64,000 nt of DNA, from the NCBI RefSeq assembly GCF_000004825.1, contig NW_008805064.1:3178544-3242543 (forward strand), in the 5' to 3' direction. Source of the DNA: Heterostelium album PN500 (Eukaryota > Evosea > Eumycetozoa > Acytosteliales > Acytosteliaceae). A model generated the notes under the pieces. The model made no database searches, was not told the origin of the DNA, and saw only the letters and a list, made by a program, of their open reading frames with translations. The position numbers and the translations under genes are program-made. Shown piece by piece: positions 1 to 64,000 of this stretch (its first letter is position 1; every line of letters begins with the position of its first letter).

Positions 1-717
1 TATTTTTTTAGTAGTAATACGCATTTTTATTTGATGGTTGAATTTCCTCGCTAGGTTAAATATCAAATGATATCTATCAGTATTGCAAGTGTAGTCAGTA
101 GCATCATACAATCACCTCAACAATTCAACATCCAACAACAATAATAATAACAACCAACAACCCAGTGTAATCAAAAACAAGAAGATTTGGGCAACCCTTT
201 TTTTGTGGGTAGGTAATTAACTAATTGTGATTTTACTATACTCTACTAATATAATATCTTTAAAGATATGATTAATAATATTATATAATATAGAGTTTGA
301 TGAATTTTTAAAAAAATAATCAAAAAACAACATTATATATATGTTTAAAAATTAAATGTGATGTAGAATGATTGATTTTGGAAGTAGTGTGTTTAGTGGT
401 AGTGGTAATCGATGTTGGTTCAAGCTTGATTTGATTTGGTTAATGGGATTTAGTGTGTTGGATTTGCCAATTAGTCTGCTGACCAAAATAGGAACTTTGT
501 AGTCATGTCTGGTCACACACAGAGTTTAATTTCCACATCATAATTTTTCAATTCGAAAACTAACTATAAATACTTTGAGTTTGGGAATTTTCAAAACATC
601 AAATCAACAAACAACCAACTAAACAATTAAGAAACTAATTGTATAACAACTAGAAATCTAAAAACCAAAAGTATCATTACCTACCTGTTAATACTACTAC
701 CAAAACAAACAAACAAA
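1..717. other. Intergenic, upstream of CBM49-like gene
   Basis: AT-rich DNA with no convincing reading frame on either strand. Positions 120-180 are A/C-rich and look like untranslated leader sequence. The last 150 bases read like a dictyostelid 5' leader, rich in A and C with repeated AAAC/CAAC words, running into the start codon at 718. Confidence 0.6.
565..572 (+). promoter_or_regulatory. TATA box candidate for the CBM49-like gene
   Basis: TATAAATA lies about 150 bases before the start codon at 718, followed by T-rich then A-rich sequence as in dictyostelid core promoters. About 45 bases further upstream is a GC-richer CA-repeat element (GGTCACACACAGAG, near 511) that could be an activator site. 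Both are inferred from sequence only. Confidence 0.45.
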
Positions 718-1167
718 ATGAAGATTGCCTTAGCTTTATTCGTACTCATGACTGTTGCCTTGTCCACTGCTCACTGGGAGTGTGGTCCATCTATTTGTAA
801 CAAGGGTTGGACTTGTTTTATTGATGGTCCAAATCACTTGTGTAACGAACACTGTGATGATCGTATCTCCTTGTCTCAAACCGTTATCAACAAGTGGAAC
901 GATGCCAAGACTGGTCAACCAATGGTTCAAGTCGATGTCGTCATCAAGAACGTTGGTCTCCGTACCGTCCGTAATGTAATCATCGATGGTGATGACTACT
1001 CAATCTTTGGAACCCAAATCTGGAACGTCAACCGTCTCCCAACTGGTGATCTCGTCCTCCCATCCTACCAAGAATCATTGGTCCCAGGTCAAGTCCACAA
1101 ATTCGGTTACATCGCCAGAGGTGACCACCCAGTCATTCTTTACGTCAAGAATGTCATCATCATGTAA
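718..1167 (+). CDS. Secreted CBM49-like carbohydrate-binding protein
   Basis: A single-exon gene for 149 residues. Residues 1-18 are a clear signal peptide. A short cysteine cluster follows (Cys22, 27, 33, 42, 46), and then a beta-rich domain from about residue 50 to the end. The stretches IWNVN, LPSY and LVPGQVHKFGYIA match the CBM49 (cellulose-binding) domain common in secreted dictyostelid proteins. CBM49 domains bind cellulose, which in these amoebae occurs in the slime sheath, stalk tube and spore coat, so an extracellular matrix role is likely. A TATA box and an A/C-rich leader precede the start. Codon use is strongly biased to C-ending codons, which suggests high expression. The family is fairly sure; the exact tissue is unknown. 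Confidence 0.75.
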   Translation: MKIALALFVLMTVALSTAHWECGPSICNKGWTCFIDGPNHLCNEHCDDRISLSQTVINKWNDAKTGQPMVQVDVVIKNVGLRTVRNVIIDGDDYSIFGTQIWNVNRLPTGDLVLPSYQESLVPGQVHKFGYIARGDHPVILYVKNVIIM

Positions 1168-1658
1168 ATTGACATTTGATTCTGCCAACTGAAAAGTCCC
1201 AATCAAAAAGTATCATTACAACTATAACATTACTATTTGAAAAATTACAACTACAATTTTAAACAGAAAAAACAAAAACCAAAAAAAAAAACAAATTAAC
1301 TTTTATAAAAAAAAAATTAACAATTGACAAAAATTAAATTTTAATATTCAAATAACAATAAATTGACTATCTAAAATCATTCTATGAAATAAATAAAATG
1401 ATTTAGATAAAAATAACAAAGATAAATTTTAACCAATTTTTTTTTTTAATTTGAGATTGGAATAGACTTAAAATACTAAAACCTATTTGCTTCTGATTTA
1501 TTTTTAGTATATAGAATTTTTTGGAATATATACTATTTTTTAGTTGGAATAAATAAAATAATTCTAAACTACTTGTTTAGAATTATTTTTTATTTATTTT
1601 ATTTACTGTACAAAAAGTATGAGTATATATTGGGATGATTATAATGGATGGATAACTA
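1168..1658. other. Intergenic, convergent 3' ends
   Basis: Lies between the 3' ends of the CBM49-like gene (+) and the NAPE-PLD gene (-). It is A- and T-run rich with several AATAAA-like words that can serve as polyadenylation signals on both strands (for example near 1360-1395 and 1550-1600). An imperfect inverted repeat around 1545-1600 (AATAAATAAAATAATTCTAA against TTAGAATTATTTTTTATTTA) could form a hairpin between the two transcripts. Confidence 0.5.
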
Positions 1659-2828
1659 TTAAAGTGCAAAATCTCTTGTTTCACCAATCTTCATTGCTGT
1701 GAATTCATCCGCACCTAAACCATTGAGTTCTGCTGCTTCTTTAAGTTTTCTGGGTGGTTCCAGTAGTGGTTCGTCAGATAGAATGAATGTACCCCAATGA
1801 CAACCAATCGAACGTTTGGATCTGATATCCTGATGAATCATTACAGCTTCAGCTGGATCCACATGCATCTCTTTAAGAGGATCCCTCGGTGCATAGGCAC
1901 CGATTGGCAATAAACTGAAATCTATTCCATCGATGTGATGACCGATCTCTTTGAAAACATCGCAATAAGCAGTGTCACCACCGAAATAAATCTTTTTGCC
2001 AGTGGTTCTATCGATGATGCACCATGAACACCAGAGTGTTTTGAAACGATCGTGTAAACCTCTACCGGTGTTGTGATGGCATGGTGTAGCGACCAGCTGT
2101 ATTCTCTCGCTGAAGCTGTCTTCCTCCCACCACGAGAGCTCCGATACATTGTCTACACCCGCTGCATCTTTAAACCATTGTTTTAAACCCACTGGAACGA
2201 ACCAACGTACGGAATTTCCTATTTCCTTGACAACACTGATATCCAAATGATCGTAGTGATTATGACTGATGACGATGAAATCTACTTTCGGTAGTTTGGC
2301 GAGTGGCACTGGAATATCACGATATCGCTTTGGACCCGCGAAAGAGAATGGTGAACAACGATCTGCAAACACTGGATCCGTCAAGAAATTGACACCAGCG
2401 AATTGCATCAAAAATGTAGAATGTCCAATCCATGTACATCTCAATTTACTATTATCGACTGGTTGTCTCAATCTATCTAAATCCACCTCCAAAACTGGAT
2501 GTACATGTTGTTTTTCATGTTCTGTCAATGGTTCTATCTTTGTTGGATTTAATGTAAATTTCCATTTTAAAACACTATTTTTTATTTAATTATGTAAATC
2601 ATAATCATTGTGTGAATTTTAGATTAGATTTTATGTTATAGATTATCAAATTGAGTGTAAATTAACCAACTTTATTTACCTTTTAAATATTTCACCGTTT
2701 GTCATATGGAACCAAGGATTGACAAATCTACCATTATTGAAAATCGCTCTTGTCTTTCCAAGAGCATTGGTGGCAACTGATGCACCAACATTTACTAAAC
2801 TATTTACAGTTGTCGAAGCTACAGACAT
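1659..2828 (-). CDS. N-acyl-phosphatidylethanolamine phospholipase D (NAPE-PLD)
   Basis: Two exons, 2680-2828 and 1659-2574, give 354 residues; phase and splice sites agree (intron GTAAAT..TAG). The enzyme is a zinc metallo-beta-lactamase-fold phosphodiesterase that releases N-acylethanolamines and phosphatidic acid from NAPE at membranes. Motifs visible: NPW near residue 37, the zinc motif HNHYDH (His154, His156, Asp158, His159), the CHHNTGRG segment, FGGDTAY and the C-terminal IGCHWGTF. The length fits the family (about 340-400). The short N-terminal exon lies outside the metal core and matches the family's N-terminal NPW..LKWKF region, which supports the spliced start over any start inside exon 2. 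It faces the acyl-CoA synthetase gene across a 1.8 kb divergent promoter region. Confidence 0.85.
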
Positions 2829-4642
2829 AAATTAGATAATTATATTGTGTGTATGAAAAATATTGAATTTGAATATAAAAAGTTTAACTAATCAAAGCTA
2901 TTATATTAAATAGCTTCCTTTACTGTTTTGTGAAATGAAATTAAAGATATAATTAATTGCTGTATGTTCTTTCTCTTTGCTAAAAACAAAAAAACAAACA
3001 AAAATTCAAAGAATAGTATTAATTTGGTTAAAAATCATAGTGGCATCATAAAAAAAAAAAAATTAGGTGACTCCACCTTTTCAGTTTTTTTTTTGTGATA
3101 AAGTATCTCAAATCAAGTGTGACGTCTTTCTATTGTCACAACACAACTTTTACAAATAATTTATATTTTTTATTACTTATTCATTTTTATATAAATAATA
3201 TTATTCCTTATTCATTTAAACTTATTTAATGGTAAAGAGTTAACTTGAAAATTCAAACAAATAATATCATTATTGATTTTGATAATTGGTATCAAAGTTT
3301 TAAAAAGAATTCCTTAATTAATTAACTAGTGTCAATAATTTTAAAGATAAATATTTAGGAAATCAATCAACTTGGAGTTAGATGTCATGAATTTGTTTTA
3401 GATCAGAGTGAATCAACAAGCAATTGAAAGTTATTTGCAGATAGATGATTGATCAAAGTGAAATCAACAAACACACCCAATATTTGATTGGGCTACCATA
3501 GAAAATTTTTGAAATGATATATTTCGTATAACAATTTTGATGACGAAATATAGGGCTGTGAAATGGAGAGTGGGGGGATTGTAAAATTAAAAAAAAGATT
3601 CCAAAGAAAAAAAATCCACATTAAATTGTGTCAAATTTCAAAATATCGGATAGAAAATTGAAAAAAGTCAAAACACACAACTAAGTTGCAAAAAATTTGA
3701 CAGATTTTTTAGCAATTTGAATAGTATTTATTTTTTTCTTTTTTGATTTTTTTGTAGACAAATCAAATTATAATTAATTTATTTTATTTTTTTCAAAAAC
3801 CATCCTTTTTTTGTTTTGATTTTCCCCTTATAATATTATATATTAGGACGTTTTTTTTTTGAAAAACAATTATTATTTATTTATTATTTATTTATATATT
3901 GTGTATATAAAATTAATTTAATATTAAGTAATAATAAAAGCTTTTGTACAAAGAAAAAATAATAATTTAAAAGTGAGGTAATCAAATTAATTTATCTATT
4001 ATATATCTTAAAGAAAAAAAAAAACACACTTTTATTTTTGTATTATTATTGTAGTTGTTATTTTTACAATAATATGTTTGTTTGTTAATCTATTTGATAT
4101 TTTTTCTTTTCATTACAATTCCCATTGTAATAGGTAAATGTATCCCCAATAATTGTAATAATCGAAATACAAAAAAATAAATCACAAAATCAACAACACA
4201 CCACACACATAGGAAACAAATAGATTTCCCAAATCAACAACACATTTTTCTATTTAAGTTCAAGTATAACGATATTTTATCACCATTGTTATTTTGGTTT
4301 CATTTAAATTTAATGAACAGATAGACATCTTCAATTTCGTTCAAATTCAATCGACAAATTTGAATTTAGTGCAATTCAATCCCATTTTATTTCAAATTTC
4401 TTTTTAGTCTCTCTTTATCTCACTTTTATTATTAATAACCATTTAATTTTTTATTTTTCACAATTATTCAAAAGCAAAACAAAAAAAAAACAAACTATAA
4501 AAATAAAATTATTAACTTTTTTTTTATTTTTAAAACAGAAAAGTCATCAAAAGTATCTGCGAATTGTATTATAAAATCATCGATTCTACAGGTTGACCGA
4601 TCAAATTTTAAAGTTTATAAATAGAATTAAAATCATAGAAAA
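2829..4642. other. Intergenic, divergent promoter region
   Basis: About 1.8 kb between the NAPE-PLD (-) and acyl-CoA synthetase (+) starts. It has many A and T homopolymer runs (for example near 3050, 3590, 3730, 3850, 4020) and no reading frame with coding character. GC-richer islands near 3120-3150 (containing GTGACGTC and TTGTCACAACAC) and 4190-4240 (CACACCACACACATAGG) are the best candidates for regulatory sites. Confidence 0.5.
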
Positions 4643-6992
4643 ATGGCAGGTTTGTATTATCGCTTTATTCTTTCAAATTCTATTGCAGATCTAATTAACA
4701 TTAAAAAACTTATGTATATTTTATAGATCATATGAGCATTATCAAGGGTGACAAGGAATTCGTATGTATTTCGATTGTTGTTAAATGATTTTAGTAAAAG
4801 CACGATCATTATTAACATTTTTATATCTATCGTTGTTTATATAGCTTAGTGGATCACAAACTATTGAAGTTGGTGAAACAACTCCAGGTGAAACCAGAGC
4901 AAGAAGAAACAAGAAGTTCCCAGATCTCATCTCCCAACCAGATGAAAATACTAAGACTCTCTATGATGTTTATCAGTATGTGTTTCTTGCTAGCGAAAAC
5001 AAACAAATTATAGAATAGATTAAAGATTGGAAGAATAAGAATATTAACATCGATCAAACAACATTCATCATCAACATTGTACAGAAAGAACAAAAACTCT
5101 GATAAACAATTTTTAGGTATTCGTGCAGTCAATCCAGATAAAACACGTGGTCCATACGGTTGGATTACCTATAAAGAAGCATCAAACAGAGCTGTCAACA
5201 TTGGTGCTGGTCTCGTACACTTGGGAATCCAAAAGGGAGATCGTATCGGTATCTTCTCCATCAACAGACCAGAATGGATTCTCTCTGATATGGGTGCTGT
5301 CAATCACGGTATGGTTCCAGTTGCTTTGTACGCCACTCTCGGTCCAAACGCAATTGAATTCATCATTAATCATGCTGATATCAAGTTGGTTTTATGTGAA
5401 GCCAAGAATATCGATAAGGTAATTAAGTTAATCTCTCAGAGAGTGTCAATCTGAATCAAGAATACACATATTCTAATCTTTTTTTTCTTTTTCTTTTTCT
5501 TTAGATGTTACAATTAACTACTACTAAAGGAATGACTACTATTGTATCATTCGATGCACCAACAGAAGCAGTTTTGAATAAATTAAAGGAATCATCTATT
5601 CAATTCTATACTCTTGCTCAATTGGAGCAATTGGGTGCTGCTCATCCAACTCCAGCAACACCATCCGGTCCAGAAGATATCTGTACCATCCTCTATACCT
5701 CTGGTTCCACTGGTAATCCAAAGGGTGTAATTCTTACAAATACTAATATGGTCTCAGAGGTTGCCGGTGCCTACTTCTCGCCAGCCGGTTTGACATCGGA
5801 AGATGTACACATGTCGTACTTGCCATTGGCTCACTCCTTTGAGAGAGCCGTCGCATGCATGGTCTGCTACGTCGAAGCCAGAATTGGATTCTACAGTGGT
5901 GTCATCCCAGAGCTCTTCAACGACATTCACGTTTTGAAGCCAACCTTCTTGGTGGGAGCTCCACGTGTCTGGCAGAAGCTCCACGACAAGACTTGGCTCA
6001 CCGTAAACAGTGGTTCATGGCTCACAAAGACCCTCTTCAACTGGGGTTTCAGTTCAAAGCAATCTGCACTCAGACAAGGTTCTAGCACTCCCATTTGGGA
6101 CAAGATTCTCTTCTCCAAGACTCAAGAGAAGCTCGGTGGTCGTGTCAAGTTCATCTTGTCTGGTTCCGCTCCATTGGATCCAAAGATTGCAGAGTTCTTG
6201 ATTGCCTGTTTCTGTTGTCCAGTCGTCCAAGGTTATGGTTTGACTGAGAATGTCGGTGGTGCTGCTGTCGCCTATCCAGAGGACCAATCGATTGGTCACG
6301 TCGGTCCACCCTTAGCCTGTACTGAGGTCAAGTTGGTCGATGTCCCAGAGATGAACTACTTCTCCACCGACAAGCCATTCCCAAGAGGTGAGGTTTGTCT
6401 CCGTGGTTACAACGTCTTCACCGGTTACTACAAGGATCCAGAAAAGACTGCCGAAGATTTGAAGAAGGACGGATGGTTCCACACCGGTGATATTGGTCGT
6501 TGGAACGCCAACGGTACCCTCTCTATTGTCGATCGTAAGAAGAACATTTTCAAGTTGTCACAGGGAGAGTACGTCGCTGCCGAATATCTCGAGGGAATCT
6601 ATGTCCGTTCGCCACTCATCTCTCAGGCATTCGTCTATGGTGACTCATTGAACAGTTTCTTGGTCGGTGTCGTCGTACCAGACTTTGAAGTCGTTGAGAA
6701 GATGTTTGGTGAGAAATACCCACACATGAACGCCAAGGACCAAAAGGGATTGGCTGCCTCCAAGGAGTTGTACAAAGAGATTATGGATTCATTCGATGCT
6801 TGCGCCAAGGAAGCCAACCTCCAAGGTTTCGAAAAATTGAAGCACATCTTTGTTGAAGCTGAGGCTTTCACTGAGGAGAACGGTTTATTGACACCATCAT
6901 TCAAGCCACGTCGTCCACAACTCAAGGACAGATATCAAGCTACCATCGGCACTCTCTACGACGAATTCAAACGTGATCACCCAGAGATGTAA
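4643..6992 (+). CDS. fcsA: Long-chain fatty acyl-CoA synthetase
   Basis: Five exons: 4643-4649, 4727-4761, 4845-4975, 5085-5418 and 5505-6992, all GT..AG and in phase, give 664 residues. The enzyme activates long-chain fatty acids to acyl-CoA via an acyl-adenylate; the D. discoideum homologue FcsA works on endosomes. Motifs visible: the AMP-binding P-loop YTSGSTGNPKG (about residues 233-243), GYGLTE, and the ACSL signature DGWFHTGDIGRW followed by DRKKNIFKLSQGEYVAAE. There is no signal peptide or clear membrane segment. The first exon is only 7 nt (ATGGCAG), so gene finders easily miss the true start. The gene symbol is by similarity; an fcsB-type paralogue cannot be excluded. Confidence 0.9.
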
Positions 6993-7209
6993 ATAATAAT
7001 ATAAATATTTTCTTAAACATAAAATTTTAAAAAAAAAAAGAATAAAAAAAAACAAAAAAAAAGTAATAACAAATAAGTAAATTTCCTTTTTCATCAACCT
7101 TTTTTATAATAAAATAAAATAAAGAGTTTAAAAATTGTAAAAAATAAATTGTCTATCTATTTTATAAATAATTTACTAATTATTGTTCTTGTATTATATT
7201 TATATTATT

Positions 7210-8821
7210 TTAAATCTTATCATTCTCATCGTTTCTGAATTCACCATCGTCATTATGTTCAATTGATCCTTCTTCGATTGCTGATAGTAGAGATGAAGAT
7301 ATTTCACCGCCTGTTGCTCCAGCTGGGTTATATGGGATGACAAATACTCTGATCTTTAGGTGTTCACATAGCTGCATAGTATTGAAATAAGCAAATATCA
7401 TAAATTGTGCACAAGCCAATGCAAACAATGCCCATAACAATATTGATTCACTTATAATATTTACACTATATATATATATGAAATAATAATAATATTGTTA
7501 GATATCTGATATTCATTTCTTAAAAAATATACGTACCCTCCTTTGGCAAAGACAGAGTTTAATACTACAACTGCTAATGGTACTAATATTGGATAGAAAA
7601 GTTTACAATCATCATGACAAACTCTTTGTGTGATGTATCTAGATTGTATGTATGAGAAAATGATACCAATTGTCATCATAAAGAGATGTGGTTTCTCTTC
7701 CAGGAGTGGTGTTACAGATGCCCATATTATAATTAAAATATTAAAGATACAAAACGGTGTTAATTGTATCAAACATTTATAAAATGGTATTCTATTCTGT
7801 AGTTTAAAAGTATTTCTAAAGCTATATATTTAGATGAAAAATAAGTTAATATAAAAATTTTGTTCTGATAATGATGTAAAAACAAACTATTAATTGTTAC
7901 TTTGTATAAATGGTAAATAAACCACCGAATGAAACTAAAATGATGAGTATCTGTCCAATGGAGATCTTGTCTGAACCAAAGGTCCAGATGTCAGAAGTGA
8001 ATATTCCGGTGATGATTTCGACAATGATGAACAGTACTTGTGCTTCGGTTGGTCCATTGAATTCACCAAGCACCAAGATACCTGCATGATACTCTTCCCA
8101 ATGTGCCAAATAAAATGGCCAAAATCCAACGATACAACTGACGAATGCCCATTTCGGACCTACTCTTACTGTAGCTGACATAACCAATGCAAACATCTGT
8201 AGATATTTCAAAAAGTATATAAGTTATATTTACATCTAACTCGTCAATTCTCATTAATATAACATACAGCAACACTAAGTGCATCACAACAATGATCGAA
8301 TAGTTCACCCAATGGAGATGAACTCTTTGTTCTTCTCGCTTGTTTTCCATCGAGATTGTCCAATGTTTGATATGCAAAGATAAGGAATGCAATTAAAAAG
8401 TAACACCATCTTGGTGCTGGTTCTGTTAAACCTGGACATTGGAAGTATACAATCAAATACATTGCAATATTGCAAAACAATCCAACCAATGTAATCTAAT
8501 AGATATCATTGTTATAACAATGATTATTAGTTAATCTTATCTTATCTATCTAATATCTAATCTTTACTAAAAAAAAACATTACATACCAAATTTGGTCTG
8601 TTTTTTAAAATTTAAAATAAATATTAATATGTTACTATTAAGTTATTATTAACTATGATATTGAATACATACGCTAACCATAATGGAACATATTCAAGTG
8701 CAAAGTTCCACCAATTCTTTAGGAAATGCTTTGCACAGAATGAATTATCTACGCCACTGTATGAATAGTGGTCAAGGTTAGCAATACCCTTGTCGGTGAT
8801 ATAGCGAAAGTATGATTTCAT
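7210..8821 (-). CDS. CDP-alcohol phosphotransferase (choline/ethanolamine phosphotransferase)
   Basis: Exons 8673-8821, 8588-8597 (10 nt), 8268-8495, 7901-8196, 7537-7821 and 7210-7465 give 407 residues, the usual family length. The enzyme transfers phosphocholine or phosphoethanolamine from the CDP-alcohol to diacylglycerol in ER/Golgi membranes (Kennedy pathway). The catalytic motif DGX2ARX8GX3DX3D is complete: DGKQARR, eight residues on to G, then D and D (ELFDHCCD). Many hydrophobic helices follow, and the N-terminal YSGVD..PLWLAPNLITL region is typical. The APNL part is encoded across the 10-nt microexon. The frame stays open and GC-rich upstream to 8907, where an acceptor-like AG occurs. 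A short first exon (perhaps starting with ATG at 9280) could therefore add about 40 residues, so the start is uncertain. Confidence 0.85.
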
Positions 8822-8907
8822 CTCGTCGTATGATGGTATACCCTGACGATTCAGTAAATCCTCAAGAGTCAGACGTTGCGCTCCGTTTGGATTTAAAGTC
8901 GCCCTAC

Positions 8908-9502
8908 TATTACTATTATTAAATCTCCTAATTTTGTTATAAACTTTAAAGTACAACCTTTTTGCAAAATCAAAAAGTTGTTTATAAATATATATAGATT
9001 TGAATAATAATAATAATAATAAATAAATAAATTAATTAAATTAAAATATTATAATTTCGAAAAATTAAAAAAATAAACAAATTATTATTATTATATTAAA
9101 AAAAAAAAAAAATATCCTAAAAGAGTGAGACTAATACTTTAATGTAGGCAAAATAAAATTGAATTTATTTAAATTAAAAAGATAGACAGAGGATATCTTC
9201 TTTATCTTTGGTTATAACTAAAAAAAAAAAACACTTTAAAATGAAATGTACTTCAGGTGGTGTGTGAAGTCGTTTTTCATATTAAAGTAACCACGTTTCC
9301 CACCAAATTATACATAATGGTATAATTTTTTTATAATTTTAATTTTAATTTTTAATTAAAAAAAATAGATTATATATTTGTTTTAATAATGAGGTAAGAA
9401 TTTTTATATGAAAAATTTAAAAATTAATATTAAGATGGTCAAAGAAAATTCGATATGATATAGGTGTAGATAATTTATCTTTATATTTGTAATTAAAATA
9501 AA
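8908..9502. other. Intergenic between two minus-strand genes
   Basis: AT-rich leader or promoter of the CDP-alcohol phosphotransferase plus the 3' flank of the RNA methyltransferase. It holds (AAT)n repeats near 9005-9025 and a GC-richer patch at 9245-9315. That patch has minus-strand ATG codons opening only 12-14 codon frames, one of which may be a short first exon of the upstream gene. Confidence 0.45.
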
Positions 9503-10966
9503 CTATCTTTTCATTTTTAGAAATTCTACAGGTAATCCACCATTAGTAAATTTCAAAATCGATAACCATTGTACACCAGAAAGTTCAATAAACTTTGGAT
9601 GTCCGTTCAATACATAAACATCTTTGATAATATTAGATTCTCTTATCATTTTACCAAAAGAAATGAATGTAGATTTCAATCCATCACTTATATTCTTATT
9701 ACTTGTCATTATTCTTTCGCCATACGGTAAATTTGTAATAATTGTTAATTTTTGTTGGTGTTGGTGTTGTTGTTGTTGCTTATCTTGTTGTAGTTGTTCT
9801 TTTATCTTTGTTTCAATAACTTTGAAATCACCATGTAATAATTGTATAAAATTGTTATTATTATTACTATCATTTATATTCTCCAAGAATTTAAATTGAT
9901 TATAAATATTATGTTTGGTTGCATCTATTGCTCTTTGATCGATATCAGATCCATATAGTCTAAAGTTTGAAGTGTGAGTTGATATAGTCTGTTGAAATGT
10001 TTTTTGAAGTTGCAGTTGTTCTTGATTGATTCGTGCAATAAAGTTATTGTATTTATCATCTCTGTGAAGCGGCCAACTTTGAAATGAAAAGTATCTCTCT
10101 GGTGGTGTAGCTCTACCTCCAATTGCCATAGCCAACGCCTCCTGTAGAATCGTACCAGATCCCATGAATGGATCCCATATATTAACATCACTCTGTGGTA
10201 GCAGTCCAGCAGACATTAATAAAGCAGCAGCCAATGTCTCACGAATAGGTGCATCGGTAACATGTTTATTAGGTGTTCTTTTATGCATTGAATCGCCAAC
10301 ATCCACACTAACTTGCATCATATCATCTATCAATCTAACATATATTTTTGAATGATTACTACTACTACTAATATTATTATTATTATTATTATTACTATTA
10401 TCCCCATTATTATTAACTAAAATTGGTTTCTTTGTAAAAATAACATTCTTTTGAAAATGATCTAATATTCTATCTTTTACTGCGTTACTGTGGTAGAGTG
10501 CAGAATGTGAACAACTAACGGAGCACTCTGGAAGTGTGTGCTCAGTGACACGATAGAAGTTTCCCCATGGCAGATCCTTGAGTGAGCTCTTCAACATATT
10601 GAAATTTACAGAACGAAATGGTTGTCCCAGCCGAACACGAAGCGATTCAGACAGACGAGAATGATGTGCAATCGTCCACAATTGTTCAGGTGATAATCCA
10701 CTACATTCAACACCACCTTTATCTAACTTTATATCAATATTTAATTCTACATTATTATTATTATTACTATTATTATTATTTTTACTATTCTTATTATTAT
10801 TATTATTATTATTCTTATTATCTTTTAAATCTGTATTTGTATTGATACTCGTACTATTAATAATATTATTCTTTTTTAATAATAAATTTAATAACTCTTT
10901 CTTTAATAAAGGTTCAAGAGATGGAGTAATAGCAGCATATAAATTATATGATCGCTTACTATTCAT
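9503..10966 (-). CDS. RlmL-like (THUMP) rRNA guanine methyltransferase
   Basis: One exon, 487 residues from the ATG at 10966; frames further upstream have no ATG. The N-terminal part (LYAAITPSLEPLLKKEL, then WTIAHHSRLSESLRVRLG) is the ferredoxin-like/THUMP RNA-binding region of bacterial RlmL-type enzymes. The C-terminal part is a Rossmann SAM methyltransferase with the motif DPFMGSGTILQEALAMA and the catalytic NLPYGER motif (N-x-P-Y). These enzymes methylate guanine N2 in 23S-like rRNA; a mitochondrial target is an inference. Asn runs are inserted between residues 30 and 80 and near 180, and a Gln run lies before the catalytic loop, all placed in loops as usual for dictyostelids. It is divergent from the longin-like gene, with only 240 bp between the starts. 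Confidence 0.75.
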   Translation of the reverse strand: MNSKRSYNLYAAITPSLEPLLKKELLNLLLKKNNIINSTSINTNTDLKDNKNNNNNNNKNSKNNNNSNNNNNVELNIDIKLDKGGVECSGLSPEQLWTIAHHSRLSESLRVRLGQPFRSVNFNMLKSSLKDLPWGNFYRVTEHTLPECSVSCSHSALYHSNAVKDRILDHFQKNVIFTKKPILVNNNGDNSNNNNNNNISSSSNHSKIYVRLIDDMMQVSVDVGDSMHKRTPNKHVTDAPIRETLAAALLMSAGLLPQSDVNIWDPFMGSGTILQEALAMAIGGRATPPERYFSFQSWPLHRDDKYNNFIARINQEQLQLQKTFQQTISTHTSNFRLYGSDIDQRAIDATKHNIYNQFKFLENINDSNNNNNFIQLLHGDFKVIETKIKEQLQQDKQQQQHQHQQKLTIITNLPYGERIMTSNKNISDGLKSTFISFGKMIRESNIIKDVYVLNGHPKFIELSGVQWLSILKFTNGGLPVEFLKMKR

Positions 10967-11208
10967 TATGTGACACTCACTCTGTTGAATGCAGATAGTT
11001 TGTTTTTTATTCCTATCTTTAAGTCTCAAACTAATTTTTTTAAAAAAAAAAAACAGATCATTTTTTAAACTTTTTTGTTTAACCTCATTGTTTTTATTTG
11101 TATTTAAATTAGTTTGTTAATGTAGATATACTTTGTATTATTATTATTATTATTATTTAGTTATTCAGTTTAATAGGATAAATAAAAGATATAGATTTTG
11201 ATATCAAA

Positions 11209-12457
11209 ATGTTAAGAAGTGTTATCATTATAACTGGTAATGGTACTCTACTATTTGAAAAGATATGGGTTGCAATTCCAGCGATGGCAGGCAAAGTAAA
11301 TATATATAGTTATGCTTGTAATGCATTATTGATATACATGTTATTAACATAATAAATAAGGCCAATATGTTTTCATCACTTTTAACTACAGTTCAAGAGT
11401 TCTCTAAACAGAGTACCGGTATGTTTGTATCATATATAGAGTTTGGTCAATGTAAGTATACTCTTTACTTTTAATAGTAATAATAATAATAATCATAGTT
11501 TGTAAAATAATAGAAACTAACTAATATTGAATCATTTTATTTATTGATTGGTTTCTATAGCATCTATAACCGTTGTTTATGATGAAAAGAGTCTTGTAAA
11601 ATGTTGTTTATTCCATGACGTCGGTGATGTAGGTGTTTCATTCACTTTTATATATACACTTTGAATATATAGATTTTAGTTTATGCTAATCATCATTGTT
11701 GTTCGGTAAATGTAGGGAGCAGAGTTTGGAAAGTTAATTGCAAATCAATTGTTAAGAGGATTTCTAGAGATGTACGGTGATACTGACTTCTCACATTCAC
11801 TACATAATACATCAAAGTTCAATGGTTTCTCGAATAAGATCTATGATTCAATTGCAAATTCAGCTAGATCGATATTACAGATTTGTATGTTACATCTAAA
11901 ACAATCTATTAAAAACATTCTTGTTATTAACAACCTCTAATGTATGTATATATATAGTGAAAACAAATAGAGGTATTCAGAATGCAATTGTTGTATACGG
12001 TGATGGAACAGCAGTGACAACAGGCACAGAAGATCAATTGGGTGTCGTTGCAAATCTTCAAGCAATGTTATCGTTTTCAAATGATATTTGTAAGTGACAA
12101 GTGTAGATTGATTGTTTGTTAAAATTTATCTTTTATTAATAATAATGTATTTTATGTTTTAGTATTATCAAAAGGTGATAGGACAAGAGAGATTATATTG
12201 GATATGATTACACAGAGAGTGTTTATATCTAAAGTTGGACCTGCTCATTTAGTTTGTATTTGTAAAAAGAATAAAGATCCATCCATATATCAACCTGCCA
12301 TTTATAATGCTGTAACACTATTAGATAAAGGTAAGTTCTCAAAAAATGATATCAATCACAATCAATTAAATAGCTTTATTAATTCATCTAACTTCTTATC
12401 ATTTAATACAATACAGTTTTCTTGTTATTATCATATTTACAAGGTAGTTTTAAATAA
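11209..12457 (+). CDS. Longin-like domain protein, function unknown
   Basis: Seven exons: 11209-11295, 11361-11451, 11561-11628, 11716-11884, 11958-12089, 12163-12330 and 12417-12457, all in phase, give 251 residues. The N-terminus (RSVIIITGNGTLLFEKIW, then FVSYIEFGQSSITVVYDEKSLVKCCLFHD) has the strand pattern of a longin domain, as in the Mon1/Ccz1/Fuzzy/HPS group that assembles Rab exchange factors. Residues from about 150 (IQNAIVVYGDGTAV) may form a second alpha/beta domain. There is no signal peptide or membrane segment. A role in vesicle traffic is inference from fold only, and I cannot name an orthologue. The gene structure is better supported than the function. Confidence 0.6.
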
Positions 12458-13167
12458 AAATAACCATAATAATAAGAATAAATAACAAAACAAAATAAAG
12501 CAAAACAAAACAAAACAAACAATATGATAACAATCAAGTAAACAAACATAAATCATTTACATAATAAACAATTTGTGCGATATATTTATAAATCAATTCG
12601 GAAGAATACGAAAATAAACACAAAGGTTCATTAAGTTGACATACTAATGAAGAATTTAATATCAAATTTCTTTTATTTTTATCCCAACTCTCATATATAT
12701 TATGTATCATTTATTCAAATGTTTATTTTATTTAAAACTGATCACAAATGAATTAGATTAATTAATTAACAATACTCTGAAAAAAGTTATCAATTGATTG
12801 TTAATGACACAATTTGCTAGCCTATCTGTATAATATTGGTAGAATAATGATGTTACTATTCATATCATGTTTAGTATTTTGAAAATTCAGGTGAACCGGA
12901 CAGTCAAAGTTTTTGTGTTTAATAGATGATTAAGACACAATCTGTCGATCAATAACATGTTATCATAGAAATAATTTATTAAAAACCAAAGTTAATAAAT
13001 TTTAATAGTTGAAAAAAAAGATAACTACTTTTTTGAGATACTAGTATTTTGAATTTTCTACATATCAGGTTTGCTTGAATGGAATAATTTTATTAATTTA
13101 TCAATTTCTAATTTATTAATTTTTAAATTTGATACTTTTTATCTAATAGATGGAGTAAGTGTCTCGA
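12458..13167. other. Intergenic
   Basis: Starts with A/C-rich simple sequence (CAAAA repeats, 12485-12530) and continues as AT-rich DNA. No plausible coding frame is seen. A start exon for the small gene that follows should lie here if that gene is intact, but none is evident. Confidence 0.4.
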
Positions 13168-13680
13168 GAGGAAGCTATTCCAAAAATAGAATTTGCACCA
13201 ATTGAAATATATGGTTTTGAAACTGAGACATCAGAGGATCAACAATCCAATGTAACCAATTACTTTTAAAAACACTGTTTAGGATGCCTATATTTTGAAG
13301 CTGGAAGATATTAGATTTGAACGATCTATTCCACAAAAAGTTAAAAAGAATGGAATATTACTGTTATTGGTGATATTGGTAAGTAAAATACTATTTTTTA
13401 TTATGTTCAAAACTAATAGTTTTTAAAAGTAAAAAAATTCATACCCACGGCTCAGGTTACAATTAATATTAGAAATGATGTATTTAAACATCGAGTTCTT
13501 ATACAACAACTTATAATGTGTCCAGATCTAGAGAGTTTCGTAGTTGGTAAGTTTTCTGAAACTTACTCTATAGTTTTTCCATATTATTCTTTGGATGGTC
13601 CTCATTCTGGTTTTATTGATATCAGAGATTATCGTTCAGATGGTATTCTCTGTGCGAAATTACATTTCAATTTAAATTAA
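13168..13680 (+). pseudogene. Small multi-exon gene lacking a visible start
   Basis: Three segments, 13168-13251, 13283-13378 and 13456-13680, are joined by GT..AG introns and stay in one frame to a TAA at 13680 (about 134 residues). The middle exon ends in a hydrophobic stretch (NGILLLLVILV) that could be a membrane segment; the last part (FPYYSLDGPHSGFIDIRDY) looks like ordinary folded protein. The start is the problem: the nearest ATG at 13150 is followed at once by TAA in the same frame (ATG GAG TAA), and a splice to bypass it would need a 14-16 nt intron. Either a distant first exon is missed or the start is mutated. I do not recognise a family. Confidence 0.4.
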
Positions 13681-13802
13681 CTTTAAGAACAATGTTGTTT
13701 ATTTATATAAATATATATAAAAATTTAAACTTTTTTTTTTGAATAACTATTTTGAATTGGTTATCACTATTTTTTTTAATAATTTATAAATCATTTGGGG
13801 AT

Positions 13803-16800
13803 TTAATTTATTTCTGATTTTGGTTTTGATTCTTTGGTGAGATTTTTCAGTACCTTTGAATCGATTCTGAACACGAAAGGATTGGTAGCACCTGGTAACA
13901 TTGGTAGTTTTGTCAATTTATACTTCCATGGACGTTGTTTGATTTCATGCTTCACACGACTCTTTCTCTCGCTGTTTATTTGCTTTATGGCCGATTCGTT
14001 CTCTTCCAACAAAGGCAAAAGGTAGTGCTTCACAAGGAAATTGGTCCTCTCGGGTTGCAGAGGTTTGGCAGGCTCTCGAAGCTTGATCTTCAGGATGATA
14101 TTCTCTTGCGTTGCTGTCGATAGTTTCTGTTGAATCTTTTTGTCAGCTCTTTTATTTTTGACAATCAGATTCGAGTCTGAAACTGATTTGAGTACCAATC
14201 TAGAGAATTTAGTGTTCATATCCAAGAACATCTCCACCTTCTTTTTATGTTGGTTTCTACAACTGAGTACCATATACTGTTGAACAAATGAACTCTTCAC
14301 ACCATACTCATCATGGTTTTTCCTGGATGGAGTGAAATACTGTTGGTCGGCATCGATTACCTTTGCAATGAAACCAATATTCTCACCTGTTCCATTGGGA
14401 TCCAACAACTTGAATATCGTATTGTAGAGAGTATGTTTGACGTCAGATTCCCACATCTTCATGAATGGTTTCCAAAGTCCATAGTTGTTCACTACATCTG
14501 GATACAGCTTGGCATAGAGTTTGATACCAATCTGATAGGTCTGAGTGTCACGTCGCATTGTACGATAGAGTTCCTGTGCCTCAGAAAGTTGATTGTTCTC
14601 CAAAAGATAATTCAACTCGACGTTATATAATGTAATCATATCTGGATTGCTATGTCGCAGTCTTCTAATCAATCCGTAGGGACAAATCGAGTTGTCAATA
14701 AACACCTGACAAAGACGACTGATTGACGATGGCAATATTCTACAGTTTGGATTCGACATGATCTGTGTTGCCATTTCCAAATCTTTTCGCTCCAACAACT
14801 CTTCGATAATAATTGAATTGAACAGATCGTTTTGATAGATTATCTTATCTGGTTCTTCTTGTATCATTGAGATTGCAGCGTTCATATCGAGCCGAGCAAA
14901 TTGTTTAAATAGACAAGAGTTGATAAATATACATCTCAATGAATGTGGGAGATGTTTGACAATATTTGGTAGATGTGAGATTGCATCTTTGTGTTGAACA
15001 AGTCGACAGGTTGCATCGACCAATTCAATCAATGAAACTGATTGGTGACCACCTGCTATCAACCAGTCTGTGAATAGCTTCATACTGTTAGTCTTTACGA
15101 TATTGGCAAGTCGAGCTTGTTCCTCTTTCTTGTACATCCATTGTTTTGGTAACATTCCATGGAGATACAATTCGGTGGCACCTGATTCCAGCTGATGGAT
15201 TTCACCTAGTAGAGTCAAGGGTGGTAACTGTTTTTCATTGTTGAGCTGTTTCTGTTCTGCCAAATGTTCCTCTGAGAATTGAATCATCTTTGATTGATAT
15301 TGCCAGAATCGAGTTGGACTGACTTCCAGAGAATGCATGGTTGTGGTGTTTCCGATCGGATGTTTCTTGTGATATCTTACGAGTAGATCTAGTATACTGG
15401 AATTTGGTGATAGATTGAATTGCGTGATACGTCTATCATACCATTCCAGAGCATTATCATATAGTCCAAGCTGCAGATAGATTCCAATCATTAGAGTGGA
15501 GACTCTGTCTCCTTCGTATTGGAACAACATATCTACCAGTGACTTGGCCATATGTTCGTGTTGAACACCATGTTTCAACTCGTTATAAATAATTAGAATT
15601 GCAATGGCATAATAGTTTTTGTTGACCAGTAATCGTTTCACCAGTGTGGGTCCACGTCCTTTCGATACCATAAACATAAGAATCTTTTGAAACATGGGGA
15701 GTGTAGGAGTGGCATTGTTCTCAACAATGAAATGCTGAATCCAATGAGTAGCTACAAGGAATGCGTTGTTATCGATAGCCATACATAGTAGTCGCTCGTA
15801 GATCACTTGTGGCGATGTGTCATTTGGCTGGTGAATACGCGACATCAGCTGATTGATAACCGATGTTTCTGATATTGAAAGATAGATGTTGATAAGTTTA
15901 AATAGCTGTTCCTGTGAGATCACTACGTGAGTGTTGAGAATCGAATGAATAAAGTTGGATTGTGGATCAAAGTAACGGAGATCACGTAGAATCACTAGGA
16001 TGTTGTCAGACTCTAGGAATGCAGGGTGTAAAGTAACAGAGTCACTGAGGAATCTCTCTGCTTTTGAATATTGATTGTTGAGAATGAGATACTTAACGAC
16101 CAACTCTATCAGATGATAGACATCACCTCTGTGATCGGGATGTACATTCAACGACTGATTGAATGCATCCATCACCACATCGAAATGACCATTGACCAGC
16201 AGCAATTTGATCCTAGTACGAAAGTTCTCGACTGCCAATATTGATTCTATCTTTTTGTCGGATGGGGAAGCAGATTGATCACTATCGTCATTTGCAATAG
16301 TATCTCTATAGGAATCTAAAAGCTGTTTTTGTTTAGCTTGAGTATCATCAATCGATTGTGATGACATCTGATTATTATAATGTTCGGCCTCTGCAGAGAG
16401 TATATCACTTTCATTATCGATATGATCGAAATCAAGGTGTTCCAAATGCTTATCATCTATTCTATTATATTTAATTGTTTCACCCTCTTCTTGATGTTGT
16501 TGATGTTGTTGTAGTTCATCAAGCTTTATCTCTACTTCTTCTTCATCATCTTCAAGTTCATCTGTTTCATTTCTATAATAAATCAGATCCTTGAGTTTAT
16601 CTGTTGAATAGAATCTATTATAATAGATTTACGAAAATATTAATTTTTATATAAATTTTAACAAGTGATGATAATCAAAATTACCTTTTATTATTTGCTA
16701 AATGAGAATTATATGTTGTTATATATGAATGTTTAAATAATGATTCTGATGTAGATGTAGTTACATTCTTAAGGTGTAAATTACAAGATAGATATTTTAA

Positions 16801-16836
16801 AGTAGATCTACAATTTGATTTATTTAATCTTAACAT
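13803..16836 (-). CDS. Mitochondrial helical-repeat (PPR-like) protein
   Basis: Two exons, 16685-16836 and 13803-16614, give 987 residues. Exon 1 encodes a basic, Ser/Thr/Leu-rich, acid-free N-terminus (MLRLNKSNCRSTLKYLSC...), a typical mitochondrial targeting peptide. An acidic and Gln/His-rich linker follows (about residues 60-150), then a long all-helical region with repeated patterns such as LIELVVKYLILNNQYSKAERFL and YDNALEWYDRRI, like PPR or TPR repeats of about 35 residues. The C-terminus is basic (KPLQPERTNFLVKHYLLPLL...RKSRVKHEIKQRPWKYK) and may bind RNA. A role in mitochondrial RNA or ribosome metabolism is inference. The coding part is intact and close to 3 kb without stops. Confidence 0.65.
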
Positions 16837-17523
16837 ATTAATAAATCATTTACAATGTTTCTTAAAGAATATATTAATATCTTTTAAGATGACGACAATG
16901 TTAGGAATCCAGTCATTTCTATTGCAAAATTTACAAAAAAAAAAAACGAAAATTTTAAATAGTTGCTCCATCACAAAGTGTTCTTTAATACTATATATCA
17001 AAAGAAAAACCAAAATGTTTGACTATAGAGCGCTCAACGGTATCTGTTTGGACCTTCCAATTTCTGATCTCTGCCTGAAGGTTTGGATGTTCTAGAATAC
17101 TTGTTTCTCTTTAAATCTATTAATTATAGTGAATACAAAAATATATTCGGCTTGTATCCTTGTTAAATCTGTTTAAACACGCATCCTACACGACATTGGC
17201 ATGCGCTCATATAGAGTATGCTCACGAGTGAATGCTCAATCAATCTCCTTATCTCTAATTGGTTTACTAAACTAATAAAAAGAGTCAGAACATTTGTTAC
17301 TAATGATATTGATCGATGACCGCAAAGTGTGCAATATTAAAATCAAGATTTGGCTTTCAAATTTGTTAACAAATAAAAATAAAATTGTCAAAGACCACCA
17401 AGATTTCAAAAATTTTAAAAATTTAAAACAAAGTATTGTTGTCTTTTTATTTTCAATTTGTACAATACACATAATCGTTGTTTATTTGGTGTATATTCAT
17501 ATTGATAAATTAAATTAGTAGTA
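16837..17523. other. Intergenic, divergent promoters, with a small GC-rich island
   Basis: Separates the mitochondrial protein gene (-) from TFIIF beta (+). Most is AT-rich, but 17015-17095 and 17165-17245 are unusually GC-rich. The first encodes a short coding-like peptide (see findings); the second contains the words GGCATGCGCTC and GAGTATGCTCACGAG and has no open frame. Confidence 0.45.
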
Positions 17524-18515
17524 ATGAGCGAAGATAGTAATGATGCATTAGTAGGTGAAATCAATACAGACAATGTTGAAACACAAGCATGGTTAATCAA
17601 AGTACCAAAGCATCTCGCTGATCATTGGATGACCGCTGGTGGTGGTACTGAAATTGGTAAACTATTCTTTAAATCTTCAAACAATGTAAATATCAATCAA
17701 ATCTATAGATATATAAATAAGTTTATATATAATAACATAAAAGTATGAACTTTGTTTTTAATATGATTTATTACAAACAATCAATCAATCAATCAACAAT
17801 AGTTGTCATTATCTATCAACTTTAAAGATAAAGAGAATAACAATGGTTATGTACCGAGTGAAGAGTTACAGTTGGTTACTACACCACTACCAGACTCTAA
17901 TCCAATAAAGATATTCTCAGAGGATACAGAGAATGCATTGTCATTCGAAGGTAGCATTGGTTTGCGTTGTGACGTCAGAATGGATCTATCATCACCGGCA
18001 TACCGTGAGCTCATGAAGAGTAGAACTACCTCGTACAACACCAAGACCAGACAATCAAAGACTATCGAAGCTAACGATAGATCTCAACTACATAGAGTCT
18101 ATTCTAATCCTGCCAAGATTGCTGTTAGTACAACTGTTTATACTAAACCAAAAGTATGTTATCATCATTATTATTAGATATTTGTTAATAATCATTAATT
18201 ATTACTAATCTCTTTATTATTATTTAATTATATTTATATTTATATTTATAGGGTAAATCACAAGAAGATAAAAGAGAAAGAATGCAAGAAGAAGATCTTA
18301 TTGATCTTATTTTCAAGGCTTTTGGTGAGAAACAATATTGGTTACTTAAAGATCTCGTTGCCTATACTGATCAACCACAGGTTTGGTTGAAACAAACATT
18401 GGAAAAGATTTGTACTCTTCACAAGAGAGGTTCACACAGAAACAGTTATGAAATCAAACCTGAATACAAAACATCGACACAACCAGGTGCCATTTCTAGT
18501 AAACCTGGACTTTAA
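17524..18515 (+). CDS. gtf2f2: Transcription initiation factor TFIIF beta subunit (RAP30)
   Basis: Three exons, 17524-17685, 17803-18153 and 18252-18515, give 258 residues, the family's normal size. TFIIF beta binds RNA polymerase II and helps to load it at promoters with TFIIB. The N-terminal part (AWLIKVPKHLADHW, then GTEIGKLFF) is the RAP30/RAP74 dimerisation region. LRCDVRMDLSSPAYRELMKSR lies in the middle. The C-terminus (DLIDLIFKAFGEKQYWLLKDLVAYTDQPQVWLKQTL) is the winged-helix DNA-binding domain with the conserved LKDLV..T.QP..WLK pattern. Intron 1 ends in an ATCA repeat followed by ACAATAG. High confidence. Confidence 0.93.
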
Positions 18516-18534
18516 CAACCTATCAAATTAAAAA

Positions 18535-18655
18535 AACAAGTTAAACAACAATCAACAAAACAAAACAAAACAAAACAAACAAAACAAAAGAAAAGAAAAA
18601 GAAAAGAAAAGAAAAGAAAGAAAAGAAAAGAAAAGAAAACAAAATATCAACAAAA
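18535..18655. repeat. A-rich simple repeat (CAAAA/GAAAA)
   Basis: Low-complexity purine/A run made of AAAAC then AAAAG pentamers, in the 3' flank between TFIIF beta (+) and phospholipase D (-). The region 18516-18826 has no other content apart from T- and A-runs near 18760 and 18810. Confidence 0.7.
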
Positions 18656-18826
18656 AATAGTAATCTAGACAGTTTAATAATCATTAATATTATATTAATC
18701 TAATCTAATCTAAAGTAAAGAAATGTAAATAAAAAAAAAGATTGAAAAAAAAGATATATATATATTTTTTTGTTATAAAATACACAAAAAAGGAATTTGT
18801 TGTTGTTTTTTTTATTTACATTTAGT

Positions 18827-21800
18827 TTACATGACAAGTTTCATACTGGTGATGATGTCAGAGATGACAGAGGATGGTTCACCATCTTCTACTAACATTC
18901 CTAATGGGAATTCAATGATGTAACCTTTGATGCTGGTGAGCATGGTGTGCTCTACTATGTTGGATGGTATTCTACCGTCACGATTGAACTGTGAGATCTT
19001 ACGGCAATTGTCAGGAATATAGGTTCCGAATGTGTGTTTGTAGATCAGAGTGTTGTTGGTTGCGATACTTCGCCAGATTTCATTGTAGGTCGACGATACG
19101 ACTGGATCCTGTACGGCGTAGCTCATGATGGGATCTGGTTTCTGTGTTAGACCAAGATGATTCTCCCAGAGCTGTAGACGTAGACGTAGTGCAAAAGAAC
19201 CGGCCATGTATGGCTTACCGTTCATTCGCGACTCTGTCATATCTTTGTCCTCGATGACCGCACAAATCTCAGAGTCTCTCGAGCCGTTCATCGAACGATC
19301 GTTGATGTTTGCCGATCCGATAATTGTAATTCTATCGTCAACGATCATCAGTTTCGAATGAACATAGACCTGCTCCGTAAAGATGACATCACCATTGATA
19401 CACCAGTTTCTCATGGAGTTGAAAGAGATATATTGATCGATATCGACTTGTGGATACTTTGCCAAGAGTTCTGACTTGATACCTTGAATCGATTTGAATG
19501 TCCATTTAACAATCAACTGAATGTCAGCAGTATTGACATCTCCCTCTGCATGAACCGGTAACAAAACGATAACTCTAAATACCTCATTACATAAAATTGC
19601 TTTTTCAATTCTAAATAATAATAAATTGTTAATATAAACATTCAATTGTAAATGTGATAGGTTTGATTGATTGATATTTACCTTTTAAATAATGCAAATG
19701 AAATTTGATTGTTTGGCTGTGGTGTTCCAACGGATGTAATGAAATATTGATTCTGAATGTAGATAAAGTGTTGTGACATGTTGATGAGATTGATGTATGC
19801 CTTGTAGATAGAGTTCTCTAGCGATTGACCTGCAGACCAATCACATACCGATCGGACAATCTGCACTTTGGAAGTACCGTTGGTTGGTGGCAGTGGTTCC
19901 AGTGTTGGAACGAGATATGGATACTTCTTGTAGTCTCTGTTCGAATTCTTTGCGTGATTCCAACGTTGAATAAAGTTGGTGGCGATATCACGCGCAGCAT
20001 TGCCATTGACGGAAACAGAGACGTCGTGCCATGGGATTCTCGGGTGGTTGTTACGATCGATAAGACAGATGCGCTCGTTCGAACGTGGTTTCACAATGCA
20101 GGTATTGATGTAGTCGGGTCCAGGGAATACTTTCTCTTCGGAATCCGCTAGTTTGAAGAAATGGTTGTCGTAGCGACCGTAACACAGATCAAGTCCACCG
20201 AGGAATGCAAGAACCTGGTCGATCACTACAATCTTTTGATGATGTGACCACGAGAGTGGAACGAACGGTGGATGTCTGATGACCTTGATGTTTCTGGCGT
20301 GTAGCTTCTCAAACAATGCCTTTACGAAACGCGAACCTAGATCAGTGGCAAGCGTTGTTTCGTCCCAGATCAAAACATAGATCTTAACACCTTCCGCTGC
20401 TTTCTTAAAGAGTAGTTTGTCGAGTCTGTATCGGTCGGCTTCCTCTGCGCTGCAATTGGGATCTCTGATGAGAGTGATACCTGGCGATATGCACCATCCA
20501 CCAATGAAAATCTCGTTTCGCGCATTCTTTATGGCGTAGTAGATACGCTCAAAGTAATCCAAACCGTTGATGTAGTAGTTGACCTGAATATCGTCTCGAG
20601 GCATTGCAAAAGAATGAAAACGATATGATCCTTTCGAATTGGAACGAATGGTATTGACAAACATCGATGCCTTTGATGTGGTGAGGGCAATGAATGTATA
20701 CTCCTTGTCGAATGTGTCCAACACGAAATCGGTGGCATCCTTGCTCTCCTCGATCTCCTTGGCATTGGAGCGTAGCACTTTCTTCAAGATCGAAGGATAG
20801 TTGTGATGGTTCGGATGTTCCTTTGGCAACACCTTTACACTGGTATTGAACAAACAGATGACCTTTGACGGTTTACTAGACAAACGTTTGTAGGCAATCA
20901 AAAATCCATTCCTACACTCAAAGTAACGTAGTGAATATGCATACTTTAAGAATCCAACATATTTAACTTTATAAAGATAACCTGCACATTGTTGTTGTTT
21001 TACATTTGAATGTAACTAGTTGGCATAATAGTAATAGAATTATTATTATTATTAGAAATGTATTATTAATGTTATTTAATTGAATATAACTTACATCTTC
21101 AATTGGTTTAACTAAACAAAAATACATTAGATCAAAGAAACCGAAACATCTCGGTAGATCTGGGTTGACGTTGGCACGACGAAGGAATGCATCGTGTACC
21201 ATGGATGCATTCATTTCCTTGGTATAGAAATCGGTGGTTGATTTTAGAACAGCACCTTTCTGTATTGAATTGAGATTACTCGAAGACTCTTTGAAAATGG
21301 TATTGACAATCTCCTCTGGTGTTCCAATATTTCCATAACCAAACTCATTGAAAACCGTCAGTGAATCTACTAATCTAACCAACTCTAACAACTCTGATTT
21401 ATAAATATACTCTTCTGATTTCTTTTTACAAATTCTAAAAACCACTATAAATATAATAATAATAATAATAATAATAGTAATAGTAATAGTAAAAAATGCA
21501 TTAGTATTTGTTTATAACTTATATATATATATATATATAAGTTGATTATTAATATATTTTTGTTGTTTAAACTACACCTACATTCAGATCTTTCTTTAAT
21601 AGTTCCTCTTGTCATAATTGAAATTAAATCAATAATATGTGATATAGATGGATTTTTGTTGGGTGCAAGTTGAAACTTCTTGGCAATGTAAATAAAGAGT
21701 AGTTGTACGAGTCGATCGATGACACTACGCCATTTGTTGACCAATACCGATTTGTTTAGATAGCTAAACTCGGCATTCTGTAAGTTCTTTCCACTGTAAA

Positions 21801-23478
21801 TATTAGAGTTCTTTACCAACAGCAGTTGATAACTGAATGCACCTATTTCATCAATCTCTGGACCAGACGGACTATTTGGTTCGTTAGTTGGTAAATCAGT
21901 CGATGTTGTAGTGGTCGATGTGGTTGTTGTTGCTGCTGCTGCTGCTGCTGTGCTAGTGGTTGTTGTTGTAGTGGTGGTACTTGTTGTTGTTGTTGTTGTT
22001 GCTTTCGGTATTGTATCGGATGTTGTTGGTGTTGAAATATGCATATTCTCGGTTGGTTCGTTTTGTTGTTGTTGCTGTTGTTGTTTCTGTTGTTCTGCTT
22101 GTTGTTCTGCTTGTTGTTCTGCTTGTTGTTGTTTATGTTTCTGTTGAATCATATCGTCGATCATGGTTGTCGAGGTATTTGACTTCTCATCGTGCTCACT
22201 GGTCGCCAGAATCTCTGACAATATATTAATACCATGTGGTAGATTAGTGAGAAACCAAAGACCTTGAAATATAAGAAACTCTGAGAAATCCTGTAGTGAA
22301 ATCTCATCTTTTCTAAATAGATTATATAGATTATGTAATTCTTCTCTTGCAACTAAATAAATATATTTTCAGATAAATAAAATATTGGTTAGATATTTTA
22401 AGTTATAAAATAACTTTATCAGCTGTTGTAATAACACTTACAATATGTTTTTTTATAAAGATGATTTTCGACCATGGTCGAATTCGAACGTTTTCTAGGT
22501 GCCAAATGACGTCGTAGTGGCGGTGTGAATAGAGCTGCTTTCATACTGTTTACATGCCCACTAAATGTATGACTTCTAGAGGGTGTGCTACTGGTGCTAT
22601 TGCTGTTGCTGTGATTGTTGTTGTTGGCGTTGGTGGTTGTTGTGGTGGTTGTTATTAAGGTTGGTCCGGATTGAGTTGTAGTGGTTGTGGTGATGTGACT
22701 ATTATTGCTATTTGGATTGTTGGTGTTCGAGTTGGTCGGTGGCATGTTGTTGGTGGCAGCGGTACTGCTACTGATATTGCTGTCACTCATGTAGCTGTAG
22801 GCACTGCTGCTGTCGCTGTAGGTATCGCTGTCACTGCCGTTGTGATACGGCGAGTAGTCTTCTCCATTGAGATTGAGTGATTCAATCTGGTAGAAGAGTT
22901 CATCGAGATTCTTTTCGTCCAACATCAAATGATCGCCGCCACTGTGTCTATTGGCACCTGTACTGTCCAGTACCAACGTTTTGTTCCTATCCTTTAGTAA
23001 AACATTGTTTGATGATACCGGTAGTGGATTAGGTACGAACCTACTATCCATTGTTTCAATATGTGCATTATTTACTATGATTTCTTGTTGTTGTTCCTGA
23101 TGATGATGATGATGATGATGATGAGTATGTTGTGGTTGTTGTTGTTGTTGTTGTTTTATAGGATCTGGTAAAAGATAATGAGGTGTCTCTGCTGTGTTTA
23201 AAAAAGATGTTGATTTGGATGATGATGATGGTGATGTCGATGGATTTGGGTGACCGCTACTATCTGTAGCATTGGATAGGTGTTTATTGTTTGGTTGTTG
23301 AGTTTGTTGCTGAGCTTGTTGTAGTTGTTGTTGTTGTTGTTGTTGATTTTGATGCTTATTAGGTTTCAATTTATTTTTATAATAATTATAATTAACAAAC
23401 TTTGATATTTTATGATGTTTAGGTGAATGTGTAGGTGAAGGAGGAGGTGCTTTCAGATGTGAATTACTATTGTTGCTA

Positions 23479-23528
<50 letters not shown>

Positions 23529-23984
23529 ATTATTATTATTATTATTATTCGAAGATGAGGTTGTTGTTGTAGTACTACTAATGACAGTAGTTGTATTGTT
23601 GGCACTAGATGAAGACGAAGATGAATTTGAGAGTTGTTTATCATTGCTATTGCTATATCTATTGACACCATTGCTACTACTTGTTAATTTCAACTTTTGT
23701 CTGAGTCTGCTTCCATGACTACCATTCATACTACTACGATTACTATTGAGGCTATTTGTATTAAGAAATGAACTACTACTATTGTTTACACTACTGCCAA
23801 TGCTATTGTTGTTGCCGTTGTTGGTAGTGGTGGTGGGAGTAGGAGTAGGTATCACTGCAGTAGTAGTTGTTGTTGTTGTAGTGATTGTTGTTGCATTCGA
23901 CGACGACGATGCTAAAGGTTCAACATCACCATCATTTCCATTGTTTGTAACACCTACTCCTCCAGTTGAATGGGGAGTTTCCAT
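18827..23984 (-). CDS. Phospholipase D with long disordered N-terminal region
   Basis: Five exons: 22442-23984, 21582-22352, 21095-21444, 19682-21015 and 18827-19610, in phase, give about 1,593 residues. The enzyme hydrolyses phosphatidylcholine to phosphatidic acid and choline. Both HKD motifs are present: HHQKIVVID (near residue 1146) and HSKLMIVD with GSANINDRS (near 1420). A long helical stretch before the first HKD (for example REELHNLYNLFRKDEISLQDFSEF) resembles the N-terminal region of D. discoideum PldB-type enzymes. Residues 1-510 are almost all Ser, Thr, Asn, Gln and His runs, and exon 2 has a second Gln/Thr-rich block. The start is the first true ATG of the frame; the alternative is TTG upstream. 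The intron at 21016-21094 uses an acceptor at 21016; the AG at 20982 would break the frame. Confidence 0.88.
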
Positions 23985-26349
23985 CTCAGTTTGATTCAAA
24001 GAAAATATAAAAAATAATTATTATCAGATTTATTATCTAATCTGTATTTAACTGAACTAATTCTAACTGTTTCTAATATTTATAAATATATGTGTATCGA
24101 ATCTAATCTAAAAAAAAAATTTTTAGAGTGAAATAAAAAAAAAAGAAAGAAAGAAAGAGAAAAGAGATACGAAGTTGATAAATTAGTAAAACTACTACTA
24201 CTACTATATTTTGATTTGATTAAATGATATATATCACTATAATTATATATGTACTTGATGTATGTGAATGTGTGGAAAAAGTGAACAAAAATGAAAATAA
24301 CTTGCTCAACTATGCTTTGATGGGAGGATTGGTTTGGTTTGTTATATTAATTAGTTTGATTGTGTGAGGTGGTTATTTTTGTGAAACTGTGTATTTTAGG
24401 GTGAAAGTGGAGGTGGTGGTGTGGATGTTTAGATAATTTTGTTTGGTTTGTGTGTGTTTTTTTGGAATGATTTCAATTGTCACTAAAGTTTTGCTCTGTC
24501 TGTGGATCAAAAACACACACAGTTTAAGAACATAAAAAAAAATCAAATAAAAATAATTTTTATTAATCAAATGAGCAAATTAATTTGTTTATTTTTTTGA
24601 TGATTTTTTTGATAGCGAACAGGTGGTAACTTTTAAAGAAATCGGTGGATTAAAAAACGAGAGCAAAGAGCGCAATCTAATAAAAATGAAATAAAAAAAG
24701 TAAAAAAAAAAGTTTTGGGTCGATTTTTTGATAAAACGAAACATAGCAACATCTAAACCTTTTACGTGAGCGATAACCATTTGAAGTATTTTAATTTTCT
24801 CTCTCTCAGAGAAAAAAAAACCTTAAACTAATAATAGAATGAATTTTGTTTTTTCATTTATAAGATATATAAAACTAGTAACTGTAATAATTGTATAACA
24901 TAACAAGCTAAAAGAAAAAGATGACACTTTATTTAATTGATTTATATTTTATTTTATTTTATTCTTTTTAAAAGAAATACCAACCAAATTATTATTATTA
25001 TAATTATATTTAATATTTATTTATATAACACATAAAATTTAAATATTTCAATGAAGAGTTAAAATATTAATCTTATTTTTGAGGAATGACATACATTTAC
25101 TCTTTTACTTTTTTTTCTATTTATTTTTTATTATATTTTTTTAAACAACCTATTATATCAGTGTACAATATACTATTATATAATTTATTATTTATTTTTA
25201 ACTTTGGCTTTCTAATAAAATAAAAAAAAACCAATACAGTAAGGACATTCAGGCTTTACTTTATAAAGGTATTAGTGTTTACACATTATTTTTGTTGTAG
25301 CAATTATACAAAATTGAATGAATATGATTAGTAATAGCAAGAGTAATTATAATTAAAAGGAATGTAAAAATCAAATTCACAATGACATATGAAAGTAAGA
25401 TGTGTCAGCTGACAACAACATAAAACATGACTTGTATCGACATTTTTTGCACCACTTGCCTTTTTTTAAAATAGGTATTCAAAAATACCAATTTTGGAAA
25501 TTTTTTTTATTAATTTTTAAAGTGTTATTTTTTATTAAGATAATTTTCTGATTCACTTATTGTTTTGAATAAAAAAAGATGATGCTAAAACAAATAAATA
25601 TTATTTAATACAAAAGATCCTTTTTGAATTCCTTAAAATGGTATTGAACCAAATTTAATATTAATAGTTTTTACAAAAAAAAACAAACAATAATTGTTTT
25701 TTTAAAAGTTTCATTATTTGAAAATTTTCAAATGATTTATTTAATGTTTACCACAAGGAATCCAATAATTAAGAAGAATATGATTAAGTTAACGTCTTTG
25801 TTATCTTCCAATCTTTTTTTTTTTGATTTGATTTGATTTGATTTGATTTATTAACTTTATTTACTTTTGGTTTGGTTGGATTAAAACTATAAATAAAACT
25901 TGAAGTTGATATTCTGTTCAACTATATATATGAGAGAGTATATTCTTATTATTAAAATGTAGTGTAACACTAATAAAGTTGCCGACTTTATTGGTTTGTA
26001 ATTAGGCAAAAAACAAATAATAATAATTGGTTAAACAAAAATACATTTTTTAAAATAACTCTCCATTAGTTTTTTTTTATATTTTTGTAGTATTATTAAA
26101 GGAATGTAAAAATCAATTCAATGAAAGACTTACAACATAAAACTAGAGACCATCGACATTAAAGTTTCCACTAAAATTGCAATCAAGCTCAACAACCAAA
26201 ATTAAATCAAAAAAAATATTTATTTATTTTATTGAATCATTTACTTGAAGTTAATATTTTATCTACTATTATCTTTTCTACATAGTCAAAAATTCTTATA
26301 AGAGAGTCAAGTTCGATCTCATCTCGTCTCTTTTTATGTCTTCGCATAG
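23985..26349. other. Gene-poor stretch with degenerate repeats
   Basis: 2.4 kb of AT-rich DNA. The first 0.8 kb, upstream of phospholipase D, has GT/TG-rich patches (24240-24480) and purine/pyrimidine runs that fit a promoter. From about 25,250 on there are diverged repeated blocks (listed separately) and no convincing gene. Confidence 0.5.
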
Positions 26350-26900
26350 TTCAGTCCAAGCAATTGGTACTCCAACTGGTCTTCATTGAGTAATCCAAGT
26401 CAGATATTTGATGGAACAACTCGAATATCGCTCTACTATTTTTATGAAGTATTGTATGACCCAAAAGGTAATCGTGAGATACTTGTACAATCGTACAGTC
26501 AAACTTTCAAACGATCGGTTCTTGTACAGACCTCCAACGGAATTACACCTCCAGAATAGATTACTACTTATAAACAAATTAGATTATCAAGCTATTAGCA
26601 AAGACTTCACGGTATATTCTATGTTTAAGAAAAAAAGAACAACTCAAAAGTAAGAGCTATTGTTAAAAAGTTAAAGTGGAACACTTCTTTGGTTTAACTG
26701 ACGAAAGGTGTCATATTAAAAAGTCGCAGTATCTTAAACAAAGAAAATGAATATTGCCAACACTTTTTTTTTCTTTTCGTTGATTTGAACAGGTTAGCTT
26801 TATTTACATTTGGTTTGGTTGGTTTAAAAGTATATAATCTTGAGTTGAACAATGATGAGCAAGACTATGAGAGTATACACTGTATCACTCTTTCTTAAAG
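25360..26900. repeat. Two families of diverged direct repeats
   Basis: Block X: AAGGAATGTAAAAATCAA... with ACAACATAAAAC and ATCGACATT occurs at about 25360-25445 and again at 26098-26165. Block Y: CTTTATTTAC(A/T)TTTGGTTTGG followed by TTAAAA, an ACTTGA/CTTGAGTTGA word and a GAGAGTATA word occurs at about 25855-25945 and 26808-26885. A partial third Y copy (ACTTGAAGTTAATATT, then AAGAGAGTCAAG) is at 26245-26310, just before the orphan exon. The copies share order but differ by many substitutions and indels, suggesting old duplications of one locus. Confidence 0.5.
26350..26559 (+). pseudogene. Orphan coding-like exon (gene remnant)
   Basis: After a pyrimidine-rich acceptor-like sequence ending CATAG at 26349, a frame of 69 codons runs to a TAG at 26559. 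It has clearly coding composition in otherwise AT-rich DNA: SPSNWYSNWSSLSNP, then GTTRISLYYFYEVLYDPKGN and REILVQSYSQTFKRSVLVQT. No start codon or upstream exon can be found; the only nearby ATG (26337) is in a different frame and stops after 17 codons. It sits between copies of block Y. Most likely it is the last exon of a decayed duplicate gene. The family is not recognised. Confidence 0.4.
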
Positions 26901-26943
26901 ATTTGTTTTTTTTGTTACATGTTTAATCACTGGTTGAAATGGT

Positions 26944-28330
26944 TTAAATGATTTCAACTTTATTCCATGCGGTGTTTGAATGATTCTGACCAACCTCCAA
27001 AGTGTAAAGTTCATTATCTTGTTTTCTCAGAGTTTGGAATTGATTATTTCTATAAAAGACACATAGCTGATTATTTTCAAGTTTCTCTTTTAGTGATCTG
27101 TAACCATCATATGTCAGTTGTTCACCTGCCAAGAAATCTTTAACTGGATTGTTAAAAAAAAGTAAATAAATGTTAATACAAGATTACTCTAACCAATTAA
27201 ACTACAGACAAACAAACAACTAAACTTACCAGTACGTTCAAATTGAATGGACATAGTTGGGAATATTTCAATAAATCTTATCATCTTTGCTTCCAAATCG
27301 TGGTGTGTAAGATTTTGTTCCATAATTATATCATATCCCTATAAATTATATATAGATATGTAAGTAAGTTTATGTTTAACAATAATATTATTTTTAATTA
27401 TTATTATTATTACATACTTCTTCATTCTCTGAATAGATCCAACCATGATATAGCTTGATGTTAACGAAATTAAAGATGTTGTAGATCGATTTCATTTCGA
27501 ATTGATCGATGGCAGAGAATTTTACGTTGACATCGCTTACGCCCGAGTAGATGAGCAATTGGAGTTCGTCTTCACGATACTTGTTGAGTGCATTCTGTTT
27601 TTCTTTGTCGGACTTGCATTGTCCTTCCATGTATTTGTAGACGAGTGCACCGATCTGGCTCATCTTTACTTTATTCTTATCTTCGGTGTCGAATGTGATC
27701 TTTCCGAGCAACAACAACACATTGGCAATAGCCACCAACATAGATTGTGGTTTATTTTCATTCAAAACGATCTGTACTGTTCTATCATTATATTGTATTG
27801 CTTTAACTTTACATTCAATTTCCTGTTGCAAATAAATAAACATTAGTAACTCTCCTCTGTGTACAACCATAGGCAATTTTAATTGTTGAACATACCAAAA
27901 ATTGATTTTCAACCAATTTAATTTTCAAATCTTCAATCAACGATTTATTATCTTTACCGTTATCCCAATAGGTTGCACCAATATCTTTTTCAATATGAAA
28001 CCAAAGATGTCCATTTCTAACACCAATAACTAAATAATAGATAATATATAAATGTTAGAATAAAATAAAACTTGTTGTTGGTTTAGATTTAGTTTGTCTT
28101 TGCTTTTTTTTCATACCTTTTGCTGGTCCACTTGGTGTTGAAACAAGCTGACCAAAGAAGAAACCAAAGCGCTGACAAGCATCAGGTGTAATATCAAACT
28201 CTAGATCCTGTCCATCTTTAGCAGGATATTTATATTTCTTTACTTGTATATCATCTACATACTCATCATCACTGTTGTTACTGATTCTAATACTGTTGAA
28301 CGTTCTATTGATTTTATCGGTATCAGACAT
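26944..28330 (-). CDS. MINDY-family protein, predicted inactive deubiquitinase
   Basis: Five exons: 28117-28330, 27896-28029, 27418-27822, 27230-27338 and 26944-27143, all in phase, give 353 residues. MINDY (FAM63) proteins are cysteine deubiquitinases that trim Lys48 chains. The family hallmarks are here: PQSMLVAIANVLLL (family G-P-C-P-L-L-A-I-x-N-x-L), LYHGW, and LTYDGYRSLKEKL followed by CVFYRNNQFQTL (family F-F-R-N-N-H-F-S-T). The catalytic Cys is Ser143 (codon TCT, 27742-27744) and the catalytic His is Gln322 (codon CAA, 27040-27042); the upstream Gln of the oxyanion site is Asn137. The enzyme is therefore probably dead but may still bind ubiquitin. The first 70 residues are a divergent extension. 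The start is the first ATG in frame. Confidence 0.78.
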
Positions 28331-29555
28331 TGTTGTTTTACTTTCTTTATTTTTATTGTTCACAAACTAACAAAAAAAAATGATAACTTATTATTTTAAT
28401 TCTCTGAGACTATTGATTTACTAAAGCGTTGTTGACTTATTAACTAAACTAATCCCCTTTTCTTTCAAAATGGATGGATAATGGTGAAAAAAAAACATAA
28501 TCAATTGACTGCTATTGCAAAAAATAATCATTTATTTTTAAACACTTTTTTTAAAAAAACTCACACTAAACAATTTAAATAATCAAGTTTTTGATTTTTA
28601 TAAATTTTCTTTTCCAACATGATCATCATTAGTTGTAAAGAAACAAATAATAGGAATAAGAGTGACTTGACTTTAGTTTATTACTAATATAACCTGAATT
28701 GATTTGTTTTAAAAGAGAACCAAAGTGAAAAAAAAAAAAAGTTTATCCCTTTCAAAGTAATAATGTGTGATTAATAAAAAATTTATTCATTAAATTTTTC
28801 AAACATTTTCCACTGACCAAAAAAAAAAAAAAAACTGTTTTTTATTGTTTGATGGTGGTGGTCTGTTGGGGTTTTTGAAATCAAAACAACAATTATAAAT
28901 AAATAAAAAAAAATCACTTACCAAAATAATTTTTGATACACACACAAAGTGGTAATAATAATACATTTTTTTGTTAATAGGAATTGATCAACAATTTAAT
29001 ATTAATTGATATAAGATTAAAGATTTAATATTAATATTTATCAATTCATCATCAATCAATCAACATCGTCAAACAAAACACCATTAACATCATCATAAGA
29101 CAATAATAATAATAATCAAATAATTTACTTATTTTTTTTTAAATAAAAATAATACAAAAAAAAAAAAAAAGAAAAGAATAATAAAATACAAAAAAACAAA
29201 ACAAACACAAACTATTATATATTAACTAATAAACTAAAGTAAATTTACTTTTCTTTTTTTCTTAACTTCGCCACATAGTAGTAGTTAGTTGGTCTTTGTT
29301 TATATAGTCAGATCGATCGATCGATAGATTAGATTTATTGGCGAATTATTTAAAGAGATTTAATGTTATTGTAAAGTGTGAAAGTTTAAAAAAAAAGTTT
29401 AAAAGTTTGTTTGTGGTTAACTTAGTTATGTTTGTGTAGTTTAGTTGTCAAATTCATTATTTATTTATTTTTACAGTATTATTATCTATCTATCTCTCTT
29501 TTTATTTATATTATATTATATTCTTCTTTTTCTTTCTCTCTCTATCTTTGTATAA
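28331..29555. other. Intergenic, divergent promoter region of myosin and MINDY-like genes
   Basis: 1.2 kb between the two starts, very AT-rich, with A-runs at 28727, 28818 and 29155 and an ATCAATC-repeat region near 29040-29060. The last 250 bases before the myosin start hold a GATC repeat (GATCGATCGATCGAT near 29311) and a long pyrimidine-rich leader (TCTATCTATCTCTC and TTCTTTCTCTCTCTATC). No coding frame is seen. Confidence 0.55.
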
Positions 29556-32500
29556 ATGTATCAAAATCAATCCAATATTAGTAATAGTAATAATAAAGAT
29601 GAACAGCAACAACAACAACAACAACAGCAGCAACAGCAACCTCAACCTTCACTTTCAATATTCAGTGTTGTAACACAACCTTTTAGAACTTTATATAGTG
29701 GTGGTGGTGGTGGAAGTAGTAATAACAACAACAATAATAATAATAGTAATAACAGTAATAACAACAATAACGCACCATCTACATCTGCAAATTCATCACC
29801 TTTAGTTACATCTATCAATGGTGTTGTCATAACTGGTAACACCAACAACAGCAACAACAACAACAACAATAATAATCATGCTTCTTCGACAACAACTCCA
29901 CCCACTTTTATGAGTGGACATGCATCAACACCAAGTCTGTCCATTTCCAACTTTGAATCACTCTCTGTTGGTAGTAATTACCATGGTAATGGTAGCAGTC
30001 CGAACGCTTTCAACATAAACAACAATACAAATACAAATACAAATAATAATAATAATAGTTCACCTATATTTGGTTCAACAACATCAAATATCGGAATTAG
30101 CAATAGTAACAGTGGTGTCAGTAGGAATCTACGTGCATCTGGATCATCTTCAAATGCATCTTCCACATCGATGACACCAACCAACAATAACAATAACAAT
30201 ACAAACATAGTAATACAATCACTTTCACTTTCAACTTCACCTTCCTCAACATATTCGATAGATAACAATAACAATAATACTAAAGCAGCAACAACAACTA
30301 CAGCTACAGATAAATCAATAGATATAAATACAGGAAAGAAAACGAAAAAGAAGAAAATGGTGATTAAAGAATTTATAAAAGAGATGACAGAGACAAGGAC
30401 AAAACCAAACGATTTGACTTCACCTCAGTATACAGGTAGTGGGAGTGGCGGGAGCGGTGTCAATAACAGCAACAACAACAATAACAACAACAATGGTAAC
30501 CAACAGAATAACTCTTATATTAACTATGGACAACAACAACAACAACATCAATACCACCACCACCACCATCAACAACAGTTGGATCTATCATGCTTGGAGA
30601 TGAACAGAGTCGGACTAGACGATGCATCCGAGCTGAAAGATATCGACGAAGAAACTCTTTTAAATAATTTACAACAAAGATATAAAAAGAATATTATATA
30701 TGTATGTGGTGTTGAAACATTAACAATCTAAACAACTATTATCTAACAATATTAACGACAATTTATTATTCAATAGACAAATATAGGACCGGTTTTAGTT
30801 TCAATCAATCCATATCAGAAATTACCGATTTACACACAGGATATATTGAGAGTCTATAAGCAACGTAATGGAGTTCGACTAGCTCCACATATCTTCTCGA
30901 TTGCAGAGAAAGCTTATTTGGATATGGTTGATTTTCATAGGAATCAAGTTATATGTTTAGGGTAATTACTTAATAATAATATTAATAATTATGATGATAA
31001 AGATTACTAATTTTTGTTATTTTTATTATTTATTATTATTATTATTATTATTAATGTAGTGGTGAAAGTGGTAGTGGAAAATCAGAGAATAACAAATTGA
31101 TTATACTTTACTTGTTGGCTACCAATCCGAAACACTCTAATATTGAGAATCTGATATTGGAGTCGAGTTCCATTCTCGAATCGTTTGGAAATTGCTCGAC
31201 CAACTCCAATTTCAATTCCTCTAGATTCGGTAAATACATTGAGATCTACTATAGTTATCATGGTGAAATAAGAGGTGCTAGAATATTTAATTGTAAGTTG
31301 TGTTAGCAATATTGGTTGAAAACAATGAAAATAATGGGATTATTAATAACATTTTTATGATTATTATTATTATTTTACTATTTATTTCTAGATTTTATTG
31401 ATGAATCAAGAGTTACATTTCAATCGAAAGGAGAAAGAAACTTTCATATCTTTTATCAATTCTTGCTGGGAACCAGTGATGAGGAGAAACAAATGTATGG
31501 TCTGGCCGAGTGGAATAGCTACTACTATCTCAACCAGGGTGGACAATTCAACCAAGATGAAATCAACGATTGTCAGTCTTTCGATCGTCTCAAGATGGCA
31601 TTCAGTTTCTTTGATTTCACCACCTCACAGACCGACCTAATCTTTCGTACTTTGGCATTCATTTTAAATCTTGGAAATCTAACATTTTCACAATCTAAAT
31701 CAAAAGTTGATATCAAAGATAAATCTTGTAAGTTTAAATAGAATATTAATAATGTGATTATGTTTATATTATTATTTCGTACTAATTATAATAATATTTT
31801 AAAAGATTTGGAAGATATTTCAAAATCAATTTCATTCGATCCTTTGAAATTAGAAGCGATTCTCATTCAGGAAAACAAGACAAATACAATACATGAAGCG
31901 GTGGAGAATAGAGACTCTCTGGCCAAGTCATTGTATAACAATTTGTTTCAGTGGATTATCGATATTTTGAATTCCAAGCTGGCACCAACCACTGCTTTTG
32001 ATCATCAGATTGGACTGCTCGATCTTTTCGGTCACGAGTCTGGTAGCAATCAACAGCTCAGTGGCTACGAACAGTTCTCAATCAACTACCTCGAGGAACA
32101 ACTCCAACAACTCTACATTCAATCACTATTGAAAAACGAACAAGACGAATATAAAAAAGAGAGAATACAATGGACCAATCCAATTGTCTTTAAAGATAAT
32201 ACTGATTCTGCTGATTTAATGCAAAAGGTAAAAATCAATATAATAATAATAATAACAATAGATAGTAATCATACAGATTTATACTAATAATAATATATAC
32301 TTTTAGATTGTAAGTTTATTGGATCAAGAATCTAAAAATATGAATTCAAATGATAGTATCTTTTTGGAAAAGTTGAATTTGTTCTTGGGTAAACATCATC
32401 TCTACACTGTAAAACAAAAAAAGTTTGGTGTCGAACACTTTTTTGGAACTGTGTTTTATGACATCAAGGGATTCATTCAGAAGAATCGTGATGAAATATT

Positions 32501-35500
32501 CCACAGATCTTCCAATATCTATAGGAATTCGATTATCAAACTGTTATTCACTGGCACTACAAACAGTGGATTGAAAGAGTTGATGGAACAGCCAAATTCA
32601 CCGACATCCAACTCCTCGCCAACTTCCTCCGCCGTCAAGTTGACATCCAGGAAGTCACCACTCTCCATTATCAAGACACTTCCGGCCGGTGCCAACGTTC
32701 AGTTTGTTCGTTGTCTCAAACCGAATGCCAAGAAGCTATCGGCTCAGTTTGACAATAAGTTTATCACTGAACAGGTGCGCATCTTTGGATTGGTCGAGAG
32801 TTGTCGCATTCAAAAGTTTGGATATACAATCAACTATCGAAGTAAAATGTTTTTCGAGCGATTCTCTTTCTTCTTCCAGAATCAACAGCGTGTCTCCTCG
32901 ATGTTGACCAATGTGCTGGAGAAGATGAGAGACAGTGGCATCCAGATAGAATCGATTCTGGCGCCTTGCATCCAAATCGGTAACTCTAGGATTTTTATGA
33001 GATACACTCTTGGCTCGCTGCTCGAGTCGGAGCGACAGAAGCGTAGGAATCACTCGGCAATCACCATCCAAAAGACATGGCGAATGTATCGCGATCGCAA
33101 GAATTTCCTCCAGATGAAACGTGCGGTTGTCTCAATACAAAAGTGTACCAGACGTTTCTTGGTGCAGCGAAGATATCACTCGATTCGCGCGGCAGTCATT
33201 ATCCTCGAGTCGTTTGCGCGTATGTCAATTCAGCGCATCCGATTCCTCAGAACTAAACACTCTGCTCTTGCGCTACAGAATCTTCTTCGTGGATCACTGG
33301 CCAAACAATATAGCCAGGAACTCTCACTGTCCGTCAAGAACAACACAGCTTTACCAACACTTCCAGTTTCCTTGATTGTCCAAATCACACCTTGTACATC
33401 GCCACCCACCTCGCCTGGAACTTTCAAATCATTGACATCCTCAACCGACACTGGAAATAGTAATATTCACTCTCGTTTATTCTACAATCGTACAGCCAAT
33501 ACCAATAACAATAATAATGTGGAATCAACAATAAACACTACTTCAACAACTACAACAACAACAACTAGTAGTATAAGCACTACTTCAACAACTCCAAACA
33601 ATCCAACTATAAATATTCAAAGACCAACTCATCCAGTGAAACCAACAAATTTGGCTAGAGGTGTTCCTCCACTCAGAATTGGTTCGGTAAGAAAGGAGAT
33701 GCCATCACCAATGTACACACCCAATGCATCTCCATCTTCTGTCACACCATGTAGTGAGTCACCGTCAATGGAGTCACCTGCGATCTCTCCACCGATCTCA
33801 CCAAAGCGTGATATCAAAACCTCTTCAACCACTACCACACCGACTGGCAATCAACTGTATGATGCTTCCGGACATCTATTACCATTGGAATCACCACGTC
33901 CAAGACCACCACAAACAAACCACCTCCCATCAACATTTTCGATAGAGCACGTTCAATGCCCTCGTTCGAGAGTAGCAGTGCCGAAGCCGGTTCGCAAAAG
34001 AAGAACAATAGCTCGATGTCTATCAATTTGAACAATAGCAACAATAGCAATAAGAGTGGAGTATCCACACCTGTCGGTGGTCCGAATCCTCTGCCTTCGC
34101 CTCGCCAACCCGGCAATCCAATGCCGTCGCCTCGCACACCCTCTAGCAACCCTTCGCCTACCACACCCAATCCACTGACTCGCAAGGTTTCCCATCCAAT
34201 TTCACCGAAACTCTCACCAAGTTCACCTTCATTTATTTATTTTCCTTCGACTGCCAGTCCTTCTGTGAAAACCACACCGAAAACTGCTAGCGCTTCTCCC
34301 TCGACACTTCCAAAGAAACCGGAACTAATTCCGCCGGTTATGCCTATCTACAGAGCGACTGCATCGCTTCCTCATCTTCGAAGTGAAACCACCGTTGGTA
34401 TTATGTCGCCACGACGTCGCTCCAAGTCGATTGTCGTCAAACAAGCCGATGCCGAGGAGTTCCTCATTGTTGACTATGCCAAACAAAACTTTGAACTGCG
34501 TGCTAAAAAGTCGTTGATCCGAAAGAAATCAATCTCCTTTGGAAACCTATCGAGTTTCTCAAAGAAACTGACTTCGCCACTCCACAAGCTTCCGGATCCA
34601 GCACACGAGAAAATGGCACTCGATATTTTCAATCATATTTTAATGTATATGGGCGATACCGAACGTAAAAAGCCAATGGCTCAAATCGCTATCTATGTAA
34701 TCAAGTTGGCACTTGAGAATCCAGAGCTGCAAGACGAGTTGTATTGCCAGTTGATCAAGCAACTGACCAATCATCCAAAGCGTGACAACAAGGTTAGAGG
34801 ATGGGAATTGATGGCTATTTGTTGTGGATCGTTTGCACCAAAACAAAGGCTACTAAAATATATCTCTAGTTTCTTGCTACATCGTGGAAGTGATCACGAT
34901 GATGAAGGATACGCAATGATTGCATTCAACAGGCTACAAGCAATTAGCACCTTTGGACCACGTGCACTTCCACCCGTCGAAAAAGAAGTGGAAGCCGTTC
35001 AACGACGTCTCAATCTAAAGGTTCTATTCCTATTCCCAGATGAAGTCGGTGAGGAAATTGAAGTAGACAGCACTACGACCGCAGGACAAGTCACAGAGCA
35101 CCTAATGAAGTTGGCCGGTCTGCGATCAGAGTCACATGTTTGGGCGATTTTCGAAATCTTTAAGAACAAAGAACGTTCACTTCGCAAGAATGAATTCATT
35201 CTAGATGTCGTCTCAAAGTGGGAAGCGTACTATCAATCTGTAAATCTCTATAATCTCTCGCATGGTGTCCCCAACAACGGTGAGATCATCTCATTGGAAC
35301 CGTTCCAATTTTGTTTCAAAGTGCAGTTGTTTTTGAAACCAACGAAACAACTCACCAACAAATTTGATATTCAATTCTTGTTCCATCAGCTTATCAAAGC
35401 AATCTCGAAAGGACACATGCCAATCCGTGAGAGTGATCTATGCAAATTGGCTGCACTCCGACAGCACTTTGACCAACTTCAAAATTCGAAACCATTCTCC

Positions 35501-38066
35501 AGTGCTGACATTTGGCAGCGATATATTCCCGAGAAGATGCTACTGCTCCACCCAATCAAAGAGTGGTCTGACATGATCCAAGAGCATTACATCGAGTTCC
35601 AACAACACCTCCGTATTCTCTCCAAAGACGAACTGAGAAATCTCATTGTAAACTATATTATGTCACTACCATTCTATGGATCTACATTGTTTCTCGATTG
35701 TCAAATCGATCAATGGAGTGAAATCGAGATATCTGGTGCACTAGATGGATTCCATACGGTCATTGATATCAATGGTGTTCACATCGTAGCGAAATCGACA
35801 ATCGACATTCAAAAGAAGAATAGCAATAATCCAAATGCATCGGACGATCAATCTTCTGTTTCAACACCCAGAAGTGAGGATGGAATGGATTCAGAGAGCG
35901 GATCTGGCTCCAATGCCAATGGCGAGCAAGACCAGATGATGTCGGTCGGAGGAAGTTTCCCAAAGTGGCTTGGAAAGTCGAAATCTTTCAAAGTCCTCAA
36001 GTCATTCCCCTATGCCTCTATTCTCCAGTGTGACATTGAACCAGAGAATAAAACGACAATCATCTCCATTGGACAGGAAGAACTTTGTATCAATAGTCCA
36101 CAGTGTTCTGAGATGGCGGTGCTGATCAACGGTTATCTAAGCTACTTGGCATCCGATGCCAAATACGCAGTGGCGTTGCGCGACTATACTCCTCCCTCTG
36201 ATTCATTTGGTTTCAAAAAAGGTGATATCATTCAGATTCAGAGTCGTGGCGATGACGGATGGTGTAGCGGTACCAGCAAGAGTGGCATAATCGGATCATT
36301 CCCAATCGACTATGTCCAGCCGTTGATCAACCAACTGTCGACCACTTCCACCGATGAAATATCACTGAGAACATCGGTTGGTATGAGAAGAAGCAAACGA
36401 TCCAACAAACAAGCAACCACTCAAACATCATTCACCACCAAATCCGTTGAGGTCGGATCTAAACATCCACTTATGACCTATACCATCAATAGACTCCGTT
36501 CATTACCAGCCATTAAATTAGCAGAAGGACTTAAACATTCTACAACTTTAACTGTATGTTTAAACAAATAGATCATTTTGAAAAAAGATATTTAAACTAA
36601 TTTTCAAAATTCTCCTTTCAATTGCTACTCAACAGGATTCAAGTATATTTTTAACAGATTTACCAATAGAATTACAGAAAGAGATTGAAGCAATTTTTAT
36701 TGAGGTTATGAAGTATATGGATGACTATCCTTTACCCCCAAAAGAACACAAGAGTCGTTTACTTCAGAATATCATTCAAAAAGGTATCAACAATCCCAAG
36801 GTTCGTGATGAATTGTATTTCTATATTTGTAGACAACTCACAGCCAATCCAAACAATGAGGGTATCAGAAAGGGAATGGTATTGTTTAGTTTGTGTGCAG
36901 GATGCTTCCCAGCTACAGCTGAGCTCTTCCCGTATCTACGTTTGTTCTTGACCCAAATCGATAACCCATACTCTCAGACTTGTATCAAGAAGCTTCAAAC
37001 AACCGCTCTCAAAGGTCCAAGACTGTTTGCTCCATGCAAAAAGGAGATCCATGCCGTCAAGGAGAGAAGAATGATCAGTTGTAAAATTCAGTTGGCAAAC
37101 GGTCCTTTGCGAGCCATTGAGATTGGACCTTCGACTACAGCTCTCGAAGCACTCAAGGTGTTGGCTGAACAACTCGATCTTGCCTACTGGAAGGAATTTG
37201 CCATCTATAAAGATTGGAATGGAAAAGAACAATGTTTGAAGGATCACGAGAAAATTACCGATGTTCTAGCGATTTTCGAGGAGAAGGAGAAGCGTTCGCG
37301 TAAGGAAGATGAACCCATCGTTGGCAAACTGGTACTTCTTCGAAAGATATGGATTCCACACACCTCTTTCTCTATGAGCAATGGAATGTTGGAGCTGATG
37401 TTCTATCAGTGTGTCCATGATGTGTTGGCCGGTAAAATTCCAGGTCTTACCATCGAGTTGGCATTGACACTGGCTTCATTCCAACTGCAGGCACAAGAAG
37501 GTGACTTCAACCCCGATAATCCCATCATTTCCGAGGATACTGTCTCACTCTGTATTCCCGCGACGCTCATCAATCGAATGGAACTCTGTGAATGGGTACA
37601 GAAAATCAACCAATCACATAGTCATCTCGCTCAGAAATCGATTACACCCGAGAAAGCATTGTCCAAGTATTTGGAGCGATCTGCCTCATTCCCCTACAGT
37701 GGAACTACATGGTTCTCGATATTCACCAAACGCAACCAGAAACCAATGTATTGGTTCGGATTGAATCAGACACTGATTGTCTTGTACGATGAACCTATGG
37801 AAAATGAAATCGATCGTTGGGAAATCGAGGAGGTCTCTGGATTCACATACCGTGAGGATTCGTTCAGTTTCCTAATTGGTGATCTTGTCAACCCCACCAG
37901 AAAACTGTTCTATACCGACCAAGGTGATGAAATCGGTGAGATATTCGATACCTTTAAATCACTACCAAAGGTGGACCTAGCTGAACTCGAGAGACGAAAG
38001 AACCTCAAGAGAGAAAGAAAAGAAAAAGAAAAGAGAAAAGCTGCAAAACTTATCGACAAACATTAA
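29556..38066 (+). CDS. MyTH4-FERM myosin with SH3 domain (myosin G/VII-like), one apparent frameshift
   Basis: Seven exons: 29556-30701, 30777-30961, 31060-31292, 31392-31727, 31806-32227, 32307-36553 and 36636-38066, about 2,666 residues. Order: about 340 low-complexity Asn/Ser/Gln residues; motor with P-loop GESGSGKSE (445-453), switch [10 protein letters not shown] and switch II DLFGHES; about four IQ motifs (1025-1110); a Pro/Ser-rich linker; MyTH4 (about 1540-1640); FERM (about 1675-1940); SH3 ([19 protein letters not shown], about 2060-2117); second MyTH4 (about 2195-2330); second FERM. Such myosins build filopodia and adhesions or aid chemotaxis. The N-terminal extension and Pro-rich neck resemble D. 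discoideum myosin G more than MyoI (class VII), but that is inference. Within exon 6 the frame must shift by one base between 33863 and 34028; no intron is there. Confidence 0.85.
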
Positions 38067-38322
38067 TAAATTCGTTAATCAACTTTTTTGTAACTATAAA
38101 TATGAAAGCTTTAAATTTAGTTCGATACTGAGAAACAATTTAAATTGTTTCCCTCTACTATTAATAGTATTGATTTTTAAGTTATTAATTATTAAAAGGA
38201 AATAAAAAGATAATGAATAAAAAAATCACTTATTTTCTAAAAGAAATATGAATTTTTTTTCTGAAAACAATTTTATTTTATTAACAAATTATATTATTTA
38301 ATATGTATCTAAACAAAAGAGT

Positions 38323-38754
38323 TTAAATTAATAAAGTAATAGCCAAGAAGAAGAACAATCCGAAAATTGGAATCTTGATCATAGAAGAGTCACTGTAGGT
38401 AACATTGGCAATGTAGGATTGGGTACAGGTTTGACCTAAGCAAGTCTTTGATCCGTTGTTTGGAATGTAGAAGATCCAGTTGTTATTGGTATTCTTGAAG
38501 TCCCAACATCCTTTAGATTGAGTGGTGAGGGTGTTGTTTACAATTTGGAAGGACATATCGTGGAAAGCTGTAAGGCCACCAGAAACAGCACTTGATGACA
38601 TATTTTTGTTTTCAACGACGAACTTGAAATCTCCAAGCTTGGCAGTACAGTTGGACAAAGTACCAGTGTAGACACCATTCTCCAATGTAGTTGGGGCAGC
38701 GCTTCCAATTGCCAAACAAAGGGATAATAAAACTAATCCAGCAAAGAATTTCAT
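38323..38754 (-). CDS. Small secreted, probably GPI-anchored surface protein
   Basis: A single exon of 143 residues from the ATG at 38754 (upstream codons lack an ATG). Residues 1-20 are a strong signal peptide (MKFFAGLVLLSLCLAIGSAA). The body is Asn- and Thr-rich with several N-glycosylation sequons (NCT, NMS, NNT, NGS, NVT) and five cysteines. The end is a hydrophobic tail (FGLFFFLAITLLI) with no charged residues after it, as in a GPI attachment signal. Codon bias towards C-ending codons suggests strong expression. It lies tail-to-tail with the myosin gene, 256 bp apart. The family is not recognised, though small secreted proteins of this layout are common in dictyostelids. Confidence 0.65.
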   Translation of the reverse strand: MKFFAGLVLLSLCLAIGSAAPTTLENGVYTGTLSNCTAKLGDFKFVVENKNMSSSAVSGGLTAFHDMSFQIVNNTLTTQSKGCWDFKNTNNNWIFYIPNNGSKTCLGQTCTQSYIANVTYSDSSMIKIPIFGLFFFLAITLLI

Positions 38755-39913
38755 TTTTCGAATAATTTTTTTATTATACAATAAAAATTATAGATTAAGT
38801 ATAGAATTAAAAAGTTTATAGGAAATATATTTATATTAAAGTTTTTTTTTGATTATTTGATATATGAAAAGTTACAATACTTTAAGTATTTATAGTCTCT
38901 AAATATTTGCAACGTTGCTAGGCATACTAACCAATCGTGAAAATCGGAGAAAAATGACCCGGCTTCAAATATTGTAAATTAAGGGTTTCTGGTTTGCTCC
39001 TTTTTTATCATTAGCAACCATATCTGAAATCGTATAAATATTTTAATAAGACCAAGTTTTTAAATAATACTTTAACACATTACAAATTACTATATTATGT
39101 ATTTTAATCCAACCCCCACGTTGTTAGCTAAATTATTTATTCTGATTTTTTAATAATCAAAAAGGTATTAATTTTGGACAACGACGTGGCAAAAACTAAA
39201 AAAGTAACTTAAAAATTCAGAAACTGGGGGTTATTAAAAATCTTTTATAATAATAATATAACTCTTAAAATAGTCAATTAAATCTCGATAAAAATAATCG
39301 GTATTTTCTTGGGGATCATGAAAATATTACATGTTGATGAACAAATTGCTCTATATCTACCTATTTTAATAAAATCTTAGAAAAGTTGCTCTTAAGACTT
39401 TAATATTAAGGTTACCCAATAGATTTTATTTATTTTTTTGTAATATTAATTAAGGAACTAAATTTCTATGTAATCATTTTTAAATCTTTCATAAACATCA
39501 ATAAAGTAGACTAATTGAAAAAATATATATGTATAATATATTATTTATTTATTTAATCAGTAGATTTGATCATATCTACTAATTATTAGGATAAACAATT
39601 TACTATCTAAATATGATTGATCATTATTAATGTGAATTTGGTGACTCACAAAGTTTAAACATTTATTCTTTCAAAAATGTAACTAATTTTTTTATGTGTT
39701 CAAAACCATGTTTGACTTTTTTTTTTTGTTTTTTTTTTTTTTTTTTTTTTTGGTGTGTGATCATCACTTTTTTAAAAGCTTGACATAAATTTAAATTCTA
39801 ACTTTTTTTGCGTTTTATTTTTATAAAAACAATATATACATAAAAAAATAGTAGTTTTTTTTAGAACAACTTATTTTTTATTTTTTGTAGGATTGTAAAT
39901 TAAAGAAACGACA
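38755..39913. other. Intergenic, divergent promoters with long T-run
   Basis: 1.16 kb between the small surface-protein gene (-) and the cargo receptor gene (+). A T-run of over 30 bases (interrupted by two G) lies near 39718-39752, and TATA-like sequence (AATATATACATA) near 39830. Around 38900-39000 there is a GC-richer patch (GCAACGTTGCTAGG, with GCAACGTTGC a perfect 10-bp palindrome) that could be a regulatory site of the small gene. Confidence 0.5.
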
Positions 39914-41814
39914 ATGTCAAATAAAATCAGTTTGATATTGTTGGCACTCTATGTGCTTACAGTGTTGTCGATTGCGATGGCCTATCCACAACCACTGGTT
40001 AGAAAAGAAGACAGACACTCATTCCGTGCACCATTTATTGCTACGGCCAGTGGTATCACCTATTGGAATACACGTGGTGACACTGTCATCAGTGAGGAAT
40101 ACATTCACTTGACTGCCGACGCCCAATCGTCTTGGGGACAGATCATCAACACCGAACCACTCGAATTCCCATCTTGGGAGATCGTAGTCGAGTTCCGTAT
40201 CCACGGTAACGGTCGTATCGGTGCCGACGGTCTCGCACTCTGGTACATCGACCCCAGTCACTCTGAATCACGTGACACCAGTGTCTTTGGTAATCGTAAC
40301 ATGTGGAAAGGTCTTGGTATCTTCTTTGATACTTTTGATAACGATGGAAATGTAAGTAATCAAATCAAATCAAATCAAATTAATCGAAATTTAATTACTC
40401 TTTTTTCTTACCTATATATATATATATATATATTATAGGGAGATAATCCATTAGTTTCGGTTGTCTATAACGATGGAACTCAATTCTTTGATACTGCAAA
40501 GGACGGTGGTAATATGAAGTTGGGTGGATGTACCAATAAATTCAGAAATGTACACAAGAACACTCGTGCCAAGATCAAGTACTTTAATGGTGCTCTTTCA
40601 ATTCACATCGATACCTCTTCAAGTGGAAACTACGACTCCTGTGTCAATGACATCAGAATCACCCTTCCAACTCGTTATCACTTTGCTCTTTCTGCTGCCA
40701 CCGGTGGTCTTCATGGTATGTTTTCATAAAAAACTATATATATATATATATAATTGACAATCAAACTAACAAAATTAACCAACTATTTATTTATTTATTA
40801 CACAAATAATAATAAAACAGACAATCATGATATTTATTCATTCGACACATACAGTCTTGATGCACCAATTAGAAATGAATATCGTAGACATGAAAACTAT
40901 ATGAATCAACATCAACAACAACAGCAACAACAACAAAATATCCAACAGCAACAACAACAAAACATTCAACAACAACAAAATCAGCAACAAAATCAACAAC
41001 AACCACAACCAGTTGCTCATGAAGAAGACGATTTCAAGGCAAAGATTAAGGATATTACTAAGGGATTCGAACAACAACAACAACAAAATCAACAACAGCA
41101 ACAACAACAATTCCAACAACCAAACCAACAGCAACAACAACAACCACCAGTAACTCAAGAGCAACCAAAGCAAACTATATCTGGTGACGATGTTCCAGCT
41201 CAAATCCTCCAGAAAGTAGAGACCTTGAAAGAGAGCATCCATTCATTGCATTCGGTTCTCGATGAATCCGAAGTTAAAAAGTCAGTCGAAGGTCTCAGAG
41301 ATCAAGTCAACAACGTCGGACAAGCCCTCATCATCCTCACCGAGAACATCATCACCAAGAAGGATTTCGAGAGTTTCAAGTACAACTATGAACTTAAGAA
41401 TTCACAATCCTTCAAAGAATTAACCGAGTTGAAGTAAGTGCAAGTAGTGGTTAATCACATTTCAAATCAATTCTTTATAATAATACTAATTGAAATCTAT
41501 ATAGACAATTGATTGGTGATATGAAAGCAACTGTCAATAGCAGAATGAATAATAACGATAATGATGTAAGCAAGACTTTGGAAGCATTGTCACAGAGCGT
41601 CAATGGATTGAAGAGATTGGTCGACGCACAAGCCAAGGACACTCAAAAGATTGCATCGACACTTCAGGTTAATGCCAACGAGATCGCATCAACCATCGAA
41701 AAGCAAACCTCGTTCGGATTCTGGTCATACTTCCTCTTTGTTCAAGCCATATTTATTTTTGGTTTCGTCTTTTGGAGGAAATACAAAGATGAAAACAACA
41801 AGAAATTAATATAA
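39914..41814 (+). CDS. L-type lectin ER-Golgi cargo receptor (ERGIC-53/Emp47-like)
   Basis: Four exons: 39914-40351, 40439-40715, 40821-41433 and 41505-41814, in phase, give 545 residues. The protein carries glycoproteins from the ER to the Golgi in COPII vesicles. It has a signal peptide (residues 1-23) and then a leguminous-type lectin domain (FRAPF...YWNTRGDTVISEEYIHLT, then GADGLALWY, GIFFDTFDNDG and HFALSAATGGLHD; the Asp and Gly of the sugar and calcium site are present). A Gln-rich stretch of about 100 residues, a coiled coil, one membrane helix near the C-terminus (FGFWSYFLFVQAIFIFGFVF) and the cytosolic tail KYKDENNKKLI complete it. The tail ends in KKLI, a classical KKxx ER-retrieval signal. 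The polyQ insertion between lectin and stalk is a dictyostelid habit. Confidence 0.92.
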
Positions 41815-43722
41815 TTTTAATATATATACTAATAATAATAATATAATTATAATAATTCATTTTTTAAGCAACTATCATTATTATTTTTATAAATAAAAAA
41901 TATATATATAAAAGATAAGATTGATAGATAGATAACTTGACATAACAAACATAACATTAATCACTACATTATCAAACAAAACAAATTAAACGTATACTAA
42001 AATAAATAAAACTATAAATTACTGAAATAAAACTACTACTACTATTATTGAGAAAATTAAATCTATTTATTATCATGTTCAATTATAGACACGATTTAAA
42101 CCTTTTTAGGGAACCAATGGTGACCGGTAATTTAATTAAAATATCAAAAAAAAAAAAAAACTTAGAATAAACTATTTACAATTTTTATTTTATTTTTTTA
42201 TTTCTTTTGTTAACAATTAATGACCATTGACGGCAATAAATGAGAAAACTATTGAATTGAAATTTTGATCATTGATTTTATGGTCAGTCATAAAGGCTTG
42301 ATAAATACAATAGAACAAATAACCGACTACAAAATTTTTTTTTTTGGGAACCTTCACATCTCATTTTCAAAAAAAAAACAAAAAAAAAACGAGTGCGGAA
42401 TATATTTGCAAAACTAAAATAAAAAAAACGAGGCACATATATTTTTTTTTTTGAGACGCCGAAACAAAGTTAATGACATCACACCTACCCCCTTTTTTTT
42501 TTTTTTTTTTTCTCATTTATGTTGCAGTAAATACAAGTATGCCTTGCTGAACTAACTTACAATATCATATTGTGATTCGAAGTGAGAAACAGCAGAGAAC
42601 CGCTACTGCCATTTTTCACATTTGTATTAACAACAATAAATAGTTTTGAAAAGGATTTTCATTTCGTATCATTTCGATTGCTCTCATTTACACAAATATA
42701 ACTAATATTTGATTAATTATATTTATAGATAACTTTACTTTTATTTGTAAAAATATCTTTTTATTATTTATTTAAATAAATCAATATTTGTTTGTATCAA
42801 TAAATAAACAATATCTATTTTCGACGATTCAATTTTCTATCTTTACATTTAAAAAAGTAGATAGGAAACATTTAAAAATAATATAATATCGTAAGTATTC
42901 ATTGAATCTTTTATCATTACATGTAATAGTATAAAGTGTGTTCGATATCAATTACGATCAGTGATATAACTGCAGTAAACAATATTTATAAACCTATAAA
43001 TTAAATCAACTTATTTTAATAAATAATAAATTAAATGAATGAATCTATTTTCTATTCTATCTTATCTTCCTATCTAATATTATAAACTATTAATTATAAT
43101 AATGACAAAAAATAAAAATAATAACCATTAATAATTTGTAAAACAATGAGTTTTTTGTGGATCAAACCCCACCTTGGTTTTACCATATTCCAACACTGTA
43201 TTACCACCAAAATAATTTGATAACAACACATTATATAATTTTTGCAATAATAACATCAACTCGCACAGCGATCGTAAGATGATACAAATCAATGAGTTAT
43301 TATTATTTTAATTATTAATTTTGTTATTTTCGAGAACTATATATATAGTTTTTTTTTTTTTATTTAGTTCAAACATTAATAATCAATAACATAAATATAT
43401 AATTCTCTCTAATGATATATTCAAAGTATTGTATTTACCTAAAATTTATTATCACAACAACTCAAATCAAAAAAAAAACAAAGATTTTTTATTTTTATTT
43501 TTTATTTTTGAATACTCCGAACAATTCATTCGTTTATTACCGATAATCAACGACAAAAAAAAACAAAAAAAAAACAACCATCAAATTCAAATTTGTGATT
43601 CAGTTGCATTTAACTTGTGCAATAGCAAATTTACTAATACATACTATTTATTTATTTATTTACTTTATCTAGTTACTATACACAGTAATATAATAATAAT
43701 AATACATAATATAAATTAAAAG
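41815..43722. other. Intergenic, upstream of glutamine synthetase III
   Basis: 1.9 kb, AT-rich, with A- and T-runs including one of about 22 T at 42490-42512. GC-richer patches lie at 42105-42130 (GGGAACCAATGGTGACCGG), 42460-42490 (ATGACATCACACCTACCCCC) and 43155-43200. TATA-like CTATATATATAG is at 43335. No coding frame with gene character is seen; the long 5' part probably includes promoter and leader of the next gene. Confidence 0.5.
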
Positions 43723-46023
43723 ATGTCTTTTGCCGGAACAAGAAGAACCAAGTTGATCGAAGGTATCGATAATCGTGTACCAGTGGCCTCTGAAGCCTTT
43801 GATAGTGCAGAGAACCTCACAGAGTTGTACGACTCTGATACCTACGGTTTGAATGCCATGCGTGAGACCCTGCCATCACATTGTTACAAGAAGATCCGTG
43901 AGGTAATTTCCACAGGTCAGCCATTGGATCCAGCGATCGCCGACATGGTTGCCAACGGTATGAAAGAATGGGCCATCAAGCGTGGTGCCACCCATTACAC
44001 CCATTGGTTCCAGCCACTCAATGGTTTGGTTGCCGAGAAGCACGATGCTTTCGTATCAATCTTCCCAGGTGACGACCGTCTCCTCCTCGAATTCTCTGGT
44101 ATGCAATTGATCAAGGGTGAACCAGATGCTTCTTCATTCCCCAACGGTGGAATTCGTTCCACTTGGGAAGCCAGAGGTTACACTGTTTGGGACGCCACAT
44201 CACCAGCCTTCATTCGTAAGGATCAAAACGGTTCCACCCTTTGTATTCCAACTGCTTTCTGCTCATGGACTGGTGAGGCACTCGACCAAAAGACACCACT
44301 TCTTCGTTCTATGGAGCGTGTCTCTGAGGAATCACTTGCTGTCCTCTCATCCATCTTCAAAGAGAACTACAAGAGAATTTCACCAACTTTGGGTATTGAA
44401 CAAGTAAGTGTTTTTTTTGTTGTCAACATGAAATCGTCGAACATATGGATATTTTTGACTTACCTCTTATTATTTTTTTAGGAATTCTTTTTGATTGATA
44501 GATCATTCTATTTGTCAAGACCAGATTTGATTACTTGCGGTAGAACTTTGATTGGAGCCAAGCCACCAAAGGGACAAGAGATGGAAGACCACTATTTCGG
44601 TACAATGAACTCTAGAATTGTTGCTTGTATTCAAGATGTTGAGTGGCAAATGTGGAAACTCGGTATGCCATTGAAGACCAGACACAATGAAGTCGCACCA
44701 GGTCAATACGAAGTTGCCCCAATCTTCGAGCGTGCAAACGTTGCCTCTGATCACAACATGTTGTTGATGGACGTTCTCAAGTCAACTGCAACCCGTCACG
44801 GTTTGATTTGTTTGCTCCATGAGAAGCCATTCGACTATGTCAACGGTAGTGGTAAGCACAACAACTACTCACTCTCCACAGACACTGGTGTCAATCTTTT
44901 GGAACCAGGTTCAACTCCAGCCCAAAACGCTCGTTTCATCCTTTTCCTTACTGCCATCATCCGTGCCGTCGATATCCATGCCGATTTGCTCCGTGCTTCC
45001 GTTGCCAATCCAGGTAACGAGCATCGTTTGGGTGCTAACGAAGCTCCACCTGCCATCATTTCCATCTATTTGGGTCAAGAGTTGGACCGTGTCGTCAACG
45101 ACATTGTCCACTCCACCGAGACTGAAGCCAATGGTGACTGCAACGGTGAGAAGATGTCACTTGGTGTAGGTGCATTCCCACCATTACCAAAGGATTCGAC
45201 CGATCGTAATCGTACCTCACCATTTGCCTTCACTGGTAACAAGTTTGAATTCCGTGCCGTCGGTTCTAGTCAAGTAGTTGCCTTCCCATGTATTATCCTC
45301 AACACCATCGTCGCCGAATCACTCCAATACATCCGTAAGGAGATCGAGCGTGAAAAGACCAACAACGTCGCTGCCAACACTGCTTTTAACAATGTCATCA
45401 AGCGTGTACTTTCACTCCATCAAAGAGTCATTTTCAACGGTGATGGTTACGGTCAAGAGTGGCGTGATATTGCCGCCAAGCGTGGATTGGCCAATATGCG
45501 TACCACCCCAGAGGCACTCGCCACTTTGAACAGCGAAAAGAACATCAAGTTGTTCGAGTCATTCAACATTCTCTCACCAATCGAGTTACAATCACGTCAA
45601 CACATTCTCTATGAAATCTACGTCAAGTCGATCACCATCGAAGCTAAGTCCATGTATGATATGGTCTCTACCTTGGTGTTACCAGCTGCCTTCAAGCACC
45701 AAAAGAATGTTGCCGATTCACTCAACGCCATCATGCCTTTCGTCCAAGGACAAAAGAATCTTCCACAACCAACCGCTCAAATTGCAGTGTTGACCGACTT
45801 GGTTACCGCCATCAACTCGCTCAGCGACTTGAACGTTAAGTTGCTCGCCGCAGTCAAGGCCACCAAGAGCGCTGCCAACGAGAAGGACCATGCTTTCATG
45901 TTGAGCACCTCTGTTATCCCAGCAATGAGAGAAGTCCGTAGAGTAAGTGACCACTTGGAAACCATCATCGATGATACCATCTGGCCACTTCCAAAATACT
46001 CTGAAATCTTGTTCCTTCGTTAA
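43723..46023 (+). CDS. glnA3: Glutamine synthetase type III
   Basis: Two exons, 43723-44403 and 44482-46023, give 740 residues, the length of GSIII (about 700-740) and far longer than GSI or GSII. It condenses ammonia and glutamate to glutamine with ATP. The GSIII N-terminal signature [20 protein letters not shown] and [20 protein letters not shown] is complete, as are EQEFFLID across the intron, [29 protein letters not shown], the [17 protein letters not shown] active-site stretch and [18 protein letters not shown]. Ammonia control matters in dictyostelid development. GSIII is mostly bacterial, so an ancient transfer is likely. Codon bias (C-ending codons) suggests high expression. Confidence 0.94.
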
Positions 46024-46377
46024 ACTCCATTGCTACCAACACATAATATATTTTTGTTAAGAATTGAAGCGGAAAAAATATAATATACTATTACATAAAC
46101 ATAATGCACCAAGCATTTTAACAGTTTGGTGTAAAAAATCCTCCATCCTAATTTATTCCATCATCAAATAAAAGTTTCAAAATCTGATCATTTTTTCACC
46201 ATGGAAACATAAAAAAATCTCTCTCAAAATTTTTCTAACTTCCAACCTTTATCACTAATTTATTTATTTATTTTATAACTATTAATTTTTATCATGATGA
46301 CATATGCCAGGTTCTATTAATAATCAGAAAAAAAATTAATTATCTTTTTGAAAATCTTTTGAATTGATCCAATATTA

Positions 46378-46777
46378 GGAGAGTCATTCAAAAGAGGATA
46401 CCAAAAGACTTTCTTAAAGATGATTTGATCAATCGACAATCAAACTCTATCTATAATTGGATTGTATTTTGAAACTATTATTACTATTTCCAATAGTTGT
46501 TTATTCCCAGTATTTGGACCACCAACGGAATGAAGATGATCCTATAGTTGCTTCTCCATCGGCACTAATCAATGATGTTAATATCGAATTTGTTTCGATG
46601 TATTCTTTACAGTTAAAAGATGTTATTCCTTCTTTTTTAGAATTTACTCTTCCAACAAAATTTGACGGATTGATGCTTTTTAAACAATCTATAATAATAA
46701 AATTAGGGTCAGAATTTTTATTCAACCAACATTTAAAAAAAAAATTTAAAATGGTAGTTGGAATATCTTACTTATAA
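46378..46777 (+). pseudogene. Degenerate coding remnant
   Basis: Two overlapping frames of coding character lack a common start. Frame 1 (46380-46472) reads RVIQKRIPKDFLKDDLINRQ and on to NWIVF before a TGA; it has the look of an F-box/LRR-type dictyostelid family N-terminus. Frame 2 (46457-46777) reads LLLLFPIVVYSQYLDHQRNE and later LEFTLPTKFDGLMLFKQSI, with no ATG at its beginning and a stop just upstream. A one-base shift near 46470 would join them. Most likely a decayed member of a multigene family. Confidence 0.35.
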
Positions 46778-46900
46778 TCATCTTTAATAGAGAGTTTGAA
46801 GGTAAATAAAGTTTGATTTAAAAATTCCTGGATTTGATAAAAAAACTTCAAAAGAATATTTAGCTTGAAAGAATCAGACACTTCAGGAAATCAAAGCAAA

Positions 46901-46980
46901 TAGAAGAAAAAGTAGGGAGACAGAAGAAAAAGTAGGGAGACAGAAGAAAAAGTAGGGATACAGAAGAAAAGGTAGGGAGA
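46901..46980 (+). repeat. Purine-rich 20-bp tandem repeat, 4 copies
   Basis: Unit CAGAAGAAAAAGTAGGGAGA repeated four times with one or two substitutions per copy (first copy starts T; the third has GATA; the fourth has GGTAGG). The purine-rich strand continues as degenerate GGTAGGAGAGATAGTAGAG to about 47030. Confidence 0.85.
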
Positions 46981-48603
46981 CAGAAGAGATGAAGGTAGGA
47001 GAGATAGTAGAGAGTAGGAGGAATAGAAAGATTATAGAAGTTTAGATTTAAAATTCTGGAAGAAATAATTGAACAAGAAATCGTAGATATGATATTAACT
47101 ATGACTGATATTTTATTTATCCAATCAATGGTATATTTTTTGTTTGAAAACGTAGTATATTATAAGAATTAAATATGAGTTAAAGGGATGTCTAATGTGA
47201 CAGTAGGTAGGTAGAAGTAGGAGGAAGTAGTAGGCAGAGGTAGGTGGTAGAGTATAATTATTAATAATAATTATTGAAATAAAAGAATTAATGGGTTTTA
47301 GAGGGTAATATTAATAAATTATAGGAAATACTGTTAGAGTTTAAAATCTGTATATATTGATATTGGATTTTTTATTTTCTGGTAATGTTTAAGAATATTT
47401 TTTGTTGTGTATAATTGATATTAACAAAAAAAAATCATGAGGTGACATTGTACACAAACAAATAAAAAATGTAGTCAAATTAATTGAAAAATAAAGTGGA
47501 TTTATGTTTTTATTCTATTTACTATTAATAACCTTGATGAAATATAATCCATCTTTTACCTTACACCGTTTAGTATAGTTGTACAATTGCATTGACCACA
47601 ATGCTAGCAAGAATTACAAAAAATATGTCTTGAGGTTTGATATGGGACATTGTAAATAAAAAATAAATGAAACATATTTTAATACAATGATTATGAGCTA
47701 AAGTTGTACTATTCTTAAGAAATTAAATAAATCTCTCCATTCTTCAAAATGTAGAAAATGTAAAACAATTTCAAAAATATATTATAATGCAACCAATATG
47801 ACCCATCGATTCTCCAACAGAGTGAAAAATTGAGTGTTTATTACAATCCTTTAGATAGATCATATATGATTTCCATCTATTAATTTAGATGAAGATGGAA
47901 AGGTGTGAATGTTAGTTTTTAATATTTTATTGAAAATTATTGGTTTTTTATTTGTTATTTTTGATGATGTAATATCAAAAAGTGTGATCGAATGTTTTGT
48001 TTTTTTTAAAGCTGATTTTCACACATATCAATGTTAACACATCACACAAGATAAATAAAAAAAAATGAATTACTTGTTACTTTTAATTCATTATTATGGA
48101 AACATATAATCCCTAACAGTAGTAGTTGGCCCCAAAGAATTTTAATAGTTCTTTCGTAATGTTATTTTGAAAAGTAGAACTTTACATTGAGAATCATTAC
48201 ATGATTCTTTGTTCTATTTCTTTTCTCTTGATCTACTGTTGATACACTCCCCAAAAGATCTTTATTATATTTTCTTACATGATCAAGTCAGATTTCCAAA
48301 AGAAATAGATAAAATTAGAACCACCACTTTCAGCTCTATTTAATTTTATTTTATTGTTGTTGATATATATCTAATCAACCAGTTAGAGATAATCAATTAT
48401 GATAATAAATATTTAAAAATTAAAAGTATAATTAGTGATTGGTTGGTTGTCAATTTAAAAAATTAAAAAATAAATAAATAAGTAAACTAATCAAAAATGA
48501 TCAGTATGGGATTTAGAGGGAAAGATTTTTATTTATGGTTGTTTGTTTGAAAAGTTGTAGTTTCATTTCGGTCCATAGTGATTGATTTTGATATAAATAT
48601 ATT

Positions 48604-50656
48604 TTAGAAAACATTTTCTTCGTCGATATCATCGCTGTCATCATAATCTTGTTCATCTTCATCGTCATCTTGTACAATGTCGTCTTCTTCAAGATTATCA
48701 TAAAAATCGGATTCGAATGAGTAGTCTTCCGATGGAGCTGTGATGGTACCAAACTTCTTTTTGTTCTTCTTCATTTGTTTCTTTAGACTCTTGTTGGACT
48801 GTGGATTGTATTGATCGTCTTCGTCCTTGAGGTTTTGTACTTTGACCTTTGATGGTTTGCCCTTGTTTTGTTGGATCATTTGTGATTGTTTTTGGAGTGC
48901 TACCAATTGAGCGGTAGTATCTTCTTCCATAACATTATCCTCTTCGTCATCATCATCTTCGTCATCCTCCTCTTCTTCTTCCATATCATCATCTTCCTCT
49001 TCTTCCATTTCATCATCATCTTCCTCTTCTTCTTCTTCTTCCTCATCATCAAACATTGAAGTATCGATATAACTTTGTTGAGCAGTTGATTCAATAGAAA
49101 CACTTCCAACTGTGTTGTTGGTGGCAAGCGAAGAGATTTCGTCTGATTGATCAATGTTGAATTCGTCTGAGAAGTTGTTGACAATCTTAGAGTCGACATG
49201 GAAAGTATCCTTTGGTGGGAGTGTGTGGAATGGAATGTTACCACCGACCCAATCACGAATAACACTGAGTGCGGCAGCATTCAAATCTGGGGTACCACCA
49301 CGAATGAGCTTCTTACGCTTGTCGGCTATCAAAGTCAAAAACTCTGTAGTATTCTTAAACACTGGAATCTGGTAGATTCTAAGGAGTTGCTCACGGCTGC
49401 AACGTTGTACGATGGCATCGACCGGCGAGATTGGGTCTTCGATCTTTTCTACCTTGACTACGTTTCTAAGAATGACGTTGGCGTCGATCTCACCCTTAAT
49501 TGGAACGATACCCGGTGAATCTAGCAGCTTGACGTTCTTGTCGAGATGTACTTCCTGTGCGACCTTGGTGTGTCCTGGAGTTGGAGCGACACTGACAGCA
49601 CGTGCACGTTTCAATGAATTGATTAAACTACTCTTTCCGACATTGGGATAACCAATGATACCAACAGCAACACTTGTCTTTATATTCAACGATCTACTGT
49701 AGTTCTTGAGCAATTGCAACAAAGATTCACCACCCAAACACTCGGAACCGTCCAACAATTTAGTAGAAGCGACCTCTGGTGCAACCGAACTATGTCCTAA
49801 ATTTCTCTTTTGTTGTTGAGTCGAACATTTAAATGCCAAAGTTGGGAAGTAGTTTCGCAAATATTTCAACCACATTACTACATTTTCTTTTGGTACCAAA
49901 TCTTTTGTAAATAAAAAATATTAGAGTTAGTGTTTGGTGGTTATTCAGTTGTTCAGTTGTTAATAGGCGGCGCTTACCGATCTTATTTAAAATTAAAACA
50001 ATCTTTTTGTTTGGATAACGCTCAAGGATCATTCTTTCGATTTCGAGACAACGACAACCCATTGGATCACGTGCGTCCAAGACTTCGAGGATGACATCGG
50101 CAGCTTCAATGACTTTCTTGACCTCACGATAGAATGATTTGAGTGAGTTGTCTCTTGGTTCTACTGAACGAATTGATTTCATCTCTAAATCTTTCTCGGC
50201 ATCACGTTGCTTACGATTGAATTCCTTCTCACGCGAAGCAGCATCTTTTGCCAATGAGGCCATTGTTTTTCTCTCTGCCTTCTTTGCTGCCTTCTCTGCG
50301 GCAATCGCTTCCTTCTGTTGTTGAACTCTATTTAAAAGATCTTCTTTGAATGGATATAAATTTGGAATACCTGGATCCTTCTTTGATTCTATTAAAATAA
50401 ATAAAAATAAATCAATATTAATATACACTGTATTAAATACGGCACACACTGCTACTTTTACTACTGACTATTTAAAATAGGTGCCAACTTGTGAGCTTTT
50501 CTAAGTTTACGATTATGTTCATTTACTTTCTTCTCTACCTTGTATTTCTTATGTAAAGAAACACGCTTACTTTGTCTCTCTACAAAAGATGATTAATTAA
50601 TATGTGATCATATAACGTTTCATAAAAAAATGATTTGCTAACTTACTCTTTGGCAT
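48604..50656 (-). CDS. Nucleostemin/GNL3-family nucleolar GTPase
   Basis: Four exons: 50647-50656 (10 nt), 50469-50579, 49978-50388 and 48604-49901, in phase, give 609 residues. These circularly permuted GTPases (Nug1/GNL3) act in the nucleolus in 60S ribosome assembly. A basic N-terminus ([17 protein letters not shown]) is the nucleolar signal and RNA-binding part. It is followed by [17 protein letters not shown], a coiled coil and the permuted G motifs: G4 NKID (split by intron 3), G5-like region KCSTQ, G1 GYPNVGKSS and G3 DSPG. The C-terminal third is very acidic, with long Glu/Asp runs (about residues 440-510 and the last 40). The ATG in the 10-nt first exon is supported by family similarity (MPK start). 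One donor is the less usual GTCAGT. Confidence 0.9.
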
Positions 50657-51009
50657 TGTTTATATATATATATAATATTAAATTATAACAAGACTAAGAT
50701 TTAACAAGTTTTTAACTAAAATTATGTAAAATCTCTTGAATAAATTATTATTAAGAGATTATTATTAATAATATTTAAATAAAAAATGAGAAACTAAAAT
50801 TAAAAAAAAATTATTTTTGATTATTGTATAGTTTCGTTCGTTTTTTTGAAATTATTTTAAATTTTGATTTTTTGGTGTGGGTCAAAAAAAAAAAACGTTA
50901 CACTATATAATATTGTTGAAATTTAAAAAAAATAGTAAGATTATTGTTAAAATCGATAGTTTGAATTTTTTTAAATAGTTTAATTTTAATGATATATTAA
51001 TTGTATAAT
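50657..51009. other. Intergenic between two minus-strand genes
   Basis: The promoter of the nucleostemin-like gene and the 3' flank of mevalonate kinase. AT-rich with an A-run at 50886 and TATATATATATA at 50662; nothing coding. Confidence 0.6.
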
Positions 51010-52455
51010 TTAATTGGAAGAATTAGTTGAAGATTCAATGATAACACCTTGACCACCGATGGTAGCTTCCCAACTTTCAAAGCCGTGCTCTTTCAATGCC
51101 GATTTCAAATTGTTTACTGTCTCAGAGTCAGTGGATGGCTTTAACAATGTAATTGCACATCCACCACCACCTGCACCTGTTAACTTGCTATGAAGATCGA
51201 ATCGTTTTGAAACACTTGCAATCATATCCAATGTACTATGTCCAACACCGAAACATCCCGATAACAATGAATGATTCATATCGATCATCAACTGAATAAA
51301 AATTAACAATTAGATTAGTTATTATTGTTTGATAATCACAACATATTAACAACAACTAACATACCTCGATAGTTTTTTGAAGTTGATTTATATCGTTATG
51401 ATCATTAAAGTATTGATCGAATGCTTGAAGACATTCTTTGGAGATCGTATCGATGAGTACTGCTACTGGTTCGATGAGTGATGGATATTGTTTGTGTCTG
51501 TTGATGACGTTCTCGACCAAAACTTTGGTGGATCTGCTCACTCTTGTGTCGGTGATCAATAAGCGTAGTGGTGGGATTCTCTCTAGATTCTTGAAGCCAT
51601 CTTTACGTGTGAATGTCAATGCACTTCCATAGGTGCTTACTGCATTGTCGATTCCAGAGGGTGTTCCGTGCATGATCTTCTCACCCTGTAATGACCATTG
51701 ATTGATCAATTCCAATTGTTTTGAACATGGTACATTGTTGGTGGTGCCACTGCTACTATTGATTTTCTTACATTGATCACATCCACCACATGCATATATT
51801 TCGAATAGAGAGAGAATACCAGTCACCAAACAAACATTGAATGAAGCAGAAGAACCAAGTCCGGCACCCATTGGTAAGTTTGAGCTGAAGTGAATCTTTA
51901 TTCCATGTTTCAGCTTTGATAATACAGAGAACAAAAAGAGTACCGATTGAATACCCTTAATACTCTCTAGTTGTGACAAAGCATCTAAGAACTCTGCATT
52001 ACATTCTCTTGGTACAAAACAATCAATTTCATTGATAGCTAAAAATGAAACTCGTTAACCAACTTGGTTTTTTTTTTTTTTTTTTCGAGTTGTATTGTTT
52101 TACTTACAATTATAAGAGTTTAACTTTGATAGATCCGATAGACTGTATTTACGTTCACCAAAATCTTTGAGATCAGGTAATAATATATGCAAAACGGGCT
52201 CCTCGATTTGTTCGACAGTGGCATTTGTACGAAGTGAAAGAGCTGTGGCAATCGATGTCTTACCTAGAACTACTGCATGTTCTCCAAACAAGATAACTTT
52301 ACCTGGTGCCGATACTATTGTTTTTTGATATCAAAATAAAATTAATCAACTATATTTCAAATAATAAAATAAACAAATAATAATAAAATAAAAACAAATC
52401 ATTTATGTAAATCAAGCTCAAGTTTTTTATTTAATTTACCTTTGATTTGTTTCAT
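51010..52455 (-). CDS. mvk: Mevalonate kinase
   Basis: Four exons: 52440-52455 (16 nt), 52108-52314, 51365-52038 and 51010-51291, in phase, give 392 residues, as in human MVK. It phosphorylates mevalonate with ATP in the isoprenoid/sterol pathway, feeding sterols, dolichol and prenylation. GHMP-kinase motifs: SAPGKVILFGEHAVV (residues 7-21), the ATP loop PMGAGLGSSAS (about 130-140), the GTPSGIDNAVSTYG segment with the catalytic Asp, and the C-terminal LTGAGGGGCAITLL (about 336-349). A Cys-rich loop (CGGCDQCKK) within the third exon is an insertion seen in some protist enzymes. The start rests on the short exon MKQIK, well placed before SAPGKV. Confidence 0.93.
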
Positions 52456-53412
52456 AGAATAAAATATTTTACAAAAATCTAAAATTCCAACTTGAAATAT
52501 TAAATTAAAACTAAGACTACTATTAAAAACAACTAAATAAAGTAAAAGTGAAAGGTTGGAGTTCTAAAAATAAGATGGAAAAAAACAATTCTTCATTTAC
52601 ATTTTTAAAAAAAAATCAAAAAAAAAAATTGCACATATTTTTTGGAGTTCATTCTCTTGACATTGGTAAAAAAATTAATGGCAAAAAAAAAAACAAAAAT
52701 TGAAAAAATAAAATATTTTTTGACCTGGGAAATATATAACCCTTTTTGTATTGATTTCCCACTTTTTTTTTCTTCTACTGTTTATTTATTTATTTTTTTT
52801 TATTAAATTACACCTTTTTATATCTAATTATTAACATATGAATTCAAGCCGTTCACTCATATTTACACCAAACTAACCACATTTGTTAGATATTTAATTA
52901 TTAGAAAGGAGAAGAAGCAGTAGTAGAATAACAAAAAAAAAAGAAGAAGAAATAAGACAATAAACGATAGAAAATATCATATATATAGAAATCATTTGTT
53001 GTTTTGCTTGTTGTAAAATTAATCTAATAAGTGCAAAACAAAACAGTACTAATAAAAATATCCAGTAGTAGAAATAACCAATAGTTTAACTAAACTTAGT
53101 CTAGATATTAGTTATTCAACAAAAACAATAAGCAAACAAACAGACAAATAACAAAACAACATATCAGCAAAATTAATACAACAAAATACAACCTTTATTA
53201 AAAGACAAAAAATAAGGAAACTATTATAAGAGTTAAAAACTTTCATTCCATACCCTTAGTAATATTTAGATAATAAGCTTGTTTATTTATGTTTGTCATT
53301 TACTTTGCAACACGTGTTTAAAAGAGATTCATAGAAATATACCGCTGCCGACAGTTTTAAAAATAAAGATAATAAATAGAATAATAATAATAATAATAAA
53401 TAGATTAATCGA
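52456..53412. other. Intergenic, divergent promoters
   Basis: 0.96 kb between the mevalonate kinase (-) and F-box/SH2 (+) starts. A-runs and AAAAAC words at 52605-52690, T-runs at 52765-52800, and a long A/C-rich leader from 52950 to 53400. A GC-richer spot AACACGTGTT (palindromic, E-box-like) is near 53310. No coding frame. Confidence 0.55.
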
Positions 53413-56012
53413 ATGAGTAGTGATATTAGTTTAAATTCGTCATCAAATCATGTTGGAAATAGTAATAGTAATAATGGTGAACATGGAGGTATAGGTTCAC
53501 CATTCTCGTTGTCGTCGTCGTATTCGGCGTTGTCAACAAAATTTGATGTTAGGAAGAGCGACTCTTCATGGCCAACCTCGGCAGGTGCTTCGACAGGTTT
53601 GAACAGCTCTAGCAATGCTTTGCTATTGAACAGCAGTATGAATGGACGATCGATGATGAGCATGAGTAGCAGCAGTATCGACAGTGGCAACTTTGACAAT
53701 GAAGACGAAATCGATAACATCAAGAACAGCAACAAGCTACGTGCAGTGCATTACAACTACTCGTCGAGTGGTAGTCTCTCTCACTACAGCTCACAGCAAT
53801 CGTATACCTCGAATTGCTTCAACTATTGTGCGGTCATCGACGATCTCGCACTCGAAGTGATCATCCACATCTTTAGATTCCTCTCACCGTTCGACCTGAG
53901 ACAGTGTGCCAGTGTTTGTAAATTTTGGTCTATTCTCTGCTCATCCGATGCTTTATGTAAATATTCATATGTGTGTGTGTGTTGACTCTTTGGATTGTTT
54001 ATTAATTGCCAATTTATTTTTAATATTCTTTTTATAGGGGAAGAGAAATGTGTTTCACAATGGGCTTGGATGAGATGTGTTTATGAAGAGAAATTAAAGT
54101 TTGGTGAAAATAAATCTTGGAAAGATTTTTATCGTTACTGGGCAACAGAAGTAATTAGAATTTACATCATTTTATTTTTTTATTACGATATATATTGACT
54201 CTGATTCACACAATTTATTTAGTATCTAAAATATACAGGATGGTATCACTATTCATTGACGAGAGAGGAAGCAACAGCAAAACTACAGAATATGGCAAAA
54301 GGTACATTTTTAATTAGAAAGAGTTCCAAACCAAGTAATCTTGTCATTTCTTACAATGTTCATAGTAAGAAGCCTCAACATTTATTATTATAGTAAGTTA
54401 AACAACCTCTTGTTTGTAAACCAATCAATTTAAATTATCATCATATTGTTGACATTAATTTATTTTTTACTATACAGTGATTTAGGTCCTCATGTCGGTG
54501 TATTTTTAAATGATGAAATGGGTAAGATCTATCCTACCATTTCAGCTTTAGTCAAAGAGAAAAAGAAGTTTTTAAAGCGACCGTACAGCAATTGCAATCG
54601 TTATGAAAAGAAAGTACAATCCAAACGAGAATACATCAATTTAATGATAGATAGTGTAAAAGATAGACAAGGTAAATCAATCGATGATTTACATCTATTA
54701 CATTTAGCATCAAAAGTATGTTATAATTATTATTTATTAATATTAGATTCTAACTTTTCATTTCTTTTTTTTTTTTAAAGTGGTGTTTTAAAGATTTAAT
54801 AGAGTTACTTGTATCAAAGGGTATCAATGTAAATAAACCACATCCAAAGAATGGTAAAACACCATTACACTATTCATTGTGTTTTATTCATGGAGAACCA
54901 AATTCCGATATTAGATTACAAATCGTTGCAGTATGTAATCAATTAAGAGTTTGATTGTTTCAAATTAATTAACCTTTAATTTATCAAATCACACTATTAG
55001 TTATTGTTATCAGATAAATGCGGATCACAAGTTAATTTAATAGATCATAAAGGAAGATCACCGCTACATATCGCAGTGAAACAACATCAATCCGATTCCG
55101 TAAAGATGGTCGATCTAATTTTGAGTCATGGTGCCGATGTCATGTTGTCTCAGAACGATGGTCTCCACCCCCTACACATTGCAACCAAGGAGAACAATCT
55201 GGCAATGGTCAGATTACTCCTAAAGCACAAAAACATAAATGTAAATTGTAAAATTAATGTGACACCTCAATCGAAACTCGAAGACAACCACGGCGATACA
55301 CCACTACACATTGCATCACACAGTTGTATGTACCCAATCGTCAAAGAACTCTTAGAGTTCAACGGTATCGATGTAAACATCCTGGATAACAAGAAAAGAT
55401 GTGCATTACATAGATGTGTATTAAGAGTAAGTTACTTTGCTAAAATATATATATATATATATATATAAATTCACACAAATTTGTATCATTCATAAACTGA
55501 TCGTTGTCATTTATTGTATTTAGAATCAAGATTGGCTGGGAATGACAAGATTTGGTAAGCCTTCACAAACTTATTTCTCACATCAGGTTGTAGATATTTT
55601 GTTTGAGAAGGGTGCAGATCCGACCATTATCGACTGTGATCAAAACACTGCCTTGCATCTGTCAATAGAAAAAGGTCATCGCCAGAGTACTCTGGTACTG
55701 ATGCAAAAGATTCTCAAACTGAAAGCACAGTGCCTTGAGTGTTTCTCCATCGACAATCTACTTAGATGCATCGAAATCGGTCGAAACTCACCAGACATCT
55801 CGAAATCACACGACGATCTCTTCTATGCGATTATTTGTGGCTTTAAAGAAATCACCCTAGAGAACCTAGATAAGACAATCTCTGATCACTATGAAAACAT
55901 CAAAGCACTCATTTACAAATATATAGCACCTGCACAGCAACTACAACAACAACAACAACAACAATTCGATACTCAACAACTAAACAATGAAAGTAATAAT
56001 ATTCATTCATAA
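53413..56012 (+). CDS. fbxB: F-box, SH2 and ankyrin-repeat protein (FbxB-like)
   Basis: Seven exons: 53413-53956, 54038-54150, 54223-54392, 54478-54715, 54781-54930, 55001-55426 and 55524-56012, in phase, give 709 residues. Order: a Ser/Asn-rich N-terminus; an F-box (LALEVIIHIFRFLSPFDLRQ, about 145-180); an SH2 domain from WYHYSLTREEA with the phosphotyrosine-binding Arg251 in FLIRKSS; ankyrin repeats from about 340 (for example KNGKTPLHYS and GRSPLHIAVKQ); and a short Gln run near the end. An F-box joins Skp1/cullin ubiquitin ligases, and with an active-looking SH2 the protein probably picks tyrosine-phosphorylated targets for ubiquitination. D. discoideum has an SH2 protein of this kind named FbxB; the symbol is by architecture. 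Confidence 0.88.
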
Positions 56013-56291
56013 CAAATAATAATAGCATAATAATCTTTCACATTTAGTATTAATAGTATAATAAATAGCTTTAATTTAACTCCACTCACTTGTTCAGTTT
56101 AAATGTGAAGGTTACATTATTTTTACTATTTTTTTTTTTTGAACATCTTTGTATTTTTTATACAAAAATCTTTTTTTTTTATGATGTGCACCATTGCTAA
56201 GATAACAATATTCATTACAGTAATGTTAATGTGAACAAATAATATTTATTTTATTAAAGTTAAATAGGTGAAAACAACTGTAGTTTAATGT

Positions 56292-57182
56292 TTATGCCAA
56301 ATTCTTGTAATAGTTTACAATGAAATCTCTGATGGTGGTTGGAGTTCTACCTAAAAGTTGGGTGATATCGGATGTATTTGATTGGAACTCACCTACTCTG
56401 ATGGCACAGGCAAAGGCATAGGATACTTGGATTAATGGTGCTGGAAGACCAATCTTTTCCAATTGGGCAACAAAGGTCGCTTCGTCTGGTGAGATGTGAG
56501 CAATGTTCTTACCAAAGGACTCACTAAGATATCTCGCAATGTCTGCCATAGTACATTGATCGGTATTGTACAGTCTGTAATCCTTGTTCAAATGTTGGTC
56601 AGTGGTATCCAAGACAACGTTTACAGCAACCTCTGCCAATTCTTTTCGGGAGATGTAGTTGGCAAGACCTTCACCTGTTGGATAGAAAATCATTCCCATA
56701 TCTAGAACCTTTGGGCCGATGAAGTACTCTGTGAGCATGTCAGTGTACAGACCATTGACCAAGATGGTATGATTGATTCCCGATTCTCTGAGGAATTGCT
56801 CGGTTTGAGAGTGTGCCTTTTCGATAAAAGCAACCGGTGAGCTTCCATCTTCTGTCTTTCTGACGAAGCTGGTGTAGACCATATATTTCACACCGGCAGC
56901 CTTGGCAGCTCTGCACACATCTTGGTGTTGAATCGCTCTCTTCTCAACGTCATTACTAGAGACAAATAAAAGTTTGTCCACACCAGTAAATGCGGTGACC
57001 AAAGATTCATAGTTATTGTAGTCACCGATTTTAATTCCGAAACCTCTGGAGGTGAATTGTTGTCCTTTGGCTTCATCTCTTACCAAAGCAGAGATATTTG
57101 AATGATTGATACCTCTTTTGGCAATGATGTCAAATACATCTCTTCCGAAATTTCCAGTAGCACCAGTAACCAAGATATTCAT
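56292..57182 (-). CDS. NmrA-like NAD(P)-binding oxidoreductase
   Basis: A single exon of 296 residues beginning MNILVTGATGNFG, the GxxGxxG dinucleotide-binding loop of atypical short-chain dehydrogenases. It resembles bacterial QorB/NmrA-type quinone reductases or redox sensors: SALVRDEAKGQ, VDKLLFVSSNDVEKR, VYTSFVRKTEDGSSPVAF and TDMLTEYFIGPKV. It lacks introns, unlike most neighbours, which together with its bacterial-type family may reflect transfer. The active-site Tyr-x-x-x-Lys is not evident, as usual in NmrA-like proteins. The substrate is unknown. Codon use is ordinary for the window. Confidence 0.8.
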   Translation of the reverse strand: MNILVTGATGNFGRDVFDIIAKRGINHSNISALVRDEAKGQQFTSRGFGIKIGDYNNYESLVTAFTGVDKLLFVSSNDVEKRAIQHQDVCRAAKAAGVKYMVYTSFVRKTEDGSSPVAFIEKAHSQTEQFLRESGINHTILVNGLYTDMLTEYFIGPKVLDMGMIFYPTGEGLANYISRKELAEVAVNVVLDTTDQHLNKDYRLYNTDQCTMADIARYLSESFGKNIAHISPDEATFVAQLEKIGLPAPLIQVSYAFACAIRVGEFQSNTSDITQLLGRTPTTIRDFIVNYYKNLA

Positions 57183-57870
57183 ATTTATATTAATAATTTG
57201 TTTTTATTGTATTTTGTTTGTATATTTTATTTTATTTTATAAACTCAAATCAAATTTATTTATACTTTTCTATCAAAAAACAAATCAATTCATTATCCAT
57301 TAACTTTGAGATTTTTTCACCTTACATATTAAAATTAATTTAAAAATGTATATACATTATAAATACATCTGCAAATATAACCCCTAAAAATTGGAAAATG
57401 CACCATATTGATGTTCTAGAAGGTATAAAAATTGAATTAAAGCCAAATTTCGTGTCATCAAAAATTTAAAATCCAAAAAAGACCACATCATATACATTTT
57501 ATTTATAAATGTGGGCTCTTGGATCAGAGTTAAATCGAACACTCAATTTTATTTTTAATTTTCTTTATTTTCTTTGGATATCTTAAAATTATTTTTTCAT
57601 CATTTCTATTTTAAATCCAAAGATCATTAAAACAAGTAAAATCAAAAGGAATGACTAATTGGAACAGTGGAATAAATTAGAATTGATAATCTTAATATAT
57701 TTCACTTAATTCTATGTGAAAGAAACAAAAAAGAATCTAATATATCAGATTGATAGAGTGGATTTAAAGTTTAGTTTTATTATTAATTGTTATTTTTGGT
57801 AAAAAAAAAAATTGGTTGCATGATCCTATTTTTAATGTTTATTTAATAGAATATTATTTTTACAGTTGAT
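57183..57870. other. Intergenic
   Basis: AT-rich DNA between two minus-strand genes; promoter of the oxidoreductase and 3' flank of the beta-helix protein. No coding frame is seen. Confidence 0.6.
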
Positions 57871-59717
57871 TTAATTATCTCTTGAGGCAATAATAACAGC
57901 GGTCAAGAATGAAACTAATGATACAAAACCAATTATTGAGGCAATAGTCAAGGAAATTGCCGTGGCTGTACCATCACTGTCACGTTGAGATGGTTCACTT
58001 GTTGATTCACTTGTTGATTCACTTGTTGATTCACTTTCAGAGCTAAAACTTGAGGATTCTTCAGAAAAAGATGATGATGAAGAAGAGGGAGTTCTGTATG
58101 AAACCATAATGCAAGTATTTACATTGTTATTTACAAGTAGTTGGTAGTTATCTTGACAAGAATCTACATTAGTCTCTATTATACTCATATCAACTACCCA
58201 AGATGGGAATGATGGATATTCAGAGTAACTTGTATATTATAAAAAAATAATTGTCAATATTTAAAAAATAAGTACTACACAATATTATACTTACTATGAG
58301 TTTGATATTGGATTCATAAAAACACCATTGTAGAAAGATAAACTGATTTTATAGAAAAAGATATCCGATCCAGAGGAAGCAGAGTTTAATTCAAAGATTG
58401 TTTCTGGGAAATAATAATTACTTGATTGTTCAATATACTTTAATAAAAATATATTAGTTTTAATTAAAGGTTCCTTGTTAATATTAAAAAAATAAAACAA
58501 ACCATTGCACCACCATATGCAGAAGCAGTATTATTGACAAAGTTGGAACCTCTAAAAGAATAGGTGTCATAATGATAAGAGTCACTTAATGATCTAATGT
58601 ACTAAATAAAAATTGAAATTATTAGTTTAAATTATCTATTTGAAATTTTATTTAAACTTATGTACTTACAATGGCTCCTCCATTGGTTGCAGTGTTGGAG
58701 TTGAATGTAGTCTGGGTAACATATATTGCTTCGGATTGAGTAAGGATTGCTCCACCATACAAACCTTGGTTGAACTCGAAAGAAGATTGGGCAAAAGAAA
58801 CATAAATTGAAGCATAAGCGTTAAAGACTGAATATCCAGAGTTGTATTTAAAGTATGAATTTGTGACCGCTAATCCTTCACCATTAAAAGTGACAGCTGG
58901 ACCATTCAATGAATTTCCATTTGTAATGGAGGAAGATGTTATAATTAAAGTTCCACCTACAAATAAAATAGATGATGCTATTATTTAAAAATTGATTAGA
59001 ATTGATTGTAAATTAAATATTAAAATTACATAATATATATATTTTCTTACCTCCATAACCCACACCACTTGATTTATCTATGATACATCCTTGAAGATTA
59101 AGATTGAAATTCTGGACGGAAAGAGAACCGGCTTCATAATTTTGAAGTGTAAGTACATTGTTAGCAACGGCGTTTGTCATTGTTACATTGTATAGATTAA
59201 CATAATTTTGTGTTTCAAAGTTTATTGGTGTATAAACTGAAATGTAGCTACCACGATTGTAACCATAGAAGTTTTGACCAGTAATATTAATTGAGTATAT
59301 AGACAATTGGATGGTGGAGTATCCAGATTGTATTCTTAAAAATGAGTTTGCAAACTTATAAAACCATTAATAAATCATAAATGTGATTCGAGAGAACATC
59401 GTAATACATACTTCACAAACAAATAATGGGATATGTTTTGAGTTTTTAGGTTGGATTGTGATGGAAACTGTTGAGTTTATTTGTAAAGATTCAGTCTCTG
59501 ATTGTTTACAAGGGAAACTACCTTCACTACCATCTACATATATATTTAGGATATTATAATTTGAAGCAAAACTTGTGATACATGATTGAATATCTGGGCA
59601 TTTTTGATCAACACAACCAGTAACCTTTTTAGTTACAGTACAGTCAATAGTTGCTGATAATACACTACCAATTAATAATATTGATAGTGATAAAATTGAT
59701 AATATTTGTTTATTCAT
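57871..59717 (-). CDS. Pectin-lyase-like beta-helix membrane protein
   Basis: Six exons: 59412-59717, 59051-59354, 58670-58956, 58503-58601, 58295-58437 and 57871-58228, in phase, give 498 residues. A signal peptide (1-21, MNKQILSILSLSILLIGSVLS) is followed by a Cys-containing N-terminal part and a right-handed parallel beta-helix with repeated turns rich in Asn, Gly and aromatic residues (FNSNTATNGGAI, FVNNTASAYGGAM, FELNSASSGSDIFF), as in polymorphic-membrane-protein-like dictyostelid proteins. Then come a Ser/Glu stalk with STSE repeats, one membrane helix and a six-residue cytosolic tail (ASRDN). Exons match turns of the helix. A surface role in recognition or adhesion is inference. Such proteins form large families in dictyostelids. 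Confidence 0.8.
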
Positions 59718-60152
59718 GGTTTTAATTATATTTAATTTTGTAAAAGTATATTAAAAAAAAAAAACAAAAGAGGTGATTTAATTAGTTTGTGATCTTTGGT
59801 TTCTGAGAGTGCTTACATCATCAATCTCATCTTTTGAAAAATATTGAGCACTAAGAAATATTCTTTTACAAATTTGTAAAATCTAGATTTTTATGATTTT
59901 GTTTTTTAAATTAAGTCCTTATTGGAAAAAGTACCATTTCAATACAATATTTCTAATTAAATATAGATATATATATTTTGATATTTTTAAAAAAAATTTT
60001 GAAGATAGAAAAAATTGAAAGCAATTGAGTAAGATGTGATTCTATTTATTTTTAATTATATGTGAATTAAATTAAATGATTGAATAGAATAAAATTACAG
60101 ATTGTGATCAGATTTTTTCTAATCTTTTCTGATTCCAATAGAGATACTAACT
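59718..60152. other. Intergenic, start of subtelomere
   Basis: AT-rich upstream region of the beta-helix gene, with an A-run at 59752. No coding frame. From here to the end of the window no intact gene is seen. Confidence 0.5.
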
Positions 60153-60182
60153 ATGAACGAAACAATTGAAACAACCCCGATA

Positions 60183-60371
60183 GTGACAGCAGTGACAGCA
60201 GTGACAGCAGTGACAGCAGTGACAGCAGTGACAGCAGTGACAGCAGTGACAGCAGTGACAGCAGTGACAGCAGTGACAGCAGTGACAGCAGTGACAGCAG
60301 TGACAGCAGTGACAGCAGTGACAGCAGTGACAGCAGTGACAGCAGTGACAGCAGTGACAGCAGTGACAATA
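60183..60371 (+). repeat. 9-bp minisatellite (GTGACAGCA), 20 perfect copies
   Basis: Exactly 20 identical copies of GTGACAGCA (60183-60362) plus one altered copy ending ATA. Because 9 is divisible by three, both strands stay open: the plus frame from ATG 60153 reads MNETIETTPI, (Val-Thr-Ala)20, then VTINATL and a TGA at 60386. Perfect identity means recent expansion. I see no promoter or family support, so I treat the small frame as possible but unproven. Confidence 0.9.
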
Positions 60372-62106
60372 AATGCAACACTGTGATGACCATCATACTC
60401 GCTACTGTGGCTGGGAGTACTGTTTTGAATATTTTTTAAGATCCCTATTCAACGAGTATTGCACTCAAAAAGATGGGTGAAACACCACAAAAGATAGCTA
60501 GCTTCAGATAATATCATGTCACCTGTTATAAAAATAGAAAACTAATGAATGATTGATTAAATGAATTATATAAATAAATGAATAAAATGAGCTATTTGAA
60601 TTGAGAATCAATTTCAATTGTAGATCAAGTGTGAATAATCGTGATGAGCATAAATCATTAGTGTATAGGATTGTATACTCAAAGTATAGGTTTCTTTGTT
60701 ATGTTATTTTTAATAATTGTGTAATTGTGATTCAAGATAGTTAAAGATTATTTTGTTGGTGTGTAATTATGTTAAAGTTTAAATATTTAGTAATCCAAGT
60801 TGTCTGAATATAATATTGTATTTTGTCTATAAACAAGTTAAATCGATATTTTATTGAATAAAAAACAGTAAAGATAGAGTGTAGATTAGATAAGAATAAA
60901 AGTTAACTAACCTTTTAAATTATCTTTACAAGAGTTTGCATGATAATAGAGGTAAATATAAAATATGCTAATTTTTGTTTAATAAAGCTATAGTTTAGTC
61001 AAAATGATAAATGATTGTAAGTTGTTGTTAACAACAATGAAACTAACAACAATTAAAATAATAAAAAAATACTTTTGATGTTCAGTGTTTATGATCAACA
61101 AATTGTTTTTTTTTTTTTACTTTTAGATCTTAAGATATCGTTATCAATATAATAATATCAATATTTATTTATTTTTTCAATTTTAAAAGATGTTACAGCT
61201 TTAGAATATAATAATTATTTAAAGAAAGTAAGATTCAATTCAAATGTAAGCTCAGTCAATGATTTCAGTATTGTAAGTCTATTATAATGTCTCACTCACT
61301 CTTCAATATCTATCTTTTTAGAACACAAAAAGTAAACTTAACTTGAAGAGTAATGTTGAGATAATGATCATTCCTATAATTCTAAACTAAACTAAACTAA
61401 ACTAACAAACTAATATTAATTTATTAATAGATACAGAATATGCAACGTTAGATTAGATATCGTTTGTTGTCAGCAATGTCAATATATTAGTTGAGTAGTG
61501 GTTGGTTCTGATGAATGAAGATTAGATATCAAATTGACTATACTCTCAAAGATAGATACTTATTTTGGAAGCTGATGTGAAATAGGACAAAAGCGGTGGT
61601 GGTCGACTCTTTGGCTAAATCATGACAAGGATCAACGTGATTAAAGATACTATCAGAGTGAAAGCACCATTGCAAGAGTAATACATTTCAAGTACAACCA
61701 TTTAATAGTATGGTCATCAACATTACAAATGTGTGTTCTTATTGCTATTGAGGTATGTAAATTTATAATTTTTAAAATTTGTAAATCTATTGCAATTATC
61801 TAATATACCACAATCATATAGAGAGTCAAGTTAATTTATATTTAGATTTTATTTCAACACAGCATTGGAAAATGATATTCATCAGGTACAATTTGTTGTC
61901 AAAAGCTTACTTTGCTTACCTAATAGGTGAACGATACACCAACACTTTGATCAAAGTCAATGCAGCCACTACCATCTGACAAGAAGATATGGTCACTATT
62001 GAGCAAGCGAGATCGAATGTTTCGAATCATTTACATTTGGATTACAATTATCGACACCAACAATCTTTAAATTGCTACAGATAGATTAGCAGTAAGATAA
62101 GCATTA

Positions 62107-62589
62107 ATTTATTAATTAATAGAATGTTACTAACATTTATTGATTATCATTTAGGAAATTATGGTGCATATCAATAACAGCAACAACAACATGTTGATTA
62201 TGGTGCATATCAATAACAGCAACATCAACAACAAGTTGAATATGAACAACAGAAGCAGCAACAGCAACAACAACCAAATGTAGATAATAGAAGTTACAAC
62301 AAAATCAACAAGTAAATAATAAAAGATTGCGAGAGAAACAGAAACAAGATATGACAGCACTTCAAATGGCCAAAGAAGAGTTTAAAGCGTCCATCGATCA
62401 GCCATCGAGCATATCACTCCAAACAAACCAGAGGATGACGATGAAGAACAAACCGAATAGTTATTAAAAGACAAGTCTTCAATCAAGTAAGAGAAATGAA
62501 TTAGAAGAAGAAAAATGATTATAGAAAAAAGATTTATTAATTAATAGAATGTTACTAATATATATATTGATTATCATTTAGGAAATTAT
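62107..62589 (+). repeat. 56-58 bp direct repeat pair (intron-end-like)
   Basis: Copies at 62107-62162 and 62532-62589 share ATTTATTAATTAATAGAATG, then TTACTAA, then TTGATTATCATTTAGGAAAT, with a small difference in the middle (ACATT against TATATAT). The pattern ..ATTATCATTTAG|GAAATTAT looks like the end of an intron followed by the first bases of an exon, so it may be an exon duplication in a dead gene. Confidence 0.7.
62157..62460 (+). pseudogene. Decayed Gln-rich gene fragment
   Basis: From the acceptor-like TTAG at 62151-62154 the DNA reads a Gln-rich protein with a doubled DYGAYQ-type unit in which CAA codons have become TAA twice (CAATAACAGCAAC). It continues with frame changes into KQDMTALQMAKEEFKAS and, in another frame, an acidic tail AIEHITPNKPEDDDEEQTE with a stop at 62460. 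At least two nonsense changes and one frame change make it a likely pseudogene. The family is not recognised. Confidence 0.45.
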
Positions 62590-63470
62590 AAATTTAGATA
62601 TCATACACTGGAAGAAGATGTCATTCAATAGGATAGATTTAATATCAACTACAACTCCAACAACTACAACAAATGGAAATATTATTAATAAGATTAATAA
62701 CAATAACAATTATATAAATGTAACGCAGAAACAATAACATTTAGAGTAGATAAATGACAATTTGTAAAGTGGTGATCATAGTATCAGTTTTAAAATAATA
62801 AATCATATTTATTATTCGATTCACATGACTTGATATGATTCATTTACTTTAGCATCTATGATTAATTAATGAATTAATTCAAAAAAATGAATATAAAAGT
62901 ATTTAGAAATTAAAACTTAATAAATATATTAATACAAAGAAAGAAAAGAATACATTATTAAATCAATGAATTAATGAATACATTAATAAATAAATCAATA
63001 TTTGAATCATTAATAGAATCAATTATTCTATATGTAATTTGGTTTATTTTTAGAGTAATATAGTTGTTATTAACATATTCGATTAAAAATTAAATCTAAT
63101 TTAACAAAATTCTATCTCTGTAAATCAAAGATTTTTCTTTTAAAAACTACGTAATCAATTCTATCAAATATAGTAAAATAATTATTCTTCACAGCAGTTT
63201 TCATAGATGAAAACTCCTGCCCATTATGCAAAATATATTTTATTATATTTTTTTAAAACTTCAATCTTTGAATCAAAATGGAATTTCTGAGATATAAAAA
63301 ACCTTTTTATACAAATTTAAAGCAACTACCATCTTATTCGTCAAGGTTTACATTTACAAAAATGTTAGGACAAAATGCAAAACTAAAAAATATTGTTAGG
63401 TACTTTCAATCAATTATTCAAGATTTCAATTACAGAAATAAAAGATAGGCACTACACTCCAATTTATCTG

Positions 63471-63520
63471 CAACCCGCATATTAATCGTCAGGTTTACCT
63501 GATGATTAATAAGCGGGTTG
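63471..63520. repeat. Near-perfect palindrome at base of telomeric satellite
   Basis: Left arm CAACCCGCATATTAATCGTC and AGGT, loop TT, right arm ACCTGATGATTAATAAGCGG and GTTG: two arms of 24 bases, with one mismatch in the inner 14 pairs and small differences near the AT step. It could form a long hairpin or cruciform. The right arm runs straight into the first GGGTTG of the 23-mer array, so the left arm carries an inverted piece of that array's beginning. Confidence 0.88.
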
Positions 63521-63928
63521 CCACAGGGCAGAGCCCCGGGTTGCCACAGGGCAGAGCCCCGGGTTGCCACAGGGCAGAGCCCCGGGTTGCCACAGGGCAG
63601 AGCCCCGGGTTGCCACAGGGCAGAGCCCCGGGTTGCCACAGGGCAGAGCCCCGGGTTGCCACAGGGCAGAGCCCCGGGTTGCCACAGGGCAGAGCCCCGG
63701 GTTGCCACAGGGCAGAGCCCCGGGTTGCCACAGGGCAGAGCCCCGGGTTGCCACAGGGCAGAGCCCCGGGTTGCCACAGGGCAGAGCCCCGGGTTGCCAC
63801 AGGGCAGAGCCCCGGGTTGCCACAGGGCAGAGCCCCGGGTTGCCACAGGGCAGAGCCCCGGGTTGCCACAGGGCAGAGCCCCGGGTTGCCACAGGGCAGA
63901 GCCCCGGGTTGCCACAGGGCAGAGCCCC
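63515..63928 (+). repeat. GC-rich 23-bp subtelomeric satellite, 18 identical copies
   Basis: Unit GGGTTGCCACAGGGCAGAGC + CCC repeated 18 times without a change, then a partial GGGTTGC. The unit is about 70% GC in an AT-rich chromosome end. Since 23 is not divisible by three, three units give a 69-base period with no stops in several frames on both strands; these frames are repeat artefacts, not genes. It touches the telomere directly. Confidence 0.95.
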
Positions 63929-63935
63929 GGGTTGC

Positions 63936-64000
63936 GGGTAGGGTAAGGGTAAGGGTAAGGGTAAGGGTAAGGGTAAGGGTAGGGTAGGGTAAGGGTAAGG
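63936..64000 (+). repeat. Telomeric repeats (TAAGGG with TAGGG variants)
   Basis: GGGTA GGGTAA GGGTAA.. to the window end, mostly GGGTAA with three shorter GGGTA units. The G-rich strand points 5' to 3' towards the window end, as required for a right-hand chromosome end. The repeat differs from the D. discoideum chromosome ends, which carry rDNA-like sequence instead of a simple repeat. The window stops inside the array. Confidence 0.92.

Follow-up and report, generated by a model that had tools for sequence, protein, structure and literature searches.

A gene on the minus strand at 28330-26944 of the window (the whole 64,000-nucleotide stretch analysed, which forms the final 64 kb of contig C3 in a genome of 32.9 Mb and 39 contigs) has an open reading frame, a MINDY deubiquitinase domain with replaced catalytic residues, and a related copy with canonical catalytic motifs on contig C30. 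We think it probable that this focal gene is a C30-type MINDY duplicate that has lost catalysis and is maintained as a coding gene, most likely for a non-catalytic role. Judged from its sequence, an open gene with a deubiquitinase (DUB) domain that lacks the catalytic residues, it would be classed as a pseudo-deubiquitinase. The original prediction had proposed the replacement of the catalytic residues; the shortened domain and tail, the canonical related copy in the same genome and the faster evolution of the MINDY domain are added here.

Structure of the gene and of its MINDY domain

The focal gene is organized as follows (window coordinates).

28330-26944, minus strand: focal gene (MINDY_DUB), five exons and four introns, spliced product of 353 amino acids
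28117..28330, minus strand: exon 1, codons 1-71 and the first base of codon 72, with the ATG at 28330
27896..28029, minus strand: exon 2, remainder of codon 72 through codon 116
27418..27822, minus strand: exon 3, codons 117-251, encoding the N-terminal half of the MINDY domain with the former Cys loop
27230..27338, minus strand: exon 4, codons 252-287 and the first base of codon 288
26944..27143, minus strand: exon 5, remainder of codon 288 through codon 353 and the stop

All four introns have GT..AG borders for splicing of the minus strand, and the 353 codons run uninterrupted to the stop. The coding sequence has a GC content of 34.0%, as compared to 11-32% for the introns. The exons, frame and splice sites described earlier as intact were all confirmed, although "intact" is too strong a word given the shortened domain. 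On the plus strand, a 69-codon stop-to-stop frame with protein-like composition lies downstream of the gene (26350-26559); its sole match in the genome is itself. A plus-strand neighbour, from 29556 onward, is arranged head-to-head with the focal gene and has a long Asn/Gln-rich start followed by what appear, by eye, to be myosin-motor-like motifs.

The focal protein matched a single Pfam family, PF04424 (MINDY_DUB), over residues 121-345 (E 1.5e-39; 136.3 bits against a cut-off of 27), and its closest solved structures were human MINDY-2 (4.8e-19) and MINDY-1 (2.1e-15), followed by PDB entry 6k6l (6.9e-11), which was deposited under the label "pseudo deubiquitinase". A search of the NCBIfam profiles found no family at E values up to 1. 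On these matches, we regard the protein as a homologue of the MINDY_DUB family. Human MINDY1 and MINDY2 (FAM63A/B), which are K48-specific deubiquitinases, have the same domain, with 60 and 64, respectively, of 228 aligned core residues identical to the focal protein. The focal protein differs from both: other residues occupy the catalytic Cys and His positions, the oxyanion Gln and the third catalytic residue are replaced or missing, the end of the domain is gone, and there is an additional N-terminal domain that matches nothing in Pfam.

The Pfam match covers positions 4-242 of the 264 in the profile. The earlier claim that the blocks of the MINDY fold are kept agrees with the strong family match but does not extend to the end of the domain. 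The protein stops six residues past Trp347, level with residue 336 of the C30 paralogue, and lacks the last 11 residues of the Pfam domain of the latter (to 347) together with the 59-residue tail that follows. An overlooked C-terminal exon was rejected, since a tblastn search of 25001-27150 of the window detected the known last exon (1.5e-9) but no C30-like C-terminus, the next match having an E value of 0.62. The missing domain end counts against an untouched fold, and the fold may be compromised. Single-sequence structure prediction of exon 3 alone gave a mean pLDDT of 37.8, a quality too low to be used.

Catalytic and ubiquitin-contact residues

The catalytic residues of human MINDY1 have been reported as C137, H319 and Q131, and activity as abolished by C137A, H319A and Q131A/E (PMC4942677). 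T335 has been described as a third catalytic residue, with T335V strongly lowering activity, and in inhibited MINDY1 the hydroxyl of Y114 is described as contacting C137 (PMC8550791). The corresponding positions of the focal gene are listed below.

27744-27742, minus strand: Ser143 (TCT), catalytic Cys position; Gln142 in an alternative placement
27762-27760, minus strand: Asn137 (AAT), oxyanion Gln position when aligned without gaps; with gaps, the Gln is deleted
27042-27040, minus strand: Gln322 (CAA), catalytic His position

When the full protein was compared with MINDY-1 using phmmer, Ser143 fell on C137 in the three alignments listed, all of them ungapped in this region and with Asn137 on Q131. 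Exon 3 alone also gave Ser143 on C137 in 3/3 alignments listed, two of which were gapped. Against MINDY-2, it was Gln142 that fell on the Cys, in both alignments listed for the full protein and in both for exon 3 alone. MAFFT placed Ser143 on the nucleophile Cys, with the oxyanion Gln opposite a gap. With C30 and MINDY2 as partners, three placements of the Cys loop scored within 1-2 BLOSUM62 units of each other; with MINDY1 and C3 as partners, the ungapped placement (Ser143) was ahead by 9-12 units. No placement, by phmmer or by MAFFT, brought a Cys to the nucleophile position. Gln322 was found on His319 in every alignment listed (5/5 by phmmer, and also by MAFFT), the motif reading RNNQ instead of RNNH. 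The codons assigned in the original prediction to the Cys, His and Gln positions are therefore confirmed, with Gln142 and a deletion of the Gln as nearly equal placements, and the alignments to MINDY1 and MINDY2 place no other Cys/His pair in the active site.

The loss extends beyond the residues first noted. The position of P138 is occupied by Met144 and that of Y114 by Cys120, and T335 is opposite a gap in the MAFFT alignment and opposite Val338 in the phmmer alignments with MINDY-1. For two other Cys-loop residues, N134 and P136, the outcome varies with the placement: the gapped MAFFT alignment preserves both, and without gaps both are replaced. Among 57 positions that are invariant in C30, C3, MINDY1 and MINDY2, the focal protein keeps 34 and loses 23. 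In the MAFFT alignment, losses affect 5/7 catalytic or Cys-loop positions as compared to 18/50 elsewhere (p 0.11), and a hand count with the Cys loop ungapped gives 7/7 (p 0.002); the clustering of the losses at the active site is thus alignment-dependent. That the active site has been lost is itself well supported by the sequence. By analogy with published MINDY1 mutants, the focal protein should not cleave ubiquitin chains, because the Cys, the His, the oxyanion Gln, P138 and the third residue are replaced or missing.

It could be argued that the active site was rebuilt, and that the focal protein cleaves ubiquitin or a ubiquitin-like protein via other residues, Ser143 or Cys120 being the candidates. 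Cys120 may lie near the old active site in space, since it occupies the position of Y114, which is described as touching C137 in inhibited MINDY1 (PMC8550791). There is also a precedent argued for USP52 (PMC10919355), and USP53 and USP54, formerly called pseudo-DUBs, are reported to have proved active (PMC12037411). However, the general base is now a Gln, the third catalytic residue has been replaced or lost, and the start of the first helix holds none of the protein's four Cys residues (Cys52, Cys120, Cys185 and Cys315). We consider a rebuilt active site very unlikely.

We also compared the ubiquitin-contact residues of MINDY1, as given in PMC8550791, with the focal protein in the MAFFT alignment. 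V210, W240, I266, R316 and N317 are kept. Y258 is replaced by His, E263 by Ala (which is also found in C30) and F315 by Tyr, and F339 is lost; the state of D209 and D336 varies with the alignment. The I266 position is a Thr in both C30 and C3, so that this contact is not conserved within the genome. Of the kept residues, V210, W240, R316 and N317 belong to the Leu73 pocket and the S1' site. The loss of catalysis alone need not abolish ubiquitin binding, because MINDY1 C137A is reported to still bind K48 penta-ubiquitin, at about 250 nM (PMC8550791). Ubiquitin binding by the focal protein is plausible and partly supported by its sequence: the kept contacts speak for the earlier suggestion that it binds chains without cutting them, and the changes at Y258, E263, F315 and F339 speak against it.

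Possibly, the MINDY domain no longer contacts ubiquitin and is now a protein-protein interface. This would be a variant of the reading that we favour, with odds that overlap those of the other readings, and we hold it only tentatively. The change of Y258 and the loss of F339 are consistent with it, as are the fast change of the MINDY domain while the frame stays open (see below) and the scaffold or allosteric roles ascribed to pseudo-DUBs (PMC10919355), but the Leu73 pocket and the S1' site are partly kept (V210, W240, R316, N317).

Paralogues and rates of change

A search of the genome with MINDY_DUB, in which the best candidates were scored, gave at least six matches in at least three genes. 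The features compared with the focal gene are as follows.

C30:596683-598233, minus strand: C30 paralogue, spliced product of 406 amino acids
C3:1015860-1019663, minus strand: third MINDY gene, canonical Cys and His, compared as a partly spliced sequence
27896..28213 of the window, minus strand: N-terminal domain of the focal protein, about codons 40-116, interrupted by intron 1, no Pfam match

Both of the other MINDY_DUB genes found (C30 and C3:1017360) keep the Cys and the His in canonical motifs. In the C30 paralogue, which is presumably active, the motifs QNENGPCP and RNNH are kept and the Pfam match is complete (2-264 of 264). The C-terminal tail of this paralogue (residues ~353-406), missing from the focal protein, has a weak match to RuvA_C (E 0.15) and looks UBA-like by eye; it gave no match in the PDB up to E 10. 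The third MINDY gene carries a long Asn/Thr-rich insert within the domain; close to the end of the gene, two stretches look MIU-like by eye, as in MINDY1/2. No match to PF13898 (MINDY-3/4) was found in the genome, but a control gave none either, so that absence does not follow. The genome is itself very likely that of a dictyostelid: it gave 150 scored matches to the Dicty_CTDC repeat (out of 269 candidates), a family with no match in any of 14 control genomes. No relative was detected at E 1e-3 in the viral_contigs and genome_contigs sets (viruses and prokaryotes), which have little bearing on dictyostelids.

The focal and C30 proteins are identical at 85/228 core residues and at 49/99 aligned residues before the core. 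Two of their introns are at an identical alignment column and phase, including the one after exon 1; a third has the same phase but is three columns apart, and each gene has one further, private intron. In an unrooted tree of five sequences (LG+G4, 200 replicates), the two proteins grouped together with a bootstrap of 100%. Their common N-terminal domain and the exact agreement at two intron positions identify the two genes as duplicates; the C30 paralogue differs from the focal protein in having the Cys/His motifs, the complete domain and the C-terminal tail.

The N-terminal domain comprises about 76 residues, with invariant stretches that include GFF, LWF and WDNG, and is present in the focal gene, in the C30 gene and at two adjacent places on contig C4, one of the two C4 copies being taken into the alignment. 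Residues 1-122 of the focal protein gave no match in Pfam up to E 10, and the domain gave no credible match in the PDB (best E 1.1). The two C4 copies (C4:929000-938500, minus strand) each stand ahead of a long protein sequence, the two being similar to each other; there is an 802-residue open frame in one, and the other is spread across several overlapping frames and looks disrupted.

Lineage-specific changes in the MINDY domain were more numerous in the focal than in the C30 protein: 36:16 with MINDY1 as outgroup (p 0.008), 34:16 with MINDY2 (p 0.015) and 43:13 with C3 (p 7e-5). Without the active-site columns, the respective counts were 31:16, 29:16 and 38:13 (p 0.04, 0.07 and 0.0006). In the five-sequence tree, the branch lengths were 1.46 for the focal protein and 0.37 for C30. 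In the N-terminal domain, the changes were 7:6 (outgroup, one C4 gene), numbers so small that a difference from the MINDY domain is unproven. We conclude that the MINDY domain of the focal protein evolves 2-4 times faster than that of C30, with no acceleration of the N-terminal domain.

Could the focal gene simply be a duplicate en route to a pseudogene, in which constraint was lost fairly recently and the frame and splice sites are still unbroken? The MINDY branch about four times that of C30, the shortened domain, the absent tail and the altered ubiquitin contacts would all fit. Random substitutions create a stop in the focal coding sequence in 6.8% of cases, and in 2000 simulations (substitutions only) the frame stayed open in 4.6% at 0.05 substitutions per site, in 3/2000 (0.0015) at 0.1 and in 0/2000 at 0.2. 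An open frame after long neutral drift is therefore unlikely, although a recent loss of constraint may still be compatible with the value at 0.05 per site. Several separate active-site replacements need time, however, and drift to 0.1 per site leaves almost no open frames. The N-terminal domain is not accelerated, again on small numbers, and dN (0.50-0.54) is well under dS (1.4-2.6; NG86 and LWL85), though dS is saturated and both branches are averaged. On balance we think that a pseudogene in the making is unlikely, and that the focal gene would be under selection at present. The earlier view that this is not gene decay is upheld by the open frame, by dN below dS and by the unaccelerated N-terminal domain, and is tempered by the shortened domain and C-terminus and by the fast evolution of the MINDY domain.

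Relatives reported as inactive and a possible role

MINDY4B, which we take to belong to the MINDY-3/4 branch and which differs from the focal protein in that respect, is likewise a MINDY relative labelled inactive. One source calls it inactive (PMC6927194); a review (PMC8424594) gives it as a K48 cysteine protease instead. Yeast YGL082W, like the focal protein, is a MINDY homologue without demonstrated cleavage; unlike the focal protein it has the catalytic residues, and no activity was reported as detected although they are kept (PMC4942677). As these sources describe them, inactive MINDY proteins have already been reported, and the focal protein is a further case. In the titles and abstract openings of the papers listed, a set that leaves most subscription papers outside, no inactive dictyostelid MINDY was described. 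Pseudo-DUBs are put at about 13% of the DUBs identified (PMC10919355). Because pseudo-DUBs are common and inactive MINDY proteins are already on record, the finding is only moderately surprising.

In the reading that we favour, a non-catalytic duplicate kept as a coding gene, a dictyostelid MINDY deubiquitinase duplicated to give the C30 copy and the focal copy, and the latter lost the Cys, the His, the oxyanion Gln, P138 and the third residue, and with them, presumably, catalysis. The unaccelerated N-terminal domain might then bring the focal protein to the partners of the C30 enzyme, where the reshaped MINDY domain could compete for, or weakly hold, K48 ubiquitin chains or a partner protein. 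A more specific version, which we think improbable as it stands, is that the focal protein is a dedicated non-cutting reader or decoy of K48 chains that shields them from the active-type C30 copy via the common targeting domain. If true, the two genes would form a paired enzyme/pseudo-enzyme switch built around an as yet unassigned N-terminal domain.

The presence in one genome of a MINDY enzyme and a presumably dead copy that share an N-terminal domain offers a natural experiment on the non-catalytic part of MINDY proteins. Laboratory strains of dictyostelids are genetically manipulable, and the removal of either gene should therefore be practical where orthologues exist.
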